Shown in pieces: positions 1 through 64,000 of a DNA stretch of 64,000 nt. Within the stretch, counting starts at the first letter, position 1, and every line of letters starts with the position of its first letter. The notes under the pieces were generated by a model. It was not told the origin of the DNA. It made no database searches and saw only the letters and a program-made list of their open reading frames with translations. A program made the position numbers and the translations under genes. Origin of the DNA: Candidatus Binatia bacterium (GTDB lineage: Bacteria; Vulcanimicrobiota; Vulcanimicrobiia; Vulcanimicrobiales; Vulcanimicrobiaceae); assembly GCA_035541935.1 (NCBI GenBank), contig DATKMJ010000068.1, forward strand, positions 1 through 64,000, read 5' to 3'.

Positions 1-278
1 TCGAGCGGCACCGGCTTGCGAAAGCGCACGCTGACGCTCGCGGTGACGCCGCGATGTCCCGCGTAGCCGGCTGCGTGCGCCATCGCCTCGTCGAGCAGCG
101 CCATCACGATGCCGCCGTGGGCGATGCCGCGCCAGCCTTGAAAGACCGGCGCGAGCGTGGCGCGCGCGACGACGCCGTCGCCATCATCGGCGAGGTCGAA
201 ATGCAGGTGCATGCCGATCGGATTGCTCGGCCCGCACGCGAAGCAGTTGCCATCGTCGAAAGGTACGCCGTCGCTCAT
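1..278 (-). CDS. PaaI-family thioesterase (3' part cut by window edge)
   Basis: The visible part is the N-terminal 92 residues of a hotdog-fold acyl-CoA thioesterase. Near the start is CFACGPSNPIGMHL, typical of the PaaI/YiiD-like group, followed by the central helix region GIAHGGIVMALLDEAMA, where the HGG turn and the acidic residue form the thioester site. The gene starts with ATG at 278, and the start overlaps the TGA of the phosphoesterase upstream (ATGA), so the two are probably translationally coupled. It is the last visible gene of a minus-strand operon with the phosphoesterase, hisC and moeA. The substrate cannot be told from sequence, and the C-terminus lies outside the window. Confidence 0.8.
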   Translation of the reverse strand, partial: MSDGVPFDDGNCFACGPSNPIGMHLHFDLADDGDGVVARATLAPVFQGWRGIAHGGIVMALLDEAMAHAAGYAGHRGVTASVSVRFRKPVPL

Positions 279-1000
279 CGTCCGAGATTCAGTCGCTCGA
301 TCAGCGACGCGGGGAGACCGGCGGCCCGCATCTTGTTCTGGACGTTCTCGACCGGATAATCGTAGCGGATCCACTGCACGCGTCCCGTGTCGGAATCGTA
401 GCGAACGAAGCAGGGTTGCGGATTGAGATCGCGCGGCTGGCCGACGCTGCCGACGTCGATGATGTAGCGCTTCTCCTTCTCCAACTCGATCTCGCCGCCG
501 TGCTGCATGTGCTTGTGCCCGATCGTGCCGTCGGGGTCGAGCGACCAGTACTCGGCGATGTGGGTATGACCGACGAAGACGATCCGGGCGTCGGTGCGTT
601 CGAACGCGCGCGCCGCCGTCCGCTTGTCGAGGATGTACTCGAAGTAGTTCACCGGCGCGCCGTGGACGAGCAGAAAATCGGGGAAGCGCAACTCGTAGGG
701 AAGCGCGTTGAGCCATTCGCGGCTCGGGGCGTCGAGAACGCCCTGCGTCCAGGCAATCGCCTCGCGCGCGGCGCGGTTAAAGCTCTCGACACCGAAGTTC
801 TCGACCGCGGCGAGGTCGTGATTTCCGAGCACCGCGTGCTGCGCGCGACTCTGCAGCGTCGCGACGCATTCGTTCGGATTCGGCCCGTACCCGACGACGT
901 CGCCGAGCGAGACGAGCGCGTCGTCGTCGGCGAGCGTCAAGACGACGGTCTGGAGCGACTCCAGATTGCCGTGGATATCGGAGACGATCGCGTAGCGCAT
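275..1000 (-). CDS. Calcineurin-like metallophosphoesterase
   Basis: A 241-residue cytosolic metallophosphoesterase of the YfcE/MJ0936-like type. The two-metal motifs are in order: SDIHGN (DxH) near the N-terminus, SLGDVVGYGP (GDxxG), GNHD, then VHGAP and VGHTH (GHTH) toward the C-terminus. These residues bind the catalytic metal pair that cleaves phosphoesters; the natural substrate is unknown. I chose the ATG at 1000 because the catalytic strand begins there (MRYAIVSDIHG); an ATG further upstream would run into hisC. The gene lies one base downstream of the hisC stop and overlaps the thioesterase start, so all are likely one transcript. Confidence 0.85.
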   Translation of the reverse strand: MRYAIVSDIHGNLESLQTVVLTLADDDALVSLGDVVGYGPNPNECVATLQSRAQHAVLGNHDLAAVENFGVESFNRAAREAIAWTQGVLDAPSREWLNALPYELRFPDFLLVHGAPVNYFEYILDKRTAARAFERTDARIVFVGHTHIAEYWSLDPDGTIGHKHMQHGGEIELEKEKRYIIDVGSVGQPRDLNPQPCFVRYDSDTGRVQWIRYDYPVENVQNKMRAAGLPASLIERLNLGR

Positions 1001-1001
1001 G

Positions 1002-2099
1002 CTAGGCAACGGCCTCGGCGAGCACCGCGCGCAGCGCACGCGCGAAGGCTTCGCGCATCGGCTCGGTTCCCGCGCTGACGCGAACGTACGCGTCGAGCGG
1101 GGGCGCGCCGGGCTTGCGGATCCACACGCCTCGCGCGAGCAGCTCGTTCATCACCTGCGTCGCGCGCGCCGCGCTCTCCATCTCGATGCAGACGAAGTTC
1201 GTGCGCGATTCGATGGAGCGGCGTCCGAGTTCGCGCGCGATCGCGTAGTAATCGTCGCGGGCGCGCGCCGTCTCGGCAACGACGTGCCGGCGGAATTCGT
1301 CGTCGGCGAGCGAGGCGAGCGCGCCGATCTGCGCGTTGCGGTTCACGCCGTACTGCAAGCGGATCTTGTGGAGCGTCTGGAGGACGCGCTCGGTGGCCAG
1401 CGCGTAGCCGATGCGGGCGCCGGCCATGCCGTAGGCCTTTGAGAACGTGCGCAGCCGGACCAAGCGATCTTCGAAGATCGCGGGCAGCAGTTCGTCCTCG
1501 TCCACGAAATCGGCGTAGGCTTCGTCGAGAAGCAAGAGGCAATCGTGCGGCAGCGCCTCGTAGAAGCGCGCCAACTCGTCGCGTCCGATGAAGCGCCCGC
1601 TCGGATTGTCGGGGTTGGCGAGATAGACGATCGCCGGCGCGTCGCGGCGCGCGGCCGCGAGCAACGCATCGCAATCGGTCGAGCCGTCGTCGTTGTACGG
1701 GACGGCGAGCAGCCGACCGCCGTAGCCGACGACGTGATACGTAAAGGTCGGATACGTGCCGCGCGTCGCCAGCGCCGGCGCGCCGGGCGCGACGAAGGCG
1801 CGCACGGCGAGACCCATGAGGTCGTCGATACCGGCGCCGACGACGATCTGATCGGGGCTGCAGCGATGCTTCTCCGCGAGTGCGTCGCGGAGGTCGAGCG
1901 ATTCGGGATCGCCGTACCACGAGAGGCGTTCGAGTTCGCGGCTCATCGCCTCGATCGCGCGCGGCGACGGCCCGAACGCGCTCTCGTTCGCGCCCAAGCG
2001 CACGAGCTCGCGCTGACCGGTCTCGCGCATCAACTGCTCGGGACCGATGAACGGCGTCGATGCCGGAATCGCTTCGACGGCGCGCGTCGGACGGATCAC
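1002..2099 (-). CDS. hisC: Histidinol-phosphate aminotransferase
   Basis: A 365-residue fold-type I PLP aminotransferase of the HisC group, which converts imidazole-acetol phosphate and glutamate to histidinol phosphate in histidine synthesis. Visible motifs are RLGANESAFGPSP at the N-terminus, YLANPDNPSG, LLLDEAYADFVDE and the Schiff-base lysine in TFSKAYGMAGARIGYAL. The start is taken as GTG at 2099, with GGAGG 12 bases upstream; there is no ATG before the conserved region. It sits between moeA (8 bp upstream) and the phosphoesterase. No other his gene is nearby, so the paralogue could instead act on aromatic amino acids; HisC is the best call. Confidence 0.85.
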   Translation of the reverse strand: MIRPTRAVEAIPASTPFIGPEQLMRETGQRELVRLGANESAFGPSPRAIEAMSRELERLSWYGDPESLDLRDALAEKHRCSPDQIVVGAGIDDLMGLAVRAFVAPGAPALATRGTYPTFTYHVVGYGGRLLAVPYNDDGSTDCDALLAAARRDAPAIVYLANPDNPSGRFIGRDELARFYEALPHDCLLLLDEAYADFVDEDELLPAIFEDRLVRLRTFSKAYGMAGARIGYALATERVLQTLHKIRLQYGVNRNAQIGALASLADDEFRRHVVAETARARDDYYAIARELGRRSIESRTNFVCIEMESAARATQVMNELLARGVWIRKPGAPPLDAYVRVSAGTEPMREAFARALRAVLAEAVA

Positions 2100-2107
2100 T
2101 ACTGCGT

Positions 2108-3355
2108 TTAGCCTCCCAAGAATCGGTGGACGGTGACGAGCCGGCCCGCGGGCCACTCCTCGTCGCCTTCCTCCATCACGATGTAACCATCCGCTCGCGC
2201 CGGCAGACTCACCGAGAACGAGCGCAAGGGAAGGGGATGCGCCGCGGGGAGGCCGCCATCATCCTCTAACCACACGGGAACGAACCACGTCCACTCGAGA
2301 CGGCTGCGCGCCGGCTCGGCCAAGCGCGCCGGAACCTGCGAAACGGTAATCGGCGCGCCGCGCAGCGCGCCGAAGATCGGCGCCGCTACGGCTTCGAGCA
2401 TCAGCAGCGCCGACGTGGGGTTGCCGGGCAATCCGACGATCGGCCTGCCGCCGCCGGCGCCGAAGAGCGTCGGCTTTCCGGGCTTTACGCGCAGTCCATG
2501 GACGACGATTCCGGGATCGGCGATCGCAGCGACCGCGTGCGGCAGACGATCGCGCGCTCCGACCGAGGAACCGCCCGTGACGACGACGGCGTCGCACTCC
2601 GCAATCGCACGCGTCAGCGCCGCCTCAAATTCTCGCTCCTCGTCGCGCAGCGTCGGATGCTGCACGACCTCTGCGCCCATCGCGCGCAGCGACGCGGCGA
2701 CGGCGTAGCGATTCGAGTCGCGAATCTGCCCGGGCTTTGGACGGAGGCCGGGCTCGACGAGTTCGTCGCCGCTGGAGAAGAGCGCGACGCGCGGTCGCCG
2801 ATAGACGGGAACGAACGTTGCGCCAAGCGTTGCGAGCACGCCGATCTCGCCGGCGCGAACGACGCGCCCCGCGCGCACGACCGCATCGCCGCGACGCATG
2901 TCGGCGCCGCGCTCGATGACGTTCTCTCCGCTCGCGACCGCGGCGCCAACGGCGACGGCGTCGCCCGCGACCCGCGCCTCCTCGAACGGCACGACCGCGT
3001 CGGCGCCGGCGGGCAGGATGCCGCCCGTCGGGATGCGGCTCGCGCTTCCCGGCGCGAGGAGCCTGCCCGCAGCGGAGCCCATGCGCACCTCGGCGACGAT
3101 CTCGAACGTGCCCGGGGCGCCCTTCGAATCGATCGCAAAGCCGTCCATTCCCGAGCGCGGCGCGTCGGGATAATCGCCGTCCGCGACGATCGTCTCGGCG
3201 AGAACGCGCCCCAGCGCGGCATCGAGCGCGACGCGCTCGACCGCCGGCGGCGCGATCGCGACGCGCCCCAAGAACGCCACGATCGCCTGACGCGGCGGCA
3301 GCAATCGTTCGGCCGCGAATCGCGTCTCCGGTAGGACTGGATTTGCGGAAGGCAT
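2108..3355 (-). CDS. moeA: Molybdopterin molybdotransferase MoeA
   Basis: MoeA inserts molybdate into adenylated molybdopterin to finish the molybdenum cofactor. The protein is about 415 residues, normal for the family. Motifs in order: PRSGMDGFAI in the N-terminal domain, RIPTGGILPAGADAVVPFE in domain III, then the MoaB/Mog-like fold with SSGDEL, DSNRYAV, VVTGGSSVG, KPGKPT and GLPGNPTSAL, and a C-terminal beta-barrel domain. The start at 3355 has GGAG 12 bases upstream; an ATG at 3373 is the alternative and would share the CATG at 3371-3373 with the start of serS on the other strand. It heads the moeA-hisC-phosphoesterase-thioesterase operon. No molybdoenzyme is visible here. Confidence 0.9.
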   Translation of the reverse strand: MPSANPVLPETRFAAERLLPPRQAIVAFLGRVAIAPPAVERVALDAALGRVLAETIVADGDYPDAPRSGMDGFAIDSKGAPGTFEIVAEVRMGSAAGRLLAPGSASRIPTGGILPAGADAVVPFEEARVAGDAVAVGAAVASGENVIERGADMRRGDAVVRAGRVVRAGEIGVLATLGATFVPVYRRPRVALFSSGDELVEPGLRPKPGQIRDSNRYAVAASLRAMGAEVVQHPTLRDEEREFEAALTRAIAECDAVVVTGGSSVGARDRLPHAVAAIADPGIVVHGLRVKPGKPTLFGAGGGRPIVGLPGNPTSALLMLEAVAAPIFGALRGAPITVSQVPARLAEPARSRLEWTWFVPVWLEDDGGLPAAHPLPLRSFSVSLPARADGYIVMEEGDEEWPAGRLVTVHRFLGG

Positions 3356-3371
3356 AAGGGCGCGCTTCTCC

Positions 3372-4658
3372 ATGCTCGATATCGCTCTCGTTCGGCGCGA
3401 ACCTGACCGCGTTCGAAAATCGCTCCTCCGCCGCGGGCACGACGCTTCGCCGGTCGGCGAGATTCTGCGCTACGACGAAGAGTACCGCTCCGCGCTCACC
3501 GCGGTCGAGCGGGCAAAAGCCGAGAAGAACCGGCTCTCCGCAGCGATCGGCGAGGCCGCCGACAAGGCGGCGGCGGCGCGCGAACTGCGTCCGCAGATCA
3601 ACGAGCTATCCGAACGGATCGAGGCGCTCGAGGCCCGCGCGAACGCGCTCTCGCCGACCGACGAGCGATCCCCGCTGCGCGCGATCCTCGACAACATGCC
3701 GAACCTGCTCGACGACTCCGTTCCCGACGGAACCGACGAGAGCGCGAACGTCGAGGTGCGGCGTTGGGGTCGGCCGCGCTCCTTCGATTTCGAGCCGAAG
3801 CCGCACTGGGAACTCGGCGAACGGCTCGGCATTCTCGATTTCGCGCGCGCGGCGCGACTCTCGGGAAGCCGATTCGCCGTGCTCTCCGGCGCGGGTGCGC
3901 GGCTTTCGCGCGCGCTCGCGGCCTTCTTCCTCGATCGCGCCGCGAAGCGCGGCTACGTCGAGATTGCGCCGCCGCTGCTCGTCTCGCGCGAGACGATGTG
4001 GTCGACGGGGCAGTTGAGCAAGTTCGCCGACGCGATGTTTTTCGACGAGCAGGCAGATCTCTTCATGATTCCGACGGGCGAGGTTCCGCTCACCGCGCTG
4101 CGCGGCGGCGAGATTCTCGATGCCTCCGAGCTTCCGCTACGGTATGCGGCGTGGACGCCGTGCTTTCGCAAAGAGGCCGGCGCAGCCGGCAAGGATACGC
4201 GCGGGCTGATGCGCCAGCATCAGTTCGAGAAGGTCGAATTGGTCTGGCTGACCGATCCGCAATCGTCGTTCGACGCGCTCGAAACGCTGACGGGCGACGC
4301 GGAGTCGCTCCTGCAAGAACTCGAGCTGCCCTATCGCGTCGTCGCGCTCTGCGCCGGCGACACGAGCTTCAACTCGGCGAAGACCTACGACATCGAGGTG
4401 TGGGTGCCGAGCGGCAACTCCTATCGCGAGATCAGTTCGTGCTCGAACTGCACCGATTTCCAGGCGCGCCGCGCCGCGATTCGCTTCCGCCGCGACGCAT
4501 CGGGCAAGCCGGAGCACGCGCACACGCTCAACGGCTCGGGCCTGGCGGTCGGGCGAACGCTGATCGCGCTGCTCGAAAACGGACAACAGGCCGACGGATC
4601 CATCGTCGTGCCCGAGGCCCTGCGCCCCTACGCGGGCTTCAGTTCCCTGTCACCCTGA
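3372..4658 (+). CDS. serS: Seryl-tRNA synthetase
   Basis: A 428-residue class II aminoacyl-tRNA synthetase that charges tRNA-Ser (a tRNA-Ser gene lies at 15 kb). The N-terminal two-helix coiled-coil arm covers roughly residues 30-100 (heptad-rich, ending before LPNLLDDSVP). The catalytic core has motif 1 around residues 195-215, motif 2 FRKEAGAAGKDTRGLMRQHQ, the TGQLSKFADAMF region and motif 3 LNGSGLAVGRTLIALLEN. The ATG at 3372 overlaps the alternative start of moeA on the opposite strand, so the two share a very short promoter region. The last codons and the stop come from a dispersed repeat (4648-4690), which has apparently replaced the native end of the gene. Confidence 0.95.
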   Translation: MLDIALVRREPDRVRKSLLRRGHDASPVGEILRYDEEYRSALTAVERAKAEKNRLSAAIGEAADKAAAARELRPQINELSERIEALEARANALSPTDERSPLRAILDNMPNLLDDSVPDGTDESANVEVRRWGRPRSFDFEPKPHWELGERLGILDFARAARLSGSRFAVLSGAGARLSRALAAFFLDRAAKRGYVEIAPPLLVSRETMWSTGQLSKFADAMFFDEQADLFMIPTGEVPLTALRGGEILDASELPLRYAAWTPCFRKEAGAAGKDTRGLMRQHQFEKVELVWLTDPQSSFDALETLTGDAESLLQELELPYRVVALCAGDTSFNSAKTYDIEVWVPSGNSYREISSCSNCTDFQARRAAIRFRRDASGKPEHAHTLNGSGLAVGRTLIALLENGQQADGSIVVPEALRPYAGFSSLSP

Positions 4659-4690
4659 GCGTCCATGTCACCCTGAGCGGAGTCGAAGGG
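4648..4690. repeat. Partial tandem copy of dispersed TGTCACCCTGAGC element
   Basis: The 14-mer TGTCACCCTGAGCG occurs at 4648-4661 and again at 4666-4679; the second copy continues as GAGTCGAAGGG to 4690. This sequence is a widely seen intergenic repeat unit in many bacterial genomes (recalled from general experience, not searched). Here the first copy supplies the last codons and TGA stop of serS, and the whole sits between serS and the convergent regulator gene. Confidence 0.6.
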
Positions 4691-4696
4691 GAAGCG

Positions 4697-5644
4697 TTAC
4701 GAAACGTCTTGGATCAGTTCCAGGAGCACTTCGCGATCGAGGTATCGGATGTGCCCGTGCTCGCGGCGGAGCGCCTTGCGCGACTCCAAATCGGCGATCG
4801 CGCGCGCGGCGACCTCTTTGACCGTTCCGCCGGCGGCAGCGATCTGCGATTGCGTGATCGTCGAGAGCGACGTCGCGGCGGGCACGAGACCGCGCTCGGG
4901 CATCGCGTAGGGAAGCAGCACGCGGGCGATGCGGCCGAGGATCGGCAGCGAACCCTGCACGCTCAGCGCGTCGGCGAGCAATCGCACGCGCTGCGCCATC
5001 ACGACCCCGAGCGCGTTCGTCAGTTCGGGATAGCGCGCGGCGACGCGCGAGACCGCGTCCCACGGAACCTTGAGCACGTGCGCGGTCTTCGAGAAGACGG
5101 CGATGCGCGCCATCTTCAGCCCGCGATCGAAGTATTCGGCGACGCCGAAGAGTTCGTACGGAAAGATCTCGTAAAGAATTCGTTCGCGCTCGCGTCCGCC
5201 GCCGTTGGCGCGCGCGACGATGCCTTCGGTAACCATGCCGATGTACGGCCAGTCCACGTTCTCGGCAACGAGCGTCTGCCCGCGGCGACCCGTCTGCCAC
5301 ACCGCAGCGGCGGCGAGTTCGGCGCGCACTTCGGCGTCGAGCGCGGCGAACGCCGGACAGCGGCTCAAGTTTTGGACGGCGGAGCTGCGATCGAGCGGTT
5401 CCCCGGGACGGTGCGTGAGCCGCAGGTGCCAGACGCGGCTGGCGATGCGGCGCGTCTCGACGACGAAACGATCGGGGCGGTCCTGCGTGATGCGTGACGA
5501 GAGCGCTCGCGGTTCGTTCTCGGTAATGAGGGTAACCGAGGCGCCCGAGGGAAGACGGTCTAGGGCTTTGCGGATGAGTTCGGGACGTTCCCAGACCGGG
5601 AGGCCGCGCAGGTCGATTTCGGCTGGCTGTACCACCCTCGTCAC
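4697..5644 (-). CDS. DUF2249-Crp/Fnr-family fusion regulator
   Basis: A 315-residue protein in two parts. Residues about 10-85 match the DUF2249 (TusA-like/SirA-like fold) pattern with LRGLPVWERPELI and LITENEPRAL. From about residue 90 it is a Crp/Fnr-type regulator: cyclic-nucleotide-binding-like barrel (NLSRCPAFAALDAEVRAELAAA, PYELFGVAEYFD), the long dimer helix, and a C-terminal winged helix (LSTITQSQIAAAGGTVKEVAARAIADLE). The glycine/arginine phosphate cassette for cAMP is not obvious, so the ligand is unknown; no Cys cluster for Fe-S is present. GTG start at 5644. DUF2249 domains often accompany nitric-oxide or respiratory genes, which is only a hint. It converges on serS across the repeat. 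Confidence 0.75.
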   Translation of the reverse strand: MTRVVQPAEIDLRGLPVWERPELIRKALDRLPSGASVTLITENEPRALSSRITQDRPDRFVVETRRIASRVWHLRLTHRPGEPLDRSSAVQNLSRCPAFAALDAEVRAELAAAAVWQTGRRGQTLVAENVDWPYIGMVTEGIVARANGGGRERERILYEIFPYELFGVAEYFDRGLKMARIAVFSKTAHVLKVPWDAVSRVAARYPELTNALGVVMAQRVRLLADALSVQGSLPILGRIARVLLPYAMPERGLVPAATSLSTITQSQIAAAGGTVKEVAARAIADLESRKALRREHGHIRYLDREVLLELIQDVS

Positions 5645-5702
5645 GTTCTCGGCGGGCCGAGCGCTCTACTCCCTTAGAATGGTCAATCCGAGAGGAGTCA
5701 GC

Positions 5703-6236
5703 ATGGTACGGTCTTTGGTTCTGCGGTTTTTCGGCGGCGTCTCGCTTGCATGCATGTCGTTGCTCGCACTCCCGAGCGCGGTTTCCGCCCAGGCGACGGA
5801 CCTGCATTTCAAGACGGCGATAACCGAGGTCTACGGATCTGAGTATCCGCTCACCGGGCGGCTCGACCTCGAGATATTTCCGACCGGCACCCTGCGCGGC
5901 TACTACCACACGTCGTTCTACAAGCTCTACATTCCGGTCGCCGGGGGGCGCGACGGCAACTACATCTGGTTCGACATCGGTCCGTCGAGCGTAGACCTCG
6001 GCCTCGGCGCCGGCCCGCAGGGGAAGTTGCACGTCGTCGCCACGATGAACAACGACGGCTCCTTCAAGGGTCAGGTCTATCCGGAGACGGCGGCCGTGCT
6101 CTCCGGCCTCTCGATGCAGTACCAGTTCCCGAGTCCGTCGCCCGCGACGCCGACGCAGACCTCGGATAACCTCACCGATCAGTACATCTTCCTCGCGACG
6201 CCGACGACCGACGTCGAGCCGACGCCGTCGCCCTAG
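5703..6236 (+). CDS. Exported hypothetical protein
   Basis: A 177-residue protein with a Sec signal peptide (MVRSLVLRFF, hydrophobic core, cleavage near VSAQA). The mature part is rich in Gly, Tyr and beta-type stretches (DLEIFPTGTLRGYYHTSF, YIWFDIGPSS) and ends in a Pro/Thr-rich tail with PSPSPATPTQ and TPSP. ATG at 5703 was chosen because AGAGGAG lies 5 bases upstream. It resembles exported single-domain proteins that score structural simplicity more than function; I do not recognise a family. It stands alone between the divergent DUF2249-Crp regulator and the convergent cytochrome c gene. Confidence 0.7.
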   Translation: MVRSLVLRFFGGVSLACMSLLALPSAVSAQATDLHFKTAITEVYGSEYPLTGRLDLEIFPTGTLRGYYHTSFYKLYIPVAGGRDGNYIWFDIGPSSVDLGLGAGPQGKLHVVATMNNDGSFKGQVYPETAAVLSGLSMQYQFPSPSPATPTQTSDNLTDQYIFLATPTTDVEPTPSP

Positions 6237-6242
6237 GAACCG

Positions 6243-6758
6243 CTAACTCTTTAAACTCTTCCAGACGCGCTGCGGCTCCGGCGGCAGCGCGTCCATGTGT
6301 TTGAGGAAGAGCGTCACCTGCCAGATCTGCCTCTCGTCGAGCGTCTTTCCGAACGACGGCATCCCGGTTAACCGGATGCCGTGTTCGATCTTCCAGTAGG
6401 TTATGCCGTCGGGATCGTCTTCGACGCCGTCCTTCGCGAGCTGCGGCGGATGCTGGTAGAGCCCGCGCGCGATCTTCGAAGGCTGTGCGCCGGCGCCGCC
6501 GTGACAGACCGCGCAGTTCTCGCCGTAGAGGCGAATGCCGGCGACGAGGTTCTCGTCGCTGAGCGGAAGCGGGTTGTCGCCCTTTTGCGCCTCGCGATCG
6601 AGCGTTGCGCGCAGCGATGCGCGCGCCATCCAGCGCTCGAGTTTGGACGGCCGAGCGTCGGCGTTCGCGGGCATGATCCCCGCTTCGATGCCGACGTACG
6701 CGCAGAGCGCGAGCGCGACGAGCGCTGCAACCGCGCCGAGAACAAATCCACGTGCCAT
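6243..6758 (-). CDS. Membrane-anchored c-type cytochrome
   Basis: A 171-residue monohaem cytochrome c. A single N-terminal transmembrane helix (about residues 5-25) acts as uncleaved anchor, followed by the haem-binding CAVCH at residues 82-86 and a distal methionine in GMPSFGKTL, the likely sixth iron ligand. Length and motif order fit class I cytochrome domains (Cytochrome_CBB3-like). It starts 3 bp after the FAD monooxygenase stop and ends a four-gene minus-strand operon, so it may carry electrons for that oxidoreductase in the periplasm, although the flavoprotein itself has no export signal. Confidence 0.85.
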   Translation of the reverse strand: MARGFVLGAVAALVALALCAYVGIEAGIMPANADARPSKLERWMARASLRATLDREAQKGDNPLPLSDENLVAGIRLYGENCAVCHGGAGAQPSKIARGLYQHPPQLAKDGVEDDPDGITYWKIEHGIRLTGMPSFGKTLDERQIWQVTLFLKHMDALPPEPQRVWKSLKS

Positions 6759-6761
6759 GCC

Positions 6762-7967
6762 TTACGCTTCGACGTGCTCGGGACGAAAGCCCAGACCGAC
6801 GAGATGTCCCGGAATGCGCGGCAAGAACGGCAGGAATCGGACGAGCGCCGGCAAGCGGTGAAGGAGCGGCGCGCGTCCGTCGGCGAGCACTCGCCCGATG
6901 ATCCGGCTCTGAATGAAGAGCTGCAGCGCCTGCGTCTTTCGAGCGGCCGATTCCCGGCGGCGCTGCACGCCTTGTAGATCGCGCACGGTCACCGCGCCTT
7001 CGCGCAGGCGCGGCGCGAGCAGGTTCGCCGCGGCGACCGCGTCTTGAACTGCGAGGTTGATGCCGACGCCGCCGATCGGCGACATCGCATGCGCCGCGTC
7101 GCCGATGCAGAGCAGCCCGTCGCGATACCAGCGCCGCAGACGGTTGACGCGCACGGTCAGCAATTTTACCTCGTCCCAACTCGCAATTTCGTTGACGCGC
7201 TCGTGCAGGAACGGCACGATCTCGCTCACCTGCCGCCGGAACTCGATCAATCCCGCCGTCTGCAACTCGGCGAACGTGCCCTTCGGGATGACGTAGGCGC
7301 ACTGCCAATACGCGCCGCGATCTATGAGCGCCATGATCCGGCCGGCGCGGATGTATCCGAAGGTCTCGTGCGGATCGTCGGCGTGCTTCGTGAGGCGCAG
7401 CCAGAGGACGTCCATCGGCGCGCCCAACTCGACGACGTCGAGCCCCGCGTCGCGGCGCAGCACCGATTCGCGCCCATCGGCGGCGATCGTCAACGGCGCG
7501 CGAATCTCGAGCGGACCGTCGGGCGTCTGCGCGCGCACGCCCGCGACGCGGTCGCCATCGAAAAGCAATCCTTCCGCGCGGGCCTGCATGCGCAAATCGA
7601 AGCAGGCAAAGCGCTTCGACTCTTCGGCGAGAAAGTTCAGAAATTCCCACTGCGGCATGAACGCGACGAACTTGCAGCGCGTCGGAAGGTGCGAGAAGTC
7701 GGCGACGGTGATGAGCGCGTCACCAAGATTGCCGGCGAGCGTCGTCACCTCTTGGTGCGGCCGCGCGAGGAACCTTTCAAGCAGCCCCAGTTCGGCCATC
7801 ACTTCCAGCGTCGACGGATGGATCGTGTCGCCGCGAAAATCGCGCAAGAAGTCGGCATGCTTTTCGAGCAGGACGGTTCGCACGCCGGCGCGAGCGAGAA
7901 GCATTCCCGCCATCATACCGGCCGGACCGCCGCCGACGATGCAGCAGCCGGCGCGAATCTCGTTCAC
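6762..7967 (-). CDS. FAD-dependent monooxygenase / oxidoreductase (UbiH-PHBH type)
   Basis: A 401-residue flavoprotein with the Rossmann motif CIVGGGPAGMMAGMLLARAG near residue 10, the acidic end EKH of strand 2, a central DG-type motif (IAADGRESVLR) and GDAAHAMSPIGGVGINLAVQ that binds FAD ribityl, as in the p-hydroxybenzoate hydroxylase/UbiH superfamily. It should hydroxylate or oxidise an aromatic or isoprenoid substrate in the cytosol; the substrate is unknown. The GTG start at 7967 overlaps the TGA of the SRPBCC-like gene (GTGA), a sign of coupled translation. Longer reading through this frame upstream is Arg-rich shadow, not protein. Confidence 0.85.
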   Translation of the reverse strand: MNEIRAGCCIVGGGPAGMMAGMLLARAGVRTVLLEKHADFLRDFRGDTIHPSTLEVMAELGLLERFLARPHQEVTTLAGNLGDALITVADFSHLPTRCKFVAFMPQWEFLNFLAEESKRFACFDLRMQARAEGLLFDGDRVAGVRAQTPDGPLEIRAPLTIAADGRESVLRRDAGLDVVELGAPMDVLWLRLTKHADDPHETFGYIRAGRIMALIDRGAYWQCAYVIPKGTFAELQTAGLIEFRRQVSEIVPFLHERVNEIASWDEVKLLTVRVNRLRRWYRDGLLCIGDAAHAMSPIGGVGINLAVQDAVAAANLLAPRLREGAVTVRDLQGVQRRRESAARKTQALQLFIQSRIIGRVLADGRAPLLHRLPALVRFLPFLPRIPGHLVGLGFRPEHVEA

Positions 7968-8467
7968 GAGAAGGTTCGCGCGTAGAATCGGTAGCGAGCG
8001 AACTCGGCCTCGCGCTGATTGACGCGAGCCTCGCACGCCACGCCGATCTCCTCGACGAAGTTCTCCAGCGACTTCTCGGCGACGCGGGGCAGCATCGCAG
8101 CATCGAGCAGTCTCCCGAAGAAGTGCATCGGCAGCTCGTACTCGCCGCGCAGGGAGAGCGTGCATTCGCCGAGCCCGCGCTCGCCGACGGCGATCGTTCC
8201 CTTGAAGCCGGGAAACGCGGCGGGTAGATTCGACGAGGTAAACGCGATGCCGAATTCGTGGGCACGCTCGCCCTTCGCGACCGTTAACTTGATGGGAACG
8301 GCAACGTAACCCACGTCGGGGAAGTGCAGCTCGCCGAGGCCGACGTGCAGCGCGAATCCGCGCCACGGCCCCTCTTGAGCGGCGATCGCGCCGAGCAGGC
8401 TGCCGAGCGCCTCGGCCGCGGGGCCGGGTGGTATGCGCAACGTTCTGGAGATCTCTACGCTGGCCAT
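7964..8467 (-). CDS. SRPBCC/START-like domain protein
   Basis: A 167-residue protein without signal or membrane segment. It opens with a polyketide-cyclase-like strand (MASVEISRTLRIPP), has alternating strands (GLGELHFPDVGYVAVPIKLTV, GTIAVGERGLGECTLSLRGEYELP) and a long C-terminal helix, the order expected for a START/SRPBCC helix-grip fold that binds hydrophobic ligands. The assignment is by pattern only. The gene lies between a propeller lipoprotein (3 bp upstream) and the FAD monooxygenase (4 bp overlap), so it may bind the flavoprotein's substrate or product. Confidence 0.65.
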   Translation of the reverse strand: MASVEISRTLRIPPGPAAEALGSLLGAIAAQEGPWRGFALHVGLGELHFPDVGYVAVPIKLTVAKGERAHEFGIAFTSSNLPAAFPGFKGTIAVGERGLGECTLSLRGEYELPMHFFGRLLDAAMLPRVAEKSLENFVEEIGVACEARVNQREAEFARYRFYARTFS

Positions 8468-8470
8468 TCG

Positions 8471-9415
8471 CTACTTTCCGACGCTGATCGTCGCGCCCGA
8501 CAGGACGTTCGCATCGAGGCCCTTCTTGAGGATCTTCGTCGCCGATCCGCCGGACGGGTACTTCCAGAAGCCGACCTCCGACGGATTGGAACCGCTCTCT
8601 GCAAACGGGACGATGACGCTCGCGCCGTCGATCCATGCCTGCCCGCCCCACGTTCCGCTGCCGCTGAGTCTCGTCGTGCCTTTGAGCTTCGCCGTCGAGC
8701 CGGAAACCTTGAACTGGTAGATGACCGGCTGATCGAGATCCTCGACCGCCACGTAGGCTCCGTCCCACTGCACCTGCCCGGCGTTGTGGATCGCTTGCGA
8801 GACGGAGAGCTCGTTGAAGCCGGTCTTTCCGTGCGCGAATTCCGTGAGCGCGAAGTCGTTGCTCAGGTTCGTGCCGTCGGCGAAGAGATCGCCCTTCGCG
8901 TCGTAGCCGCAGAACGAGAGGTAGACGCCTGGCTGATCGTACGACGCCGGCGTCCCCCGCTCGTCTTTGAAGATCGCGACGGGCCCGTCGCTGCAGTCGG
9001 CGCAGATATACGATACGGCGAGGTCGTTGGTCTTTGGATCGACGGCGCAGCCTTCGGCGACGAGCGCGCCACTCGGCAGATCGAGCGTAGCGACCGGCGT
9101 CGTGCCGCCGTGCGCGAACTCGTAGACGACGGCCGCGCCGCTGCTCGCGCTCGGCATAAAGACGTTGCCTTTTGCGTCGGAGCAGAGACCAACGCCGGCC
9201 TGCGAGATGCTTGCGACGACCTTGCCCTTTGGATACGAAAGCACGCACGTTCCGCCGCAGCCGCCGGTGACGTAGAGCAGGTCGCCATGCGGGATCGCGC
9301 TTTGGCGCGCGACTTGCGGCGACCCGAGCGGGGCGACGCCGCCGGCGCAACCGGCGAGGATGGCGCCTGCCGCGCAGACGCTTAAGGCATAGCGGCACAG
9401 CGGCATGGCGATCAT
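8471..9415 (-). CDS. Beta-propeller lipoprotein
   Basis: About 314 residues with a lipoprotein signal: MIAMPLCRYALSVCAAGA followed by the lipobox LAGC. The mature part has repeated blades with GDLLYVTG, DAKGNVFMPS, DAKGDLFADG and YEFAHGGT, typical of NHL/SMP-30-like propellers with a Phe/Tyr-x-Gly-Asp/Asn-Leu-Phe/Tyr-Val core. Cysteine pairs (GGCGGTC, YICADC) may form disulfides. The protein should sit on the outer or inner membrane surface. Two more of this type occur at 12417 and 37959. The start is at 9415 or 9406; neither has a good ribosome site. First gene of the FAD/cytochrome operon. Confidence 0.8.
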   Translation of the reverse strand: MIAMPLCRYALSVCAAGAILAGCAGGVAPLGSPQVARQSAIPHGDLLYVTGGCGGTCVLSYPKGKVVASISQAGVGLCSDAKGNVFMPSASSGAAVVYEFAHGGTTPVATLDLPSGALVAEGCAVDPKTNDLAVSYICADCSDGPVAIFKDERGTPASYDQPGVYLSFCGYDAKGDLFADGTNLSNDFALTEFAHGKTGFNELSVSQAIHNAGQVQWDGAYVAVEDLDQPVIYQFKVSGSTAKLKGTTRLSGSGTWGGQAWIDGASVIVPFAESGSNPSEVGFWKYPSGGSATKILKKGLDANVLSGATISVGK

Positions 9416-9519
9416 AATTTTGATGGCTTCGGCGAGGCTCGGACGTTCTCCGCACTCCGCTCTCGCGCTCCGCTCGGCCGCCGACGAGCGACAGGGAATT
9501 GGCATGCCTATCGGCAATC

Positions 9520-9533
9520 TTAGGCGCACCTAA
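9520..9533. promoter_or_regulatory. Palindrome TTAGG-N4-CCTAA abutting start codon
   Basis: The perfect inverted repeat TTAGGCGCACCTAA ends on the base before the ATG of the multicopper oxidase-ZIP gene. TTAGG and CCTAA are the outer arms seen in operators of DtxR/IdeR/MntR-type metal regulators, though those sites usually have a longer spacer. Its place leaves no room for a ribosome site, so it may be an operator over a leaderless start, or it may be coincidence. Confidence 0.4.
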
Positions 9534-11408
9534 ATGAAGCCTCTCCCCGTTCGGCTCGCCTACGCCGCCGGACTTGCGCTGCTCGTCCTCGGCGCGTCCG
9601 CCGGCCGCGCGTTCGCCGATGCCGACGACGCCGCGGCCCGAGCCAGTTCGACGACCGCCGGCCTGCAGCCGATCCGCGGCGCGATTCCGGTCGCGACGCC
9701 GGCGCCCGGCGAGTCGCGCGTCTTCCAGCGTCCCGACGGCGCCTATCAAGCGATCCCAAGCGTGCGCGGGCGCACGAAAATCTTTCACATCGTCGAGCGC
9801 GCGGCACCGTGGACGCTCGTGCCCGGCCTGACGGTGATGGCGAACACGTACAACGGCGTCGTCCCCGGACCGGCGCTCGTCGTAAACCAGGGCGACACGC
9901 TCGAACTCGATTACACGAACGACGAAGCGATGCCGGACTCGATTCACATGCACGGCATCCACGACATCCCGGTGACGATGGACGGCGTAGGCGGCATCTC
10001 GCAGCCGCTCGTCCAGAACGGCCAACACTTCGTCTATCGCTTCGTCGCCAATCAGCCCGGCACGTTCATCTATCACACGCACGACGACGAGGCGATGCTC
10101 GACTCCGGCCTCTACGGCGCGATCGTCGTCTTGCCGTCGCAGCCGGCGGCGAACGAGCGCGGCTTGAGCCGCGATTTTCTCGAGATGATCTCGTCGTGGC
10201 AGATTCAGAGCGCGACCGAGAACCACTTCACGCTCAACGGCAAGGAGTATCCGGCGACGCGCGTGCTCGACGTAAAGGCGGGCGAGCGCTTTCGCATCCG
10301 CTGGATCAACATCTCCGGCGAAGAGTTTCACACCATGCACACGCACGGGCACTACCAGCAGATCATCGCGCGCGACGCGGCCCCGGTGGAGTATCGCGAC
10401 GTCGAGGATACGGTGCTCGTGGCGCCCGGCCAGCGGGTCGACGTCGTCGTCAAAGCCGATGCGAAGCCGGGCACGTGGCTGATCCACTGCCACGTGCTGG
10501 ATCATATCGAAGATGCGAACGGCATGCCGGCCGGGCTCATCACGGCGATCCACTACATCGGCACGCCGAACACGCTGACGTCCATGTATCGCGCGATGCA
10601 GCCGGCAGCGACGACCACGTCGCGCGCGCTCGGCTTCTGGCAGACGGTGCTGCTCGGCGCGATCGCGGGCTTCACGATCTTCCTCGGCCTGCCGATCGCG
10701 CGGGCGCGCCGGCTCTCGCCGCACGCGATCGCGCTGCTCAACGCGCTCGCGATCGGCATCCTGCTCTATCTCGTCGTCGAGATAGCGCAGAACGCGATCG
10801 CGCCGATCGCGCAGGCCTTGACCGCGTGGCACGCCGGGGCGGGCGCATTCCCGTTCGCAATGATTCTCGTCTTTGTTTTGGGGCTCGCAATCGGGTTGGT
10901 CGGTCTCGGCAGCGCGGCGACGGCGTTCACGCGCAAGGCGGCGCAACATGCCGAGAACCCGGTCGTGCTCGCGGCGCTGATCGCGGTGGGCATCGGCGCG
11001 CACAACTTCGGCGAGGGTTTGGCGATCGGGGCGTCGGCTGCCGCGGGCGCGACGGCCGTCGCGCTGGCGCTCATCGTCGGCTTCGGTTTGCACAACGCGA
11101 CGGAAGGCTTCGGCGTCGCGGCGCCGCTGGTCGGACGCGTCGTCCCGAGCTGGGCGCAGATCGGCTTGGCCGGACTGATCGCGGGCGGACCGACCTTCCT
11201 CGGCACGATTATCGGTTACAGCTTCTACTCGCCGACGCTCTCGGTGTTCTTCCTCGCGATCGCCGTCGGCGCGCTCGTCTTCGTGATCGGCGAGCTCTGG
11301 AGCGTGCTGCGGCGCACCGGCCTCACCGCGTTCGTCACCGCGACGATGTGCGCGGGCTTCCTGCTGGCGCTCGCGACCGAGCTCTTCCTCGACATCAACG
11401 GAGGCTGA
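9534..11408 (+). CDS. Multicopper oxidase fused to ZIP-family metal transporter
   Basis: A 624-residue fusion. Residues 1-29 are a Sec signal. Residues about 80-345 form two cupredoxin domains with full copper ligands: HMHGIH (138-143), YHTHDDEA (180-187), HTMHTHGH (266-273) and HCHVLDHIEDANGM (318-331), the last giving a type 1 site with axial Met. This is the two-domain oxidase layout with type 1 copper in domain 2. From 366 there are about seven membrane helices with two ZIP signatures, HNFGEG (490-495) and HNATEG (520-525), whose His and Glu bind transported Zn/Fe/Mn. The oxidase would be periplasmic and joined to the channel. A ferroxidase or cuprous-oxidase role coupled to uptake or efflux is inference. 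A palindrome touches the start, and a barrel gene follows 15 bp after the stop. Confidence 0.9.
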   Translation: MKPLPVRLAYAAGLALLVLGASAGRAFADADDAAARASSTTAGLQPIRGAIPVATPAPGESRVFQRPDGAYQAIPSVRGRTKIFHIVERAAPWTLVPGLTVMANTYNGVVPGPALVVNQGDTLELDYTNDEAMPDSIHMHGIHDIPVTMDGVGGISQPLVQNGQHFVYRFVANQPGTFIYHTHDDEAMLDSGLYGAIVVLPSQPAANERGLSRDFLEMISSWQIQSATENHFTLNGKEYPATRVLDVKAGERFRIRWINISGEEFHTMHTHGHYQQIIARDAAPVEYRDVEDTVLVAPGQRVDVVVKADAKPGTWLIHCHVLDHIEDANGMPAGLITAIHYIGTPNTLTSMYRAMQPAATTTSRALGFWQTVLLGAIAGFTIFLGLPIARARRLSPHAIALLNALAIGILLYLVVEIAQNAIAPIAQALTAWHAGAGAFPFAMILVFVLGLAIGLVGLGSAATAFTRKAAQHAENPVVLAALIAVGIGAHNFGEGLAIGASAAAGATAVALALIVGFGLHNATEGFGVAAPLVGRVVPSWAQIGLAGLIAGGPTFLGTIIGYSFYSPTLSVFFLAIAVGALVFVIGELWSVLRRTGLTAFVTATMCAGFLLALATELFLDINGG

Positions 11409-11422
11409 AGAGCGCCGAAGCA

Positions 11423-12340
11423 GTGGCAAGGCTCGTACCGTTGCCGTGCGTCCTGGCAACGTTCGCGTTCGCCGCGACCGCCGCGCCGGTCGTCGGCCAA
11501 GAGCTCGAGCCGCGATCGTATTCGGCTTCGCCGGTCGATTCAAACTTTGCGATCGGTGCCGTATCGAACTCGACGGGGACGGTGCCGCTCGATCCGTCGC
11601 TGCCGCTCAGCGACGTGCGCCCGGCGATCACGACCGCCGCCCTGAGCTTTACGCACACGTTCCGTCTCGGAAATCGCACGGCAAACTGGGCCGTTAGCGT
11701 TCCCTACCTCGGCGGCCACGTCAGCGCGGTCTTCTCGGGGCAGCCCGAAGCGTTCTCGCGCTACGGATTCGCGGATTTCCGAGGTCGTTTGGGCGTCAAT
11801 CTCCTCGGTCGAGCGATGACGCCGGCGGAGTTTGCACGGCGCAAACCGAGCACGACGCTTGGGGTCAGCGTCACCGTTATCATGCCGACGGGCACGTACG
11901 ACCGGACCTCGCTCATCAACGTCGGCTCGAACCGCTGGACGTTCAAGCCGGAGGTCGGCGTGGAGCAGCCCATGGGCAAGTGGTTCACCGACCTCTCCGC
12001 CGGCGTGTGGATCTTCGGCGAGAACACCGACTACTTCGGCGGCCGGGTGCTCCGGCAAGCGGCGCTCGACATCTTCCAATTTCACGTCGGGTATGTCTTT
12101 CGTCAGAACCAGTGGCTCGCGCTCGACGGGAACTACTATTCGGGAGGCGCCACCAGCGCCGGAGGAGCCACGCCGATCGATTCGCTCGACAACTCGCGCT
12201 ATGGACTGACCTTTTCGCAACCGGTCGGATCGGGCTTATCGGCGAAAGTTTCCTGGTCGCGCTGGCTGAGCGGCAGATTCGGACAGAAGTTCTCCACGCT
12301 TGGCGCCGCCCTTCAATATCTTTGGTTCAACGGAGACTGA
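11423..12340 (+). CDS. Outer-membrane beta-barrel (transporter / phenol-MetA-like)
   Basis: About 305 residues with a Sec signal (LATFAFAATAAPVVGQ) and a run of amphipathic beta strands: AITTAALSFTHTFRL, WAVSVPYLGGHV, LGVSVTVIMPTGTY, WTFKPEVGVEQPMG, FQFHVGYVF, GLTFSQPVGSGLSAKVSWSRWL and a C-terminal LGAALQYLWF. This is the pattern of the MetA-pathway-of-phenol-degradation/transporter family of outer-membrane barrels. The start is uncertain: GTG at 11423 is used, with GGAGG 19 bases upstream; a CTG at 11405 would have better spacing. It follows the oxidase-ZIP gene by 15 bp, so it is probably co-transcribed and may let metal or ligand across the outer membrane. Confidence 0.75.
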   Translation: MARLVPLPCVLATFAFAATAAPVVGQELEPRSYSASPVDSNFAIGAVSNSTGTVPLDPSLPLSDVRPAITTAALSFTHTFRLGNRTANWAVSVPYLGGHVSAVFSGQPEAFSRYGFADFRGRLGVNLLGRAMTPAEFARRKPSTTLGVSVTVIMPTGTYDRTSLINVGSNRWTFKPEVGVEQPMGKWFTDLSAGVWIFGENTDYFGGRVLRQAALDIFQFHVGYVFRQNQWLALDGNYYSGGATSAGGATPIDSLDNSRYGLTFSQPVGSGLSAKVSWSRWLSGRFGQKFSTLGAALQYLWFNGD

Positions 12341-12416
12341 AACGGTAGGAGCCCCTTGGCGGCTCGCTCGCAGAGGCCTATACTGTTGGGCAACGCCGCT
12401 CTCTCGGAGGTCTTCT

Positions 12417-13439
12417 ATGAGATCCATCGCCGCCGCATTGCTCGTCACGGTTCCCGCCCTCGCCGCCTGCAGCCAACCAACGGCCAGCGTTCCGTCCCTG
12501 GCGTCGTTCGGCAATGGGGCTCTTAGCGAGGGAGTTCCAGCCAAGAAATCTGCCGCGCGGGCCTATTGGACGCTCTTCTACGCCGGAGCCGATCCGCAGG
12601 TCGAGATTGCGAAATTGCCGCTGAAGCCCTCATCGAAAGTCACCGACGTTGACGGCACTGCGGGAAACGAGCTCGTCTGCGCAAACGCAATTCGATTCGT
12701 CGGCGACAAGGTTTGGATCATGAACCTGTCTCCATGTCACGGATCGGGGTCGAGCATCGTCCAGGTCTACGCGCTTCCGCTCAAGACGACGAGCAAGCCG
12801 CAGAACGCGTTCACTCTATCGGGGCCGATGGACGCCGACCACATGACCTTCGACGCCTCGGGAGACTTATGGGTCTCGTCGTATGGGAACAACGCGGTCT
12901 ACGAGTACACCGGTCCGTTCACGACGAGCGGAACGCTGGAGCCTGCAACGACGCTGACGACGGACATCGACACGCCGCAGGGGCTCGGCTTCGACTCGAA
13001 GGGGAATCTCTACGTCGCGAACGCGGGCTCGAGCGGCAGCCAGGCCATTGCGGTCTTCAAAGCCCCGATCGCAAACCGCAAGCCCTACTTCCTGAAGGGC
13101 GTCTCGGGACCGGCCGGGCTAACCTTCGACGCCTCGGGCGACCTCTTCGTCTCTTCCAACGCAACGGTCGGAGCGATCGCCGAGTATGTGAGCAACGATC
13201 TCAAGTCCGGCGACAAGCCGACGGTCGTCGACAAAACGGGAATCGCAGCCAATCCATATGGGTCCGACCTGAGCTTCGATGCTGCCGGCAACCTCTACGA
13301 TGCCGATTGCGGCGGCACGCCCGGCATCTACTCGTACCCCACCGCGACCAAGAAGTTTGCGTCGAATCTCTCACCGTCGTTCTTCACCGACGGCAGCGTT
13401 ACGTCGATCGGGTGCGTCTGGGGGATAGCGCTTCACTAG
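12417..13439 (+). CDS. NHL-type propeller lipoprotein
   Basis: A 340-residue lipoprotein. The signal is MRSIAAALLVTVPA with lipobox LAAC. The mature part shows repeated blades: FDASGDLWVSSYGNNAVYEY, FDSKGNLYVANAG, FDASGDLFVSSN and FDAAGNLYDADC, each with the conserved Asp/Ser-Gly-Asn/Asp-Leu. This is the NHL/SMP-30-like six-blade pattern. ATG at 12417 has GGAGG 6 bases before it. The ligand and role are unknown; the family is often surface-exposed and binds proteins or polysaccharides. It is a paralogue of the proteins at 8471 and 37959. Confidence 0.85.
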   Translation: MRSIAAALLVTVPALAACSQPTASVPSLASFGNGALSEGVPAKKSAARAYWTLFYAGADPQVEIAKLPLKPSSKVTDVDGTAGNELVCANAIRFVGDKVWIMNLSPCHGSGSSIVQVYALPLKTTSKPQNAFTLSGPMDADHMTFDASGDLWVSSYGNNAVYEYTGPFTTSGTLEPATTLTTDIDTPQGLGFDSKGNLYVANAGSSGSQAIAVFKAPIANRKPYFLKGVSGPAGLTFDASGDLFVSSNATVGAIAEYVSNDLKSGDKPTVVDKTGIAANPYGSDLSFDAAGNLYDADCGGTPGIYSYPTATKKFASNLSPSFFTDGSVTSIGCVWGIALH

Positions 13440-13531
13440 GGTTTGCCGCGGCCGTCGTGCCGCAGGTCACTCGGAGCGGCCGTCGCGAAGGCGAGCCGAC
13501 CATTCTCTACTGAAACGGACGGTGGAAGCAG

Positions 13532-14941
13532 ATGCCCCTGCACAGGCGAGTACACCCGAGCGATTCCGGCACGACCGACGTCTACGCGACCCGGGCTATG
13601 GACGCGACGATCCCCAAACATCGCGTGCCCGAAGAGGGCTTACGCCCGGATGTAGCGCTGCAGCTGGTCGTTGACGAACTGATGCTCGACGGCAACGCTC
13701 GGCAAAACCTCGCTACGTTTTGCCAGACGTGGTTCGACGACGGGATCCACAAGCTCATGGATCTCAGCCTCGACAAGAACATGATCGACAAAGACGAGTA
13801 CCCGGCGACGGCTGAGATTGAAAGCCGCTGCGTGCACTTGCTGGCGCATCTCTGGAACTCGCCGGCGGCCGGAACGACGATCGGATGCTCGACGACCGGC
13901 TCGAGCGAGGCCGCGATGCTCGGCGGCCTCGCCCTCAAATGGAAATGGCGCGAGCGTCGCGCCAGGCTGGGCAAGTCCACCGACAAGCCGAACATGATCA
14001 CCGGTCCCGTGCAGGTCTGTTGGCACAAGTTCGCGCGCTACTTCGACGTCGAGCTGCGGGAGGTTCCGCTGGAGCGCGATCGCCTGATCATGACGCCGGA
14101 CGAAGTCGTCAAGCGCGTCGACGAAAACACGATCGGCGTCGTGCCGACCTTCGGCGTCACCTTCACCGGTCATTACGAACCGGTGGCGCAAATTTCCGAG
14201 GCGCTCGACGCACTCGAACGGAAGACCGGGCTCGACATCCCGATCCACGTGGACGCTGCCTCCGGCGGATTCATCGCGCCGTTCGTCGAGCCGGAGATCC
14301 TATGGGATTTTCGCTTGCCGCGCGTGCGTTCGATCAACGCATCGGGGCATAAATTCGGACTCGCGCCCCTGGGCGTCGGGTGGGTGATTTGGCGCGAAGC
14401 GAGCGACCTGCCCGAAGGGCTCGTCTTCCACGTCAACTACCTCGGCGGCGACATGCCGACGTTCGCACTGAACTTCTCTCGGCCGGGCGGGCAGGTCATC
14501 TGCCAATACTACTTGATGCTGCGCCTCGGCATGGAAGGCTACCGGCGCATCCATCAAAACTGTTACGACATCGCACAGCGTGTGGCTCGCCGGATTGCCG
14601 CGTTCGGCCCGTTCGACGTGCTCTTCGACGGCGCCAGCCGCAACGGAATCCCGGCGGTATCCTGGACGATGCGCGAAGCTGCGGGATATTCGCTCTTCGA
14701 TCTCTCCGATCGACTGCGTGCGCGCGGCTGGCAGGTCGCGGCGTACACGATGATCCCCAACATCGCCGACATGGCCGTGATGCGCGTGCTGATTCGACAC
14801 GGCTTTAGCCTCGACTCCGCCGACGCGCTGCTCGAAGACGTGCGCCGGTCTTTGGAGTACTTCAAGACGCATCCCCAATCCAACCCGATGACCGCCGAAG
14901 AAGGCGCCTCGCACGATCACCACGCACGCGTTACGGCATAG
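13532..14941 (+). CDS. gadB: Glutamate decarboxylase
   Basis: A 469-residue PLP enzyme, the usual GadA/GadB length, that converts glutamate to GABA plus CO2 and consumes a proton. Family landmarks are present: [64 protein letters not shown] and the PLP lysine in [16 protein letters not shown]. The C-terminal end differs from the E. coli autoinhibitory tail but is His-rich (DHHARV). No GadC antiporter is near, so acid resistance by the glutamate system is only suggested; two HdeD acid-stress proteins lie 6-10 kb downstream. The N-terminus lines up with known Gad starts (MxLHxxxx), which supports this ATG. Confidence 0.93.
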
Positions 14942-14964
14942 TTCAGGATGGGCGCCTCACTCTC

Positions 14965-15055
14965 TGGAGGAGAGGGTGGGATTCGAACCCACGGAACGTT
15001 CGTCACGTTCAGCGGTTTTCAAGACCGCCGCATTCAACCGCTCTGCCACCTCTCC
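14965..15055 (-). tRNA. tRNA-Ser (anticodon UGA)
   Basis: Read on the minus strand it begins GGAGAGGTGGCAGAGCGG and folds with a perfect 7-bp acceptor stem (GGAGAGG with CCTCTCC), an anticodon loop CTTGAAA giving UGA, a long variable arm typical of class II tRNAs (AACGTGACGAACGTT, itself an inverted repeat) and a T-arm GTGGGTTCGAATCCCAC. CCA is encoded. The discriminator base is U, whereas bacterial tRNA-Ser usually has G. Confidence 0.93.
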
Positions 15056-15621
15056 GCAGCTTATTCTACAGGGGTTTCCACATTAAGGGCCACCGATAAA
15101 ATGCCTTTGGGCCACAGACTTCGTTACGGCGGTATGCATCGCAAGTGGTGGCGTAGAGCCTAGCAATGGACGCCGCGCGACGGCGTAAAGCGCCGGCTCC
15201 CGGCAACCACGCACGCCGGGGGTTATCCGATCAGCAGCCGGACGGCGGGGTACTCCAGGAAAAGCAGAACGTCGAGAGTCTCGAACATATTGGTCCGCGC
15301 TTTGATCTCCGCGCCCCGGTATTCCGGCGGCAAATTCGTCCCGCTCGCATCGTGTCGTCGGCGCTCGCACTTTTCGGATAGTGCCGAGGCTCCTGCGCCT
15401 CTATTATCCACTCACAAAGCGGTCGAGCGGCTTGCTATAGTGAGCGCACAGTCGCGTCCGAGCAACGCGAGTGATTGTTTGTGCGCGTGCGTGGCGCCCA
15501 TCGCCTCTTTGGCAGGTCAGATTCGCCGGCGGACCGAAATCTTCGAAACCGAATATTGGGCGGTTGTGCGTCGGCACGAGCTTTTTTTTGCACATGCTAG
15601 GGAGGCCACGAGAAAAACTCC
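15056..15621. other. Intergenic stretch without confident gene
   Basis: This 566-bp gap between tRNA-Ser and the DUF1254 gene has only short open frames on both strands with no good ribosome site or recognisable domain. A 62-codon minus-strand frame (15223-15411) is the longest plausible one. A run of eight T near 15581-15589 and a GGGAGG at 15600-15605 lie just before the DUF1254 start. Confidence 0.5.
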
Positions 15622-17055
15622 ATGCCTGAATCGAAGTCATCTTTCAGCGTCAAGCGCAGCGCGGCTCTCGTTCTTGCCGCCGCTTTTTTTGGGTGCTTGA
15701 CATTCGTCGGTGCGCCCAGCTCCGCGCAGACGCCGCCGGCATCCGCAACGGCGAAAGCCGCAACCGATTTATACGTGTACGGTTATTCTCTCGTCACGAT
15801 GGAGTTCACGCGGCGCTCGTTTACGAACGTTGAGACCGCGTCGCCTACGAATGCGCCGATGGGCCAGTTTGCGAATATGCAAAACTACCCCGCGGTCGAC
15901 GATCATCGCGTTACCGCGCCCAATGCCGACACGCTCTATTCGACCGCGTGGATCGACGTCACAAAGGAACCCTACGTCTTCAGCATCCCGGACATGAACG
16001 GTCGGTACTTCTTGATGCCGATGCTCGACGGGTTCACGAACGTCTTTCAGGTCCCCGGAAGCCGCACGACCGGCACCGGCGCGCAGAAGTATCTGATCAC
16101 CGGACCCGGCTGGAACGGCACCGTCCCGCAGGGCGTAACGCAGTACAAATCGCAGACGGGGCTCGTGTGGATCTTAGGGCGCATCTATTGCACCGGTACG
16201 CCGGAAGACTACGCGGCGGTGCACGCACTGCAGGCGCAGCTCTCGCTCGTGCCGCTGAGCGCGTATGGAAGGCCGTATACACCCCCCGCGGGAACGGTCG
16301 ATCCGAGTTTCAACCAAAGCGGCAGCGTGCGCGACCAAGTTGAAGCGCTGACGCCCGAGCAGTACTTCAGCTTGCTCGGCGATCTGCTCAAAACCAATCC
16401 GCCCGAAATGCCGCAGGACGCGGCGATCGTCGCCGAGATGAAGCAGCTCGGACTGACGCCGGGCGAGAGCTGGAACGTGGGCGCACTTTCGGCCGACGCG
16501 CAAGCCGCCATCGCCGCCGCCAAGCCCGCGGCGGTCGCGCAGATCAAGGCTTTTGCGACGCATGGAGGCCTCGAAATGGTCAATGGCTGGGGCATCTTGC
16601 GGAAGACGGGTCTCTACGGCGACGACTATCTGGATCGCGCGTTCGTCACGGCGGTCGGCCTGGGCGCAAATCGCCCGGAAGATGCGATCTATCCGTTCAC
16701 CCAAGCGTCCTTCGACGGCGCGAAGACGTACGTCATCACGTTCGCAAAAGGCCAGCAGCCGCCGGTAAAAGGCTTCTGGTCGATTACGATGTACGATCCG
16801 CAGTACTTCTTCGTGCCGAACGCGCTTAACAAGCAGAGCATCAGCCCGCGCCAGAACTTCGCCACCGAACCGGACGGCTCGGTCGTGCTGTATTTCTCGA
16901 ACAAACAGCCGGCGGGCGTTCCCGCCTCGAACTGGTTGCCCGCACCGCCGGGCAAGTTCTTGCTCATGATGCGCAACTATTGGCCGGATCCCACGCCGCC
17001 CTCGCTGCTGGACGGCACCTGGAAGCCGCCGGTCGTTCAAGAGAAAGGCTCGTAG
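15622..17055 (+). CDS. DUF1254/DUF1214 exported protein
   Basis: A 477-residue exported protein with an N-terminal signal (KRSAALVLAAAFFGCLTFVGAPSSAQ). The N-terminal half matches DUF1254: DLYVYGYSLVTMEFTRR, ANMQNYPAVDDHRVTAPNADTLYSTAW and VFSIPDMNGRYFLMPMLDG. The C-terminal half matches DUF1214: PPVKGFWSITMYDPQYFF, VLYFSNKQPAGVPASNWLPAPPGKF and LMMRNYWPDP. The two-domain order and length are normal for this abundant but functionally unknown family. The GGAGG before the ATG is unusually far (about 16 bases). It converges on an AraC regulator across a hairpin that may end both transcripts. Confidence 0.9.
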   Translation: MPESKSSFSVKRSAALVLAAAFFGCLTFVGAPSSAQTPPASATAKAATDLYVYGYSLVTMEFTRRSFTNVETASPTNAPMGQFANMQNYPAVDDHRVTAPNADTLYSTAWIDVTKEPYVFSIPDMNGRYFLMPMLDGFTNVFQVPGSRTTGTGAQKYLITGPGWNGTVPQGVTQYKSQTGLVWILGRIYCTGTPEDYAAVHALQAQLSLVPLSAYGRPYTPPAGTVDPSFNQSGSVRDQVEALTPEQYFSLLGDLLKTNPPEMPQDAAIVAEMKQLGLTPGESWNVGALSADAQAAIAAAKPAAVAQIKAFATHGGLEMVNGWGILRKTGLYGDDYLDRAFVTAVGLGANRPEDAIYPFTQASFDGAKTYVITFAKGQQPPVKGFWSITMYDPQYFFVPNALNKQSISPRQNFATEPDGSVVLYFSNKQPAGVPASNWLPAPPGKFLLMMRNYWPDPTPPSLLDGTWKPPVVQEKGS

Positions 17056-17072
17056 AACTTCAGCGGCACCAC

Positions 17073-17104
17073 GCGAGGCCCGGTCTAAAAAGGCCGGGCC
17101 TCGC
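17073..17104. terminator. Bidirectional hairpin between convergent genes
   Basis: Perfect 11-bp arms GCGAGGCCCGG (17073-17083) and CCGGGCCTCGC (17094-17104) around a 10-base loop holding AAAAA. It lies just after the DUF1254 stop, and its right arm is inside the last codons of the AraC gene. No long U-tract follows, so strength is uncertain. Confidence 0.55.
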
Positions 17105-18053
17105 CGCGAGGGGAGGAGCCGGAGCGCGTTTGCGCCGGCAGCTCTCCGTAGACGGCACGATACTCGGCAGAGAATCTCCCAAGGTGAGAAAAGCCGTGAT
17201 CCAACGCGATTTCTGTGATGGAAGCGGCGCGCCCAGACGCGAGAAGGTCGCGGCGAACGTCGGCCAATCTCAATAACCGCAAGTATTGCATCGGTGTGAG
17301 GCCGTACAACTCGCAAAAGCCTTGAAAAAGCGTTCGTTTCGGAACTCCAGCGTACGCACACAGTTGGGCGATATTGAGCTCCTGATCTCGAGCATGCCGA
17401 ATAATTTCCATCGCTTTTCGGGCGGCGGCAAAACGCCGAATCCCATTACGTTGCGCCGCCGTCTCATACGAAATCTCCGCAAGAAGGGCTGCGAGATCTC
17501 GGGCGAACCTGTCTGGGGTGCGGCGTAAGATGTTCGGGTCGCGTCGAGCTCGCTGCATGAGACTCTCGGCGAAGCGAATGGCGTTGCGATGCGTTTCATC
17601 GTCACTCAGTTTCAATACCGCTCCGGGGCCAGAGCGCGCTGCGGTCAACATCTCGGGTAAAGTGCTCTCAGCGAGAGGCCGGTCCAAAACAATGGTTACG
17701 TGCCTTGTTGCCGCTTCGAGCCGATATTCAAATTCACGCTCGCCGTTCGATAGAATGACTCCCCGCGGTTCCACAGCCCGGCCCCCGCATACGCCGAGGT
17801 GCGTTTCGGGATAAGGGATGACGATCGTGAGAGCTCCGGGCGGCGTTATGCCATGAATGCCATAACCCGCACCATATTGGATGATGCCGAGTTGCGCGTG
17901 TAGCGAATGCGCCAATAGAAACCGCGCCGTAAAGTTTCGATGATCGCGCACCGCGTAATCGTGGTTCCACGCCTTCGCAAAGTCTCGAAGGCGGTCGAGG
18001 TCCGATTCGCACTGGTCGATGACGAGCCCGGCGGGGAAGAGCGCGTCGCTCAT
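17085..18053 (-). CDS. AraC-family transcriptional regulator
   Basis: About 322 residues. The C-terminal 100 residues form the double helix-turn-helix of the AraC/XylS family: LNIAQLCAYAGVPKRTLFQGFCELYGLTPMQYLRLLRL, then ITEIALDHGFSHLGRFSAEYRAVYGELP, the second being the classic signature. The N-terminal part resembles the AraC_binding_2/cupin type (FTARFLLAHSLHAQLGIIQYG, GALTIVIPYPE). I used the ATG at 18053; a TTG at 18101 would add 16 residues. It is divergent from the GH18-like lipoprotein and convergent with the DUF1254 gene; either could be a target. The stop lies in the loop of a hairpin. Confidence 0.88.
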   Translation of the reverse strand: MSDALFPAGLVIDQCESDLDRLRDFAKAWNHDYAVRDHRNFTARFLLAHSLHAQLGIIQYGAGYGIHGITPPGALTIVIPYPETHLGVCGGRAVEPRGVILSNGEREFEYRLEAATRHVTIVLDRPLAESTLPEMLTAARSGPGAVLKLSDDETHRNAIRFAESLMQRARRDPNILRRTPDRFARDLAALLAEISYETAAQRNGIRRFAAARKAMEIIRHARDQELNIAQLCAYAGVPKRTLFQGFCELYGLTPMQYLRLLRLADVRRDLLASGRAASITEIALDHGFSHLGRFSAEYRAVYGELPAQTRSGSSPRGEARPF

Positions 18054-18396
18054 GAGCGGGAGACCGTTCGCCCGCTTGGGCACGGGCCCTTCCCTCGTCA
18101 AGTCTCTCTCAGACGACCATTATCGCGGACGAGCGTACTGCGCTTATTAAACCGTTCCGCGATTTTTGGTTTTTTGGCAGGGCGGCGTTTCTTGCTGGAA
18201 TGGGCTCAAACCCGAATCACTTTGCAAAGACGGAGTCGGGAACGCCCTCGACTCGTACGAATCCTTCGGAATCCGCACCTACAGCTCACGACAAAGAGCA
18301 TCGTCAAAGAATCCGCCGAAATAATCGCGTTAGGGGCGACCCGCCGCATGACGGGGCGTGCTTCTCAAGAAGCGGCTATAGAAAGGAGTTCCAAAC
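18054..18396. other. Divergent intergenic region
   Basis: A 343-bp gap between the AraC gene and the GH18-like lipoprotein. It holds an AT-rich patch near 18140-18180 (TTATTAAACC and GATTTTTGGTTTTTTGG), a likely promoter zone, and the AAAGGAG ribosome site at 18382-18388. No gene is visible in it. Confidence 0.5.
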
Positions 18397-19389
18397 GTGC
18401 GATTAAGCCTTCTCGGGGCTAGCGCCGCGCTCGCCGCAGACCTCGTACTTTCAGCGTGCAACAGCAATACCGGCGTGCTGGCGAATACGCCGTCGTCTTC
18501 GGGCCCGCAAGCCCTGATGGCGGTTCATCGCCATAAAGGCGCTCTCGCCGGCGCGGCCGCTGCACAGACAGGCTATGTCGGCATTCTGGGGGGAGGGCCG
18601 GTTTACAAACACGTCCCGAAAAATATCAGGGAACTCGAGAATTCAGGGTTCAATGAACTGATCGTCTGGAGCGTCGAGGTCGGCAGCACGGGCGATTTGA
18701 ATCTGAACGGCGAATTTCCGCTGACGTCGGATGGCGAGTATATCGGGAATCAAACATACCCCGATTTCCCCGCCGATCTGAAGAAGATCAAGCGGGGCAC
18801 GGTCACGCGCGTCACGCTCAGCATCGGGTCGTCCAACTACGGCGATTGGGAGAATATCGAATCGCTGATCGAATCGCAGGGAACCGGACCGGACAGCATT
18901 CTCTACCAGGATTTCGCCGCGCTGAAGGCGGCGCTGCCGCTCGACGCAATCGATTTCGATGAGGAGAACGGCTACGACGAATCTTCAACGATCGAATTCG
19001 CAGTGATGCTGGGGAAGCTTGGCTACGAGGTCACCATGGATCCCTATACCGATTCCGGTTTCTGGACGGATGTCGTGTCGAAAATCAACAAGAAGCGAGT
19101 CGGCACGGTGGATGCCATTCATTTGCAAACGTATGCCGGGGGGGCAGGCAACAGTCCCTGCTCGGGCTGGAATTTCGGCGGCGTTCCGGTTTACCCGGGC
19201 GTATCGGACCAACGCTCGGCCCCGCCCGATCTGACACCGGCCGAGGTAAAGACGGCGATGAAGAACTGGCACATGCAATGCGGCATCACCGGCGGCTGGC
19301 TGTGGATTTTCGATCAGATCGCGGGCACCAACCTGGTGCGGAAATACGCCCACGCGATCACCAGCGGCGTCGGCGGAGCGGCACGGTAG
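18397..19389 (+). CDS. GH18-like lipoprotein
   Basis: A 330-residue lipoprotein: the signal MRLSLLGASAALAADLV leads to lipobox LSAC. GTG at 18397 is the start because AAAGGAG lies 8 bases upstream. The mature domain resembles a glycoside hydrolase family 18 TIM barrel: YVGILGGGPVY, ELIVWSVEV, RVTLSIGSS, and LDAIDFDEENGYD, which fits the DxxDxDxE catalytic motif (Asp-x-Asp-Glu), then LGYEVTMDPY and DAIHLQTYAGG. Endo-N-acetylglucosaminidase or chitinase-like activity is possible. The order of strands is right but overall similarity is loose, so the call is tentative. Confidence 0.65.
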   Translation: MRLSLLGASAALAADLVLSACNSNTGVLANTPSSSGPQALMAVHRHKGALAGAAAAQTGYVGILGGGPVYKHVPKNIRELENSGFNELIVWSVEVGSTGDLNLNGEFPLTSDGEYIGNQTYPDFPADLKKIKRGTVTRVTLSIGSSNYGDWENIESLIESQGTGPDSILYQDFAALKAALPLDAIDFDEENGYDESSTIEFAVMLGKLGYEVTMDPYTDSGFWTDVVSKINKKRVGTVDAIHLQTYAGGAGNSPCSGWNFGGVPVYPGVSDQRSAPPDLTPAEVKTAMKNWHMQCGITGGWLWIFDQIAGTNLVRKYAHAITSGVGGAAR

Positions 19390-19489
19390 TGGCGTTGCGG
19401 ACCGGCGATTTCTGAGTGAGGCGGCGTGCGGCTTGATTGTGCCTGAGCGTAATCTACAAAGCGGAATGCTTCGTCGCGATCATCGCGCG

Positions 19490-19810
19490 TTACTTGCGGC
19501 GAGTCTCGGCACCCTTTCTCGCGCTCTCTTCGCGATGTGGCTGCGGGTGAACGCCAAGCTCGTGCCAGGACGTCTCTGAGAGGTCGACGGTGTAATACTT
19601 TGCCGCCTTCTCGATGTTCGCGAAGGCCAAAGCGCGATCGTCGCTGGAAACCCCTATACCTTGATCAAAGCGCGCGACCGCGTTGCGCACGTGTTGCGCA
19701 TCGGTCAGCGGCTCTTTACGCTGCTTTGGGAAGGCAAAAACGGTGCCGGGCAAGTCGCTTTCCATGGTCAGTGTGCCGTGTTTCTCGTGCGGCATCCAGG
19801 TCGCTTTCAT
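19490..19810 (-). CDS. DUF6582 family protein
   Basis: A 106-residue cytosolic protein. PKQRKEPLTDAQHVRNAVARFDQ and RALAFANIEKAAKYYTVDLSETSWHELG match the small DUF6582 family seen in soil bacteria; the function is unknown. The C-terminus is basic (RKGAETRRK). ATG at 19810 has a GGGGG-rich ribosome site 7 bases upstream; an earlier ATG lies inside that site. It follows the HdeD gene on the same strand, with a strong hairpin in between. Confidence 0.75.
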   Translation of the reverse strand: MKATWMPHEKHGTLTMESDLPGTVFAFPKQRKEPLTDAQHVRNAVARFDQGIGVSSDDRALAFANIEKAAKYYTVDLSETSWHELGVHPQPHREESARKGAETRRK

Positions 19811-19835
19811 TGCTGTTCCCCCTCTTTCCAACCGT

Positions 19836-19873
19836 ATCGTCGAGGCCGCGGCGTAGCCCGCGGCCTCGACGAT
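19836..19873. repeat. Perfect 16-bp inverted repeat (hairpin)
   Basis: Arms ATCGTCGAGGCCGCGG (19836-19851) and its exact complement (19858-19873) around a 6-base loop CGTAGC. It lies between the HdeD stop and the start of the DUF6582 gene on the minus strand. No U-tract follows on either strand. It may end most transcription after HdeD, or protect the upstream mRNA end. Confidence 0.65.
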
Positions 19874-19896
19874 CTTCTCGACTTCCGGAGTTCTTC

Positions 19897-20448
19897 TTAG
19901 GCCAAGACCTTCGAACTCTCACGCACGGAGCGCAGGCGGAGGCTGAAGGCGACTTGTACGAACCCAAAAAGCAGCGCATAGCACCCAATAACGTATGCTT
20001 CCGCCAACGCGCCTTGTTGCGGACTGCGCATGACCCAAACTCCAAAAGCGACCGAGATCACGCCGCTCAGAATGTAGAACCACTCGTTATTTATGAAATC
20101 GCGAAGCTGAATGCCCGCGGTGATTTCCAAAATGCCGGTCAAGATCGCCCAGCCGGCCAAGACGTAGATGAAGACCTCGGTGCTGCTCATCGGGGCGAAC
20201 CAGATTACGAGCGCGGCAGCGATTCCGACCAGACCCTCCAAGAGCGCTGCCCACCAACGATCTCCGGCCGCGCCGGTTAGCGCGGCGGCGAAGGCCGTGC
20301 AACCTGCGACGAAGGCGAAAAAGCCGATAACGTAGACGACGGCGAGTAGCGTCGTTTCGGGCGCTAAGAAAGCGTACACGCCCACGAGGATCGCTACGAT
20401 CCCTCTGATCAAGAAAAGCCACCAGTTATTGATAAGCGTCTGAATCAT
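19897..20448 (-). CDS. HdeD family acid-resistance membrane protein
   Basis: A 183-residue protein with six predicted membrane helices in three repeated pairs: WWLFLIRGIVAILVGVYAFLAP, TLLAVVYVIGFFAFVAGCTAFA, WWAALLEGLVGIAAALVIWFAP, VFIYVLAGWAILTGILEITAGIQL, EWFYILSGVISVAFGVWVM and EAYVIGCYALLFGFVQVAFSLRL. This is the HdeD/DUF308 family, linked in E. coli to acid resistance at high cell density. ATG at 20448 has AAGG upstream. It starts 4 bp after the helical gene at 20453, so the two form an operon. A second HdeD is at 23326. Confidence 0.9.
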   Translation of the reverse strand: MIQTLINNWWLFLIRGIVAILVGVYAFLAPETTLLAVVYVIGFFAFVAGCTAFAAALTGAAGDRWWAALLEGLVGIAAALVIWFAPMSSTEVFIYVLAGWAILTGILEITAGIQLRDFINNEWFYILSGVISVAFGVWVMRSPQQGALAEAYVIGCYALLFGFVQVAFSLRLRSVRESSKVLA

Positions 20449-20452
20449 TTTC

Positions 20453-20821
20453 TTAACCTTTTGCGCGTTGCACGGCGACCGCATCGGTAAGCTTGTTGAG
20501 AGCGGTCTTCGCGGCCGCATCCATTTCCAGAGTCTTGGCCTTCAGGTCGGCGCCGCGCGCCTTTATTGCGGCTGAGCCTTTTGCCGCGGTCTCCGCAAAC
20601 TGCGCCACCGCTTCCGCGAGCCGCTTCTTGCGCTCCGCATCGTGCTCGGCCGCGGTCTCAGCGAGCTTCGTCTGGATCTGTTGAGCCGCCAGCGTGGCTT
20701 TTTCAAGCCCGGCCTTGGCTTGCGCCTCGTCGGCACCAAACGCTGCTTGAATCGACTTGCTGAGCGATTGTGCCTGCTCGCGCAGTTGATCGAGCGTTTT
20801 CTCTTGCGTGGCTTGAGTCAT
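20453..20821 (-). CDS. Small Ala/Lys-rich helical protein
   Basis: A 122-residue protein, almost entirely helical and probably coiled coil: LDQLREQAQSLSKSIQAAFG, KAGLEKATLAAQQIQTKLAET, EHDAERKKRLAEAVAQFAETA. It has no signal, Cys or Trp. The composition recalls phasin-like or stress-associated helical proteins; no function is claimed. AAGGAAG precedes the ATG. It is operonic with HdeD (4-bp gap). Similar small helical proteins are at 28127 and, interrupted, at 32892. Confidence 0.7.
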   Translation of the reverse strand: MTQATQEKTLDQLREQAQSLSKSIQAAFGADEAQAKAGLEKATLAAQQIQTKLAETAAEHDAERKKRLAEAVAQFAETAAKGSAAIKARGADLKAKTLEMDAAAKTALNKLTDAVAVQRAKG

Positions 20822-21054
20822 TTTTCTGCTTCCTTCGTACGAGACGATTGCGAACTGGTAAGGGCCACGTCGTCATCCACCCTGCGTTATGCTTCTGTTG
20901 AAGTGCGGTGTTACTCGTGGCCCCTCAAACGCAGGATAACAAACGGCAAGCGCTCTTGGGAGTGAGTGAGAGTTCCCGGGTGCCAGGCTCACTTGAGGCG
21001 ATGGCAGATCGCGGCTACGATCGTGCAACTAACCTAACGATAGTGAGGCACGAC

Positions 21055-21195
21055 ATGGCTGGACTACTGGTTTTCAAATCCTTGGCGGACGCGGTGCGTG
21101 CGGGATTTCACGTCTACGATAAGACCGCTCAAGGATATATCGTACGCACCCGCACGCAGGCCGGTTGGGAGTTGGCCGTCGTTGAGCACCAATAG
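21055..21195 (+). CDS. Small conserved-looking hypothetical protein
   Basis: 46 residues: begins MAGLLVFKSLADAVRAGF and has YIVRTRTQAGWELAVVEHQ at the end. The ATG at 21055 has GAGG 8 bases upstream; an in-frame ATG at 21001 with GAGG close by is an alternative. The compact alpha-beta pattern suggests a real miniprotein of unknown function. It is divergent from the helical/HdeD operon. Confidence 0.55.
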   Translation: MAGLLVFKSLADAVRAGFHVYDKTAQGYIVRTRTQAGWELAVVEHQ

Positions 21196-21270
21196 CCGTC
21201 TCACTGCGGCGGCGGCCTCGCGGTGATGCCGGAAGCCGCGCAGCCGTAACGTGATCTGGTAGTTTATCTC

Positions 21271-21459
21271 TCAGGCACGCTGCGTTTCGTGGACGCATTC
21301 GAAGACGTCGTCATGCCCTGCTTTGGGCGTGCACTGTACTTCGACGTGGCGTGAGACGTGATGATCGTGCAGACAGGCCGTCTCCCCACAGATTTCGCCT
21401 TGATCGGCAGGCTTGCACTGGGGACTCTTATGCTCGTGGCGTTCGGTCTGAGAAGTCAT
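21271..21459 (-). CDS. Cys/His-rich miniprotein
   Basis: 62 residues with five Cys (15, 24, 29, 43, 55) and eight His (8, 10, 31, 33, 34, 38, 49, 57), including the cluster CLHDHHVSRH. It has no signal peptide, so the Cys/His set points to cytosolic metal binding, perhaps zinc. An AAAGGAG site lies 11 bases before the ATG, which supports expression. It is located 36 bp downstream of the PQQ dehydrogenase-facing side; its partner is unknown. I do not recognise a named family. Confidence 0.6.
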   Translation of the reverse strand: MTSQTERHEHKSPQCKPADQGEICGETACLHDHHVSRHVEVQCTPKAGHDDVFECVHETQRA

Positions 21460-21494
21460 TCTAACTCATACTCCTTTGGGTCAAGTGTGGCGAA

Positions 21495-23306
21495 TTATAG
21501 CGACTCGACGTATTTTGCGACCGCTTCAACCTCGCTGCGGCTGAGAGGATCTGGATAGAGCTTCGGCATCGGCGGCGCAGGGCTTTCTATCCACGCGATC
21601 GTCTGCGCCAAACTCTTGCGTTGATGCTCGCCCTTCAGCGGCGGAGCGGTACCCCCGGCGCCGCCGGCGCCGTGACAGACCGCGCAATTTGCCGCGAAGA
21701 TCGCCGCTCCGGATTGCGCCGCGGTCGCCGGCCGATATCGCGCGTCGACGACGATCGGGTTCGCAGCGTCGAGCGCAAAGACGGTGACGGTGGGAGAGCC
21801 CGAACCGCCGAAAAACCGCGAAAGGCTGCCGCTCGGCACGGCGACGTACTGTTTGCCTGCGACGGCGTAGGAAACGATGCCGCCCGCGATCGAGCCCGGC
21901 AGCTTCCACGACGCGAGCTGCGATCCGTCCTCACTGCGTAACGCATAGAGATTACCGAGCATATCGGCCGCAAAGACGACTCCGCCTGCGGTGGATGTCA
22001 CGCCGGCGATGTTCGGCGCGGGCAAACGCTTGCGCCATTTGATCGCGCCAGTCGTCTCATCGAGGGCGCTCAACCATCCAACGGGCTTTCCGCCGGCTTT
22101 GAACTCGCCCCCGTAGAAGCTAACGCCGACGACATCCCTTACGCCACCGAGCGTGTAGGTGCCGCACAGATCGTTCGATCCGACGAACAGCAAGTTGCGC
22201 CCGGAATCGACCGACGGCCCGAACCATTCGGTGCCGCCGAGCGGACCGGGACACGTATAAACCCCCGCAGTCGTCGGCGCAACGGTATTGTTTTTCAAGG
22301 TCGAGATCGCGGTCTTCACGCGAAGCGCGTGGGTTCGCCGGTCGACGAGATGAACGTAGCCATCCTTTCCGGCCGCCGCCATCATCGGCACGCCGTTTGC
22401 ATCGTTATAGAGTGCGGGCGGCGCACCCAAATCGTAGTCATGCGAGTCGTGCGCGACGAGCTGATACCACCATCGGAGCTTTCCCGTTTTTGCGTCTAGC
22501 ACCACGGCGGAATCTGTGAACAGGTTCGCTCCGGGGCGAACGCCGGGAGCCCAATCAGGCGCCGGATTGCCGACCGGCACGAACAGCTCGCCGGTGGCAG
22601 GATCAAGCGTGTACGACGTCCACATTCCGCCACCGCCGGTTCCGGTCGATCGCGGGTTTCCCCAAGTTTCGGCGCCGACGGCCTTACCCTCTGGGACCGT
22701 GTAGAAGAGCCACTTGCGCTTCCCGGTAGCGGCGTCGTACGCCATCATCTTGCCGCGAACACCCCAATCGCTGCCCGCCGCGCCGATAAAGACGAGGCCG
22801 TTCCAAGCCAGCGGCGCCGAACTCAAGAACTGGCCGACTTTCGGATCGACGGCTTTGATCTTCCACAGCACGCGCCCATCGTTTGCATTCATCGCGATGA
22901 GCCGGCCGTCGCCGGTGCCGCGAAAGATGCGACCGTCTAAGAAGGCTGCGCCGCGATTTGCTCCGTAGACGTACGTCTCTTCCGGAACGTAGGCGGTGAC
23001 CCACTTCTTCGTGCAAGTCGCGGCGTCGAACGCGCCCGTCGTACGCGAGGTCGTTACGTAGAGGGTTCCGCCGATTACGAGCGGCGCCGTTTGAAATACC
23101 CCGTCGTCACCCAGCAGAATCCGGCATGAAGGATTGAGGCGCGACACGTTTTGCGGAGCGATCTCCGAGAGGTCGGCGAAGCGCGTCGCGGTGTAATCGC
23201 CGTCGTAACGCGGCCAATCGGCGTCGGAGACGCTCTTAGCCTGCTGCTGGCAGCTCGTCAGTAGCAGGCTAAGAATCGAAACCATAACGATGCGCAGATG
23301 TCGCAC
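21495..23306 (-). CDS. PQQ-dependent dehydrogenase with C-terminal cytochrome c (lipoprotein)
   Basis: A 603-residue quinohaemoprotein. The signal ends in lipobox LTSC, so it is lipid-anchored. Residues about 30-500 form an eight-blade propeller with W-motifs (DAATGKRKWLFY, DAKTGKLRWWYQ, DETTGAIKWRKR) and a HDSHDYDLGAPP segment in the place of the catalytic Asp region of quinoprotein alcohol dehydrogenases. The C-terminal domain has haem motif CAVCH and a distal Met-containing PPMPKLY. It should oxidise an alcohol or sugar in the periplasm and pass electrons to cytochrome c. GTG at 23306 or ATG at 23285 is the start. PQQ synthesis genes are not seen here. Confidence 0.85.
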   Translation of the reverse strand: MRHLRIVMVSILSLLLTSCQQQAKSVSDADWPRYDGDYTATRFADLSEIAPQNVSRLNPSCRILLGDDGVFQTAPLVIGGTLYVTTSRTTGAFDAATCTKKWVTAYVPEETYVYGANRGAAFLDGRIFRGTGDGRLIAMNANDGRVLWKIKAVDPKVGQFLSSAPLAWNGLVFIGAAGSDWGVRGKMMAYDAATGKRKWLFYTVPEGKAVGAETWGNPRSTGTGGGGMWTSYTLDPATGELFVPVGNPAPDWAPGVRPGANLFTDSAVVLDAKTGKLRWWYQLVAHDSHDYDLGAPPALYNDANGVPMMAAAGKDGYVHLVDRRTHALRVKTAISTLKNNTVAPTTAGVYTCPGPLGGTEWFGPSVDSGRNLLFVGSNDLCGTYTLGGVRDVVGVSFYGGEFKAGGKPVGWLSALDETTGAIKWRKRLPAPNIAGVTSTAGGVVFAADMLGNLYALRSEDGSQLASWKLPGSIAGGIVSYAVAGKQYVAVPSGSLSRFFGGSGSPTVTVFALDAANPIVVDARYRPATAAQSGAAIFAANCAVCHGAGGAGGTAPPLKGEHQRKSLAQTIAWIESPAPPMPKLYPDPLSRSEVEAVAKYVESL

Positions 23307-23325
23307 GTTTGTCGACTAGTTTCGC

Positions 23326-23880
23326 TCAGATAGTTCGCAGTTTCCAGGCCATCGCCGACCACGCGACTCCGGCGAAAATGAAGTTTATCCCCACGGCAAT
23401 ACCGATGAACCACAAGCCCGATATTGGCCAAGACGTCCAAAGGATGACCCCCAAAGCGAGCGTGACCAGTCCACTGAGAGCGACCCATCCGTAGTGCGGA
23501 AACTGCAGCCAGAGCGCCGCGACGAACCGGTATATCCCGCCGAAAACGAACAGCACGGCGAGCAAGACCGTAAGGAACAGGGCTCCCAGTTCCGGGTGCT
23601 GGATCAGCATCCAACCGACGATAACATCGAGCGCGCCCACGAGCAACAACAGGATCACGTGCCCAGCGCCGCGCACCATGAAGGTCCCGAAAAGTTGCGC
23701 GATGCCGGCGACGATCAGAAGGACGCCGAGCACGACGACCGACACGACCGAGGCCGCTACGTCGTTCATAATGGCATAAACGCCGACGAGAATTAGCAGG
23801 ATCCCGAGCGCAAGATACCATCCCCACGTCTTATGCGCCTGTTGGATCGATCCAGCGACGTCATCAGCAATTGTTCTCAT
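23326..23880 (-). CDS. HdeD family acid-resistance membrane protein
   Basis: A 184-residue paralogue of the protein at 19897, with six membrane helices: WGWYLALGILLILVGVYAIM, SVVSVVVLGVLLIVAGIAQLFG, HVILLLLVGALDVIVGWMLI, LFLTVLLAVLFVFGGIYRFVAAL, YGWVALSGLVTLALGVILW and WFIGIAVGINFIFAGVAWSAMAW. AAAGGA lies upstream of the ATG. It starts 19 bp before the dehydrogenase gene on the same strand and may be co-transcribed. HdeD-type proteins respond to acid or envelope stress; the exact role here is unknown. Confidence 0.9.
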   Translation of the reverse strand: MRTIADDVAGSIQQAHKTWGWYLALGILLILVGVYAIMNDVAASVVSVVVLGVLLIVAGIAQLFGTFMVRGAGHVILLLLVGALDVIVGWMLIQHPELGALFLTVLLAVLFVFGGIYRFVAALWLQFPHYGWVALSGLVTLALGVILWTSWPISGLWFIGIAVGINFIFAGVAWSAMAWKLRTI

Positions 23881-23987
23881 ATTCTGGTTCCTTTCGCCTC
23901 TATCCTAACCGCAAAGATAAACGGAATGGAGTGACTCAGACTCCCATCCCGGCGCGCCCCGACGTACAACACGTTGCGCGCTAGGAC

Positions 23988-24419
23988 TCAGCCCGCTGCG
24001 AGAAACTGTACGAAGTTGACGCTTTCACTCCAACTAATTACGCGGTCGCCGCGGTAGCCGCCTTGCAAACCAGCACGCGCGTTGGCGTGATAGATCTCGG
24101 GGAGCGCGAGGCGGAACAACGTCAGCTCGTCGGAGGCGCTCATTTGCAGGACGGCCGCAAGGCGAGCGATGAGTCGGGGCGAGATGCGCACCGGGCGACC
24201 GCTCTCGAACCAGCGATACCAGTCGACGCTCACGCCGGCCAGCTCGGCAACCTCGTCGCGGCGGAGCCCCGGAACGCGCCGCCGAGCAGTGCAGGGCAGC
24301 CCGACATCGCTCGGCAACAGCCTCGATCGGCAGGTGGTCATGAACGAGCGAAGCTCCCGACGGCGGGTTAGGTCCAGTACCGTTGGAGCTGCCGGGTTTC
24401 GCTCCATCATCTGGATCAT
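23988..24419 (-). CDS. MmyB-like helix-turn-helix regulator without ligand domain
   Basis: 143 residues. The N-terminal 85 residues match the HTH of MmyB/XRE regulators: RRRELRSFMTTCRSRLLPSDVGLP, RRVPGLRRDEVAELAGVSVDWYRWFESGR and SPRLIARLAAVLQM. Full-length relatives have a further ligand-binding (MLTR) domain of about 170 residues; here only 50 residues follow. A paralogue, 110 residues, is at 37378. Its target could be the flanking HdeD or two-component genes. Confidence 0.8.
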   Translation of the reverse strand: MIQMMERNPAAPTVLDLTRRRELRSFMTTCRSRLLPSDVGLPCTARRRVPGLRRDEVAELAGVSVDWYRWFESGRPVRISPRLIARLAAVLQMSASDELTLFRLALPEIYHANARAGLQGGYRGDRVISWSESVNFVQFLAAG

Positions 24420-24565
24420 AAAATAAAGAAGCCCACGGAGGCGGACAGTCCGTTATCGAAGCAGCTTGGCGACATGGCACATACTTTCTTCTCTCCTCTA
24501 GCCGGCGCGCCTAAGAACTCCATGTCTCGAAAGCTATAGCGCCCGCTGGAAATGAGTTGGAAAAT

Positions 24566-24607
24566 TTCCGGAAAAGCGCCGGAATCTGATTTCCGGATTT
24601 TTTCCGG
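24566..24607 (+). promoter_or_regulatory. Four TTCCGG/CCGGAA boxes upstream of response regulator
   Basis: TTCCGG at 24566, CCGGAA at 24579, TTCCGG at 24591 and TTCCGG at 24602: starts are 13, 12 and 11 bases apart, close to one helical turn each, and end 23 bases before the regulator's ATG. This is a possible binding array for the OmpR-type regulator itself. Confidence 0.4.
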
Positions 24608-24629
24608 CCGTCGCGCCATGATATAGCCG

Positions 24630-25316
24630 ATGACTTCGCATTCTGAGTCAACTCGGATACTTGTGGTCGATGACGAGCCAGAAATTCGGGAAATGCTCGA
24701 ACTCAACCTCAAGCTCCGCGGCTATGAGGTGCGCGCCGCTCCTGATGGAGTCGAAGGCCTTGCCATCGTCCGGGAGTGGCGCCCGGACTTGATCATCCTC
24801 GACGTCGTGATGCCGAAACTTGACGGCTTCACGCTGCTGCCGATGATCAGGCGCATAACCGAAGCGCCAATTATCTTGCTGACGGCAAAGAGCGGGCTGA
24901 GCGACAAGGTCAAGGGGCTCGAAGGCGGCGCCGACGACTATCTCGCGAAGCCGTTCGAGGTCGCCGAGCTTATCGCACGGGTGGAGAAAGCGCTTCGCCG
25001 GCCGTCTCTAAAGCGCCGGACGACGCTGCTATTCGCAGACCTCTCCGTCGATCTGCAGACGTACGCCGTCGTGCGAGGCAGCGTGCGGATCGACCTCACA
25101 GCGCGCGAGTTCAGCGTGCTGACGACCTTGATGCGCAGCCCGGGTCAGGTCTTCTCCCGAGAGCATCTTCTCGCAGCTGTTTGGGGAACCGACAGCGACG
25201 CAGAGCTCGGAATCGTCGATCGTACGATTTCGAATCTGCGCGCGAAAGTCGATCATGGCTTTGAAACTAAACTGATTCAGACGATACGCGGAATCGGCTA
25301 CTCCGTAAGAGACTAG
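24630..25316 (+). CDS. OmpR-family response regulator
   Basis: A 228-residue two-domain regulator. Receiver domain: acidic pair DDEPE, phospho-acceptor Asp58 in LIILDVVMPKLDG, Thr in LLTAKSG and Lys in YLAKPF. C-terminal winged helix: LTAREFSVLTTLMRSPGQVFSREHLL and the recognition part DRTISNLRAKVD, ending IQTIRGIGYSVRD. It pairs with the kinase 2 bp downstream. The stimulus is unknown; membrane or acid stress is suggested by context only. An array of TTCCGG boxes lies just upstream and may be its autoregulatory site. Confidence 0.93.
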   Translation: MTSHSESTRILVVDDEPEIREMLELNLKLRGYEVRAAPDGVEGLAIVREWRPDLIILDVVMPKLDGFTLLPMIRRITEAPIILLTAKSGLSDKVKGLEGGADDYLAKPFEVAELIARVEKALRRPSLKRRTTLLFADLSVDLQTYAVVRGSVRIDLTAREFSVLTTLMRSPGQVFSREHLLAAVWGTDSDAELGIVDRTISNLRAKVDHGFETKLIQTIRGIGYSVRD

Positions 25317-25318
25317 CG

Positions 25319-26722
25319 GTGTTCTCCTCATTGGTCGGCCGACTTACCCTCATGTACTTGGGAGCGACCTTCGCGCTTTTGATCATTGAAGTGATTGCCC
25401 GGGCCGCCTCACAGGTTCAGGAGTTTCGACTCTATACCGAGATTACGATCCATCCGGCGCTCATCCAGGCGGTTGAGTACATGGGTCGAGAGCGGCGCCT
25501 GGGCCGCTCTCTCGAGGAAGCTGCGGCCGAAACCGCAGCTCGCTGGGGAAGGCCGCAATTCCGCATAGTTGTCGTGGACAATCTCGAGCGCGAGGTCTTC
25601 GAAAGCCCGCCGCCCGCTTCGTTTGGCAGTTTGTCCCCGATTATCATCGCGCTCGCGGCTGCGCCAAGCGTCTCGGCGCCCGTTCGGGGCGGTCATATCG
25701 CGATCACGAGCAATCCGTCGCTGCTTTACTATTGGATCACCAGCGATTTTAGGCGCATGCTCCCCTCATTGCTAATCGCCATCCTCATCGCTTATCTCTT
25801 TGCGCGTTTGATCGCCGTCCAAGCAACTCGGCCGGTACGCGCACTCAAGGAAGCGCTTCACGCGTTTTCCGAAGGGAGTTTTTCGCCCAGACCCGTGGCG
25901 ACGACGGGCTTATCGGACTTCGATGCTCTTAGTCTCGAATATAATGCCGCTGCAGTCCGCGTGCAGAAGGCCGTTCACGAACGCAATTTGGCAGCAGAGA
26001 ACATCCGGCACTTCATCTCAGATGCGGGTCACGAGCTAAAAACGCCGCTCACGATCATCATGGGTTATCTGGACGCCGTGTCCGAAGGTCTCGTAACCGG
26101 TCCCGAACGCGTCGAGCACGTAACGAAAAGGGCTCTCGGCGAATGTCGCCGCATGCGCGCTACGATCGAAAAGCTGATCTTGCTGGCCCACCTCGATCGC
26201 GATGACGCCAACGTCGCTACCGTCGAAGTCGCCGGCCTCGTGAACGAGCTTGCCGATGCAATGAGAGCAGACGCGCCGGGCCTACAAGTCGAAATCGCGC
26301 ACGAGGCGCGCGAAGCCAAGGTTGTCGCCGAGGTTAGTGAGTTACGCGAAGCAATCGTTAACGTCATCGAAAACGCGGTGAAATATGCTCCGGGATCTCC
26401 GATCGACGTGCATGTGTCGGCAACGGCTCACGCGGTCGTCATCGAGGTCGTGGACGCCGGTCCGGGAATGCCGCCGGACGACCGCGAGCGCGCCTTCGAG
26501 CGCTTCTATCGGGGAAGCACGCACGGCGATGTCGGGGGCTCCGGCTTGGGCTTGGCCATTGCAAAGCGTGCAGCCCAAAGGGCGAACGGCCGCATGACTC
26601 TCACCAGCGAGCTCGGGCGCGGGACTTCGGTGAAGTTCTACTTCCCTTTGTCAGAGGCCGGGTATCCACGAGGCGAACATTCCGGCGGCCGACAACAACA
26701 TGAGGCCGAACGTCAGCCATAG
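25319..26722 (+). CDS. Sensor histidine kinase
   Basis: A 467-residue inner-membrane kinase. Helix 1 at about 8-30, a periplasmic sensor of some 115 residues, helix 2 at about 147-167, then HAMP (TRPVRALKEALHAFSEG). HisKA has His238 in DAGHELKTPLTIIMG; the ATPase has N-box VIENAVKYAPG, DAGPGMPP and GGSGLGLAIAKRA. It should phosphorylate the regulator encoded 2 bp upstream. GTG start at 25319. Its last 24 codons, after FYFPLSEA, overlap the convergent NRAMP gene by 72 bp and are low-complexity (GGRQQHEAERQ), which looks like read-on beyond the usual kinase end. Confidence 0.92.
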   Translation: MFSSLVGRLTLMYLGATFALLIIEVIARAASQVQEFRLYTEITIHPALIQAVEYMGRERRLGRSLEEAAAETAARWGRPQFRIVVVDNLEREVFESPPPASFGSLSPIIIALAAAPSVSAPVRGGHIAITSNPSLLYYWITSDFRRMLPSLLIAILIAYLFARLIAVQATRPVRALKEALHAFSEGSFSPRPVATTGLSDFDALSLEYNAAAVRVQKAVHERNLAAENIRHFISDAGHELKTPLTIIMGYLDAVSEGLVTGPERVEHVTKRALGECRRMRATIEKLILLAHLDRDDANVATVEVAGLVNELADAMRADAPGLQVEIAHEAREAKVVAEVSELREAIVNVIENAVKYAPGSPIDVHVSATAHAVVIEVVDAGPGMPPDDRERAFERFYRGSTHGDVGGSGLGLAIAKRAAQRANGRMTLTSELGRGTSVKFYFPLSEAGYPRGEHSGGRQQHEAERQP

Positions 26723-27916
26723 CCACCGCGTGGCGACCTTCGATGCAACCCACTCGCCAAGGAGCGCCTGGCTTCGCGAGACGTGGATGATCGCATAAAC
26801 GAGCGGTACGGCCGCGACGCCGTTGCACACCGCCGCCCAGAACAAGGCCTTGATTGCATCGACGTGGAGCAGATCCATGATGCCGCCGGCCATCAGGCCG
26901 AGGAGAATTACCCCGTAAAAACCGGGGGCTTGGCGCAGCTTCAGATGCAAGCCTTCCGGGAAATTGAAGAGCTCGGCAACCATGTAACCTGAGGAACCGG
27001 CGATCACCGGCACCGCCAGAAGCCCGGTCCCGATAATTCCGTTCGCGAAAAGCGCGTAAGCAAGATTCCCGGCGAGCGGGCGAAGCGCCAACGCCGCGTC
27101 TTGAGCCGTCGCAATCGTACCGCCGTGCACGAAAATCGTCGCGGCAGAGGTGACGATGATGAAGAACATGATGATGTTGGAATAGATAGCGCCGGTATTG
27201 ACGTCCGCGTGCAAATCGGCAATGGCCTTTGCGCTCGGAGCCGGCGGCTTCTCTGCAGCGGAGTGGTCCTGTGCCTCCTCCACCGTCATCGACGCCTGCC
27301 AAAAGAATAAATACGGCGTGATGGTCGTGCCCAACACTCCGGTGAGCGTCGTCAGCCAGCTCGCCGTCCAGACAACGTGCGGAACGAGCGTAAAGCCGAG
27401 GATCTGCAGCCACGGGGGGTGCACGACGAACGCGGTGATAACGTAGGCGAACAGGCTGATGCATAACCACTTCACGATCCGTGCGAAGTGCCGGTACGAG
27501 TAGAAGACTTCGGCCACCACGATAACGCCCGTGAAGAGCACGACCCAGAATGGGGTCGGCATCGCCAGCAGCATATGCGCGCTGGCGGCCATTCCGTCGA
27601 TGTCGGCGCCGACGTTGAGGGTATTGGCAAACAGGACGAGTAACGCGAGACCCAGCACGACGGGGCGCGGCATAATGCCGCAGAGCGCCCGCATGAGACC
27701 GCCGCCCGTCACGGCGCCCACACGCGCGCAGACGCCGTCAATCACGGCCATCATCGGCGTCGTGATCAGCGCGCTCCAGAGCATCGTGTAACCAGCCGAG
27801 GCTCCGGCGATCGAGTAGGTCGATATCCCCGACGGATCGTCGTCCGAGGCTCCGGTGATCAATCCCGGACCCAAGCTCCTTAGGTACTGAATCCCCCGCT
27901 CGGCAATGCTTGCCAT
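26651..27916 (-). CDS. Divergent NRAMP-family divalent metal transporter
   Basis: About 421 residues with some eleven membrane helices. The helix 1 motif of classical NRAMP (DPGN) is replaced by SDDDPSGISTY, and the helix 6 motif (MPH) by GTTITPYLFFWQAS, so the metal-coordinating Met is absent. These changes are typical of the divergent branch that includes NRAMP-related magnesium transporters, so Mg2+ or Mn2+ is as likely as Fe2+. A cytosolic loop holds EKPPAPSAKA. ATG at 27916 was chosen; a TTG at 27958 would add 14 basic residues. Its 3' end overlaps the convergent histidine kinase by 72 bp. Confidence 0.88.
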   Translation of the reverse strand: MASIAERGIQYLRSLGPGLITGASDDDPSGISTYSIAGASAGYTMLWSALITTPMMAVIDGVCARVGAVTGGGLMRALCGIMPRPVVLGLALLVLFANTLNVGADIDGMAASAHMLLAMPTPFWVVLFTGVIVVAEVFYSYRHFARIVKWLCISLFAYVITAFVVHPPWLQILGFTLVPHVVWTASWLTTLTGVLGTTITPYLFFWQASMTVEEAQDHSAAEKPPAPSAKAIADLHADVNTGAIYSNIIMFFIIVTSAATIFVHGGTIATAQDAALALRPLAGNLAYALFANGIIGTGLLAVPVIAGSSGYMVAELFNFPEGLHLKLRQAPGFYGVILLGLMAGGIMDLLHVDAIKALFWAAVCNGVAAVPLVYAIIHVSRSQALLGEWVASKVATRWLWLTFGLMLLSAAGMFASWIPGL

Positions 27917-28126
27917 CAATCGTGCTCGTAATCTGCGGCTGCCGGCATATTGCTCCAATAATATTGCTTCATACGAAAGCCTGCAAGACAGTCGCGGCTC
28001 GCCTTCCCCCAGCTCGCCGCGGCCTAGCGGCCTGCACCTAGCCCGGAACTCTGACTCACTCCCAGCTCCCTGCGGCGTCTGCTACGTTACTGGCGTAGAA
28101 ACCCGCACGAACAAGGAGAACATCTC

Positions 28127-28504
28127 TTGTATAACACGAAGGACGCCATCGCAGTGGCGCGCAGCGATGCGCAGGCCCTGCACGCAAGAATCCAAGCCAG
28201 CACGACCAAAGATCACACCGCGATTCGCGCGAACGCAAGGAACGTCGCTGCCGTTGCGCGCGAGCTTGCGGCTTCGCTGAAGACGCTCGCAGATAGCCAG
28301 CAAGCCGACGCCAAACAGCATCTTCGCGATGCCGCCTCGGTACTCGAAAAGGCCGCGCAAGACGCCACAAAGCTCGACAGCGCCGAAGATGCCGACGTGA
28401 AGGCCAGGACCATATCGGCGCTCCAGCGAGCCCGGGCCGCCACGCAAAAGCTCAGCAAGGCCGTCGCCGCAAAGCGGGCATCGGCACAGCTCATCCACTC
28501 TTGA
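28127..28504 (+). CDS. Small Ala-rich helical protein
   Basis: A 125-residue Ala/Lys/Gln-rich helical protein (ARSDAQALHARIQAS, LAASLKTLADSQQADAKQHL, ARAATQKLSKAVAAKRASAQ). The start is TTG at 28127, supported by AAGGAG 8 bases upstream. It has no signal, Cys or Trp. Same type as the protein at 20453; function unknown, perhaps nucleoid- or stress-related. It is followed 17 bp later by the DUF1269 gene, so they form an operon. Confidence 0.65.
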   Translation: MYNTKDAIAVARSDAQALHARIQASTTKDHTAIRANARNVAAVARELAASLKTLADSQQADAKQHLRDAASVLEKAAQDATKLDSAEDADVKARTISALQRARAATQKLSKAVAAKRASAQLIHS

Positions 28505-28521
28505 GAAAGCAGAACAGAAAT

Positions 28522-29082
28522 ATGGACAACTACGTAGCGATCGTCTTCGACAACGACACAAAGGCCTACGATGGCCTTCACGCCCTCTGGAATCTCGACG
28601 ACAGCGGCGACATCACCGTACACGGCGCAGCGGTTATCCACCGCGACAGTTACGGCTACGTCGACGTCGCGACCAAGGATACGGATCCGGGCCTGCGTAC
28701 GGCGGTCGGCGTCGGTATCGGCGCGCTGCTCGGCGCGCTGGCAGGGCCGATCGGCGCGGCGGCCGGTGCGAGCATCGCCGCCGGAACTGCGGCGGGCATC
28801 GGAGCGGCAGCCGGCGGTCTTGCCGGGCTTACGGCAGATGCGGTCAAAGCCGACGAGCACGATCAGGCGGCATTTGAAACCGGCTTCGTGCTACCTCGCG
28901 GAAAATCGGCCGTCATTGCCGAGGTCTCCGAAGATTGGACAACGCCGATCGACAACATGGCAAAACGCCTTGGTGGGGCGGTCTTCCGCCGCTCCAAGAG
29001 CGACATTCGAGGTGACGCCTGGGACGGCGACTACTCCGATTATCTTTATCCCTACGACTACCAGCCCCAGTTCGCCGCATAA
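28522..29082 (+). CDS. DUF1269-type membrane protein
   Basis: A 186-residue protein. The N-terminal alpha-beta part (MDNYVAIVFDNDTKAYDGLHAL, VHGAAVIHRDSYGYVDVATKD) and the central Gly/Ala-rich hydrophobic segment (GVGIGALLGALAGPIGAAAG to GLAGLTADAV, about residues 65-112) match the DUF1269 family, whose glycine-zipper segment inserts in membranes. The C-terminal half returns to soluble strands (GKSAVIAEVSEDWTTPIDNM) and an acidic, Tyr-rich tail (DGDYSDYLYPYDY). ATG at 28522. A perfect hairpin follows the stop. Confidence 0.8.
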   Translation: MDNYVAIVFDNDTKAYDGLHALWNLDDSGDITVHGAAVIHRDSYGYVDVATKDTDPGLRTAVGVGIGALLGALAGPIGAAAGASIAAGTAAGIGAAAGGLAGLTADAVKADEHDQAAFETGFVLPRGKSAVIAEVSEDWTTPIDNMAKRLGGAVFRRSKSDIRGDAWDGDYSDYLYPYDYQPQFAA

Positions 29083-29093
29083 GCTAATCTAAA

Positions 29094-29131
29094 GCGCGGA
29101 CATGTTGCCCCCAAGGGCAACATGTCCGCGC
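29094..29131. repeat. Perfect 17-bp inverted repeat with 4-base loop
   Basis: GCGCGGACATGTTGCCC (29094-29110), loop CCAA, then the exact complement (29115-29131). It lies between the DUF1269 stop and the M48 peptidase ribosome site (GAGGA at 29136). No U-tract follows. It could end the upstream transcript or form a stable 5' structure for the peptidase mRNA. Confidence 0.75.
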
Positions 29132-29148
29132 GCCCGAGGAACAATACT

Positions 29149-29976
29149 ATGCGCTTTCTTAATATGTGGAGCGTTTGGATCATCGTCTGCGCAATCGGTT
29201 TGGTTGGCCTTCTCTCTTCCGCCGCTTCGGCCCAAGAGCCGGCAAACGCGGCGCGCGAACACGACCAGGAGATGCAAATGGGCGCGCAGCTTTTCGATCA
29301 GCTCAAGTCCGAGGGAGAGATCGTCTCGGAATCACCGCTGTACGGAGTCCTCGCACCGCTCTCGAGTGCGATAACGAAGGTCGTCGAACCGAAGTACGGC
29401 TACCCCATTCACTTTTACATCGTGCACGAGACGCAACCGAATGCGTTTGCTGCCCCGGGCGGCAACATCTATGTGACGGATTCGCTCTTTTACTTCGTTA
29501 AGAACACCCAGGAGCTTTCCGGAACGCTGTGCCACGAGACGTCTCATCTACTTCACGACGATTCCATGGCACTGCTACAGAAAGACGCAGATATTCGCGC
29601 TCGAGCGATCGCCGCGACGATCCTCCTGGGCCCAACCATGAGGACCATCCTATTGGCAACGGCGATCGGCGAGCTGGACTCGCTTCATTATTCTCGAGAA
29701 GCCGAAGAACAGGCGGACCTCACCGGCTCCGATACGTGCGCTGCCGCCGACTACAACCCGTGGGGACTCGTTTGGCTTTTTAAGGACTTCTCGAACGCCG
29801 ATATGAAGCAGCCGCCCGAGATCCTCTCGAATCACCCCGATTTCCAGCATCGCATCGCGGCGCTCGAGGAGCATTTCAAAGAGGACCCCGTCGTGTTCGC
29901 GCGCTTCAACAACATGGAGAGCACGGCAACGCCGCTGCATGTCCCCAAGGACGAGGCCGAAAAGTTCCTACGCTAG
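29149..29976 (+). CDS. M48-family metallopeptidase (exported)
   Basis: About 275 residues. The signal [29 protein letters not shown] targets the periplasm. The zinc motif HExxH is HETSH (in [14 protein letters not shown]), with the third ligand Glu in the downstream [14 protein letters not shown], and [17 protein letters not shown] before it, the M48/BepA-YfgC pattern. It probably degrades or quality-controls envelope proteins such as misassembled barrels; an Omp85-like gene lies 1.5 kb away. ATG at 29149 has GAGGA 8 bases upstream; an ATG at 29122 lies inside the hairpin. It overlaps the convergent kinase gene by 9 bp. Confidence 0.88.
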
Positions 29977-31488
29977 CGCCCCGGGTGGCGCACCTTCTCC
30001 GTAGGGCGGCAGCCTAACGCAAAATGTTGCGCCCGGCCCGACGTTGCCGGAGGCCGACAGCCGCCCTCCATGAGCCTCGACGATAGAGCGGCAGATCGAG
30101 AGCCCCATGCCCATGCCCCTCGATTTCGTGGTGAAGAAGGCCTCGAACAGCCGCTCTGCGTCTTCGACCGCGAACCCGACGCCGGAGTCCTTCACGGATA
30201 TTAGCACTTGGCCGGCTTCGTCAAGCTGTGTCTGGATCACCAGTTCGCGTGGTCGACCGACGGCGGACTGCATCGACTCGACGCCGTTGATCACAAGGTT
30301 GATCATCACTTGCTGGAGTTGGACTCGGTCGGCAAGGACTTCGGGCAACAGCGTCGCGAGCTCCACGCGCAGCGACACCTGGTGCCTGGACAACTCGCGC
30401 TGCACCAAAGCGATGGCCTCGTTAACGACGCCGTTTGCGTCGAGCGCGGTCTTCTCGTTGCTCTTGCTCGCTAGCGCTCGGACGCGCTGCGTCACAATAC
30501 ACGCGCGGCGACAGTCCGCGGTAAGCCGTTCAAGGGCTTCGCGCGCTTTATCCGGCTCGATGCCTTCCAGCCAATGGCGGCAGAGTTCGGCATTGCCGAG
30601 CGCAGCCGTGAGCGGCTGGCTCACTTCGTGGGCGATAGAAGCGGCCAGTTCGCCCAGGGTTGTCACCCGCGTGATATGCGCGAGTTCTGCCTGAGCCTCG
30701 TGCCAGGCTTCTTCGGCCCGCTTGCGGTCCTCGATATCGGTGCGCGTGCCGTACCACCGCACGACGCGCCCCTGCTCGTCCCGCAGTGGATTATCTCGGA
30801 TCAGAAACCAACGATACCGGCCGCCTTTTCCGCGTATTCGGGCCTCCATCTCAAAAGGAGCGCCGTCGGAGAGCGCCCGCTCGCGAAGTGCCTGTAACCT
30901 CTTGAGATCTTCGGGATGGAAGATTTTGGCAACCGCGTCCTTTGACTGCGCCTCCTGTGGCGTAAGACCGGTGTATTCCAGTTCTCGCCGGTTCGCGAAA
31001 AGCGGGCTCCAGTCCGAGCCGAAAACGAATACCTGCTGGGGAATGACATCGACGAGCTGACGCAGTTCTTCTTCCGCGCGCCTCTTGTCGGACACGTCCC
31101 GTATGACACTCAAGAACAGCCGGCCGCCGGCCGTTTCCACCGGACTAAGCATGATGTCGACCGGAAATTCGGCGCCATCCTTGTGCCGGCCGTACAGTCC
31201 CAAGCCTTTGCCCATCGGGCGGATGCTGGCGTGCGCGCTATAGACTCCCCGGTAGCTCGGATGCGCGGCACGGAATCGCTCCGGCAAAAGGATCTCGACG
31301 AGGTGCCCGAGCAGTTCCGTGTGCGAATACCCGAAAAGGCGTTCGGCTTGCGAGTTCACGTTGCTGATTCGGCCGGCAGCATCGATCACGACGATCGCAT
31401 CCGGAGAAAACTCGAAGAATTTTTCGAATATCGCCTGGGCTACTTCTCGCTCCTGGAGTGGGCCGGCGTCGCGTGCTTCGGCAGGCAC
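29968..31488 (-). CDS. PAS-PAS sensor histidine kinase (FixL-like, soluble)
   Basis: A 506-residue soluble kinase. PAS 1 about 20-135 ([38 protein letters not shown]), PAS 2 about 145-258 with PAC end ([36 protein letters not shown]). HisKA-type dimer helix with His287 in [16 protein letters not shown], then ATPase with [16 protein letters not shown] and [18 protein letters not shown]. The His region is of the FixL/NtrB sort. No haem His is certain in PAS 1, so the ligand is unknown. GTG start at 31488. No response regulator is adjacent. Confidence 0.9.
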
Positions 31489-31507
31489 CCCTAGTTTTTT
31501 CGACGAC

Positions 31508-32850
31508 CTAGAACGTCTGCCCCTTGAGGCCGAACCACAAACGGGCGCCCTGCGAACCGTAGGCGAGATCGAGTCGCATTAGGCCTCCGTGGGCGATGCC
31601 GATTCCCGAGCCCGCCTGCCATTGGAAGGTGGGCAAGGCCCACGGCTGCTCTCCGTCGCGGACACGGCTCGCCGCCGTTTCGGTGAAAAAGGCGACTTTG
31701 AGCATCTGAGGTAGCGCGTCGTTTGCCCGATACTCCGCCGTTAACGTTTGCGCGTCGGTACCGCAGAACGCTTTAGGGTAGGCCCGCGCGCTGCCGCAGA
31801 CCAAGAAGCTGTCGGGCAGAACCCCGCCCGTGCGCGCCGCGGCGACGTGAAGCGCGAGCGTCGATGAGCCAAGCGCGATGTAACGCACCATGTCGGCAAT
31901 GGACACCTGATACTCGTTTGTTGCTCCAAGCGACCCGATTCCATCGACGACTTCGAATCGGTACTGCATCTCACAATACGGAGGATACGACTGCGCAGCG
32001 GCACCGGTGCAGTTGTGGGCGACGCCGGCCTCCAAGAGCGTATTGCGCGCCGGCGCTTGGTACGTGGAGTAGATTGACGGCGCGACGATACCGCTCCGTT
32101 CGGCATTGGTAGAATGGAGCTGACGCGCGGCGAACTCGAACTGCGTACCGTTCGTTGCGCGCAGGAGATACAGCGCTTCCGTTCCGGCCGTCCAGCTGTA
32201 GACGTTTATCGCCAGCGGCTGACTCGCCCGGTACACTCGCTGCCCCCAAACACGTCGGCGCCGAAATCTCCCTCGCGCCCTCCTACGGGATCGACGTACG
32301 CCAGCGTGGTCCACAGTAGACGAGCCAGGTTTGCCGGCCCGTTCGTCAGCCCGTATGCAAGGAAGGTGGTGCCGCGATGATCGATCGGCGGCGATCTCGC
32401 GCCGAGGCCGACTCCCGGAACGGGCGAGAGTGGCTGATCGGCGTAAAACGGACGGATGACAGGTTGGAGCCACTCCGCGGCGACGCTCCAACGGAGCGTG
32501 ACTGCATTCGCGTCGCTGCCTCTCGCGATAAGAAGACGCGGGCGAAATCCGCCGAGCCTTACCAGATTATCGTAATCGCGATTCACCGCCGCCTGCTCGA
32601 GCAGTGATCCTTTTCGAAGCGAGAGATACCGGTCGACCGCCTCCGGCCCGATCACGCCGGATGTATCGATGCTCACCTCTTCGATGGTCGCTCCAATTTG
32701 CGAAGGCGCGATCTTTGGAGCGGCCGGAACAGACTCGAGCGCTCGCGGAAGGCTACGCAGGGTTTGCGGGATACTCTGCCCGCCGGCGCGCCATGGTACG
32801 CCGAGCAACGCCGCCGCCAACAATAACGGCGCGCCGGCACGAGCGTACAT
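31508..32850 (-). pseudogene. Omp85-like outer-membrane protein gene with frameshift
   Basis: The first reading frame (32850 to about 32245) has a Sec signal (PLLLAAALLGVPWRAGGQ), a POTRA-like domain (IEEVSIDTSGVIGPEAVDRY, LLEQAAVNRDYDNLVRLGGF) and early barrel strands up to GADVFGG. It then runs out of homology. From there a second frame continues the barrel ([65 protein letters not shown]), ending in Phe as barrels do. The two join if one base is added in the C5 run at 32243-32247 (G5 on the coding strand). Combined length is about 447 residues, short for Omp85. It may be a real mutation, phase variation or an assembly error. Confidence 0.65.
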
Positions 32851-32891
32851 TAGGCCCGCGGCATTCTTAGAGTCCTCTGCCGCCGAATCCC

Positions 32892-33125
32892 TTACTTGCT
32901 GCTTGCGAGAGCGCTCTTGGCGCTTGCGATCGATTCGTTCAAATGAGCCTGCAGCTCGGCGCCTTCGTTCTCGAGCGCCTTTTTTCCGTGACCAGCGGCT
33001 TCTTCGAGCTTCGCAATGGTCTCTCGCGCTCGTTGCTTGGCCTGTTCGTCTTGCTTGGCGGCTGCGCCCTTCTACTCATCGTGGAGCGCGCTAAGCTGTT
33101 CCTCGATCGACTGGGGCTTGGACAT
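32892..33125 (-). pseudogene. Small helical protein gene with in-frame amber codon
   Basis: A clean ribosome site (AAGGAG) and ATG at 33125 open a frame of 77 codons: MSKPQSIEEQLSALHDE, then TAG at 33072-33074, then KGAAAKQDEQAKQRARETIA and a further helical run to LASSK and TAA. The sequence on both sides of the TAG has the same Ala/Glu/Lys-rich coiled-coil character with no frame change, so the TAG breaks one gene, or is read through. It is of the same type as the genes at 20453 and 28127. No suppressor tRNA is seen in the window. Confidence 0.6.
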
Positions 33126-33324
33126 GGTTCTTAACTCCTTACTTCAATGTGCTTTCCTGTCGAACTAGAGCGCATTGGGGCCGCCGAATGCAGTGACTGC
33201 TACCACCTCCCAGTCTCACGCGCCATTTGTTACTCTAGTCGGGCAGTCATTCGTCCGAAAGGAGCGACGAGGCTAGTTCGAGCATGCTTCCACACCTTCG
33301 CCTTTAAGGAGCTGAGAACGCCCG

Positions 33325-33987
33325 ATGAAATCACCAAGACTTTATATGCTCGGCGCGATACTGGCGGTACTGGCGTTTCGTGTGGGCTGCACCGCCGCGT
33401 TCGCCGGGACCGCGCTGAGCGGTGACCAAATTCTGGCGCGCGCCGCGGTCGCCCCTGGCTTGACCTCGTATTCGGTTCCCATCCACTTCGACGTTCATAT
33501 GCATCGGCCGCTCAGCATCACGACCAGCGTCGAGGGGATCATGTATTACAAAGCTCCGGCACAAGCGGCGTTGGTAATCACTAAGATCCCGTCGATCATC
33601 GGCAAATTTTTTAAGGGCTCGTACAGCCTTGATATGATCCCCCAAACCTGGCCGTCCAAGTATACCGTCACCTCGGTCGAGCAGACGGAAATCGACGGTG
33701 CCAGCACCTATATGCTAGAATCCGTTCCTAAGTCCGACTCTTCGGTAGATCGCGTGGTCTTTGGCGTGATGCAAGCCGATTACGCGCCGGTCTCGGTGGC
33801 CTGGCACTATCGAGACGGATCTTCGATCAACGTGTCGATGCAGAACCAGCATTTGTCAGGCTATACGCTTGCGCAGACGGAGTCGATAACCGTAAACATG
33901 CCGCAGTTCGGCCTGAACGCCACCGCCAATTACGGCAGCTACGCGTTGAACGCTTCGGTTCCAGACTCGGTATTCGTCACGCAGTGA
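33325..33987 (+). CDS. Exported LolA-like hypothetical protein
   Basis: A 220-residue exported protein with signal MKSPRLYMLGAILAVLAF and cleavage near AFAGT. The mature domain reads as a long antiparallel sheet (YSVPIHFDVHMHRPLSITTSVEG, MYYKAPAQAALVITK, YTVTSVEQTEIDGASTYMLESVP, RVVFGVMQADYAPVSVAWHYRDG, INVSMQNQHLSGYTL), which resembles LolA/LppX or DUF-type lipoprotein-carrier folds. The assignment is by pattern. AAGGAG lies 13 bases upstream of ATG. The gene converges with the XRE-NB-ARC regulator. Confidence 0.6.
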   Translation: MKSPRLYMLGAILAVLAFRVGCTAAFAGTALSGDQILARAAVAPGLTSYSVPIHFDVHMHRPLSITTSVEGIMYYKAPAQAALVITKIPSIIGKFFKGSYSLDMIPQTWPSKYTVTSVEQTEIDGASTYMLESVPKSDSSVDRVVFGVMQADYAPVSVAWHYRDGSSINVSMQNQHLSGYTLAQTESITVNMPQFGLNATANYGSYALNASVPDSVFVTQ

Positions 33988-33997
33988 CCTCGACGGC

Positions 33998-36355
33998 TCA
34001 TCCGCATGCGAGCCCTGCAGCCTGCGTCCCGTCGAGGAGCGCGCCTTGACGGGTGTATTCGGCGAGTTCTTCCGCCGAAAGCAGCGCGGTCAGGGCCGAC
34101 GATAGCATACCGTAGCTAGTGATTTCCGATGGATCGAGCTCCGCTTCGTCGACGATGCGGTGCGCGTTGAGAAAGCCCTTGAGGCGCGCTGCGGTGACCG
34201 GATCGCCAACCATGGCTCTAACTGTCGCGAGATGCAAGATCGCCGTTGAAACGATGTTAGCATCGACCTTCAATCCACGCGATATGGCCGCACACGCCTC
34301 TCGCTTCGCAGCCTCGACATCACCGGCAGCGAGGTAGTAGCCGGCGCAGTTCGCTCGCGCGCACACTTCGGCAACGACATGCTGGTACGTGGCGCTCATG
34401 GCGAGAGCCTGGGATGCAATGTGGATCGCTTCGCGCGAATCACCGCGCGTGAACACGATCTCGGCGGCGTTGAGGAGCGCCGACATCTCATGATAGGGCC
34501 GCTGGAGCCTGCGGGCCAGCGCGATCGCTTCGTCGATCGCGGCCACCGCTTCGTCGAGACGACGTTGCCGACAAAGAAAATGTGCCCGGTGCACGAGCAT
34601 GCCAATCCAGTCGGCATTCGGCTCCAGATGCGTGCTCTCGCGAATCGACGCAACGCGTGCGAAAGCGCGCTCCGCTTCCTCGTACGATCCGCGCTCGCCG
34701 TAACGAGCGGCAAGCCGGCTCGTGAGTACGATGACCCCATTCCAGTCGCCGGCGCGTTCGGAGGCAACGATGGCGCGCTGCATCAAAGCGATCTGACCCT
34801 CTCCGGCCGTGCCCGCAATCGCGGCGCGAAAGACTTTTGCCGCAATCGCGGGATTGGCGTCCTGATCGAGCTCAGCCAAAATCAGCTCGCACCAGTGCCG
34901 GCACTCGGCAGCGAGTCCCGTCGTGAGCCAACCGGTCCGCATACCGCCTAAGACGCGCGCTCCCACGACGACGTCTCCGCCCGGCCGCAAGGACCATTCG
35001 AGTGCCGCGCGGGCGTTGTCGAGTTCCCGCACCGCGGTGGCTACAGCCTCCGGCGTATAGCTATCGGATTCGGCGACCTGCGAATCGGAAAAATCGGCCA
35101 TCCAGCGCGCGTGCCGTTCCAACGTCGCGTCGAGCTCGCCGGCCGTGCGAAGCTGCTCCAGTGCAAAAGCGCGTATCGGCTCCAGCAGCCGGTACCGTAC
35201 CGGCTCGGCCTCGAGGTCGACGGTGACAAGCGATTTTTCGAGCAGCGTAGAGAACGCATCCAAGTCTTCCGGCTCCAGCGCGCTGAGGCTCCATCCCCCC
35301 GCAAAGGCTGCCAAGCGGCGGAAGAGCGCGCGTTCACCGGAGCCCAAAAGGTCGTAACTCCATCCGATCGTGTCGCGCATCGCGTGTTGTCGTGCCGGCG
35401 CATTACGATCGCCGCCCGAGAGCACGGCGAGTTGCCCGCGCAATCGCGCACGCAGTTCCGACAGGCCAAGAAGCGGTGCCCGGGCCGCCGCAAGCTCGAT
35501 TGCAAGTGGAATATTATCAACCTCGGCGCAGATGTCGTGGAGCGCCTCGGCATTCGCGTCCGCAACGACCGATCGAAATCCGGCGCTCGAGGCGCGCAGC
35601 TTGAAAAGCTCTTCTGCAGCTCCATGATCCAGACCACCGAGCTGGTACACGCTCTCACCGCTAATCGCAAGCCGCTCGCGGCTCGTCGCAAGAACCTGCA
35701 GATCGGGGCCGGCGCCGGCGAGCGCAACCGCGGCCTTCGCGCACTCTTCGACGACGTGCTCGCAGTTGTCGAGGACGATGAGCCCGCGCCGCGCCCGCAA
35801 CGAGTCGGTCAGCTCGGCGAGCGCCTCACCCGAGCCGGCGATGCCGACGGCGGCAGCAGAGGCGATCTTGCTGATGACCGTCGCGCCCTGCGTCACGGTG
35901 GCGAGATCGGCGAACCACGCGGCCGAGCCATGCACGCGTGCGAACTGCTCGGCCGCCTCGACGGCAACGCGCGTCTTGCCGATGCCGCCGGTGCCGACGA
36001 TGGTGACGATGCGGTGGTGCTCGAGCATTAAGAGGATCTCGCGGACCACCTCATCGCGGCCGACGAGCGAGGTAGCCATGAGCGGGAGATTGCTCGGGTG
36101 TGCTTCGTCGCCGTTGGAAGAGGCGCGCTGCCGCGCGCGGGCGGCGGCGGCTTCGAACTCCCGGCGATCGGCGCCGTCAAGGCCGAGACCCTTCGCCAGT
36201 AGATCGACCGTATCGCGATAGGGCGCGCGACGCGCCTCGCGCTCCAGGGCACTGACCGCATCTTTACTGAGAGCGGCCTTCTCCGCCAGCGCTTCTTGCG
36301 AGAGACCGGCTTCCCGCCGATAGCGCCTTAGCAGACGTGCGAAGTTGTCGTTCAT
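33998..36355 (-). CDS. XRE-NB-ARC-TPR (STAND) transcriptional regulator
   Basis: A 785-residue signal-transduction ATPase. Residues 5-65: XRE-type HTH (LLRRYRREAGLSQEALAEKAALSKDAVSALERE). Residues about 95-330: NB-ARC with P-loop IVGTGGIGKTRVA, Walker B LIVLDNCEHV, sensor LATSRERLAI and GLPL-like NIPLAIELAAARAPLLG. Residues about 335-430: winged helix (IGWSYDLLGSGERALFRRLA). The rest is TPR-like helices, with no further effector domain. This matches the AfsR/LuxR-related ATP-dependent regulators. It is divergent from the quinone-reductase gene at 36431, a likely target. A paralogue is at 39097. Confidence 0.88.
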   Translation of the reverse strand: MNDNFARLLRRYRREAGLSQEALAEKAALSKDAVSALEREARRAPYRDTVDLLAKGLGLDGADRREFEAAAARARQRASSNGDEAHPSNLPLMATSLVGRDEVVREILLMLEHHRIVTIVGTGGIGKTRVAVEAAEQFARVHGSAAWFADLATVTQGATVISKIASAAAVGIAGSGEALAELTDSLRARRGLIVLDNCEHVVEECAKAAVALAGAGPDLQVLATSRERLAISGESVYQLGGLDHGAAEELFKLRASSAGFRSVVADANAEALHDICAEVDNIPLAIELAAARAPLLGLSELRARLRGQLAVLSGGDRNAPARQHAMRDTIGWSYDLLGSGERALFRRLAAFAGGWSLSALEPEDLDAFSTLLEKSLVTVDLEAEPVRYRLLEPIRAFALEQLRTAGELDATLERHARWMADFSDSQVAESDSYTPEAVATAVRELDNARAALEWSLRPGGDVVVGARVLGGMRTGWLTTGLAAECRHWCELILAELDQDANPAIAAKVFRAAIAGTAGEGQIALMQRAIVASERAGDWNGVIVLTSRLAARYGERGSYEEAERAFARVASIRESTHLEPNADWIGMLVHRAHFLCRQRRLDEAVAAIDEAIALARRLQRPYHEMSALLNAAEIVFTRGDSREAIHIASQALAMSATYQHVVAEVCARANCAGYYLAAGDVEAAKREACAAISRGLKVDANIVSTAILHLATVRAMVGDPVTAARLKGFLNAHRIVDEAELDPSEITSYGMLSSALTALLSAEELAEYTRQGALLDGTQAAGLACG

Positions 36356-36430
36356 CGGACAGCGAGACCTTCGCGCAACTGTACGACTTGTCCGTGGCTC
36401 GGATCTGGTGGGGCGGCTAACCTAAGTGTC

Positions 36431-37378
36431 ATGATCGCGGTGAGAGTGCACCGGTACGGAGGCCCCGACCAGCTCGTGCTCGAGGAGACCCCCCGCCCAG
36501 TGGCCGCCGAAAACCAAGCGCTAATACGCGTCTGTGCTGCCGGCGTCGGACCGTGGGATGCCCTGGTCCGAACCGGGACCAGCGGTTTGCCCGAGCCATT
36601 GCCGCTCACGCCTGGCTCCGATATCGCCGGCATCGTCGAAGAGGTCGCCGACGGCGCGTCGCTTTTGCGGCGCGGCGACGCGATCTTCGGCGTGACGAAT
36701 CCTTCCTTCACCGGCGGCTACGCGCAATACGCGACCGCCTCGCTCGATTCGATTGCGCCCAAGCCGTCCACGCTGAGTTTCGTCGAGGCCGCCTCGGTGC
36801 CGGTCGTCGCAGTCACCGCCTGGCAGATGCTGTTTGATCGCGCGCAGGTTTCGCGCGGTCAAACGGTCCTCGTCTATGGCGCCGCGGGCAACGTCGGTGC
36901 CTACGCCGTGCAGCTCGCCGCGTGGGCCGGTGCGCGCGTGTTTGCGGTGGCGGCGCACCGCGACGGAAGCTACTTGCGCAGTCTGGGCGCGGCCGAAGTC
37001 ATTGATTTTCGAACGGAGTGCGTTGAAGACCGCGTCTCCGGCGCCGACGTGGTGATCGACACGGTCGGCGGCGATTCGCAACGGCGCGCTTTCGGCGTCG
37101 TCAAGCCGGCCGGGATCCTGGTTTCGAGCGTCGTGCCGCCGTCGCAAGAGCTCGCCAACGTCTACGGCATTCGCGTTGCATTCTTTATCGTTCGAGTTCC
37201 GAGCGCCCAGCTCGCGCGCATCTCGCGGCTCATCGACGACGGAACTCTGAAAACCAACCTCGGGGTCGTGCTCGACCTCGCCGGCGCGCGCAAAGCGCAC
37301 GAGATGCTGGCCGGTACGTTCGCGCGCCCGCGCGGCAAGATTGTCCTCGATGTCGGCATGCTTAGAGGAGTTGCGTGA
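36431..37378 (+). CDS. NADP-dependent zinc-free quinone oxidoreductase (MDR family)
   Basis: A 315-residue medium-chain dehydrogenase/reductase. The N-terminal GroES-like fold (GPDQLVLEETPRPV, GVGPWDALVRTG, PLTPGSDIAGIVEEV) lacks the zinc-binding Cys, as in quinone reductases. The cofactor fold has the motif VLVYGAAGNVGAYAVQLA, VIDTVGGD and a C-terminal VVLDLAGARKAHEMLAG. It reduces quinones or enones with NADPH. It is likely co-transcribed with the HTH gene at 37378 (TGATG overlap) and divergent from the NB-ARC regulator. Confidence 0.9.
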   Translation: MIAVRVHRYGGPDQLVLEETPRPVAAENQALIRVCAAGVGPWDALVRTGTSGLPEPLPLTPGSDIAGIVEEVADGASLLRRGDAIFGVTNPSFTGGYAQYATASLDSIAPKPSTLSFVEAASVPVVAVTAWQMLFDRAQVSRGQTVLVYGAAGNVGAYAVQLAAWAGARVFAVAAHRDGSYLRSLGAAEVIDFRTECVEDRVSGADVVIDTVGGDSQRRAFGVVKPAGILVSSVVPPSQELANVYGIRVAFFIVRVPSAQLARISRLIDDGTLKTNLGVVLDLAGARKAHEMLAGTFARPRGKIVLDVGMLRGVA

Positions 37379-37710
37379 TGGAACTAGATCTCGCGCGTCG
37401 CGCGGAGCTTCGTTCGTTCTTAGCCAGCATGCGCGCTCGGATCGCGCCCGAGGACGTGGGTCTGCCACAGGTCAGCAGACGGCGCGTTCCGGGATTGCGG
37501 CGCCAGGAAGTTGCCGAGTTGATCGGCACGTCCGAGGATTGGTATCGCTGGTTCGAAAGCGGCCGCCCGATTACCGTATCCCCAAAGTTCCTGTCGCGTC
37601 TCGCCGACGCGCTTAAACTGAGCGCGCGCGACCAGGTAAAGCTCTATTGCCTCGCGTTTCCTGAGCTCTACCGCGCCGACGCCGCCGCCCGTCTCCTTGC
37701 GGTAGCGTAA
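37378..37710 (+). CDS. Short MmyB-like HTH regulator
   Basis: A 110-residue HTH protein, paralogue of the 24419 gene: ARRAELRSFLASMRARIAPEDVGLP, RRVPGLRRQEVAELIGTSEDWYRWFESGRP and SPKFLSRLADALKLSARDQVKLYCLAFPELYRA. Only the DNA-binding domain is present, ending where the ligand-binding domain of MmyB-type proteins normally begins. ATG at 37378 overlaps the stop of the quinone reductase; GAGGAG lies 7 bases upstream. It is likely an autoregulator of the operon. Confidence 0.8.
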   Translation: MELDLARRAELRSFLASMRARIAPEDVGLPQVSRRRVPGLRRQEVAELIGTSEDWYRWFESGRPITVSPKFLSRLADALKLSARDQVKLYCLAFPELYRADAAARLLAVA

Positions 37711-37736
37711 CAACGGCTAGGGCGCAGCAGCCGTTG
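37711..37736. terminator. Weak hairpin after HTH gene
   Basis: CAACGGCT and AGCCGTTG (8-bp arms) around a 10-base loop begin directly after the stop of the HTH gene. There is no U-tract, so this is only a possible terminator. Confidence 0.3.
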
Positions 37737-37958
37737 CGACGAGGATAGAACTACGGAGCGGTCGGGACGCTCCGGAAGCCCTGAGTATTGGTTCGAATCC
37801 CGCTGGCGTAAAATCGGGGTACCGACCACGTTCGGGTCTCCTCAATCCGTAGCTGGTCGTCGGCGAGGCGGCGGAACTGAAGAAATGGCCTAGGACAATC
37901 ACGTTTGTCCGGGTGATGTCCGTAGTCCCCAAGGATGGCCGTGCGGTAGGCTCGGAGC

Positions 37959-39092
37959 ATGAGAAACAAAGCATCTGCGGTAGCGGGCGCACTCGTTGCG
38001 CTCGCCGCCCTCCTTACGGGCTGCTCGAGCGGACGTGGCGTCAACGCGTTGCCGCCCGGCCTCTCTTCACCCGGCTCGCCGCAGGCGGTAAGCCCCGTCG
38101 CCGGCGGCGTCGCGCTTTGGATCTCCTCGCCGCAGCAGAACGAAATCTTCGGCCTCGGTAAAGACGGAACGAGAGTACTTACCAAGATCGACGGCGCAGC
38201 GAATAGTTGCTACTCCCCCAACGGCATCAAGGTTGACCACGGCGGAAACCTCTGGGTCGCGTGCTATTCAAACTATCCGCTCTCGACGTGCCAAGGCGGG
38301 AGCCCCGGCTGCGAGGGACTCGTTCAGATGTATCCCTCCGGCTCCGTCCAACCGGTTACGTACAGACCCCTGAAAGGATCGTGCGCGGGAAACCGTCGCC
38401 ACGAAATCTGCAGCGACACCTTCGCCGCGCCGAGCGACGTCGCGCTCGATGCGAGCGGCAACGTGTTTTCGGTTAACGCCACGATCGGCGGATGCACCGA
38501 AGGTTCGAACTGGGTCTCGTGCGGCGGCAACGATTCCGGCTCGTTCTCATATTGGATCGTGGGCAAGCCGATACGGCCGATGCGGATCGCGGCGATCGAC
38601 AACATGCAGGCAGCCTCCTATCTCGACGCCGACGCAGCCGGCAATCTCTACGTCTCCGGAAGCGTGAGCGGGACGTGCGTTCCGCCAGCATGCGCGACGA
38701 TCGTCGACGAGATCGCAAAGCCGACGAGCAAGTCGCGCGTCGTCACCCAGATCATCGGGCCGACGTCCGACCAGCTCGGCGGCGTCTACGTCAGCAAGAA
38801 CGGCTCCGTGCTCGACGTCGTCGACGAAACGGCGCGCACGATCTCGCAGTACGCGCTGCCGTGGGTCGCGAGCGAGACGCCCTTCAACGTGCTCGGCCCG
38901 ACGCTCGAGCAGATGGGCAAGGGCGAACCGATCGCCGGCGGATTCGACAAAGCCGAGAAGCATCTGGCGATCGGCGACGCCGACGGCTGGATAGACGTCG
39001 GCGACGTCGCCGGCAACCGCTGGTCCGCAGTCGGTAAGCGCGACCTCAAGCGAGGCAACGCCGGGGCCGCATACGTACCGTCCGATAAGTAG
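37959..39092 (+). CDS. NHL-type propeller lipoprotein
   Basis: A 377-residue lipoprotein: signal MRNKASAVAGALVALAAL, lipobox LTGC. The mature part has repeated blades with GIKVDHGGNLWVACYS, DVALDASGNVFSVNA, YLDADAAGNLYVSGS and GGVYVSKNGSVLDVVDE, and several Cys pairs that may be disulfides. It is a paralogue of the proteins at 8471 and 12417. Its ligand is unknown. The stop is 4 bp before the GTG of a large XRE-NB-ARC regulator, so the two are probably one operon; this pairing may mean the lipoprotein belongs to the regulator's response. Confidence 0.83.
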   Translation: MRNKASAVAGALVALAALLTGCSSGRGVNALPPGLSSPGSPQAVSPVAGGVALWISSPQQNEIFGLGKDGTRVLTKIDGAANSCYSPNGIKVDHGGNLWVACYSNYPLSTCQGGSPGCEGLVQMYPSGSVQPVTYRPLKGSCAGNRRHEICSDTFAAPSDVALDASGNVFSVNATIGGCTEGSNWVSCGGNDSGSFSYWIVGKPIRPMRIAAIDNMQAASYLDADAAGNLYVSGSVSGTCVPPACATIVDEIAKPTSKSRVVTQIIGPTSDQLGGVYVSKNGSVLDVVDETARTISQYALPWVASETPFNVLGPTLEQMGKGEPIAGGFDKAEKHLAIGDADGWIDVGDVAGNRWSAVGKRDLKRGNAGAAYVPSDK

Positions 39093-39096
39093 CGCC

Positions 39097-41571
39097 GTGG
39101 AGGAACGGCGTCTCACCGTCCCTTCGGATTTCGGGAACTTGCTGCGACGGCTTCGCCTAACTGCGGGCCTCTCGCAAGACGAGCTCGCTGAGCGCGCTCG
39201 GATCAGCACGAACGGAATCAGCGCACTCGAACGCGGATACCGGCGCAACCCGCAGCGCGAGACGGTGATGCTCTTGGCAAATGCCTTGGAACTCACCGGC
39301 GAGCAACGGCGCGAGTTCGAAGCCGCAGCGCGTTCGACGACGCGACGGCGGAACGGTGCGAGCGCAATTGACGCAGGCTCGTCGCGAGAGGCGGCGACCT
39401 CGAACCTACCGCGTGCGCTGAGCAGCTTCGTCGGCCGCGAGGTCGATCTCGCCGAGGTGAGCGAGCGGCTCGGCGAGCACAGGCTGCTCACCATCGCCGG
39501 CGCGGGCGGCGTCGGAAAGACGCGCCTTGCGATCCAGACCGGCACGGAGTTGCGCGATCGCTATCCCGACGGCGTTTGGTTTGTTGATTTCGCTCCGATT
39601 ACCGATCCCGAGCTCGTCGCCAGCCTCGTCGCCCAAGCATTGGGCATGAGCCAGCAGCCGGGTCGTCCCATCGACGAGGCGATCTCGGCCTGGCTCAAAC
39701 GCAAGCGGCTGCTGCTGATCCTCGATAACTGCGAGCACGTTCTCGCGACGGTTGCGGCGCTCGCGGCCGCGATTCTCGAGAGCGCGCACGACGTTCGCAT
39801 CCTCGCGACGTCGCGCGAACGGCTCAATATACGCGGCGAAGCGGTGCATCGGCTGCCGTCGCTCGCCGTGCCGCCCAAAGGGAGCGGCTTGACGGCCGAC
39901 GAGGCGGCGCGCTACGGCGCCGTCGCACTCTTCATCGATCGCGCCGAGGCCGCCGACACGCGCTTTACGCTCGCCGACGCGAACGCGCCGATCGTCGCGG
40001 AGATCTGCCGTCGTCTCGACGGCATTCCGCTCGCCATCGAGTTGGCCGCCGCGCGCGTTCGAGTGCTTTCGATCCCCAATCTCTCCGCGCGGCTCGACGA
40101 ACGTTTCAAGATTCTCACGGGGGGAAGCCGCGGCGCGATTCCCCGCCAACAGACCCTCACCGCGCTCATAGATTGGAGTTACGATCTGCTCGCGCCCCAC
40201 GAGCAGCGCTTCTTTATGCGGCTGGGGACATTCAGCGGCGGCTTCGGGCTCGACGCGGTCGAGGCTGTCTGCCGCGACGAGAGCATCGCCGCCGTCGACG
40301 CCTTCGATCTGCTCGCGTCGCTGGCCGACAAATCGCTCGTGATCGCCGACACGAGCGACGAACGCGAACGCTATCGCCTGCTCGAATCGACGTCCGCCTA
40401 CGCGCTCGAAAAATTAAAGGCGACGGGCGAGCGCGAGCGCTTCGCTCGGCGTCACGCAGAGCATTTTTGCGAACGGGCCGAAACGGCCGACGAGGGATAC
40501 GGTTCGGGTTCGACGATCGAGTGGCTCGGCGAGGTCGAGCCGGAACTTCCCAATTACCGGGCAGCGCTCGAATGGGCGCTGACGCAGGGACGCGACCCCG
40601 TCTTGGGCGGTGCGATCGCTGGAGCGTTGCAACCGCTGTGGTGGCACGCCGGCCTCGTCGTCGAGGGCCGCTATTGGATCGAGCACGCGCTCCCGCGCAT
40701 CGACGCAGCCGAACATCCGGCGATAGCGGCGCGCTTGCAGTTGGCGCTCAGCCAACTTCTGTCCGGCAAACGCCGCAGCGACGCAGCCGAACGCGCGCTG
40801 CAATTATATGAGTCGGTCGGCAACGTTCGCGGCGCCGCTCGGGCGCGGCAACGACGCGGATTCGCGCTCTATCAAATGGGGCGGCTTGCCGAAGCCCGCG
40901 ACGAGATATCCCAAGCGGTTGCGGCGCTGCACGGGTGCGGAGACGCATGGAACGTCGCGAACGGGCTCGGCCAGTTGGCGTATATCGAGACGATGCTCGG
41001 CAACCTGCGCGAAGGGCGCGAGCTGCGCACCAAAGCGATCGCGGGCATGCAAGCGCTCGGGGACGACGCCGGAATTGCTCGCGTGCTCGGCAACCTGGCA
41101 GAACTCGAGTTTGCGGCGGGAAATCCCGAGCAGGCGCTGCGCCTGGAAGACGAAGCGCTGAAGATGGGGTTGCTCGGGAGAAATCTCTCGATCGCCGCGA
41201 ATTGGCAGATCAACGGCGTGGTCTACCGAGTCGCCGTCGGCGATCTCGCCGGAGCGCGCGAGGCGGCGCGCAAAGGGCTCGAGCTCGCTCGACAAGTGCA
41301 GGGCGAACTGATTCTCGCGGTGCTGCTCCAGCACATGGCGCTGCTCGCGGCGCTCGGCGATCGGGCCCGGTCCGGCGCGAGGTTGATGGGCTATGCCGAC
41401 GCGCAGTACGCCAAGTTGGAGATGAAGCGCGAGCCGACGGAGCAATGGGGATACGACAAACTCATGCTCGCGCTGTGCGAAGCGCTCGACGCTAACGCGA
41501 TCGAGCAACTTGCCGCCGAAGGCGCCGCGTGGTCGGAAGAGCAGGCGATCGAAACCGCGCTGACCGTTTAG
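39097..41571 (+). CDS. XRE-NB-ARC-TPR (STAND) transcriptional regulator
   Basis: An 824-residue paralogue of the protein at 33998. XRE HTH: LLRRLRLTAGLSQDELAERARISTNGISALERG. NB-ARC: P-loop IAGAGGVGKTRLA, LLLILDNCEHV, ILATSRERLNIRG and GIPLAIELAAARVRVLS. Winged helix: LIDWSYDLLAPHEQRFFMRLG. C-terminal half: TPR-like repeats (AARARQRRGFALYQMGRLAEARDEI, LAELEFAAGNPEQALRLEDEALKM). GTG start at 39097, 4 bp after the propeller lipoprotein. No nuclease, protease or toxin effector is attached, so a transcriptional rather than defence role is preferred. Confidence 0.88.
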   Translation: MEERRLTVPSDFGNLLRRLRLTAGLSQDELAERARISTNGISALERGYRRNPQRETVMLLANALELTGEQRREFEAAARSTTRRRNGASAIDAGSSREAATSNLPRALSSFVGREVDLAEVSERLGEHRLLTIAGAGGVGKTRLAIQTGTELRDRYPDGVWFVDFAPITDPELVASLVAQALGMSQQPGRPIDEAISAWLKRKRLLLILDNCEHVLATVAALAAAILESAHDVRILATSRERLNIRGEAVHRLPSLAVPPKGSGLTADEAARYGAVALFIDRAEAADTRFTLADANAPIVAEICRRLDGIPLAIELAAARVRVLSIPNLSARLDERFKILTGGSRGAIPRQQTLTALIDWSYDLLAPHEQRFFMRLGTFSGGFGLDAVEAVCRDESIAAVDAFDLLASLADKSLVIADTSDERERYRLLESTSAYALEKLKATGERERFARRHAEHFCERAETADEGYGSGSTIEWLGEVEPELPNYRAALEWALTQGRDPVLGGAIAGALQPLWWHAGLVVEGRYWIEHALPRIDAAEHPAIAARLQLALSQLLSGKRRSDAAERALQLYESVGNVRGAARARQRRGFALYQMGRLAEARDEISQAVAALHGCGDAWNVANGLGQLAYIETMLGNLREGRELRTKAIAGMQALGDDAGIARVLGNLAELEFAAGNPEQALRLEDEALKMGLLGRNLSIAANWQINGVVYRVAVGDLAGAREAARKGLELARQVQGELILAVLLQHMALLAALGDRARSGARLMGYADAQYAKLEMKREPTEQWGYDKLMLALCEALDANAIEQLAAEGAAWSEEQAIETALTV

Positions 41572-41927
41572 GGCTTCGTTTGGGCTGCGCGGCCGGCGAC
41601 GATCAGCGCGGCCGAGAGCAGCAAGTGAACCACGACTGCCGGCCATAGCAGAATTCCCGCCGTGCCGGCCGTGCCGACGATCACGAGATAGAGCGCGACG
41701 AGCATCCCGTACGCGAGCATTCCGTAATAGCCCTGACGAACGCCGGGCGGATAGCACGCGATGCCGAGGCCGATAAGCGCGATACCGTAGACGCGGGCCA
41801 TGATCAACGCGCTCGGGGCCGCTGCGCCGCCGAAGAGCAACGAGTAGGCGAGACCGGGCGCGACCAGCACGAAGATGCCGAATGCCGCTTCGAGCAGCGA
41901 TGTAACGAGGAGCAGCGTCTTTATCAT
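41568..41927 (-). CDS. Small four-helix membrane protein
   Basis: About 119 residues with four hydrophobic helices: IKTLLLVTSLLEAAFGIFVLVAPGLAYSLLF, LIMARVYGIALIGLGIACY, GMLAYGMLVALYLVIVGTAG and LLWPAVVVHLLLSAALIVAG. No named motif. ATG at 41927; an earlier in-frame start at 42002 would overlap the divergent lipoprotein. It converges with the NB-ARC gene, overlapping by 4 bp. Function unknown; DoxX-like and DUF4345-like small membrane proteins look similar. Confidence 0.65.
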   Translation of the reverse strand: MIKTLLLVTSLLEAAFGIFVLVAPGLAYSLLFGGAAAPSALIMARVYGIALIGLGIACYPPGVRQGYYGMLAYGMLVALYLVIVGTAGTAGILLWPAVVVHLLLSAALIVAGRAAQTKP

Positions 41928-42000
41928 GGCATCGGCGTCTTCATCGCGGCCGGGCCACGCTCCCGGCGGGTGCGCGCGAGCAGCGTCGAATATCGCCGCC

Positions 42001-42492
42001 ATGAGCTACTTCTCGATCGCCCGCCGAGCATTGATTGCCGCGACTGCGCTGGCCGTCGCCGGCTGCGCGCTCCCCGCCGACCACACCGCAGCGGATTACG
42101 CGAAAGCGGTGGCCATCGGCAATCCCGACGGCTACCTCACTTTGATCGTCGGTCCGGCGACGCCGATCGTCAAGATGTCGTCGACGCTGAAGTTTCCGCA
42201 GGGCGACACCCAATCCGACGAGCACAGCCTCTTGATGTACGATCGCCCCGGCGATCGGCCGGGAACGTGCGTCTTCCAAATCGGCTACGCCGCGAGCCGG
42301 TTCTCGCAGATCGTCAAAACCGACCCGATCGTCCAGCCCTGCGACGGAAAGCGGCAGGCGCGTTTTCATATCGCCGGAAAGGACGTCGCGTTCGTCGCGC
42401 ACCTCGTCCACGAGAACTACAAAGGAACGCCCGTGACGATATTAGAGATCGGCGACCACCAAGCTCCCGAGTCCCTCCACCTCGTCTACTAG
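42001..42492 (+). CDS. Hypothetical lipoprotein
   Basis: A 163-residue lipoprotein with signal MSYFSIARRALIAATALA and lipobox VAGC. The mature part has beta-type segments (YLTLIVGPATPIVKMSSTLKF, CVFQIGYAASRFSQIVK, RFHIAGKDVAFVAHLVHENY). Two Cys (CVFQ, PCDGK) could form a disulfide. It is convergent with the lipoprotein at 42504, 11 bp away. No family recognised. Confidence 0.65.
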   Translation: MSYFSIARRALIAATALAVAGCALPADHTAADYAKAVAIGNPDGYLTLIVGPATPIVKMSSTLKFPQGDTQSDEHSLLMYDRPGDRPGTCVFQIGYAASRFSQIVKTDPIVQPCDGKRQARFHIAGKDVAFVAHLVHENYKGTPVTILEIGDHQAPESLHLVY

Positions 42493-42503
42493 GCGCCGGC
42501 GCG

Positions 42504-42983
42504 CTACGTCTTCGTCGCCGTGTACTTGAAGCGCACGGCCGGCCCGTGACGCTTCGAGACGTTCGCCTTTCCTTTGATGGTCTTGCCGGCGAGGGTCGCG
42601 GTGGCCTTGGCGTTGCGCCCGGGCGCGCCCTCGATCACGAAGTGCAGGATCGTTCGCCCGTGCTGCTCGACTACCACGCCTTTTTCGATCGGGAACTGAT
42701 CCTGCACGCTCTTGAGGATGATATCGAAGATTCCGGTGAACTTCGCCCCACTCTGATCGATCGTGATCTTCAGTTTCTCTTTGATCGATCTCCCCTGCGA
42801 CGTCTCGACCACGCTGCCGTCGTAGACGCCGCCGATCTTGGGAACCGTCCCCTCGCGCACCGACGGCGCGACGCCGATTCCGATCGGCGCGCTCGGAACG
42901 AGCGGAGCCGAGCGCGAGCTGCACGCGGCGAGCACGAGCGAGAGCAATCCGATCGAGATAATGCGAGTATGATTGCGATGCAC
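42504..42983 (-). CDS. Hypothetical lipoprotein
   Basis: A 159-residue lipoprotein. GTG at 42983 is the start because GGAGG is 5 bases upstream; an ATG at 42998 lies before the ribosome site. Signal HTRIISIGLLSLV and lipobox LAAC. The mature part is a small beta domain (GGVYDGSVVETSQ, EKLKITIDQSGAKFTGIFDI, TILHFVIEGAPGRNAKATATLAG, VRFKYTATKT) with a pattern like other soil-bacterial exported Asn/Gly-containing sheet proteins. It is located between the lipoprotein at 42001 and the DUF2252 gene. Confidence 0.65.
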   Translation of the reverse strand: MHRNHTRIISIGLLSLVLAACSSRSAPLVPSAPIGIGVAPSVREGTVPKIGGVYDGSVVETSQGRSIKEKLKITIDQSGAKFTGIFDIILKSVQDQFPIEKGVVVEQHGRTILHFVIEGAPGRNAKATATLAGKTIKGKANVSKRHGPAVRFKYTATKT

Positions 42984-43003
42984 GATAACCTCCAGCATTG
43001 GTA

Positions 43004-44380
43004 CTAGGAACCTGTGTCCTTGCGCGCGGTAACGCGTCCGGCGCGCACCGCCTCGACGAGCGCGTCGTAGTCGCGATCGTTCTGCGCCGCGTACGACTCT
43101 GCAAACTCGAGCATCGCATCGTCGAATGCCGACGAGCGCCCGAGATAACCCGCGATCGTCGCCGCGCAGCCGCTCGCCTTCGCGTGCGCCCGCGCGAGCG
43201 CCCAGCCGCAGAACTGGGCGTAATCCTGCAACGCCTGCGCCGACATGTCGTCAATATCGGCCGAGGTTTTCATGTCGCGCAGCTGCCGAATGTAGTAGTC
43301 GTGCCCGTCGTTCGCGCGGCCGTAGCCGAGGAAGAGGTCGCTGGCGCTCTGCAGCGCGCGCTGACCGGTGACGACGCGGTCGCCTTCGTTCTTCCATTCC
43401 GGCGCGTCTGCGTACGTTTGGAAGACCGAAGCGCGCGCCTCTTTCATCTGTAAGACGATCGCGTCGTTCTCTCCAGCCTGGAAGAGCGCGACGAGGCAGC
43501 GCGTTCCGACGCTCCCGACGCCGACGACCTTATATGCGGCATCTTGCAGCGCGAAGCGGTCGAAGAGGCGCTTGCGATCGTCGTGGAGCGTCGTGCGATA
43601 TGCGGCAAACGTCGTGCTGACCATCCCCAGGAACCCGGCCGTCTCTTTCGGATGGTAGAGCAGGGGCGGGTCGTCAACGATCCGGAGGTCGCCGCCGACG
43701 TCTTCCGCCATGCGCGGGAAGGCGTGAGCGCGCGACTCGGATTTCGCTTTCTTTATCGAGGCCGCATACTCGCGCCGTTCCTGCGCCGAACCGACGATCT
43801 CGGCGAGCTTCGCCTCGTCGAGACGCGCGTACCAGACTTCGAGCACCGGCATCGTCGCAAAGGCACGAATGCGCTCGCGGTACCCGCACGCGCATTCGAG
43901 CGTCGCGGCGCGCACGTCCGAGGGCTCGAGGCCGAGGTGGCGGCCGGCGATGACGACGCTCGTGACGAGACGCTTGACGTCCCACTCCCACGCGCCGAGC
44001 GTCGTCTCGTCGAAATCGTTGACGTCGAAGACGAAGCGGCTCTCGGGCGTCCCGAAGCCGCCGAAGTTTAAGAGGTGCGCGTCGCCGCAGATCTGCGCGC
44101 GAATGCCGGAGACCCGCGCGGCGGCGAGATCGCTTGCCATAATGGCGGCGGCGCCGCGATAGAACGTAAACGGGCTCTCGATCATGCGGCCGTATCGGAT
44201 CGGCAACAGGTCCGCCAGCCTGCCGGCGTCGCTGCGCTGCAGCACCTCGACCGGGTCGGGACGCCCCGGCCACGGTCGCCACTCCCCTTGGTCCTGCCGC
44301 GTCAGCCGGGACCGCAAGGCCTTCCCGGCCTTAGCGGCCTCTTCGGTCGATCGTCCCGGCGGCTTCGCCCAGTCAACCAT
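43004..44380 (-). CDS. DUF2252 family protein
   Basis: A 458-residue soluble protein of the DUF2252 family. Landmarks: RYGRMIESPFTFYRGAAAIMASDLA, GIRAQICGDAHLLNFGGFGTPESR, FDVNDFDETTLGAWEWDVKRL, KVVGVGSVGTRCLVALF and LQMKEARASVF. The CGDAHxxNFG and DxNDFDE pieces resemble the catalytic loop and metal-binding segment of protein-kinase-like (aminoglycoside phosphotransferase) folds, so a small-molecule or protein kinase activity is plausible but unproven. ATG at 44380. It lies between a lipoprotein and the exported protein at 44583. Confidence 0.88.
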   Translation of the reverse strand: MVDWAKPPGRSTEEAAKAGKALRSRLTRQDQGEWRPWPGRPDPVEVLQRSDAGRLADLLPIRYGRMIESPFTFYRGAAAIMASDLAAARVSGIRAQICGDAHLLNFGGFGTPESRFVFDVNDFDETTLGAWEWDVKRLVTSVVIAGRHLGLEPSDVRAATLECACGYRERIRAFATMPVLEVWYARLDEAKLAEIVGSAQERREYAASIKKAKSESRAHAFPRMAEDVGGDLRIVDDPPLLYHPKETAGFLGMVSTTFAAYRTTLHDDRKRLFDRFALQDAAYKVVGVGSVGTRCLVALFQAGENDAIVLQMKEARASVFQTYADAPEWKNEGDRVVTGQRALQSASDLFLGYGRANDGHDYYIRQLRDMKTSADIDDMSAQALQDYAQFCGWALARAHAKASGCAATIAGYLGRSSAFDDAMLEFAESYAAQNDRDYDALVEAVRAGRVTARKDTGS

Positions 44381-44582
44381 GGCCGGCGCCCTTAGCCGGC
44401 TCCGACAATTATCTGCATCGTCCCAGCGTCTCCGCTGCCCCCGCGGTCGAGTCCTTCGGGCCTCGAAATTCGCGGATTATTCACAGGCCCTGGATACCTA
44501 TTGGCAGCCAGGGTGGTAGGCTGCTCTCATTGAACCGCCACCCCAACGAATTCTCACGCATTTAGGAAGGAATGAAAACAGG

Positions 44583-45263
44583 ATGAAGCGTCTCGTGACG
44601 TCACTACTCGGCGCGTGCGTGCTTGCGGCGACCTCGTTCGCCGTCGGCTCCGCGAGCCCGCCGAGCCTCACTGGAACTTGGAGCGTCGAACAGACCGGTG
44701 CCAACGGCAGCTCGACCTCGACCATCACGTTGAAGCAATCCGGAAACGCGATCGTCGGAACCAACTCGGCGAACGGGAACGGCTTCAATGGCACGTTCGT
44801 CAATGATACCCAGATCAACGGCAAGTGGCACGGCCCCGGCGGCGCCGGCTGGCTGACCGTGTACGTCAGCCCGAACGGTCACAGCTTCAACGGAACGTGG
44901 GGCTACAACGGGCGCGCCGCCAATGGCTCGTTCATCGGCAACAAGGTTCTGCCGCCCTCGCCGCTGTCGGCTGCCGGTACGTGGAACGTAGCCGGCGCAG
45001 GCGGACCGACGGCATTCGTCGGCAAGATGAAGTGCACGCAGTCGGGTCCGTCGGTGGTCTGCATCGCCGGCGGGGTGACCCTCAACGGAAAGCAGACTCC
45101 CAGCGATCCGCGCAAAGTCAGAGCGACGTTCAACATGGGCGGTCAGTCGGGTGTCTTCTCGTTCTGGTTCAACAACGACAACAACAGCTTCAACGGCGTG
45201 TGGTGGAAGGGCAACGGCACGGGAACGCCGACCGGCCGCGTCGTCGGGCAGCGCGCTCTCTAA
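44583..45263 (+). CDS. Exported Asn/Gly-rich beta protein
   Basis: A 226-residue exported protein with signal MKRLVTSLLGACVLAATSFA. The mature part is built of related beta units: SLTGTWSVEQTGANGS, NAIVGTNSANGNGFNGTFVN, QINGKWHGPGGAGWLTVYV, HSFNGTWGYNGRAANGSFIG and NNSFNGVWWKGNGTG. The recurrent FNGT/FNGxW unit is like the exported glycine/asparagine-rich sheet proteins of this genome. AGGAAGGA lies upstream of the ATG. A strong terminator follows. Function unknown. Confidence 0.65.
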   Translation: MKRLVTSLLGACVLAATSFAVGSASPPSLTGTWSVEQTGANGSSTSTITLKQSGNAIVGTNSANGNGFNGTFVNDTQINGKWHGPGGAGWLTVYVSPNGHSFNGTWGYNGRAANGSFIGNKVLPPSPLSAAGTWNVAGAGGPTAFVGKMKCTQSGPSVVCIAGGVTLNGKQTPSDPRKVRATFNMGGQSGVFSFWFNNDNNSFNGVWWKGNGTGTPTGRVVGQRAL

Positions 45264-45279
45264 GCGCAAGGCAGAAAGC

Positions 45280-45313
45280 GAATCGGGCGAGCGCACAGCT
45301 CGCCCGATTCTTT
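45280..45313 (+). terminator. Rho-independent-type terminator
   Basis: Perfect 13-bp arms GAATCGGGCGAGC (45280-45292) and GCTCGCCCGATTC (45298-45310), five-base loop GCACA, then TTT. It closes the gene of the exported Asn/Gly-rich protein 9 bp before the gnd start. Confidence 0.8.
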
Positions 45314-45321
45314 AGTTAACG

Positions 45322-46332
45322 ATGCAACTCGGGATGATCGGCCTCGGCCGAATGGGCGCCAACATGGTCCGCCGACTCATGCGCGCGGGCCACGATTGCG
45401 TCGTCTACGATCGTAACGCCGACGCGGTGAAAGCATCGGCGGCCGACGGCGCGACCGGCGCGTCATCGCTCGACGACTTCGTCAAGAAACTCCAGAAGCC
45501 CAGAGCGGTCTGGCTGATGGTTCCCGCAGCGGTCGTCGACTCGAGCATCGCAACCATCTCGCCGCTGCTGGAAGCGGGCGACGCGCTGATCGACGGCGGA
45601 AATTCCTACTACATTGACGATATCCGCCGCGCCGCGTCGCTGCAGCCGAAGGGCATCGAGTATCTCGACGTCGGCACGAGCGGCGGCGTCTGGGGATTGG
45701 AACGCGGCTATTGCATGATGATCGGCGGGCCGCGCGACGCCGTCGCGCGCCTCGATCCGATCTTTCTGGCGCTCGCGCCGGGACGCGGCGAGATCCCGCG
45801 CACGCCCGGCCGCGAGAAGGCCGGCGGCACCGCGGAACTCGGTTATCTCCACTGCGGTCCGAGCGGCGCGGGTCACTTCGTGAAGATGGTGCACAACGGC
45901 ATCGAGTACGGTCTCATGGCCTCGTACGCCGAAGGTCTCAACATCCTACGCGGTGCGAACGTCGGCAAGTCCAAACAGGTTGCGAGCGCCGAAGAGACGC
46001 CGCTGCGCGATCCGCAAGATTACCAGTACGATCTCGATCTCCCCGACATCGCCGAAGTTTGGCGGCGCGGCAGCGTCATCGCGTCGTGGCTGCTCGATCT
46101 CACCGCAACGGCGCTGACCGAAGATCCGAGCCTCGAAAAGTTTGAAGGACGCGTCTCCGATTCCGGCGAGGGGCGCTGGACGATCAAAGCGGCGATCGAC
46201 GAGGCGATTCCGGCGCCGGTGCTCACCGCGGCGCTCTACGAGCGTTTCGCCTCGCGCGGCGATGCCGAGTTCGCGAACAAACTCCTATCGGCGATGCGCT
46301 ACGAGTTCGGCGGTCACCTCGAAGAGAAGTAA
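45322..46332 (+). CDS. gnd: 6-phosphogluconate dehydrogenase (decarboxylating), short type
   Basis: A 336-residue oxidoreductase of the pentose phosphate pathway, short GndA/YqeC-type (about 300-330 residues rather than 470). Rossmann motif [15 protein letters not shown] at the N-terminus, [32 protein letters not shown] and the catalytic Lys/Asn region [21 protein letters not shown] are all present, with [21 protein letters not shown] near the end. It converts 6-phosphogluconate to ribulose 5-phosphate; the NAD versus NADP choice cannot be read reliably. It ends 2 bp before the convergent chromate transporter gene. Confidence 0.92.
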
Positions 46333-46334
46333 CG

Positions 46335-46856
46335 CTAGCGCAGCGCGAAATAACCGACGACGGCGCTGCCGAGAATAAACCACACCGGGTTGACGCTCGT
46401 GCGAACGACCGCGACGAACGTCACGAGCGCGAGCGCCGCCGTCAGCCATCCGGTCACCGCGCCCTTACCGAACGTGATGAGGCCGGCGACGGCGAGGCCG
46501 ATCGCAACCGGGCCGAGGCCTTTCTGAATCGAGTCGCGCCACGGCCAGTTCGCAAGCTTCTTCCAGAGGCGGCCGACGCCGAACGTCAGCACGCCGGTCG
46601 GCACGAAGAAAGCGAGCGCGCAGACCACGGCGCCGACGAACCCGGCGACCATCTCGCCGACTTCGGCTACCATCATCATGTTCGGCCCCGGCGACATCTG
46701 GCCGGTGCTGTAAACGTGAATCAGCTGTTCGTCGGTCAGCCAATGGTGGACGCCGACCACGAGCACCTTCATCTCCGGAAACGCCGCCATCCCGCCGCCG
46801 ATCGTCAGCAGCGAGAGATAGGAGAAGACGCGGATCAGTGCAGGGACTTGATCCAT
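46335..46856 (-). CDS. Chromate transporter, C-terminal-half subunit
   Basis: A 173-residue protein, one half of a CHR-family transporter. The N-terminal LLTIGGGMAAFPEM and TGQMSPGPNMMMVAEVG match the conserved GG and PGP motifs of ChrA, and five to six membrane helices follow. ATG at 46856 has GAGGAG 8 bases upstream and overlaps the upstream half by 22 bp, so the two proteins are made together. Short paired CHR proteins export chromate in some species, but many homologues have unknown substrates. Confidence 0.83.
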   Translation of the reverse strand: MDQVPALIRVFSYLSLLTIGGGMAAFPEMKVLVVGVHHWLTDEQLIHVYSTGQMSPGPNMMMVAEVGEMVAGFVGAVVCALAFFVPTGVLTFGVGRLWKKLANWPWRDSIQKGLGPVAIGLAVAGLITFGKGAVTGWLTAALALVTFVAVVRTSVNPVWFILGSAVVGYFALR

Positions 46857-47419
46857 TCCTCTTGCTCCTCGGCCGGCTTCTCCGGCACAACGTGCGGACG
46901 ATACGTGAAGATCGCGAACGCGCCGACCGCCAGCAGCGTCACCGGTACGCCCAACTTGAAGTAATTGACGCCCAAGATCGCGGCCGTCACGAAGAACGCG
47001 TCGTAGAATCCACGCAGCGACTTCTTCCCGATCTTGAACCACGTCGCCGCGATCATCCCGGTCGCGGCGGCGGCGACGCCGCGGAGCGCGGCGCTCGCCA
47101 GCGGCCGCGCCTGCGAGTGGCTGTAGACGAGCCCGGCCGCAACCATGAAGAAAAAGGCCGGAATGCACATGCCGAGCAGCGCGAGCGTCGCTCCGAACCA
47201 GCCGCCGAGCCGGTCGCCCGCGAGGATCGCGATGTTCGTCGCGTTGAGACCCGGCAGCGTGTTGCTGATCGACGTGATCTCGAGAAACTCGACGTCGTCG
47301 AACCACTTCTTCTTGCGGACGAGCGAGTCGCGCAGATAAGCGACGACGCCGCCTCCGAAGCTGACGGCGCCGATCGTCAAGAACGTGAGAAAGATGTCGA
47401 GTTTCGACGCCTTACTCAT
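46835..47419 (-). CDS. Chromate transporter, N-terminal-half subunit
   Basis: A 194-residue CHR-family half-transporter. LTIGAVSFGGGVVAYLRDSLV and ISNTLPGLNATNIAILAGDRLGGW carry the family GGG and PG motifs, though the usual PGP is altered here to LPGLN. Membrane helices span about 8-30 and 75-170; the C-terminus is polar (VVPEKPAEEQEEWIK). It overlaps the CYTH-like gene upstream by 8 bp and its partner downstream by 22 bp, a three-gene operon. Confidence 0.83.
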   Translation of the reverse strand: MSKASKLDIFLTFLTIGAVSFGGGVVAYLRDSLVRKKKWFDDVEFLEITSISNTLPGLNATNIAILAGDRLGGWFGATLALLGMCIPAFFFMVAAGLVYSHSQARPLASAALRGVAAAATGMIAATWFKIGKKSLRGFYDAFFVTAAILGVNYFKLGVPVTLLAVGAFAIFTYRPHVVPEKPAEEQEEWIKSLH

Positions 47420-48317
47420 GGCTCTGCGGCGGATTTCCTTTCATTCGATAGACGAGGCCGGTCTTCGTCGTTCCGAGATAGAGCCAACCGGTCGCGATCA
47501 ACTGCAACTTGATGTAGAGCTCCTCGACGCGCTGCTTCGCCATCTCTTGCACGTCCTCTCTGCGGTCGAACTTCGTCTGGTAGGCGAACTCGCCGCACAT
47601 CACCTTGTGGTCGCCGAGCGACCGCCACAGCGAGATGTTGCACTTCGCCGCCAAACCTTTGCCGAATTCGAGCGTGCCGAGATCCATGAGCACCTCTTCG
47701 ACGAGCGTCGAGTTCACGAGCTCGACCTTGCCTTCGGCCGATCCGATCAGTCCGGCGACGGCCGGAAGGACGCGCGCGATCGTCTGCAGGTTCGTTCGAT
47801 CGGCCTCGTGCACCGAACTGAGCGGGAAGATGCAGTTGTGCGAGAAGAGCAAGCGGTAGCCGCCGACCTGGTCCTTGAGCGGCACCGCTTCCGACTTGAA
47901 CTTCACGCGATAGGGGCCGGCAATCTTCGGGCGCACGTCAACCGAAGCGGCGAGCGACATGTCCGGATTGCGGAACTTGAAGACGATCTCGGGATCTTCG
48001 ATCGGAAAGCCGTCCTGATACGCGGTGCGCCGGCGCAGAATGTAGGAATTGTTGTAGAGCCGGAAGTCGGCCGTATCGAGGAACATCACTTCTCGAATGC
48101 GCGGCCGCAGTTTCGAGAGATCGAAGGGACTGTAACGCACGCCCTTCACCTTCGATGCCGCCTCGGCGACGAGTTCGCTGAACGACTTGAAGCCGCGAAC
48201 CGAATAGAAGAAATCCGGCTTGAGGATCAGTTTTGCATCGAAGAACTGAACGCGATCGTGCGGATTTCCATCGGCGTAGGTGAGGGCTCCGTTGTCGGAG
48301 ACTTGCGCTGTCGTCAT
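47412..48317 (-). CDS. CYTH-like / VTC-like domain protein
   Basis: A 301-residue soluble protein. VMFLDTADFRLYNNSYILRRRTAY is very like the strand-turn-strand of the CYTH/triphosphate tunnel fold (YFDTxDxxLY...LRxR), and PEIVFKFRNPD, PYRVKFKSEAVPL and AAKCNISLW supply further charged strands typical of a tunnel that binds triphosphate. VTC-type polyphosphate polymerases and CYTH phosphatases are candidates; the assignment is by pattern. AAAGGAG lies before the ATG. It heads an operon with the split chromate transporter. Confidence 0.6.
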   Translation of the reverse strand: MTTAQVSDNGALTYADGNPHDRVQFFDAKLILKPDFFYSVRGFKSFSELVAEAASKVKGVRYSPFDLSKLRPRIREVMFLDTADFRLYNNSYILRRRTAYQDGFPIEDPEIVFKFRNPDMSLAASVDVRPKIAGPYRVKFKSEAVPLKDQVGGYRLLFSHNCIFPLSSVHEADRTNLQTIARVLPAVAGLIGSAEGKVELVNSTLVEEVLMDLGTLEFGKGLAAKCNISLWRSLGDHKVMCGEFAYQTKFDRREDVQEMAKQRVEELYIKLQLIATGWLYLGTTKTGLVYRMKGNPPQSHE

Positions 48318-48426
48318 GAGGCGGACTCCTTTTATATCTTCTTACTTTGGCGGTGTATAGCAGGCTCAGCCGTCGTTTGCCTGCTACCGTAGGGAGCGAC
48401 GGCGGGGGAGCGGAATCTCGCCCGAG

Positions 48427-49635
48427 ATGAAGCCGGCGATTTCGCTACGAGCGCCCGTGGTTTGCTTTGCCGTCTTGGTTGCGAGTTGCGCCCACGCGAA
48501 CCTTTCGCCGCTCCCCGCCGCACCGGCCCAAGCAAGCGCAGCCGGGAAGCGTCCCGCCTCGTTCACCTCGCTCTTCAGCTTCAACGGAAGCAACGGCAAG
48601 GTGCCCTACGCCGCCTTGATCGCCGAGTCGGCTACGCTCCTCGGCACGACCTACGGCGGTGGCGACGCCGACGAAGGCACCGTCTTCACGATTAAGACGT
48701 CCGGCAACTCGCAGTCGGTTATCTACCCGTTCAAAGGCGGCAAGGACGGCGCGCTTCCGCAGGCCGCGCTCCTCGATGCCGGCGGCACGCTCTACGGAAC
48801 GACCGTCAACGGCGGCGGATCCGGCGACGAGGGAACCGTCTTCGCGATTGCAGCCTCCGGCAAGGAGAGCGTTCTGCATCGCTTCACCGGCTACACCGAC
48901 GGCGCGAACCCGTACGCCGGCCTCATCGAGGTTGGCGGAACGTTCTACGGCACGACGGCCGGCGGCGGAACGCACTCCGCCGGAACGGTCTACACGATCT
49001 CGCCTTCGGGTTCGGAGAGCGTCATCTACAGTTTCGGCGCGCGTTACACCGACGGCTCGACGCCGGTCGCGCCGCTCGTCAACGCCGGCGGAACGCTCTA
49101 CGGCACGACCGCGTACGGCGGCGAGTCCTATCGCAGCAAGCACTGCTCGAGCTCCGGCTGCGGCAGCATCTTCAAGATCACCGCGTCGGGGGCCGAGACG
49201 ATCGTCTATAGCTTTGCCGGCGGAAAGAACGGCTCGATGCCGATGGCCGCGCTGACGAACGTCGGCGGCACGCTCTACGGAACGACGTCGGCGGGCGGCA
49301 CGAGCAACGACGGCATCGTCTTCAAGTTCGCCGGCGCAAACAAAGAGACGGTGCTTCACACGTTCAAGGGCGGCTCGGACGGCGCAATGCCGTCGTCGGC
49401 GCTGACGAACGTAAACGGAACGCTCTATGGAACGACGTCGGCGGGCGGGTCGAGCGACGAAGGCACGATCTTCAAGATCACGACCGCCGGAAAAGAGACG
49501 GTGCTCTACTCGTTCACGGGCGACGACGGCGCGATCCCGGAGGGCGGGCTGGTCTACTCCGGCGGCACGCTCTACGGAACGACGGCCGCCGGCGGCGCGA
49601 ACGGCGAGGGAACGATCTTCAGCATCGCTCCCTAG
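48427..49635 (+). CDS. GloVer-repeat lipoprotein
   Basis: A 402-residue lipoprotein (lipobox VASC). From residue 45 it has about ten near-identical repeats of some 35 residues: GGTLYGTT, then a GG turn, a GTVF/GTIF segment, an SGKESVLYSF strand and GG-DGA-P. This is the choice-of-anchor tandem GloVer repeat that folds as a beta-propeller or solenoid on the cell surface. Examples are GGTLYGTTVNGGGSGDEGTV and GGTLYGTTSAGGTSNDGIV. The repeats alternate with YSF, so blades are regular; the ligand is unknown. There is no clear ribosome site before ATG at 48427. Confidence 0.85.
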   Translation: MKPAISLRAPVVCFAVLVASCAHANLSPLPAAPAQASAAGKRPASFTSLFSFNGSNGKVPYAALIAESATLLGTTYGGGDADEGTVFTIKTSGNSQSVIYPFKGGKDGALPQAALLDAGGTLYGTTVNGGGSGDEGTVFAIAASGKESVLHRFTGYTDGANPYAGLIEVGGTFYGTTAGGGTHSAGTVYTISPSGSESVIYSFGARYTDGSTPVAPLVNAGGTLYGTTAYGGESYRSKHCSSSGCGSIFKITASGAETIVYSFAGGKNGSMPMAALTNVGGTLYGTTSAGGTSNDGIVFKFAGANKETVLHTFKGGSDGAMPSSALTNVNGTLYGTTSAGGSSDEGTIFKITTAGKETVLYSFTGDDGAIPEGGLVYSGGTLYGTTAAGGANGEGTIFSIAP

Positions 49636-49642
49636 CGCGGGG

Positions 49643-50317
49643 CTAACACTTGCGGGTGAGGCTATACCCGTCGCCGCGCAGATGCTTGCCGTCCGCGGAG
49701 ATCGTCATCGTGTGATTCCCGTAGTAGGTGAGCGTCACAACGTTCCCTTTGATCCCCCAGTTGCCCGAGACCCCGTCGCTGTCGGTAACGTCGCCGGTGA
49801 GCGTCATCGTGAACGTGAGGCCGGGCTTGTCGTCCGAGACCCAGGTGCCGACGAGGTTCGTCGTCGCGCATCCGGTCGGGATCGGAGTCGGCGTCGGAAT
49901 CGGTGGGAGCACGGCGATCGCGCCGCCATAGAACTTGTGCGCGACGTCGAGGCAGAGCGCGTCGGCGCTATACGGATTGTCGGGCAACTGCACGACGCAC
50001 GTGAACAACGCGACGTAGCCTTTCGGCAGCGCGTAACAGCGCACGCTCGCGACCGCCGTCGGCGTGCCCGCGATCCCGTTCGCCGAGACGGCCGACCAGT
50101 CACCGCTTCCCGGGCTCGACTCCGTCGCGTTCAGAAGAAACGCGGCGAGCGAAGCCCTCGCCTTGGCGCCGCACTCGTCTTGAGAACCTTGCGGACTGAC
50201 GTATCGGATGCCGACCGACATGTCCACCGCAGCCGGCGCGGCGCCGCCCGACCAGACGATCGAGACCGCAAGCGCCGCGAGCGCCATCGCGATGCGGCGC
50301 GCTATCGCACCTCTCAA
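49643..50317 (-). CDS. Exported hypothetical protein (tandem paralogue, two domains)
   Basis: A 224-residue exported protein. TTG at 50317 is the start because GGGAGG lies 6 bases upstream, overlapping the stop of the upstream gene (TTGA). Signal IAMALAALAVSIVWSGGAAPA. Domain 1 (DMSVGIRYVSPQG to LCLDVAHKF) is a paralogue of the gene upstream, including the AKARASLAAFL helix, the VRCYALPKGYVALFTCVVQLP strand and Cys positions. Domain 2 after a Pro-rich linker (IPTPTPIPTG) is a small lipocalin-like sheet (LVGTWVSDDKPGLTFTMTLT, GNHTMTISADGKHLRG). Confidence 0.65.
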   Translation of the reverse strand: MRGAIARRIAMALAALAVSIVWSGGAAPAAVDMSVGIRYVSPQGSQDECGAKARASLAAFLLNATESSPGSGDWSAVSANGIAGTPTAVASVRCYALPKGYVALFTCVVQLPDNPYSADALCLDVAHKFYGGAIAVLPPIPTPTPIPTGCATTNLVGTWVSDDKPGLTFTMTLTGDVTDSDGVSGNWGIKGNVVTLTYYGNHTMTISADGKHLRGDGYSLTRKC

Positions 50318-50724
50318 TGCGGGCCTCCCGTGCCGAACGCCGCGGTGATCTTCGCGCAGAGCGCGCTCGCCGTATCCTGATTCGGCGGCACTTGCGCGGC
50401 GCAGGTGAACATGACGAGATAACCGCTGTCGAGCGGATAGCAGTGGATCGCCGCCGCCGCGAACGAGTTTCCGGAGGAATCCGGTGCGCTCGCCGCCTTC
50501 CACTCGCCGGTGTCGCCGCTTCCGACCTCGGAGACGTCCTGGAGGACGGCCGACAGGGCGCTCTTCGCGTTTGCGTTGCAGAGCGTCTCCGATTGGCCGT
50601 TGACGACCTTGCGGGCGCCGACGAAGACGTCGAGCGCCGCGGAGCTCTTCGTGGTGGCCGAGCCGAAGACGAGTGCGAAGGCTACGGCGAGCACCGTTAC
50701 GCGGTTCCGAGATATCCTAGCCAC
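50314..50724 (-). CDS. Exported hypothetical protein (tandem paralogue, one domain)
   Basis: A 136-residue exported protein. Signal VTVLAVAFALVFGSATTKSSA. The mature domain matches domain 1 of the next gene: LDVFVGARKVVNGQ, LCNANAKSALSAVLQDVSEVG, IHCYPLDSGYLVMFTCAAQVPP and ALCAKI, with the same Cys positions. GTG at 50724 has GGAGG 7 bases upstream. The two genes overlap by 4 bp and arose by duplication. No named family. Confidence 0.65.
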   Translation of the reverse strand: MARISRNRVTVLAVAFALVFGSATTKSSAALDVFVGARKVVNGQSETLCNANAKSALSAVLQDVSEVGSGDTGEWKAASAPDSSGNSFAAAAIHCYPLDSGYLVMFTCAAQVPPNQDTASALCAKITAAFGTGGPH

Positions 50725-50806
50725 AGGCGACCTCCTCGGGCCTGAGCGTTAGACGAGCGCAAAGCCCTCCCTTCCGGAAGGCGCCCGGGTCGGGCGCCGG
50801 AACTCT

Positions 50807-52897
50807 ATGCGCATGCTGCGCACCATGCTTATCGCGCTCTCCATCGCGCTGCTCGGCGCCGTCGCCGCGAACGATCCCTACGTCTGGCTCGAGAACGTGC
50901 ACGGCACGCAAGCGATCGCGTGGGTCAAGGCCGAGAACGCCAAGACGCTGCGCGTCCTGCAGAGCGATCCGAACTTTTCGGCGCTCTACGCGAGCGCGCT
51001 GAAGATCGTCGAGGCGAAGGATCGCATTCCGGCGCCCGAGTTCGTCGCCGGCCAGATCTATAATTTCTGGCAAGACGACGCGCACGTGCGCGGGATCTGG
51101 CGGCACACGACGCCGGCCGATTTCGCGAGCGCGAATCCGGCATGGACGACCGCGTTCGATCTCGACGCCGTCGCGAAGGCTGAGAACGCGAACTGGTTCT
51201 GGAAGGGCGCCGACTGCCGCTGGCCGGCCGACGACCGCTGCCTGCTCTTCCTCTCCGACGGCGGCGAAGACGCGGTCACCGTCCGCGAGTTCGACACGCG
51301 CACCGGCGCGTTCGCGCCGGACGGCTTCGTGCTCTCGCGCGGCAAGCAGCGCGTCGCGTGGGAAGGTCCCGATACGCTCTTGATCTCCCGCGAATGGTCG
51401 CCGGGCGACCTGACCGAGTCGGGCTATCCTTTCATCGTGAAGCGGTTGCAACGCGGCCAGCCGCCCGCGGCCGCCGTCGAGGTCTTTCGCGGCGCGAAGA
51501 GCGACGGCGGCTACGGCGTCACGCCGGTCGTCTTCCACGACGGCGCGGGCAACGAGGCGACGCTCATCGTCCGGCCGCTCTCGACCTTCACTTCAGAGGT
51601 GTATCTCGTAACGAAGAACGGCCCGCAGCGTCTCAACCTCCCGTCGAAGTCGAACCCCGCCGGCCTCGTTGCGGGACGCCTGCTCGTCACGCTCGACCAA
51701 GACTGGAACGCCGGCGGCTCGCACTTCACGCAGGGCTCGCTCGTCGCCCTCGATCTCGCGCAAGCGACCGCCGATCCGCAGAACCTCCGTCCCTCGCTCG
51801 TCTATGCCCCGGGACCGCGCGAGACGCTCGAGGCCGTCGCGGTGACGAAATCGCGCGCGCTGCTCGTCACCTATGAGAACGTGCGCGGGCGCGCGTGGGT
51901 TTACACGCCGGGCGCGGGCGATTGGTCGAAGCAGCGCCTCGATCTCCCCGATAACTCGTCTATCTTTATCGCCGACGCCGACGGGAAGAGCGAGAACGCC
52001 TACGTGACGACGACGGGCTTCCTGCAGCCGCCGGCGCTCTGGCACGTCGATGCCGGCACCGCCGCGGTTGACGTGGCGAAGACCTCGCCCGCGCGATTCG
52101 ACGCGTCGAACGACGTCGTCGAGCAACGCGAAGCGACGTCGAAGGACGGCACGAAGGTTCCATACTTCATCGTCCACCCGGCGAACATGCAGCTCGACGG
52201 CAACAACCCGACGATTCTCTACGCGTACGGTGGATTCGGCGTCTCGGAGACGCCGACGTACAGCGGCATCATCGGCAAACTCTGGCTCGAGCGCGGCGGC
52301 GTCTACGTACTCGCGAACATCCGCGGCGGCGGCGAGTTCGGGCCCGCCTGGCACGAGGCCGGATTGACGGTCCACCGCCAACGCATCTACGACGACTTCG
52401 CCGCGGTCGCGCAAGACCTCATCGCGACGAAGGTAACGAACCCGAAACGGCTCGGCATCCAAGGCGGATCGAATGGCGGCTTGCTGATGGGCGTCGAGTT
52501 CACCCAGCATCCGAATCTCTTTCAAGCCGTAGATATCCAGGTGCCGCTGCTCGACATGCTGCGATTCGAGCAGATTCAGGCCGGCGCGTCGTGGACCGGC
52601 GAGTACGGCAGCGTCTCGAACGCGCAGCAGCGCGCCTTCCTCGCCTCGATCTCGCCGTATAACAATCTCAAGCCGGGCGTGCGCTATCCCGAGCCGCTGA
52701 TCTGGACGACGACGAAAGACGACCGGGTCGGACCGCAGCACGCGCGCAAGTTCGCCGCGAAGCTATCGGCGCTCCACGACCCTTACTTCTTCTACGAGGT
52801 GATCGAGGGCGGGCACGGCTCCGGCGCCAACCTGCAGGAGCGAGCCTTCACGAGCGCGCTCGAGATGACGTACTTCGTTCGGAAGTTGATGTACTAG
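50807..52897 (+). CDS. Prolyl oligopeptidase family serine peptidase (S9A)
   Basis: A 696-residue serine peptidase with a weak N-terminal signal or anchor (MLRTMLIALSIALLGAVA). DPYVWLENVHGTQAIAWV is the typical S9A start, followed by a seven-blade propeller (residues about 70-415) and a hydrolase domain. The catalytic Ser is in GIQGGSNGGLLMG, the Asp in TTTKDDRVGP and the His in IEGGHGSGANL; NIRGGGEFGPAWHEAG is the conserved oxyanion-region motif. It cleaves short peptides after Pro. Stop codon overlaps the convergent gene by 4 bp. Confidence 0.93.
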   Translation: MRMLRTMLIALSIALLGAVAANDPYVWLENVHGTQAIAWVKAENAKTLRVLQSDPNFSALYASALKIVEAKDRIPAPEFVAGQIYNFWQDDAHVRGIWRHTTPADFASANPAWTTAFDLDAVAKAENANWFWKGADCRWPADDRCLLFLSDGGEDAVTVREFDTRTGAFAPDGFVLSRGKQRVAWEGPDTLLISREWSPGDLTESGYPFIVKRLQRGQPPAAAVEVFRGAKSDGGYGVTPVVFHDGAGNEATLIVRPLSTFTSEVYLVTKNGPQRLNLPSKSNPAGLVAGRLLVTLDQDWNAGGSHFTQGSLVALDLAQATADPQNLRPSLVYAPGPRETLEAVAVTKSRALLVTYENVRGRAWVYTPGAGDWSKQRLDLPDNSSIFIADADGKSENAYVTTTGFLQPPALWHVDAGTAAVDVAKTSPARFDASNDVVEQREATSKDGTKVPYFIVHPANMQLDGNNPTILYAYGGFGVSETPTYSGIIGKLWLERGGVYVLANIRGGGEFGPAWHEAGLTVHRQRIYDDFAAVAQDLIATKVTNPKRLGIQGGSNGGLLMGVEFTQHPNLFQAVDIQVPLLDMLRFEQIQAGASWTGEYGSVSNAQQRAFLASISPYNNLKPGVRYPEPLIWTTTKDDRVGPQHARKFAAKLSALHDPYFFYEVIEGGHGSGANLQERAFTSALEMTYFVRKLMY

Positions 52898-54090
52898 TCG
52901 CTGTCCGGCGGGACGTACGAGGGGCGCTCGTCGAGAAAGCGCTGGCGCGAGTACGGCGCCGGAATCGGCACGAAGGCGCGGGGCTGCTGGGCAAAATCGA
53001 AGGCGTCGAGCATGCTCGCCGCGCGCGTGTCGGTAAAGCCGCGCGACGGCGGTCCGATCGGCGGTAATCCGAACGTCTCCTCGACGAGTTTGAGAATGCT
53101 GCCGAACTCGTACTGCGTGTGCGAAACGTAACCGCTGCGCGCGTACGGCGAGATGACGATGCACGGCACGCGCAGCCCGAGGCCGCGAAAATCCAGTTGC
53201 GGCGGCGGCGCGTCGTCGTACCAACCGCCCCAGTCGTCCCACACGACGACGATCGCGGTCGAGTTCCAGTACGGGCTTTCGCCGATCGCGTTGACGATCG
53301 AAGCGACCCACGACGGCCCGCGGTCGTACCCGCTGCCCGTGTGATCGGAGTCCTGCCAGTCGGGCGTCACCCACGAGACCTGCGCGAGCGTGCCGTTGGG
53401 AACGTCGCGCAGAATCTTCGTCTGGGGCGTGATGACGTTCTGCCAATCCGAGCCGTAGCGAACGGCGTGAATCGAGTCGAAGACCGACCAGACCTTGCCC
53501 GGGAGGCGCGTCAGCGGCGACGCATAGTATTTCCACGAGATGCCGGCGGCGTCGAGCCGGCCGGCGATGGTCGGAAAGTTCTCGTAACACGGAAACGGCC
53601 CGTTGAACCGCTCGACGCGAGCGGAGGTGAGGGTGAACGTCCGCGTGCCCTGCGGCGCGTCGCAGCCCCACGGCAGTCCGTCGGGCGCGTCGACCTCTGC
53701 GATCGGCTTCGGCTCGATCGTCGTGTTCGCAGCGACGAGACTGAGGTGCGACGTGTAACTCGGACCGAACTCCGTCGGAAACATGCGGTCGGCGAGCACG
53801 TATTGGCGGGCCATCGCCCAATATGGAGCGCTCTCGCGGCGCGGAACGTACGCGTACGCGTAATCGAGCGGGCCGCCATAAAAGTGCTCGTGCTCGAAGC
53901 CGTTCATCTTCCCACCGTTCCAGCCGCCGATCGCGTCGCGCCAGTTATTCTCGATGTTTCCCGGATTCTCGAGCGGCGTCGAGCGCAGCGCAATTTTCTT
54001 CTTACCGGCATAGCCGAAGCGCGGCGCGTCGGCGCCGGGATATCCGGAGAAGAGATTATCGAAGCTGCGGTTCTCTTGCACGACGATCAC
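52894..54090 (-). CDS. Phosphoesterase/phospholipase-C-like lipoprotein (start unresolved)
   Basis: A protein of at least 398 residues in the phosphoesterase/acid phosphatase AcpA family: VVQENRSFDNLFSGYPGADA near the N-terminus, NGGKMNGFEHE, MFPTEFGPSYTSHLSLVA, VVVWDDWGGWYDD and GLRVPCIVISPYARSGYVSHTQYEFGS carry the metal and nucleophile residues. GTG at 54090 cuts into the first strand, so the true start is upstream. The frame continues to a lipoprotein signal (LLTLPWLAACG) with its lipobox Cys at 54160-54162, but no ATG, GTG or TTG precedes that in frame. It overlaps the convergent prolyl oligopeptidase gene by 4 bp. Confidence 0.8.
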   Translation of the reverse strand: MIVVQENRSFDNLFSGYPGADAPRFGYAGKKKIALRSTPLENPGNIENNWRDAIGGWNGGKMNGFEHEHFYGGPLDYAYAYVPRRESAPYWAMARQYVLADRMFPTEFGPSYTSHLSLVAANTTIEPKPIAEVDAPDGLPWGCDAPQGTRTFTLTSARVERFNGPFPCYENFPTIAGRLDAAGISWKYYASPLTRLPGKVWSVFDSIHAVRYGSDWQNVITPQTKILRDVPNGTLAQVSWVTPDWQDSDHTGSGYDRGPSWVASIVNAIGESPYWNSTAIVVVWDDWGGWYDDAPPPQLDFRGLGLRVPCIVISPYARSGYVSHTQYEFGSILKLVEETFGLPPIGPPSRGFTDTRAASMLDAFDFAQQPRAFVPIPAPYSRQRFLDERPSYVPPDSD

Positions 54091-54206
54091 GACGTGCTTG
54101 ATGTAGGCGCTCGGCGCGCCGCTGCCGGGCGCAGGTTGCGTCGCGACCGACGTGGCGCCGCAAGCCGCGAGCCACGGAAGAGTTAGAAGCGGAGCGGTGC
54201 GGAGTG

Positions 54207-54656
54207 CTAGGGCGAGCTTCGTAGCAGCGACTCGGGGATGCCCGACGCCTGACGAATTTCGTCGACGTCCTTGATCAGCGCTTCGCCGATGCTATCCTTC
54301 GCGGGACACGTAAGATCGGAAGAGGTCCAGTCCTGCCACGTCACGCGCATCGTGCTGCCGAACGAGACGCTCTTCATGCACGCAACCGTCACGGCGGTCT
54401 CCTTGCGCGCGGCCGCGAGGTCGGCGAAGAAGCGCGACGCGGTTGCCGCCGGAAGCGTGAACGGCTTCGGCGTGCTCGCCGCGCTGCCGTCGCGATTCTG
54501 CAGGTTCGACGTTCCTCGGCCGTCCGACGAGACTTCTATCTTGTAGCCGTAGGCGTTCGTCGAACCCGAGTTCACGATGACGGCGCTATCGGGAGGCGTT
54601 GCTGCCACAAACGTTGCAATCGCGAGCGCGGCGATGAGAATTCCGGGTGATCGCAT
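54207..54656 (-). CDS. Exported hypothetical protein
   Basis: A 149-residue protein with signal MRSPGILIAALAIATFVAA. The mature part has a beta domain (SAVIVNSGSTNAYGYKIEVSS, PFTLPAATASRFFADLAAARK, SVSFGSTMRVTWQDWTSSDLTC) with two Cys (VACMK, LTCPAK) that may pair. AAAGGA is upstream of the ATG. The stop overlaps the 5' region of the phosphoesterase gene. A DUF-type exported family is possible, but I cannot name it. Confidence 0.65.
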   Translation of the reverse strand: MRSPGILIAALAIATFVAATPPDSAVIVNSGSTNAYGYKIEVSSDGRGTSNLQNRDGSAASTPKPFTLPAATASRFFADLAAARKETAVTVACMKSVSFGSTMRVTWQDWTSSDLTCPAKDSIGEALIKDVDEIRQASGIPESLLRSSP

Positions 54657-54668
54657 GGGTGACGTCCT

Positions 54669-56024
54669 TTAGAATGCGCCGATACCGTTCGGCGTTCCCA
54701 ATCCGGTTGGGCCGTCGAAGCCGACGCGGGCTGTGCAGATATACTTCACGGCCGACGCGCAGTTGACCCCCAGATACGCATCCAAGTTGTTCCCCGAGGT
54801 CACGTCGTAGAGATTCCCCTGACGGTGCTTCCAGATATAGGAAGCGCCCGTTCCGTTGCCGACGTTCCCCCCGAGCGCGGCGACGCCGGCAACGATCTGC
54901 GTCGAAGCGCTCGTTCCGCCGAAATCGAAGAAGCAGTTCGGCGGCGTGCATCCCTCTTCGGAGTTGTAGACGATCACCGGCGTGCGCAGCGAGGCCGTCG
55001 CCGCGGTGTCGGCCGCCGAGCGCATCGAGCACTGCTCGTCGGTCTGCCAGGACGGCTTGGAGATCTTCTTGCTGCACGCGCTGCCGGTCGCGCCGCACGG
55101 GCCGCCGCACGCGTCGAACGTCCAGTCGTTCCAGACCGTCTCGCTCCAGCCGCGTTTATTCTGCTGGTCGCGGACGAGATGCGTTCCGCCGACGCAGACG
55201 ACGTAGGTGTACGTGCACGGCTGAATCGGGCCGCCGCCGTAACTGCCGCCGCCGCCGTTGTCGCCCGCCGCGGCCGCGATCACGACGCCGGGCTGATCGA
55301 AGATGGAGTTGTTGCCGCCTTCGGGCCCCGAGCCCCACGAGAGGCCGATGAACTTCGCGCCGAGCCGGCCCGCGGTCTTCACGCCGGTATACAGGTTGCT
55401 CGTGTAATCGTTATTCGCCTGAATGAGGATGATCTTGCAGTTCGGACAGATCGCCGAGACCATGTCGAGGTCGAGGGATTCCTCGCCCTTCCAATCGTCG
55501 CTCGCGGGCGGCTCGGGCGGCAACGACGTTCCACCGGTTTGATTGAGGATCCGCAAGCACTTGCTCTGGACGCTGCACGCGGAGAGGCCCATCGTCTTGC
55601 GATACATGGCGAGATCCGCCGCGGCGTGCTTATAGCCGTACGCATCGACGATCGCGACGACTTTGCCCTTGCCGGCCGTCAGCGACGGCAGATCGTAGGC
55701 CTCTTGCAAATCGATCGGGCAGTAGCCCGAGCCGGACTGGAAGGGACACCCCTCGGAGTCGCCCTCGCCGCGAAATTGCGGCGTCACTCCCACGGAGGGC
55801 ATCACGTCGGTTCGCGCCAGCGCGAAGCACCGCGCGCGCGAGGGGTCGCCGAGCGTCGAGCAGAGCTGCCGCACCGGATTGGCGGTCAAGAACGGCACCT
55901 CGCCGTTGCTCTGCCCTTGCAGCGGCGTCTGCGGAACGATGGACGTGCCAAAGGAGCGGCCCGAGCATGCGGCGAGCACGACGACGGCCAATAGCGGAAG
56001 AGCTTGAACGATTCTACGATTCAC
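54669..56024 (-). CDS. Sedolisin-like (S53) peptidase lipoprotein
   Basis: About 451 residues with lipoprotein signal (LPLLAVVVLAAC). GTG at 56024 has GGAGG 5 bases upstream. The domain resembles S53/S8 subtilisin-fold peptidases: YDLPSLTAGKGKVVAIVDAYGY, KGEESLDLDMVSAICPNCKI (Glu and Asp of the sedolisin catalytic Glu-Asp pair), GLSWGSGPEGG, VVIAAAAGDNGGGGSYG and GGTSASTQIVAGVAAL (nucleophile Ser, replacing SGTS by GGTSAS). Sedolisins are acid-active peptidases, in keeping with acid-stress genes here. The mature protein has many Cys, probably disulfides. Confidence 0.82.
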   Translation of the reverse strand: MNRRIVQALPLLAVVVLAACSGRSFGTSIVPQTPLQGQSNGEVPFLTANPVRQLCSTLGDPSRARCFALARTDVMPSVGVTPQFRGEGDSEGCPFQSGSGYCPIDLQEAYDLPSLTAGKGKVVAIVDAYGYKHAAADLAMYRKTMGLSACSVQSKCLRILNQTGGTSLPPEPPASDDWKGEESLDLDMVSAICPNCKIILIQANNDYTSNLYTGVKTAGRLGAKFIGLSWGSGPEGGNNSIFDQPGVVIAAAAGDNGGGGSYGGGPIQPCTYTYVVCVGGTHLVRDQQNKRGWSETVWNDWTFDACGGPCGATGSACSKKISKPSWQTDEQCSMRSAADTAATASLRTPVIVYNSEEGCTPPNCFFDFGGTSASTQIVAGVAALGGNVGNGTGASYIWKHRQGNLYDVTSGNNLDAYLGVNCASAVKYICTARVGFDGPTGLGTPNGIGAF

Positions 56025-56089
56025 GTGGACCTCCAACCCAATAACGCGGCAGCTTGCCCCGTCGTTCCCTAAGAGCCACAAGAGTTCGC

Positions 56090-56581
56090 ATGTCCGCCCT
56101 TCCGCCACCTATCCGCCACCGCATCGCGACGCCTTTTGGCCGCGATTTGTTGATTGTAGGCAACGGAGAAGCGATCGTCGCCAGCGATTTCGTCGCCCCC
56201 AGGCGAACGCGCGACCCCAAACCGAGCGACGCGCTGCTCGCCGAGGCGAGCGCCCAGGTGCGGGCCTACTTCGCGCGCCGGCTGCGGCGTTTCGACCTGC
56301 CGCTTTCGTTCGCGGGCACGGCGCTCCAACGCGATGCCTGGCGCGCGGTCGCGGCGCTGGCGTTTGGGGAGTTCGTCTCCTACGCCGACGTCGCGCGCGC
56401 GATCGGGCGGCCGCTCTCGCATCGCGGGGTCGCGGCGGCGATGTCGCTCGCGCCGCTCGACCTCTTCGTGCCGGCGCATCGCGTCGTCGGCGCCGACGGC
56501 CGCATCAAAGGCGCTCGCGCGGGCTCGATGCGCGTTCGCCTCGCACGTTTCGAAGGGTTTCGCGCGGCGGTTACTCCTTGA
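56090..56581 (+). CDS. AGT-like protein lacking the catalytic cysteine (ATL-like)
   Basis: A 163-residue protein of the O6-alkylguanine-DNA alkyltransferase family: RIATPFGRDLLIVGNGEAI for the N-terminal domain, LQRDAWRAVAALAFGEFVSYADVARAIGRP (helix-turn-helix) and FVPAHRVVGADGRIKG for the active-site loop. In active enzymes that loop is PCHRVVG; here the Cys is Ala (residue 129). It therefore should not transfer alkyl groups, but may bind damaged DNA like alkyltransferase-like proteins, which hand lesions to nucleotide excision repair. It overlaps the convergent lipoprotein gene by 11 bp. Confidence 0.85.
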   Translation: MSALPPPIRHRIATPFGRDLLIVGNGEAIVASDFVAPRRTRDPKPSDALLAEASAQVRAYFARRLRRFDLPLSFAGTALQRDAWRAVAALAFGEFVSYADVARAIGRPLSHRGVAAAMSLAPLDLFVPAHRVVGADGRIKGARAGSMRVRLARFEGFRAAVTP

Positions 56582-57254
56582 CGGCGTCTATCACGACGAT
56601 GCCGCGACCGCCGAAATCGCGCAGTTGATCGAGCGCGGCGATTGCCGCACCGATCGGCGTATCGGGATTCGTCGCTTCCGTTATCGAGAATCCCGTCTGC
56701 TTCTTCGCTTGCGCGTCGAGCGGATCGCGCAGCATCGACGGCACGTGACTGAAGCGGCCGATCATGCCGAGCATCGGTCCGATCTTCTCATCCACCGTCT
56801 GCGGGTCCACGACCATGACGGCGATCCCGTGACGTTTGCCCTGGTCGGTGCCTTCGAAGACCGCGAAATCTATCCCGAGCGTCCGCATGTGCGTGCGCAC
56901 CGCATCCACGCCGTTGCCGTTGACCGCGACGCGATAGCCGGAGGGCGGATGCGCGTCGAGGTCGTCGAGCCAGGCTTCGAGCGCCGGCATCATCGCCTGG
57001 GTGCCGGCGACGACGTCGTGGCCGTCGTAGGTCCCGGCTCCCTGCGACAAGATCGCGCTGTCGGCCGCGCCGGGCTGCGCCTTGACCGTCGTACGCCAGC
57101 CGCGCGCAGCGAGCACGTTCGCGCCGTCGAACATCGGGAACGCAATCGGGTTCGTCGCACCGGGAGAGGGGCCACCTCCAGAACCGTGGTTCGCGCTCGA
57201 ACACCCGGCCAGCACGGCGGCGGCTGCGAGCGCCGCAAGCCATGAATGCTTCAC
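56571..57254 (-). CDS. Hypothetical lipoprotein
   Basis: A 227-residue lipoprotein: signal to lipobox LAGC, then a Gly/Ser/Pro linker and a globular part (NPIAFPMFDGANVLAARGW, GYRVAVNGNGVDAVRTHMR, KRHGIAVMVVDPQTVDEKIGP, ALDQLRDFGGRGIVVIDAVKE). GTG start at 57254. No family recognised. It is divergent from the tryptophan dioxygenase gene, 49 bp away. Confidence 0.7.
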   Translation of the reverse strand: MKHSWLAALAAAAVLAGCSSANHGSGGGPSPGATNPIAFPMFDGANVLAARGWRTTVKAQPGAADSAILSQGAGTYDGHDVVAGTQAMMPALEAWLDDLDAHPPSGYRVAVNGNGVDAVRTHMRTLGIDFAVFEGTDQGKRHGIAVMVVDPQTVDEKIGPMLGMIGRFSHVPSMLRDPLDAQAKKQTGFSITEATNPDTPIGAAIAALDQLRDFGGRGIVVIDAVKE

Positions 57255-57303
57255 TCGAAGGCCGATTCGAGGAGAACCTCACCAGCCCCCGTAAGCCGTT
57301 GCG

Positions 57304-58074
57304 GTGCCGCTATCGTACGGATCGTATCTCAAAGTAAACGAGCTTCTCGAGTTGCAGCAGCCGCTCTCCAGGCCGCAGCACCACGACGAGATGCTCTTCA
57401 TTATCATTCATCAGGTTTACGAGCTGTGGTTCAAGCAGTTGCTGCACGAAATCGACGCGACGATGCAGGCGCTCGATCGCGACGACCTCTTGCGCGTCGC
57501 CAAGCACTTCCGGCGGATTCATACGATCCAGCGGCTGCTCGAAGAGCAAGTGGACGTCCTCGAGACGATGACGCCGCAAGAGTTCAACCAATTCCGCGAC
57601 CACCTCAACCCCGCCAGCGGCTTTCAATCGGTGCAGTTCCGCGAGCTGGAGTACGCTTGCGGCGTACGCCGCGGCGATCTGCTGAAGTATATCGAGTTAA
57701 GCGACGCGCAGCGCGCGCGGCTCGAGCGGCGCGCGAACGAGCCGTCGCTCTACGATCGCGTCAAGGCGCTGCTGGAGCGGCGGGGTTTCGCCGCCGGCTC
57801 GAGCGAGGAGTTGCTCGAGAGCTTCCGGCGGATCTACACGAACGAGGCGCGGAACTACGATCTCTACATGCTGCTCGAGGATCTCATCGAGTTCGACGAG
57901 CGCTTTCTGCTCTGGCGCGGGCGCCACGTCCGCATGGTCGAGCGCATGATCGGCCAGAAACAGGGAACCGGCGGCTCCTCCGGAGCGCGGTACCTCGAGA
58001 GCACGCTCGCCTTCCGCTTCTTTCCGGAGCTCTGGGAGGTGCGAACGCTCCTCGGCGACGGGAGCTATGCATGA
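57304..58074 (+). CDS. kynA: Tryptophan 2,3-dioxygenase
   Basis: A 256-residue haem dioxygenase that opens the indole ring of tryptophan to N-formylkynurenine. LSYGSYLKVNELLELQQPLS, HHDEMLFIIIHQVYELWFKQLLHEIDATMQAL, NPASGFQSVQFRELEYACG and the haem-ligand His in LLWRGRHVRMVERMIGQKQGTGGSSGARYL are all as in bacterial TDO. GTG start at 57304. It overlaps the kynureninase gene by 4 bp (ATGA), so the two work in one pathway. The formamidase (KynB) that should link them is not in the window. Confidence 0.95.
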   Translation: MPLSYGSYLKVNELLELQQPLSRPQHHDEMLFIIIHQVYELWFKQLLHEIDATMQALDRDDLLRVAKHFRRIHTIQRLLEEQVDVLETMTPQEFNQFRDHLNPASGFQSVQFRELEYACGVRRGDLLKYIELSDAQRARLERRANEPSLYDRVKALLERRGFAAGSSEELLESFRRIYTNEARNYDLYMLLEDLIEFDERFLLWRGRHVRMVERMIGQKQGTGGSSGARYLESTLAFRFFPELWEVRTLLGDGSYA

Positions 58075-59228
58075 GCGAGATGCTGACCGAATCGGGCGAC
58101 CTGACGCGCTGGCGCTCCGAGTTTCCGATCCTCTCGAACTCGACGTATCTCGTGAGCCACTCGATGGGCGCGGCGCCGGTCGCCTCGCACACCGCGCTCG
58201 AAGCCTACTGGGACGAATGGGCGGCCGACGGTCCCGAGGCATGGGAGCGTTGGCTGCCGCGCATCGCGCAGATCGCCGACGGGATCGGCGCGATCGTCGG
58301 CGCGCCGCCCGGATCGATCTTCTTGGGACCGAACGTCTCGGTGCTCCAGGCGGCGCTCGCAACGTCCTTCGACTTTCGCGGCGCGCGTAACGAGGTTGTC
58401 TACGAAGCGCTGCAGTTTCCGTCGCTGACCTACGTCTGGCGCGAGTGGGAGCGCTTCGGCGCCGCCGTGCGCGTCGTGCCGTCGGACGACGGGCGGACGA
58501 TCCCGACCGAGCGGATCGTCGAAGCGATCACCGAGAAGACGGCGATCGCGGTGATCTCGCACGCGTACTACGTCTCCGGCGCGATCGCCGACGTGCGCGC
58601 GATCCAGCGGCGCTGCCGCGAGGTCGGCGCGCTGCTCTGCGTCGACGCCTACCAAACGACCGGCGTCTTCCCGTACGACGTGACCGAGTGGGACCTCGAT
58701 ATCGTCACCGGCGGATCGCACAAGTGGCTCTGCGGCGGGCCGGGCTGCGGCTGGATCTACGTGAAGCCCGCGTTGCGCGCGACGTTTCGTCCGGCGGTCA
58801 CCGGCTGGATGGCGCACGCGCGGCCGTTCAACTTCGAGCCGGCGCCGATCGACCTGGCGCCCTCGATGTATCGCTTCGGCAACGGAACGCCGACGATTCC
58901 CGGCTACATGGTCGCGCAGCCGGGTCACGAGATCGTCGCGGCGATCGGCGTCGCGCGGATCCGCGAACGCAACGTCCAGTTGACCGAACGGATCGTCGCG
59001 CTCGCGCTCGAGCGGGGCCTGCGCGTGAACTCGCCGCTCGATGCGACGATGCGAACCGGTTGGATCGGCATCGATTTCGACGGCTCCGATGCGGCCTATC
59101 GCAGGCTGATCGAGCGGCGCGTCTTCGTGGATTACCGCCCGGGCTGCGGAATCAGGGTCGGACCGCACTTCTACACGGCCGACGACGAGATCGACGCGTT
59201 CTTCGCAGTACTCGACGCCGTGGCGTAA
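58071..59228 (+). CDS. kynU: Kynureninase-like aminotransferase class V
   Basis: A 385-residue PLP enzyme. The N-terminal segment (FPILSNSTYLVSHSMGAAPVASHTALEAYWDEWAADGP) and the PLP lysine (TGGSHKWLCGGPGCGWIYV) fit kynureninase, which cleaves kynurenine to anthranilate and alanine; ISHAYYVSGAIADVRAI and VDAYQTTGVFPYDV are further class V elements. Sequence alone cannot exclude another class V activity, but the overlap with kynA supports it. A MATE exporter gene follows 1 bp after the stop. Confidence 0.85.
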   Translation: MSEMLTESGDLTRWRSEFPILSNSTYLVSHSMGAAPVASHTALEAYWDEWAADGPEAWERWLPRIAQIADGIGAIVGAPPGSIFLGPNVSVLQAALATSFDFRGARNEVVYEALQFPSLTYVWREWERFGAAVRVVPSDDGRTIPTERIVEAITEKTAIAVISHAYYVSGAIADVRAIQRRCREVGALLCVDAYQTTGVFPYDVTEWDLDIVTGGSHKWLCGGPGCGWIYVKPALRATFRPAVTGWMAHARPFNFEPAPIDLAPSMYRFGNGTPTIPGYMVAQPGHEIVAAIGVARIRERNVQLTERIVALALERGLRVNSPLDATMRTGWIGIDFDGSDAAYRRLIERRVFVDYRPGCGIRVGPHFYTADDEIDAFFAVLDAVA

Positions 59229-59229
59229 C

Positions 59230-60567
59230 GTGATCGTCGATCATACGAACGTGGGCGCCGCATTCCGGCGCCTTTCGATTCCGGTTGCGGTGCAGATGCT
59301 CGGCGATCAGCTGCTGGGCACCGTCGATACGATCGCGATCGGCAGCATCGGCACGGTCGCGCTCGCCGGCGCGACCGCGGCGAACGCCGTCTTCGTCTCG
59401 ATCGCATTCGCCGCATACGGATTCATGCTTGGAACGTCCATCGTCGCGGCGCAGCGCATCGGCGCGAGCGACGTGGACGGCTTTGCGCGGACGGTGCGGG
59501 CCGGTATCGCGGTGCCGCTGCTCATCGGCCTCGTCGCCTTCTGCACGAGCCTCTTCTGGGCGCCTGCGGCCATCCACGGTTTGGTCGGCGGCCTCGCGAG
59601 CGCGCACGCGAGCGCGATCTACCTCATGCTGCGCTGCGCGTCGATCCTGCCGATCGCGATCTCCGGCACGTTGATCGTCGGCTTGGGCGCCGCGGGCAAC
59701 CGCGCCATCGGCATTCTCGTGCTCGTGCTCATCAATCTCTTGCACATCCCGCTGCTGCTGATGCTCGGCCTGGGCTGGTGGACGCACCATCCGTTCGGGA
59801 TCGTCGGCGCGGGCGTTTCGTCGCTGCTCTCCGAGACGGTCGCCGCGATCTACGCGATCGTCTACGTCGCGCGCCGCCCCGCCTATCGCGTCTTCTCCGA
59901 GCTGAGCCTCTCGTGGCCGCTCGCCTTCCGCTGCGCTCGGCTCGGACTGCCGGAATCGATCTTCCTCATCGGCGTCACCGTGCCCGACATCGCGATCGTC
60001 GCGATGCTCGCGCCGCTCGGCGCGATCTACGTCGCCGCGTTCCGCGCGCTCAACGTCGTCTCGGATCTCACCTTCGTCGTGCCGAGCCCGCTGCAGAGCG
60101 CGACGCAGGTCGTCATCGGGCAGCGTCTCGGCGCGCGCGACCCGGAAGGCGCGCGCTGGTTCTTCGAGCGCGCGCTGCGATTCTCGCTGATCGTCACGAC
60201 GATCGCGGGCATCGTGACCGCCGCGCTCGCGTGGCCGCTCGCCTACATCTTCACGCTCGACGCCGCGGTCGCGTCGATCGCCGCGCTGCCGCTCGCGCTC
60301 CACATGGTGACGCTGCCGCTCAAGGGCTGGGCGATGGTCGCGCTCGCGCCGATCCGCGCGTCGGGCGACACGCGCTTTTCGATGACGGTCGGCATCCTCT
60401 GCAGCCTCCTCGTCATCCCGCTGGCGTGGATCGGCATCGAGCGCCTCCATATCGGCCTCTACAGCGTCGCGCTCGGCTGGATCGCCGCCTGGGCCGTGCG
60501 CGCGGCGCTGACGCAGTGGAAGCTGCGCGACGGCTCCTGGACGCGGCGGGCTCCGCTCGCGGCCTAA
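59230..60567 (+). CDS. MATE-family efflux transporter
   Basis: A 445-residue inner-membrane antiporter with about twelve helices in two similar halves. AFRRLSIPVAVQMLGDQLLGTVDTIAIGSIGTVALAG is the typical MATE opening, and the second half begins LAFRCARLGLPESIFLIG. It should export small cationic or aromatic compounds using Na+ or H+. GTG start at 59230. Location behind kynU hints it could export a kynurenine-pathway product such as anthranilate; this is inference. Confidence 0.9.
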   Translation: MIVDHTNVGAAFRRLSIPVAVQMLGDQLLGTVDTIAIGSIGTVALAGATAANAVFVSIAFAAYGFMLGTSIVAAQRIGASDVDGFARTVRAGIAVPLLIGLVAFCTSLFWAPAAIHGLVGGLASAHASAIYLMLRCASILPIAISGTLIVGLGAAGNRAIGILVLVLINLLHIPLLLMLGLGWWTHHPFGIVGAGVSSLLSETVAAIYAIVYVARRPAYRVFSELSLSWPLAFRCARLGLPESIFLIGVTVPDIAIVAMLAPLGAIYVAAFRALNVVSDLTFVVPSPLQSATQVVIGQRLGARDPEGARWFFERALRFSLIVTTIAGIVTAALAWPLAYIFTLDAAVASIAALPLALHMVTLPLKGWAMVALAPIRASGDTRFSMTVGILCSLLVIPLAWIGIERLHIGLYSVALGWIAAWAVRAALTQWKLRDGSWTRRAPLAA

Positions 60568-60581
60568 AGAATAGAGCGGAA

Positions 60582-61865
60582 ATGGCGTTCACCGAGGGAT
60601 TCATCTCGGAGCTCGTCGGGCGCCGGGTGACGATCGACGACCTCCCCATCGGTAAGGTTTCCGACCTCCTCGTCGGCAAGCCCGACGCCGTCTTTCCGCA
60701 GATCGACGGGCTCGTCGTCAAAACGGCGCAGGGCCTGCGCTTCGCGCCGATCGAGACGGTCGCCGACGTGGACCGCGACGGCAACGTCGCGCTCACGATG
60801 GCGCCGAAGGAGCCGGCGCCGCCCGAACAAGAGGAACTCTATCTCGTCGCCGACGTGCTCGACAAGCAGATCGTCGACGTGGACGGCCGCAAGGTCGTGC
60901 GCATCAACGACATCGAGGTCGCGAACACCGGCGGCCGGCTGCGCGTCGTCGCCGCCGACGTCGGCCTCGCGGGCCTGCTGCGCCGCCTCGGCCTGCGGGC
61001 GTTCGGCCGGCGCCTCTCGCGCATCGAAACCGTCCGCCGCTCGATGATCGCGTGGGATTCGGTCGCGCCGATTCGCGACGTCAATCCTTCGCAAGTGCGG
61101 CTCTCCGTCAAGAAGAGCCGGCTCGCGCGCCTCCATCCCTCGGAGCTCGCCGAGATCATCGGCGATCTCTCATCGCGCGAGGCGCTCGCCGTCGTCGGTC
61201 AGCTCGACGACGAGACCGCTGCCGACGCGTTCGAGCATCTCGACGCGGAGACGCGCAAGAGCCTGATCGAGGATATCGGCACCGAACGCGCCGCCGACAT
61301 CATCGAAGAGATGGACGCCGACGACGCGGCCGATCTGCTTGCCGACCTCCCCGAAGAGCAGCAGACGCAATTGCTCGCCGAGATGAGCGCCTACACCGCC
61401 GGCGAGCTGCGCGAACTCGTCAAGTATCCCGAAGACACGGCCGGCGGCTTGATGACGACCGATTACGTCTGGATCTATCCGCACCGCACGACCGAGGCGA
61501 CGATCCGCAAGATTCGTGAGATCGCGCCCGCGTCGGAGTTCATCTACTATCTCTACGTCCTCGACAAGAACGACCATCTGCTCGGCACGCTCTCGCTGCG
61601 GACGCTGATGCTCGAGCTGCCGACGGCGTTCATCGAGCGCATCATGGAGACCGACATCGTGACGGTCGCTCCGGACGAGCCGGCCGTCGACGTCGCTTCG
61701 ACGATCGCGAAGTACGATCTGCTCGCCGTCCCGGTGGTGGACGACGCGGGCAAGATGCTCGGCATCGTGACCGTGGACGACGCAATCGACGCGATCATGC
61801 CCGACGAGGTCGCGAAGAAACTGCCGCATCTGCGGCGCCACCGCTCGCGCCGCGCGGCGACGTGA
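60582..61865 (+). CDS. Soluble PRC-barrel/MgtE-N/CBS protein
   Basis: A 427-residue protein with no membrane helix. Residues about 5-145 hold two PRC-barrel-like units (GRRVTIDDLPIGKVSDLLVGK, KQIVDVDGRKVVRINDIEV); 185-285 form the MgtE N-terminal helical domain (LHPSELAEIIGDLSSREAL, ERAADIIEEMDADDAADLLADLP); 290-415 a CBS pair (TTDYVWIYPHRTTEATIRKI, METDIVTVAPDEPAVDVAS, DLLAVPVVDDAGKMLGIVTVDDAID). The MgtE channel domain is missing, so it probably acts as a magnesium or nucleotide sensor. ATG at 60582. Confidence 0.88.
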   Translation: MAFTEGFISELVGRRVTIDDLPIGKVSDLLVGKPDAVFPQIDGLVVKTAQGLRFAPIETVADVDRDGNVALTMAPKEPAPPEQEELYLVADVLDKQIVDVDGRKVVRINDIEVANTGGRLRVVAADVGLAGLLRRLGLRAFGRRLSRIETVRRSMIAWDSVAPIRDVNPSQVRLSVKKSRLARLHPSELAEIIGDLSSREALAVVGQLDDETAADAFEHLDAETRKSLIEDIGTERAADIIEEMDADDAADLLADLPEEQQTQLLAEMSAYTAGELRELVKYPEDTAGGLMTTDYVWIYPHRTTEATIRKIREIAPASEFIYYLYVLDKNDHLLGTLSLRTLMLELPTAFIERIMETDIVTVAPDEPAVDVASTIAKYDLLAVPVVDDAGKMLGIVTVDDAIDAIMPDEVAKKLPHLRRHRSRRAAT

Positions 61866-63001
61866 CCCCGGAGAAGATCGTCGAGTTCACCGAGGCGCTC
61901 GCGCGCGTCGCGGCATCGGGCGGCGGCCCGAAAGCGCTCGCGGCGCATCTCGCGCAGACGGCCGGCGGCGGCGTGCTGCTCGAGGACGCGCAGTGGCGAC
62001 ACATCGCGACCGCCGGTACCGGCGAGGTTCCGGCGAGCGCGCGCGAAACGGTCGAGTCGGGTGCGGCCGGCCGCGCGACGCGCGTAACGGCCGGCAATCA
62101 CGAACTCGGCTGGCTCTCGATCTTCGGCACGAACTCCGCGGCGCAGACCGATCTCCTCTTGCGCTTAACCGCGGCCGCGATCGGCGTCGAGCTGGCGCGC
62201 GACGCGCCGGCGCCGCGCACGCGAACGACGGATTTCTGGGAAGCGCTGCTCCAACGGTCGTTTCACGACGCCGGCGCGGCACGCGAAGAGGCGCAAACGC
62301 ACGGCGTTACGCTGGCGCCCTATTACGTCGCGGTCGCGCTCGAGGCCGAGTCGAGCGGCGACGCGCGCAAGCCGTCGGATCTACGCGAGGTGCGCGCGCT
62401 CGCGTGCGACGCCTTTGCGAGCGCGGGCGATCTCGGCTTGCTCGAACGCGGGCCGACCCTCTTCGTCTTCGTCCCCGCCGGTCGCACGGTCGACGCGAGC
62501 AACGCCCGGACCGCGGCGAGCCTCCTGCCGAAGAGCGCGGCGCGGCGCGCGCCGCACCTGCGCGTCTCCGGCGGCGTCGGCACGGTCGAACCGCCGGTGC
62601 GCGCGCGAGAGAGCGCGACCGCGGCGGAAGCGGCGCTCGCGATCGGACGCCGGGTCTACGGAAGCGGGCACGTCGCGGCCTACGACGATCTCGGCGCCTA
62701 TGCGTTGATCTACGAGGGCGCGGGCGTCGAGCGACTGCGCGCGTTCGCATCGGCGGTGCTCGCGCCGCTGCGCGCCTACGACGAGAAGCATCAGACCGAA
62801 CTGGAGCGGACGCTCAAGCTCTACTTCAAAGTCGGACAGAACGTGAAGACGGCGGCCGCGGAGTTGAACGTCCACCGGCACACGGTCTTCTATCGCTTGC
62901 GTCAGATCGGCGAGATCTGCTCGCGCTCGCTGGAGAACCCGCACGATCAGCTCACCCTTCGCTTGGCCGTTGCCGTCCATGAACTCCACGACTCGATCTG
63001 A
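61862..63001 (+). CDS. PucR/CdaR-family transcriptional regulator
   Basis: A 379-residue regulator. The C-terminal 60 residues carry the PucR HTH: LERTLKLYFKVGQNVKTAAAELNVHRHTVFYRLRQIGEI, ending with DQLTLRLAVAVHELHD. Upstream is a GGDEF-like/CdaR module with LYEGAGVERLRAFASAVLAPL and VGTVEPPVRARESATAAEAAL, and an N-terminal GAF-like sensor (GGVLLEDAQWRHIATAG). GTG start overlaps the stop of the MgtE-like gene by 4 bp. Its 3' end overlaps the glutamine synthetase gene by 23 bp, which is the likely target. Confidence 0.88.
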   Translation: MTPEKIVEFTEALARVAASGGGPKALAAHLAQTAGGGVLLEDAQWRHIATAGTGEVPASARETVESGAAGRATRVTAGNHELGWLSIFGTNSAAQTDLLLRLTAAAIGVELARDAPAPRTRTTDFWEALLQRSFHDAGAAREEAQTHGVTLAPYYVAVALEAESSGDARKPSDLREVRALACDAFASAGDLGLLERGPTLFVFVPAGRTVDASNARTAASLLPKSAARRAPHLRVSGGVGTVEPPVRARESATAAEAALAIGRRVYGSGHVAAYDDLGAYALIYEGAGVERLRAFASAVLAPLRAYDEKHQTELERTLKLYFKVGQNVKTAAAELNVHRHTVFYRLRQIGEICSRSLENPHDQLTLRLAVAVHELHDSI

Positions 63002-64000
63002 GTGGCGCAGGCCCTCCGCAAAGCGCGAGGTCGTGCGCCTCGCGCGGGAGCGCGACGTCCGCTTCGTGCGCTTGGTCTTCGCCGACATCTTCGGCGTGAG
63101 CAAGAACGTCTCGATTCCGATCGACGAACTCGAGCCGGCGCTCGACGGGCGCATCACGTTCGACGGGGGCTCGATCGACGGGTTCGTCCGCGGCGAGGAG
63201 CTCGACATGCTCCTGCGCCCCGATCCCTCAACGTTTGCGATCTATCCGTGGCGCGCCGGCGGCGAGGGCTGCGAGGCGCGCTTGATCTGCGACATCGCGA
63301 TGCCCGACGGCACGCCGTTCGAAGGCTGCCCGCGGACGACGCTGCGCCGGGCCATCGAAGGCGCGACCGCGCTGCAAGGGCTGCGCGTCGGCCTCGAGAT
63401 CGAGTTCTACCTCTTCGAGCGCAACGACGGCACCGCCGTGACGACGGCAACCTCGGACGTCGGCTCCTACTTCGACTTCTCGGCGAACGATCGCGGCGAA
63501 GAGGCGCGCAACGCAATCGTCGCAGCGCTGCGCTCGATGGGCGTTCCGATCGCCTCGGCGCACCACGAGCACGGGGCCGGCCAGCACGAGATCGACGTCG
63601 CGCACGACGATCCGCTCGCCGCCGCCGATCACGCGCTGACGCTGCGTACGATCGCAAAACACGTCGCCGCCGAGTTCAATCTCGAAGCGACCTTCATGCC
63701 GAAGCCGCTGGCCGAGTGCGCCGGCAGCGGCCTCCATGCCGATTTCCGGCTGCCGGAGACGAGCGACGAGGAGCCCGCGCTCTATGTCGTCGGCGGGCTG
63801 CTCGCGCACGCGCCGGCGACGACGGCGGTCTGCAATCCGACGGTCAACTCGTACAAACGCTTGGTGGCGGCGTGGGACGCGCCGATCTACGCGGTCTGGT
63901 CGGAGCGCAGCGCGAACGCGCTCGTGCGCGTGCCGCCGGGGCAGAGCCCGCCGCGCATCGAGATGCGCAGCCCCGACCCCGCCTGCAATCCGTATCTCGC
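62979..64000 (+). CDS. Glutamine synthetase family protein (cut by window end)
   Basis: At least 340 residues of a type I-like glutamine synthetase. FVRLVFADIFGVSKNVSIP (beta-grasp), FDGGSIDGFV, then catalytic domain: GLEIEFYLFE (metal-binding Glu), HHEHGAGQHEIDVAH and GSGLHADFRLPETS, with NSYKRLVAAWDAP and RVPPGQSPPRIEMRSPDP (ATP/glutamate site). GS fuses an amine to glutamate with ATP; because a PucR-type regulator is coupled to it, it could be a glutamylpolyamine or glutamate-amide ligase rather than housekeeping GlnA. The ATG at 62979 lies inside the PucR gene. The C-terminus is outside the window. Confidence 0.85.
   Translation, partial: MNSTTRSEWRRPSAKREVVRLARERDVRFVRLVFADIFGVSKNVSIPIDELEPALDGRITFDGGSIDGFVRGEELDMLLRPDPSTFAIYPWRAGGEGCEARLICDIAMPDGTPFEGCPRTTLRRAIEGATALQGLRVGLEIEFYLFERNDGTAVTTATSDVGSYFDFSANDRGEEARNAIVAALRSMGVPIASAHHEHGAGQHEIDVAHDDPLAAADHALTLRTIAKHVAAEFNLEATFMPKPLAECAGSGLHADFRLPETSDEEPALYVVGGLLAHAPATTAVCNPTVNSYKRLVAAWDAPIYAVWSERSANALVRVPPGQSPPRIEMRSPDPACNPYL

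Follow-up and report, generated by a model that had tools for sequence, protein, structure and literature searches.

What a periplasmic copper oxidase might do when it is made as one polypeptide with a metal transporter, and which metal such a pair would handle, is the question raised by a gene at 9534..11408 on the plus strand of the window, the whole stretch of 64,000 nucleotides analysed here. The single continuous frame joining a periplasmic multicopper oxidase (MCO) to a ZIP domain, first noticed in a sequence-only reading, is real: the ORF is open from its ATG to the stop and encodes 624 amino acids. A hydrophobic stretch at residues 1-30 holds a predicted signal peptide (residues 1-28; 9534..9617, +) whose cleavage point, after GRAFA and before DADD, was placed by eye. 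Cupredoxin domain 1, residues 100-202 (9831..10139, +; PF07732, Cu-oxidase_3, E 7.5e-28), carries the trinuclear-site ligands HMH and HTH and is without a T1 cysteine, and domain 2, at about residues 228-341 (10215..10556, +; PF07731, Cu-oxidase_2, E 6.7e-28, the match lying at 228-326), supplies the T1 copper site through HTMHTH and HCHxxxH. There follows an oxidase-ZIP linker of 22 residues (346-367; 10569..10634, +) that is Met-rich across the fusion family (methionine content 13.5% versus 2.6% overall), and then the ZIP domain of 257 residues (10635..11405, +) with eight predicted transmembrane (TM) helices, HNFGEG at 11001-11018 and HNATEG at 11091-11108. The quoted motifs lie where they had been placed, HMH at 138/140, HTH at 181/183, H266-H269-H271, HCH at 318-320, H324, HNFGEG at 490-495 and HNATEG at 520-525, and the description of the copper ligands as complete holds for all except the axial methionine, M331 being kept in just 39 of 54 fusions. 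Otherwise the copper and ZIP ligands are invariant across these 54 distinct homologous fusions, with a Q at H318 as the lone exception. An AlphaFold model of the fusion, built from a shallow alignment of loci, has a pLDDT of 48.

With HMH and YHTH and no cysteine in domain 1, and HTMHTH and HCHVLDH in domain 2, T1 copper is confined to domain 2, and so by the scheme of PMC13151041 the oxidase is, on its motifs, a type B two-domain MCO, with four HxH pairs and the T1 Cys/His in domain 2 alone. From the SLAC/CjMCO type B two-domain enzymes (PMC13151041) it differs by its attached membrane transporter and unconserved axial methionine. In the best PDB sequence match of the MCO, 2zwn, the HCH cysteine belongs to domain 1, and so that protein is not of the same MCO type.

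Membership of the membrane half in the ZIP family needed more care. The fusion protein matches Pfam Zip (PF02535) at E 5.4e-5, under the gathering cut-off, and the ZIP half alone, compared with NCBIfam, matches ZupT at E 7.1e-11, below the equivalog cut-off. A 34-sequence profile nevertheless matches the BbZIP structures in the PDB (5tsa at E 4e-9 and 8j1m at E 9e-10), and PF02535 is matched by all 34 of the profile members. The proposal that a membrane half with HNxxEG signatures would be a ZIP is borne out by these structures, matched via the sequence profile, and by family it is a ZupT/GufA-type ZIP (SLC39). The ZIP half aligns over its full length with BbZIP and ZupT, both GufA-type, and shares with them the two HNxxEG signatures and eight TM helices; the fusion differs from them by its N-terminal periplasmic oxidase and by scores under the curated Pfam and NCBIfam cut-offs. 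H490, N491 and E494 in TM4 and H520, N521 and E524 in TM5 are invariant in the 54 fusions, and acidic residues in TM2 (E or D) and TM7 are kept in 54 of 54. Eight helices are found both by hydropathy and in the low-confidence AlphaFold model, and restriction of K/R to the odd loops points to an N-out/C-out topology and so to a periplasmic location for the oxidase. ZupT-type ZIPs are broad in the metals they take, and ZIPs are importers as a rule. No full ZIP match other than the fusion occurs in the window's genus, where one genome has a separate weak match.

A domain search across genomes, which had been suggested along with the sequence-only reading, showed the fusion to be common. The sample was 149 genomes of the phylum, 117 from the window's class, widespread uncultured soil bacteria of the Eremiobacterota, and 32 from outside it. 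Of the 117, 65 carry a full-length fusion; another 11 copies are partial, being either split or cut off by the end of a contig. No full-length fusion was seen in the 32 phylum genomes outside the class. Among class genomes identity ranges from 84% down to about 44%. That the fusion is an assembly artefact was ruled out by many independent assemblies, including contigs of >1.9 Mb. Two relatives, L078 (2826-4049) and L079, have a single TM tail replacing ZIP, and as they are nested within the fusion clade, ZIP was probably lost there.

A pointer to the metal comes from the DNA just 5′ of the gene. An operator-like palindrome, TTAGGCGCACCTAA (TTAGG-N4-CCTAA; 9520..9533, +), ends at the base preceding the ATG. 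The DtxR/IdeR iron box is TTAGGTTAGSCTAACCTAA, positions 1-14 of which are TTAGG-N4-SCTAA (PMC10317159), and so the window site equals one IdeR/DtxR dimer half, just one of the two IdeR dimer sites being present at 9520-9533. Among fusion relatives the five-base arms of the site are conserved and the N4 is variable. An exact site was tallied in 42 of about 60 fusion genomes, and several others differ from it at a single position. Counted over 47 fusion loci (0.4 Mb), exact sites number 30, where mononucleotide shuffling predicts 0.2, and all 30 are upstream of the fusion or its operonic regulator; the whole 2.41 Mb of the window genome has two.

The operonic regulator is found in a sister family, f3, where in 10 of the f3 loci read the fusion is directly 3′ of a DtxR-family gene (PF01325, PF02742 and FeoA); in those f3 loci that have the site, TTAGG-N4-CCTAA is placed upstream of the DtxR-family gene instead. 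Met10 and Cys102 as primary-site ligands distinguish iron-type DtxR members from manganese-type ones (PMC10317159), and the operonic f3 regulators have the iron-type pair (EMY, AEAC), as read by a simple pattern that left one or both positions unread in three rows. Two DtxR-family members are encoded in the window genome: C39, which is iron-type, with EMY and AEAC, and C65, which is manganese-type. The C39 protein is the closer to the f3 operonic regulator (45% identical versus 34%), and its gene adjoins one for adenosine deaminase, the same neighbour as in f3; the C65 gene stands before an NRAMP/MntH gene. Together these features suggest that the fusion gene is under iron-type DtxR/IdeR regulation, with the iron-type regulator presumably contacting the operator.

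Of the dedicated iron importers, FeoB (PF07664) is absent from every class genome searched and present in 27 of the 32 phylum genomes outside the class, and FTR1 occurs in 0 of 147 genomes. The FeoB pattern comes down to a single contrast between clades, so that one event could account for it, and some class genomes are without both the fusion and FeoB. The reading that fits best, to which we give a probability of about 0.5, is that the protein is an iron-regulated, single-chain importer of the inner membrane with a tethered oxidase, Fet3/Ftr1-like in its working and unrelated to Ftr1. The type B two-domain MCO would fold in the periplasm and presumably has to form a trimer to complete its trinuclear copper site. 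The short Met-rich linker would tie it to the N-out/C-out ZIP domain, and this domain would bring in a divalent transition metal, iron being the likeliest. An iron-type DtxR/IdeR regulator at TTAGG-N4-CCTAA would repress the gene, and the product would then be made under iron scarcity. Using O2, the MCO would oxidise metal where the ZIP pore opens; the metal would be either Fe(II) or Cu(I), the latter a poison for the pore if left unoxidised, and oxidation may be coupled to uptake, as in Fet3/Ftr1. Iron as the metal is read here from the regulation; import as the direction, the substrate of the oxidase and the coupling are likewise parts of the proposal.

The protein had been likened to a single-chain counterpart of the yeast Fet3-Ftr1 pair. 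The oxidase-permease analogy stands, with new evidence from the iron-type DtxR operator and regulator, but the permease is not of the FTR1 family. As with Fet3-Ftr1 and bacterial FTR1/EfeU, an MCO would be functionally joined to a metal permease under iron-responsive control; the differences from Fet3-Ftr1 are that a ZIP takes the place of FTR1 and that the join is covalent. Fet3 is itself a three-domain monomer. Against the iron reading, ZIPs usually carry M(II) ions, and so an Fe(III)-making oxidase alongside would bring no obvious gain. The standing guess that two-domain MCOs and ZIP permeases cooperate can here be tested on one polypeptide: with a covalent link between oxidase and pore, and iron-type regulation evident in the DNA, a single gene is enough for testing both the identity of the metal and the coupling of oxidation to transport. 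The fusion could also explain how a widespread class of soil bacteria obtains its iron in the absence of both FeoB and FTR1.

Related arrangements outside the class bear on the choice of metal, and MCO/ZIP gene neighbours are spread over several phyla. Adjacent MCO and ZIP genes in that order, often beside a ‘metal-dependent transcriptional regulator’, are present on plasmids of Arthrobacter FB24 (whose MCO is PDB 3GDC, E 1e-204), Rhodococcus WAY2, Rubrobacter, Salarchaeum and Deinococcus QL22, the QL22 operon having TTAGGCAGACCTAA 61 nt upstream of the MCO start; in Chroococcidiopsis, Pseudanabaena and Rhodococcus qingshengii the MCO/ZIP pair has no annotated regulator of the metal-dependent kind adjoining. 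The DtxR-MCO-ZIP operons of Arthrobacter, Rhodococcus, Deinococcus QL22 and haloarchaea resemble the fusion in combining a two-domain MCO with a ZIP, often with a DtxR-family regulator adjoining. However, the plasmid operons have two genes, their MCOs are of type C (T1 in domain 1) and their regulators are Mn-type, and their ZIPs form a clade separate from the fusion ZIPs and have an extra N-terminal region. The type C oxidases and separate ZIP clade imply that MCO/ZIP pairing arose, or was rebuilt, more than once. A protein in the reverse order, ZIP then MCO, is encoded on a plasmid of Deinococcus sp. KNUC1210 (WP_239052023.1), and this order fits the N-out/C-out topology of the ZIP; the survey for this reverse order covered plasmids. 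In Rhizobiales and Leifsonia a DUF4396 membrane domain is fused to a type B two-domain MCO (L088:3894-5852, L090:3026-4873), and in Mesorhizobium the gene adjoins cueR, dmeF and a cytochrome c gene. Like the fusion, the KNUC1210 and DUF4396-MCO proteins join a type B MCO to a polytopic membrane domain; they differ in that this domain is N-terminal and the loci are concerned with metal resistance or copper, and DUF4396 is not a ZIP.

The main rival to iron is copper, which we consider unlikely though deserving of attention. The MCO would then be a cuprous oxidase whose partner ZIP takes up a divalent ion, Cu(II) or some other; alternatively, the oxidase would shield the pore from toxic Cu(I). 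The methionine-rich linker fits Cu(I), the KNUC1210 reverse fusion is near copper and cation P-type ATPases, and the DUF4396-MCO gene is near cueR. In the ammonia-oxidising archaeon Nitrososphaera viennensis the adjacent genes for a two-domain MCO and a ZIP-permease (NVIE_000600/000590) are both raised under copper limitation, and a Fet3-like copper scheme has already been proposed for this adjacent MCO/ZIP pair (PMC7785015). The paired-gene idea is to that extent known for archaea; no report of an MCO-ZIP fusion or its iron regulon was found in the open-access literature searched. Within the window's class, though, operator and regulator are iron-type, and neither a copper regulator nor a copper exporter is seen beside the fusion within the window. 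A role in handling manganese (or zinc), in which the ZIP imports Mn(II) and the MCO either oxidises this ion or gives protection from it, is decidedly doubtful. It draws on the inclusion of MntR in the DtxR family, MntR forms being among the nearest NCBIfam models of the regulators (all below cut-off), on the Mn-type ligands (Asp/Glu) in regulators of MCO-ZIP gene pairs in Deinococcus, haloarchaea and Rhodococcus, and on the breadth of ZupT-type ZIPs, but the window genome has its distinct Mn-type regulator before NRAMP/MntH and the sister-family operonic regulator has Met/Cys.

If the oxidase were laccase-like, or a quinol or electron-chain oxidase, the ZIP could be a mere membrane anchor. 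The single TM tail of L078 and L079 shows that the MCO can do without a ZIP, and slow laccase activity is described for type B two-domain MCOs, CjMCO among them (PMC13151041), but an anchor has no need of metal ligands, and retention of both HNxxEG signatures and the TM2 and TM7 acids by all 54 fusions makes this improbable. Efflux or detoxification, in which oxidase and ZIP would jointly lower periplasmic or cytoplasmic metal, is very improbable. The Deinococcus reverse fusion does lie within a metal-resistance island (CDF, ArsR/SmtB and the P-type ATPases mentioned), in which no operator of the TTAGG-N4-CCTAA type was found at the fusion locus, but ZIPs generally import, and with a DtxR-type box over its start the gene looks like one that is repressed at high metal, as uptake genes are.

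The second exact TTAGG-N4-CCTAA in the window genome precedes a gene for a Cyc2-like monoheme cytochrome-porin, a candidate outer-membrane protein (G000:C37:50636-51776; L092:1501-2644). Cyc2 is recognized by AXPXFAR[Q/K][T/Y], one CXXCH, PXL and a length of at least 365 amino acids (PMC8406198); the 371 amino acid protein has one CXXCH (CEKCH), PHL and AIPLFAHQY, one residue off through R to H, and relatives with an exact AxPxFARQY exist (L124). Its AlphaFold model, from one sequence, has a pLDDT of 32. An exact site is just upstream in 23 of 30 Cyc2-like loci, and in a few genomes (G072, G086, G124) the Cyc2-like gene is beside the fusion. Among the 117 class genomes 32 have both, 44 the fusion only, 20 the Cyc2-like gene only and 21 neither (Fisher p = 0.56). 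Given this lack of association we read the Cyc2-like protein as belonging to an iron regulon along with the fusion and not as a fixed partner; the two as obligate partners were ruled out. No Cyc2-like homologues were found on plasmids. A bolder version of the iron reading would have the fusion as the main ferrous-iron importer of a class that lost FeoB or never possessed it, an O2-driven single-chain ferroxidase-ZIP coupling the oxidation of Fe(II) to its entry and working with the co-regulated outer-membrane Cyc2-like cytochrome-porin, so that Cyc2-type iron oxidation would serve iron assimilation over energy gain; this is quite unlikely. Nevertheless, the presence of a Cyc2-like protein, commonly read as a marker of iron-oxidizing energy metabolism, under an iron-uptake-type operator calls for caution with marker-based claims. 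The class in which Cyc2-like genes have this iron-regulated type of site is not one known for living by iron oxidation.

Other genes near the fusion merit brief mention. The gene starting 14 nt past the fusion stop (11423..12340, +) encodes an outer-membrane barrel of the Phenol_MetA_deg family (PF13557, E 1.4e-13). The suggestion that it completes a trans-envelope metal system was not upheld, as no homologue is beside the fusion in any related locus compared. Upstream on the minus strand, at 6243-8467 of the window, is a block of cytochrome c, FAD-monooxygenase and hypothetical genes that is kept near the fusion in several same-genus genomes and not beyond. Further downstream, at 13532-14941 (+), a glutamate decarboxylase is encoded (TIGR01788, E 4e-189), possibly for acid resistance.

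In many genomes of the Eremiobacterota (G016:C13, G020:C74, G023:C50, G029:C40, G030:C263, G096:C33, G100:C5 and others) a second, distant cytochrome-porin, about 30% identical, is encoded at most 2 kb from a multicopper oxidase paralogue. Extra copies of TTAGG-N4-CCTAA also occur near other genes, here named by sequence reading: in two genomes (L104, L106) one is between a HiPIP-like gene and that for a 150 amino acid membrane protein, and in one genome (L105, position 1501) one precedes the gene for a TonB-dependent receptor.
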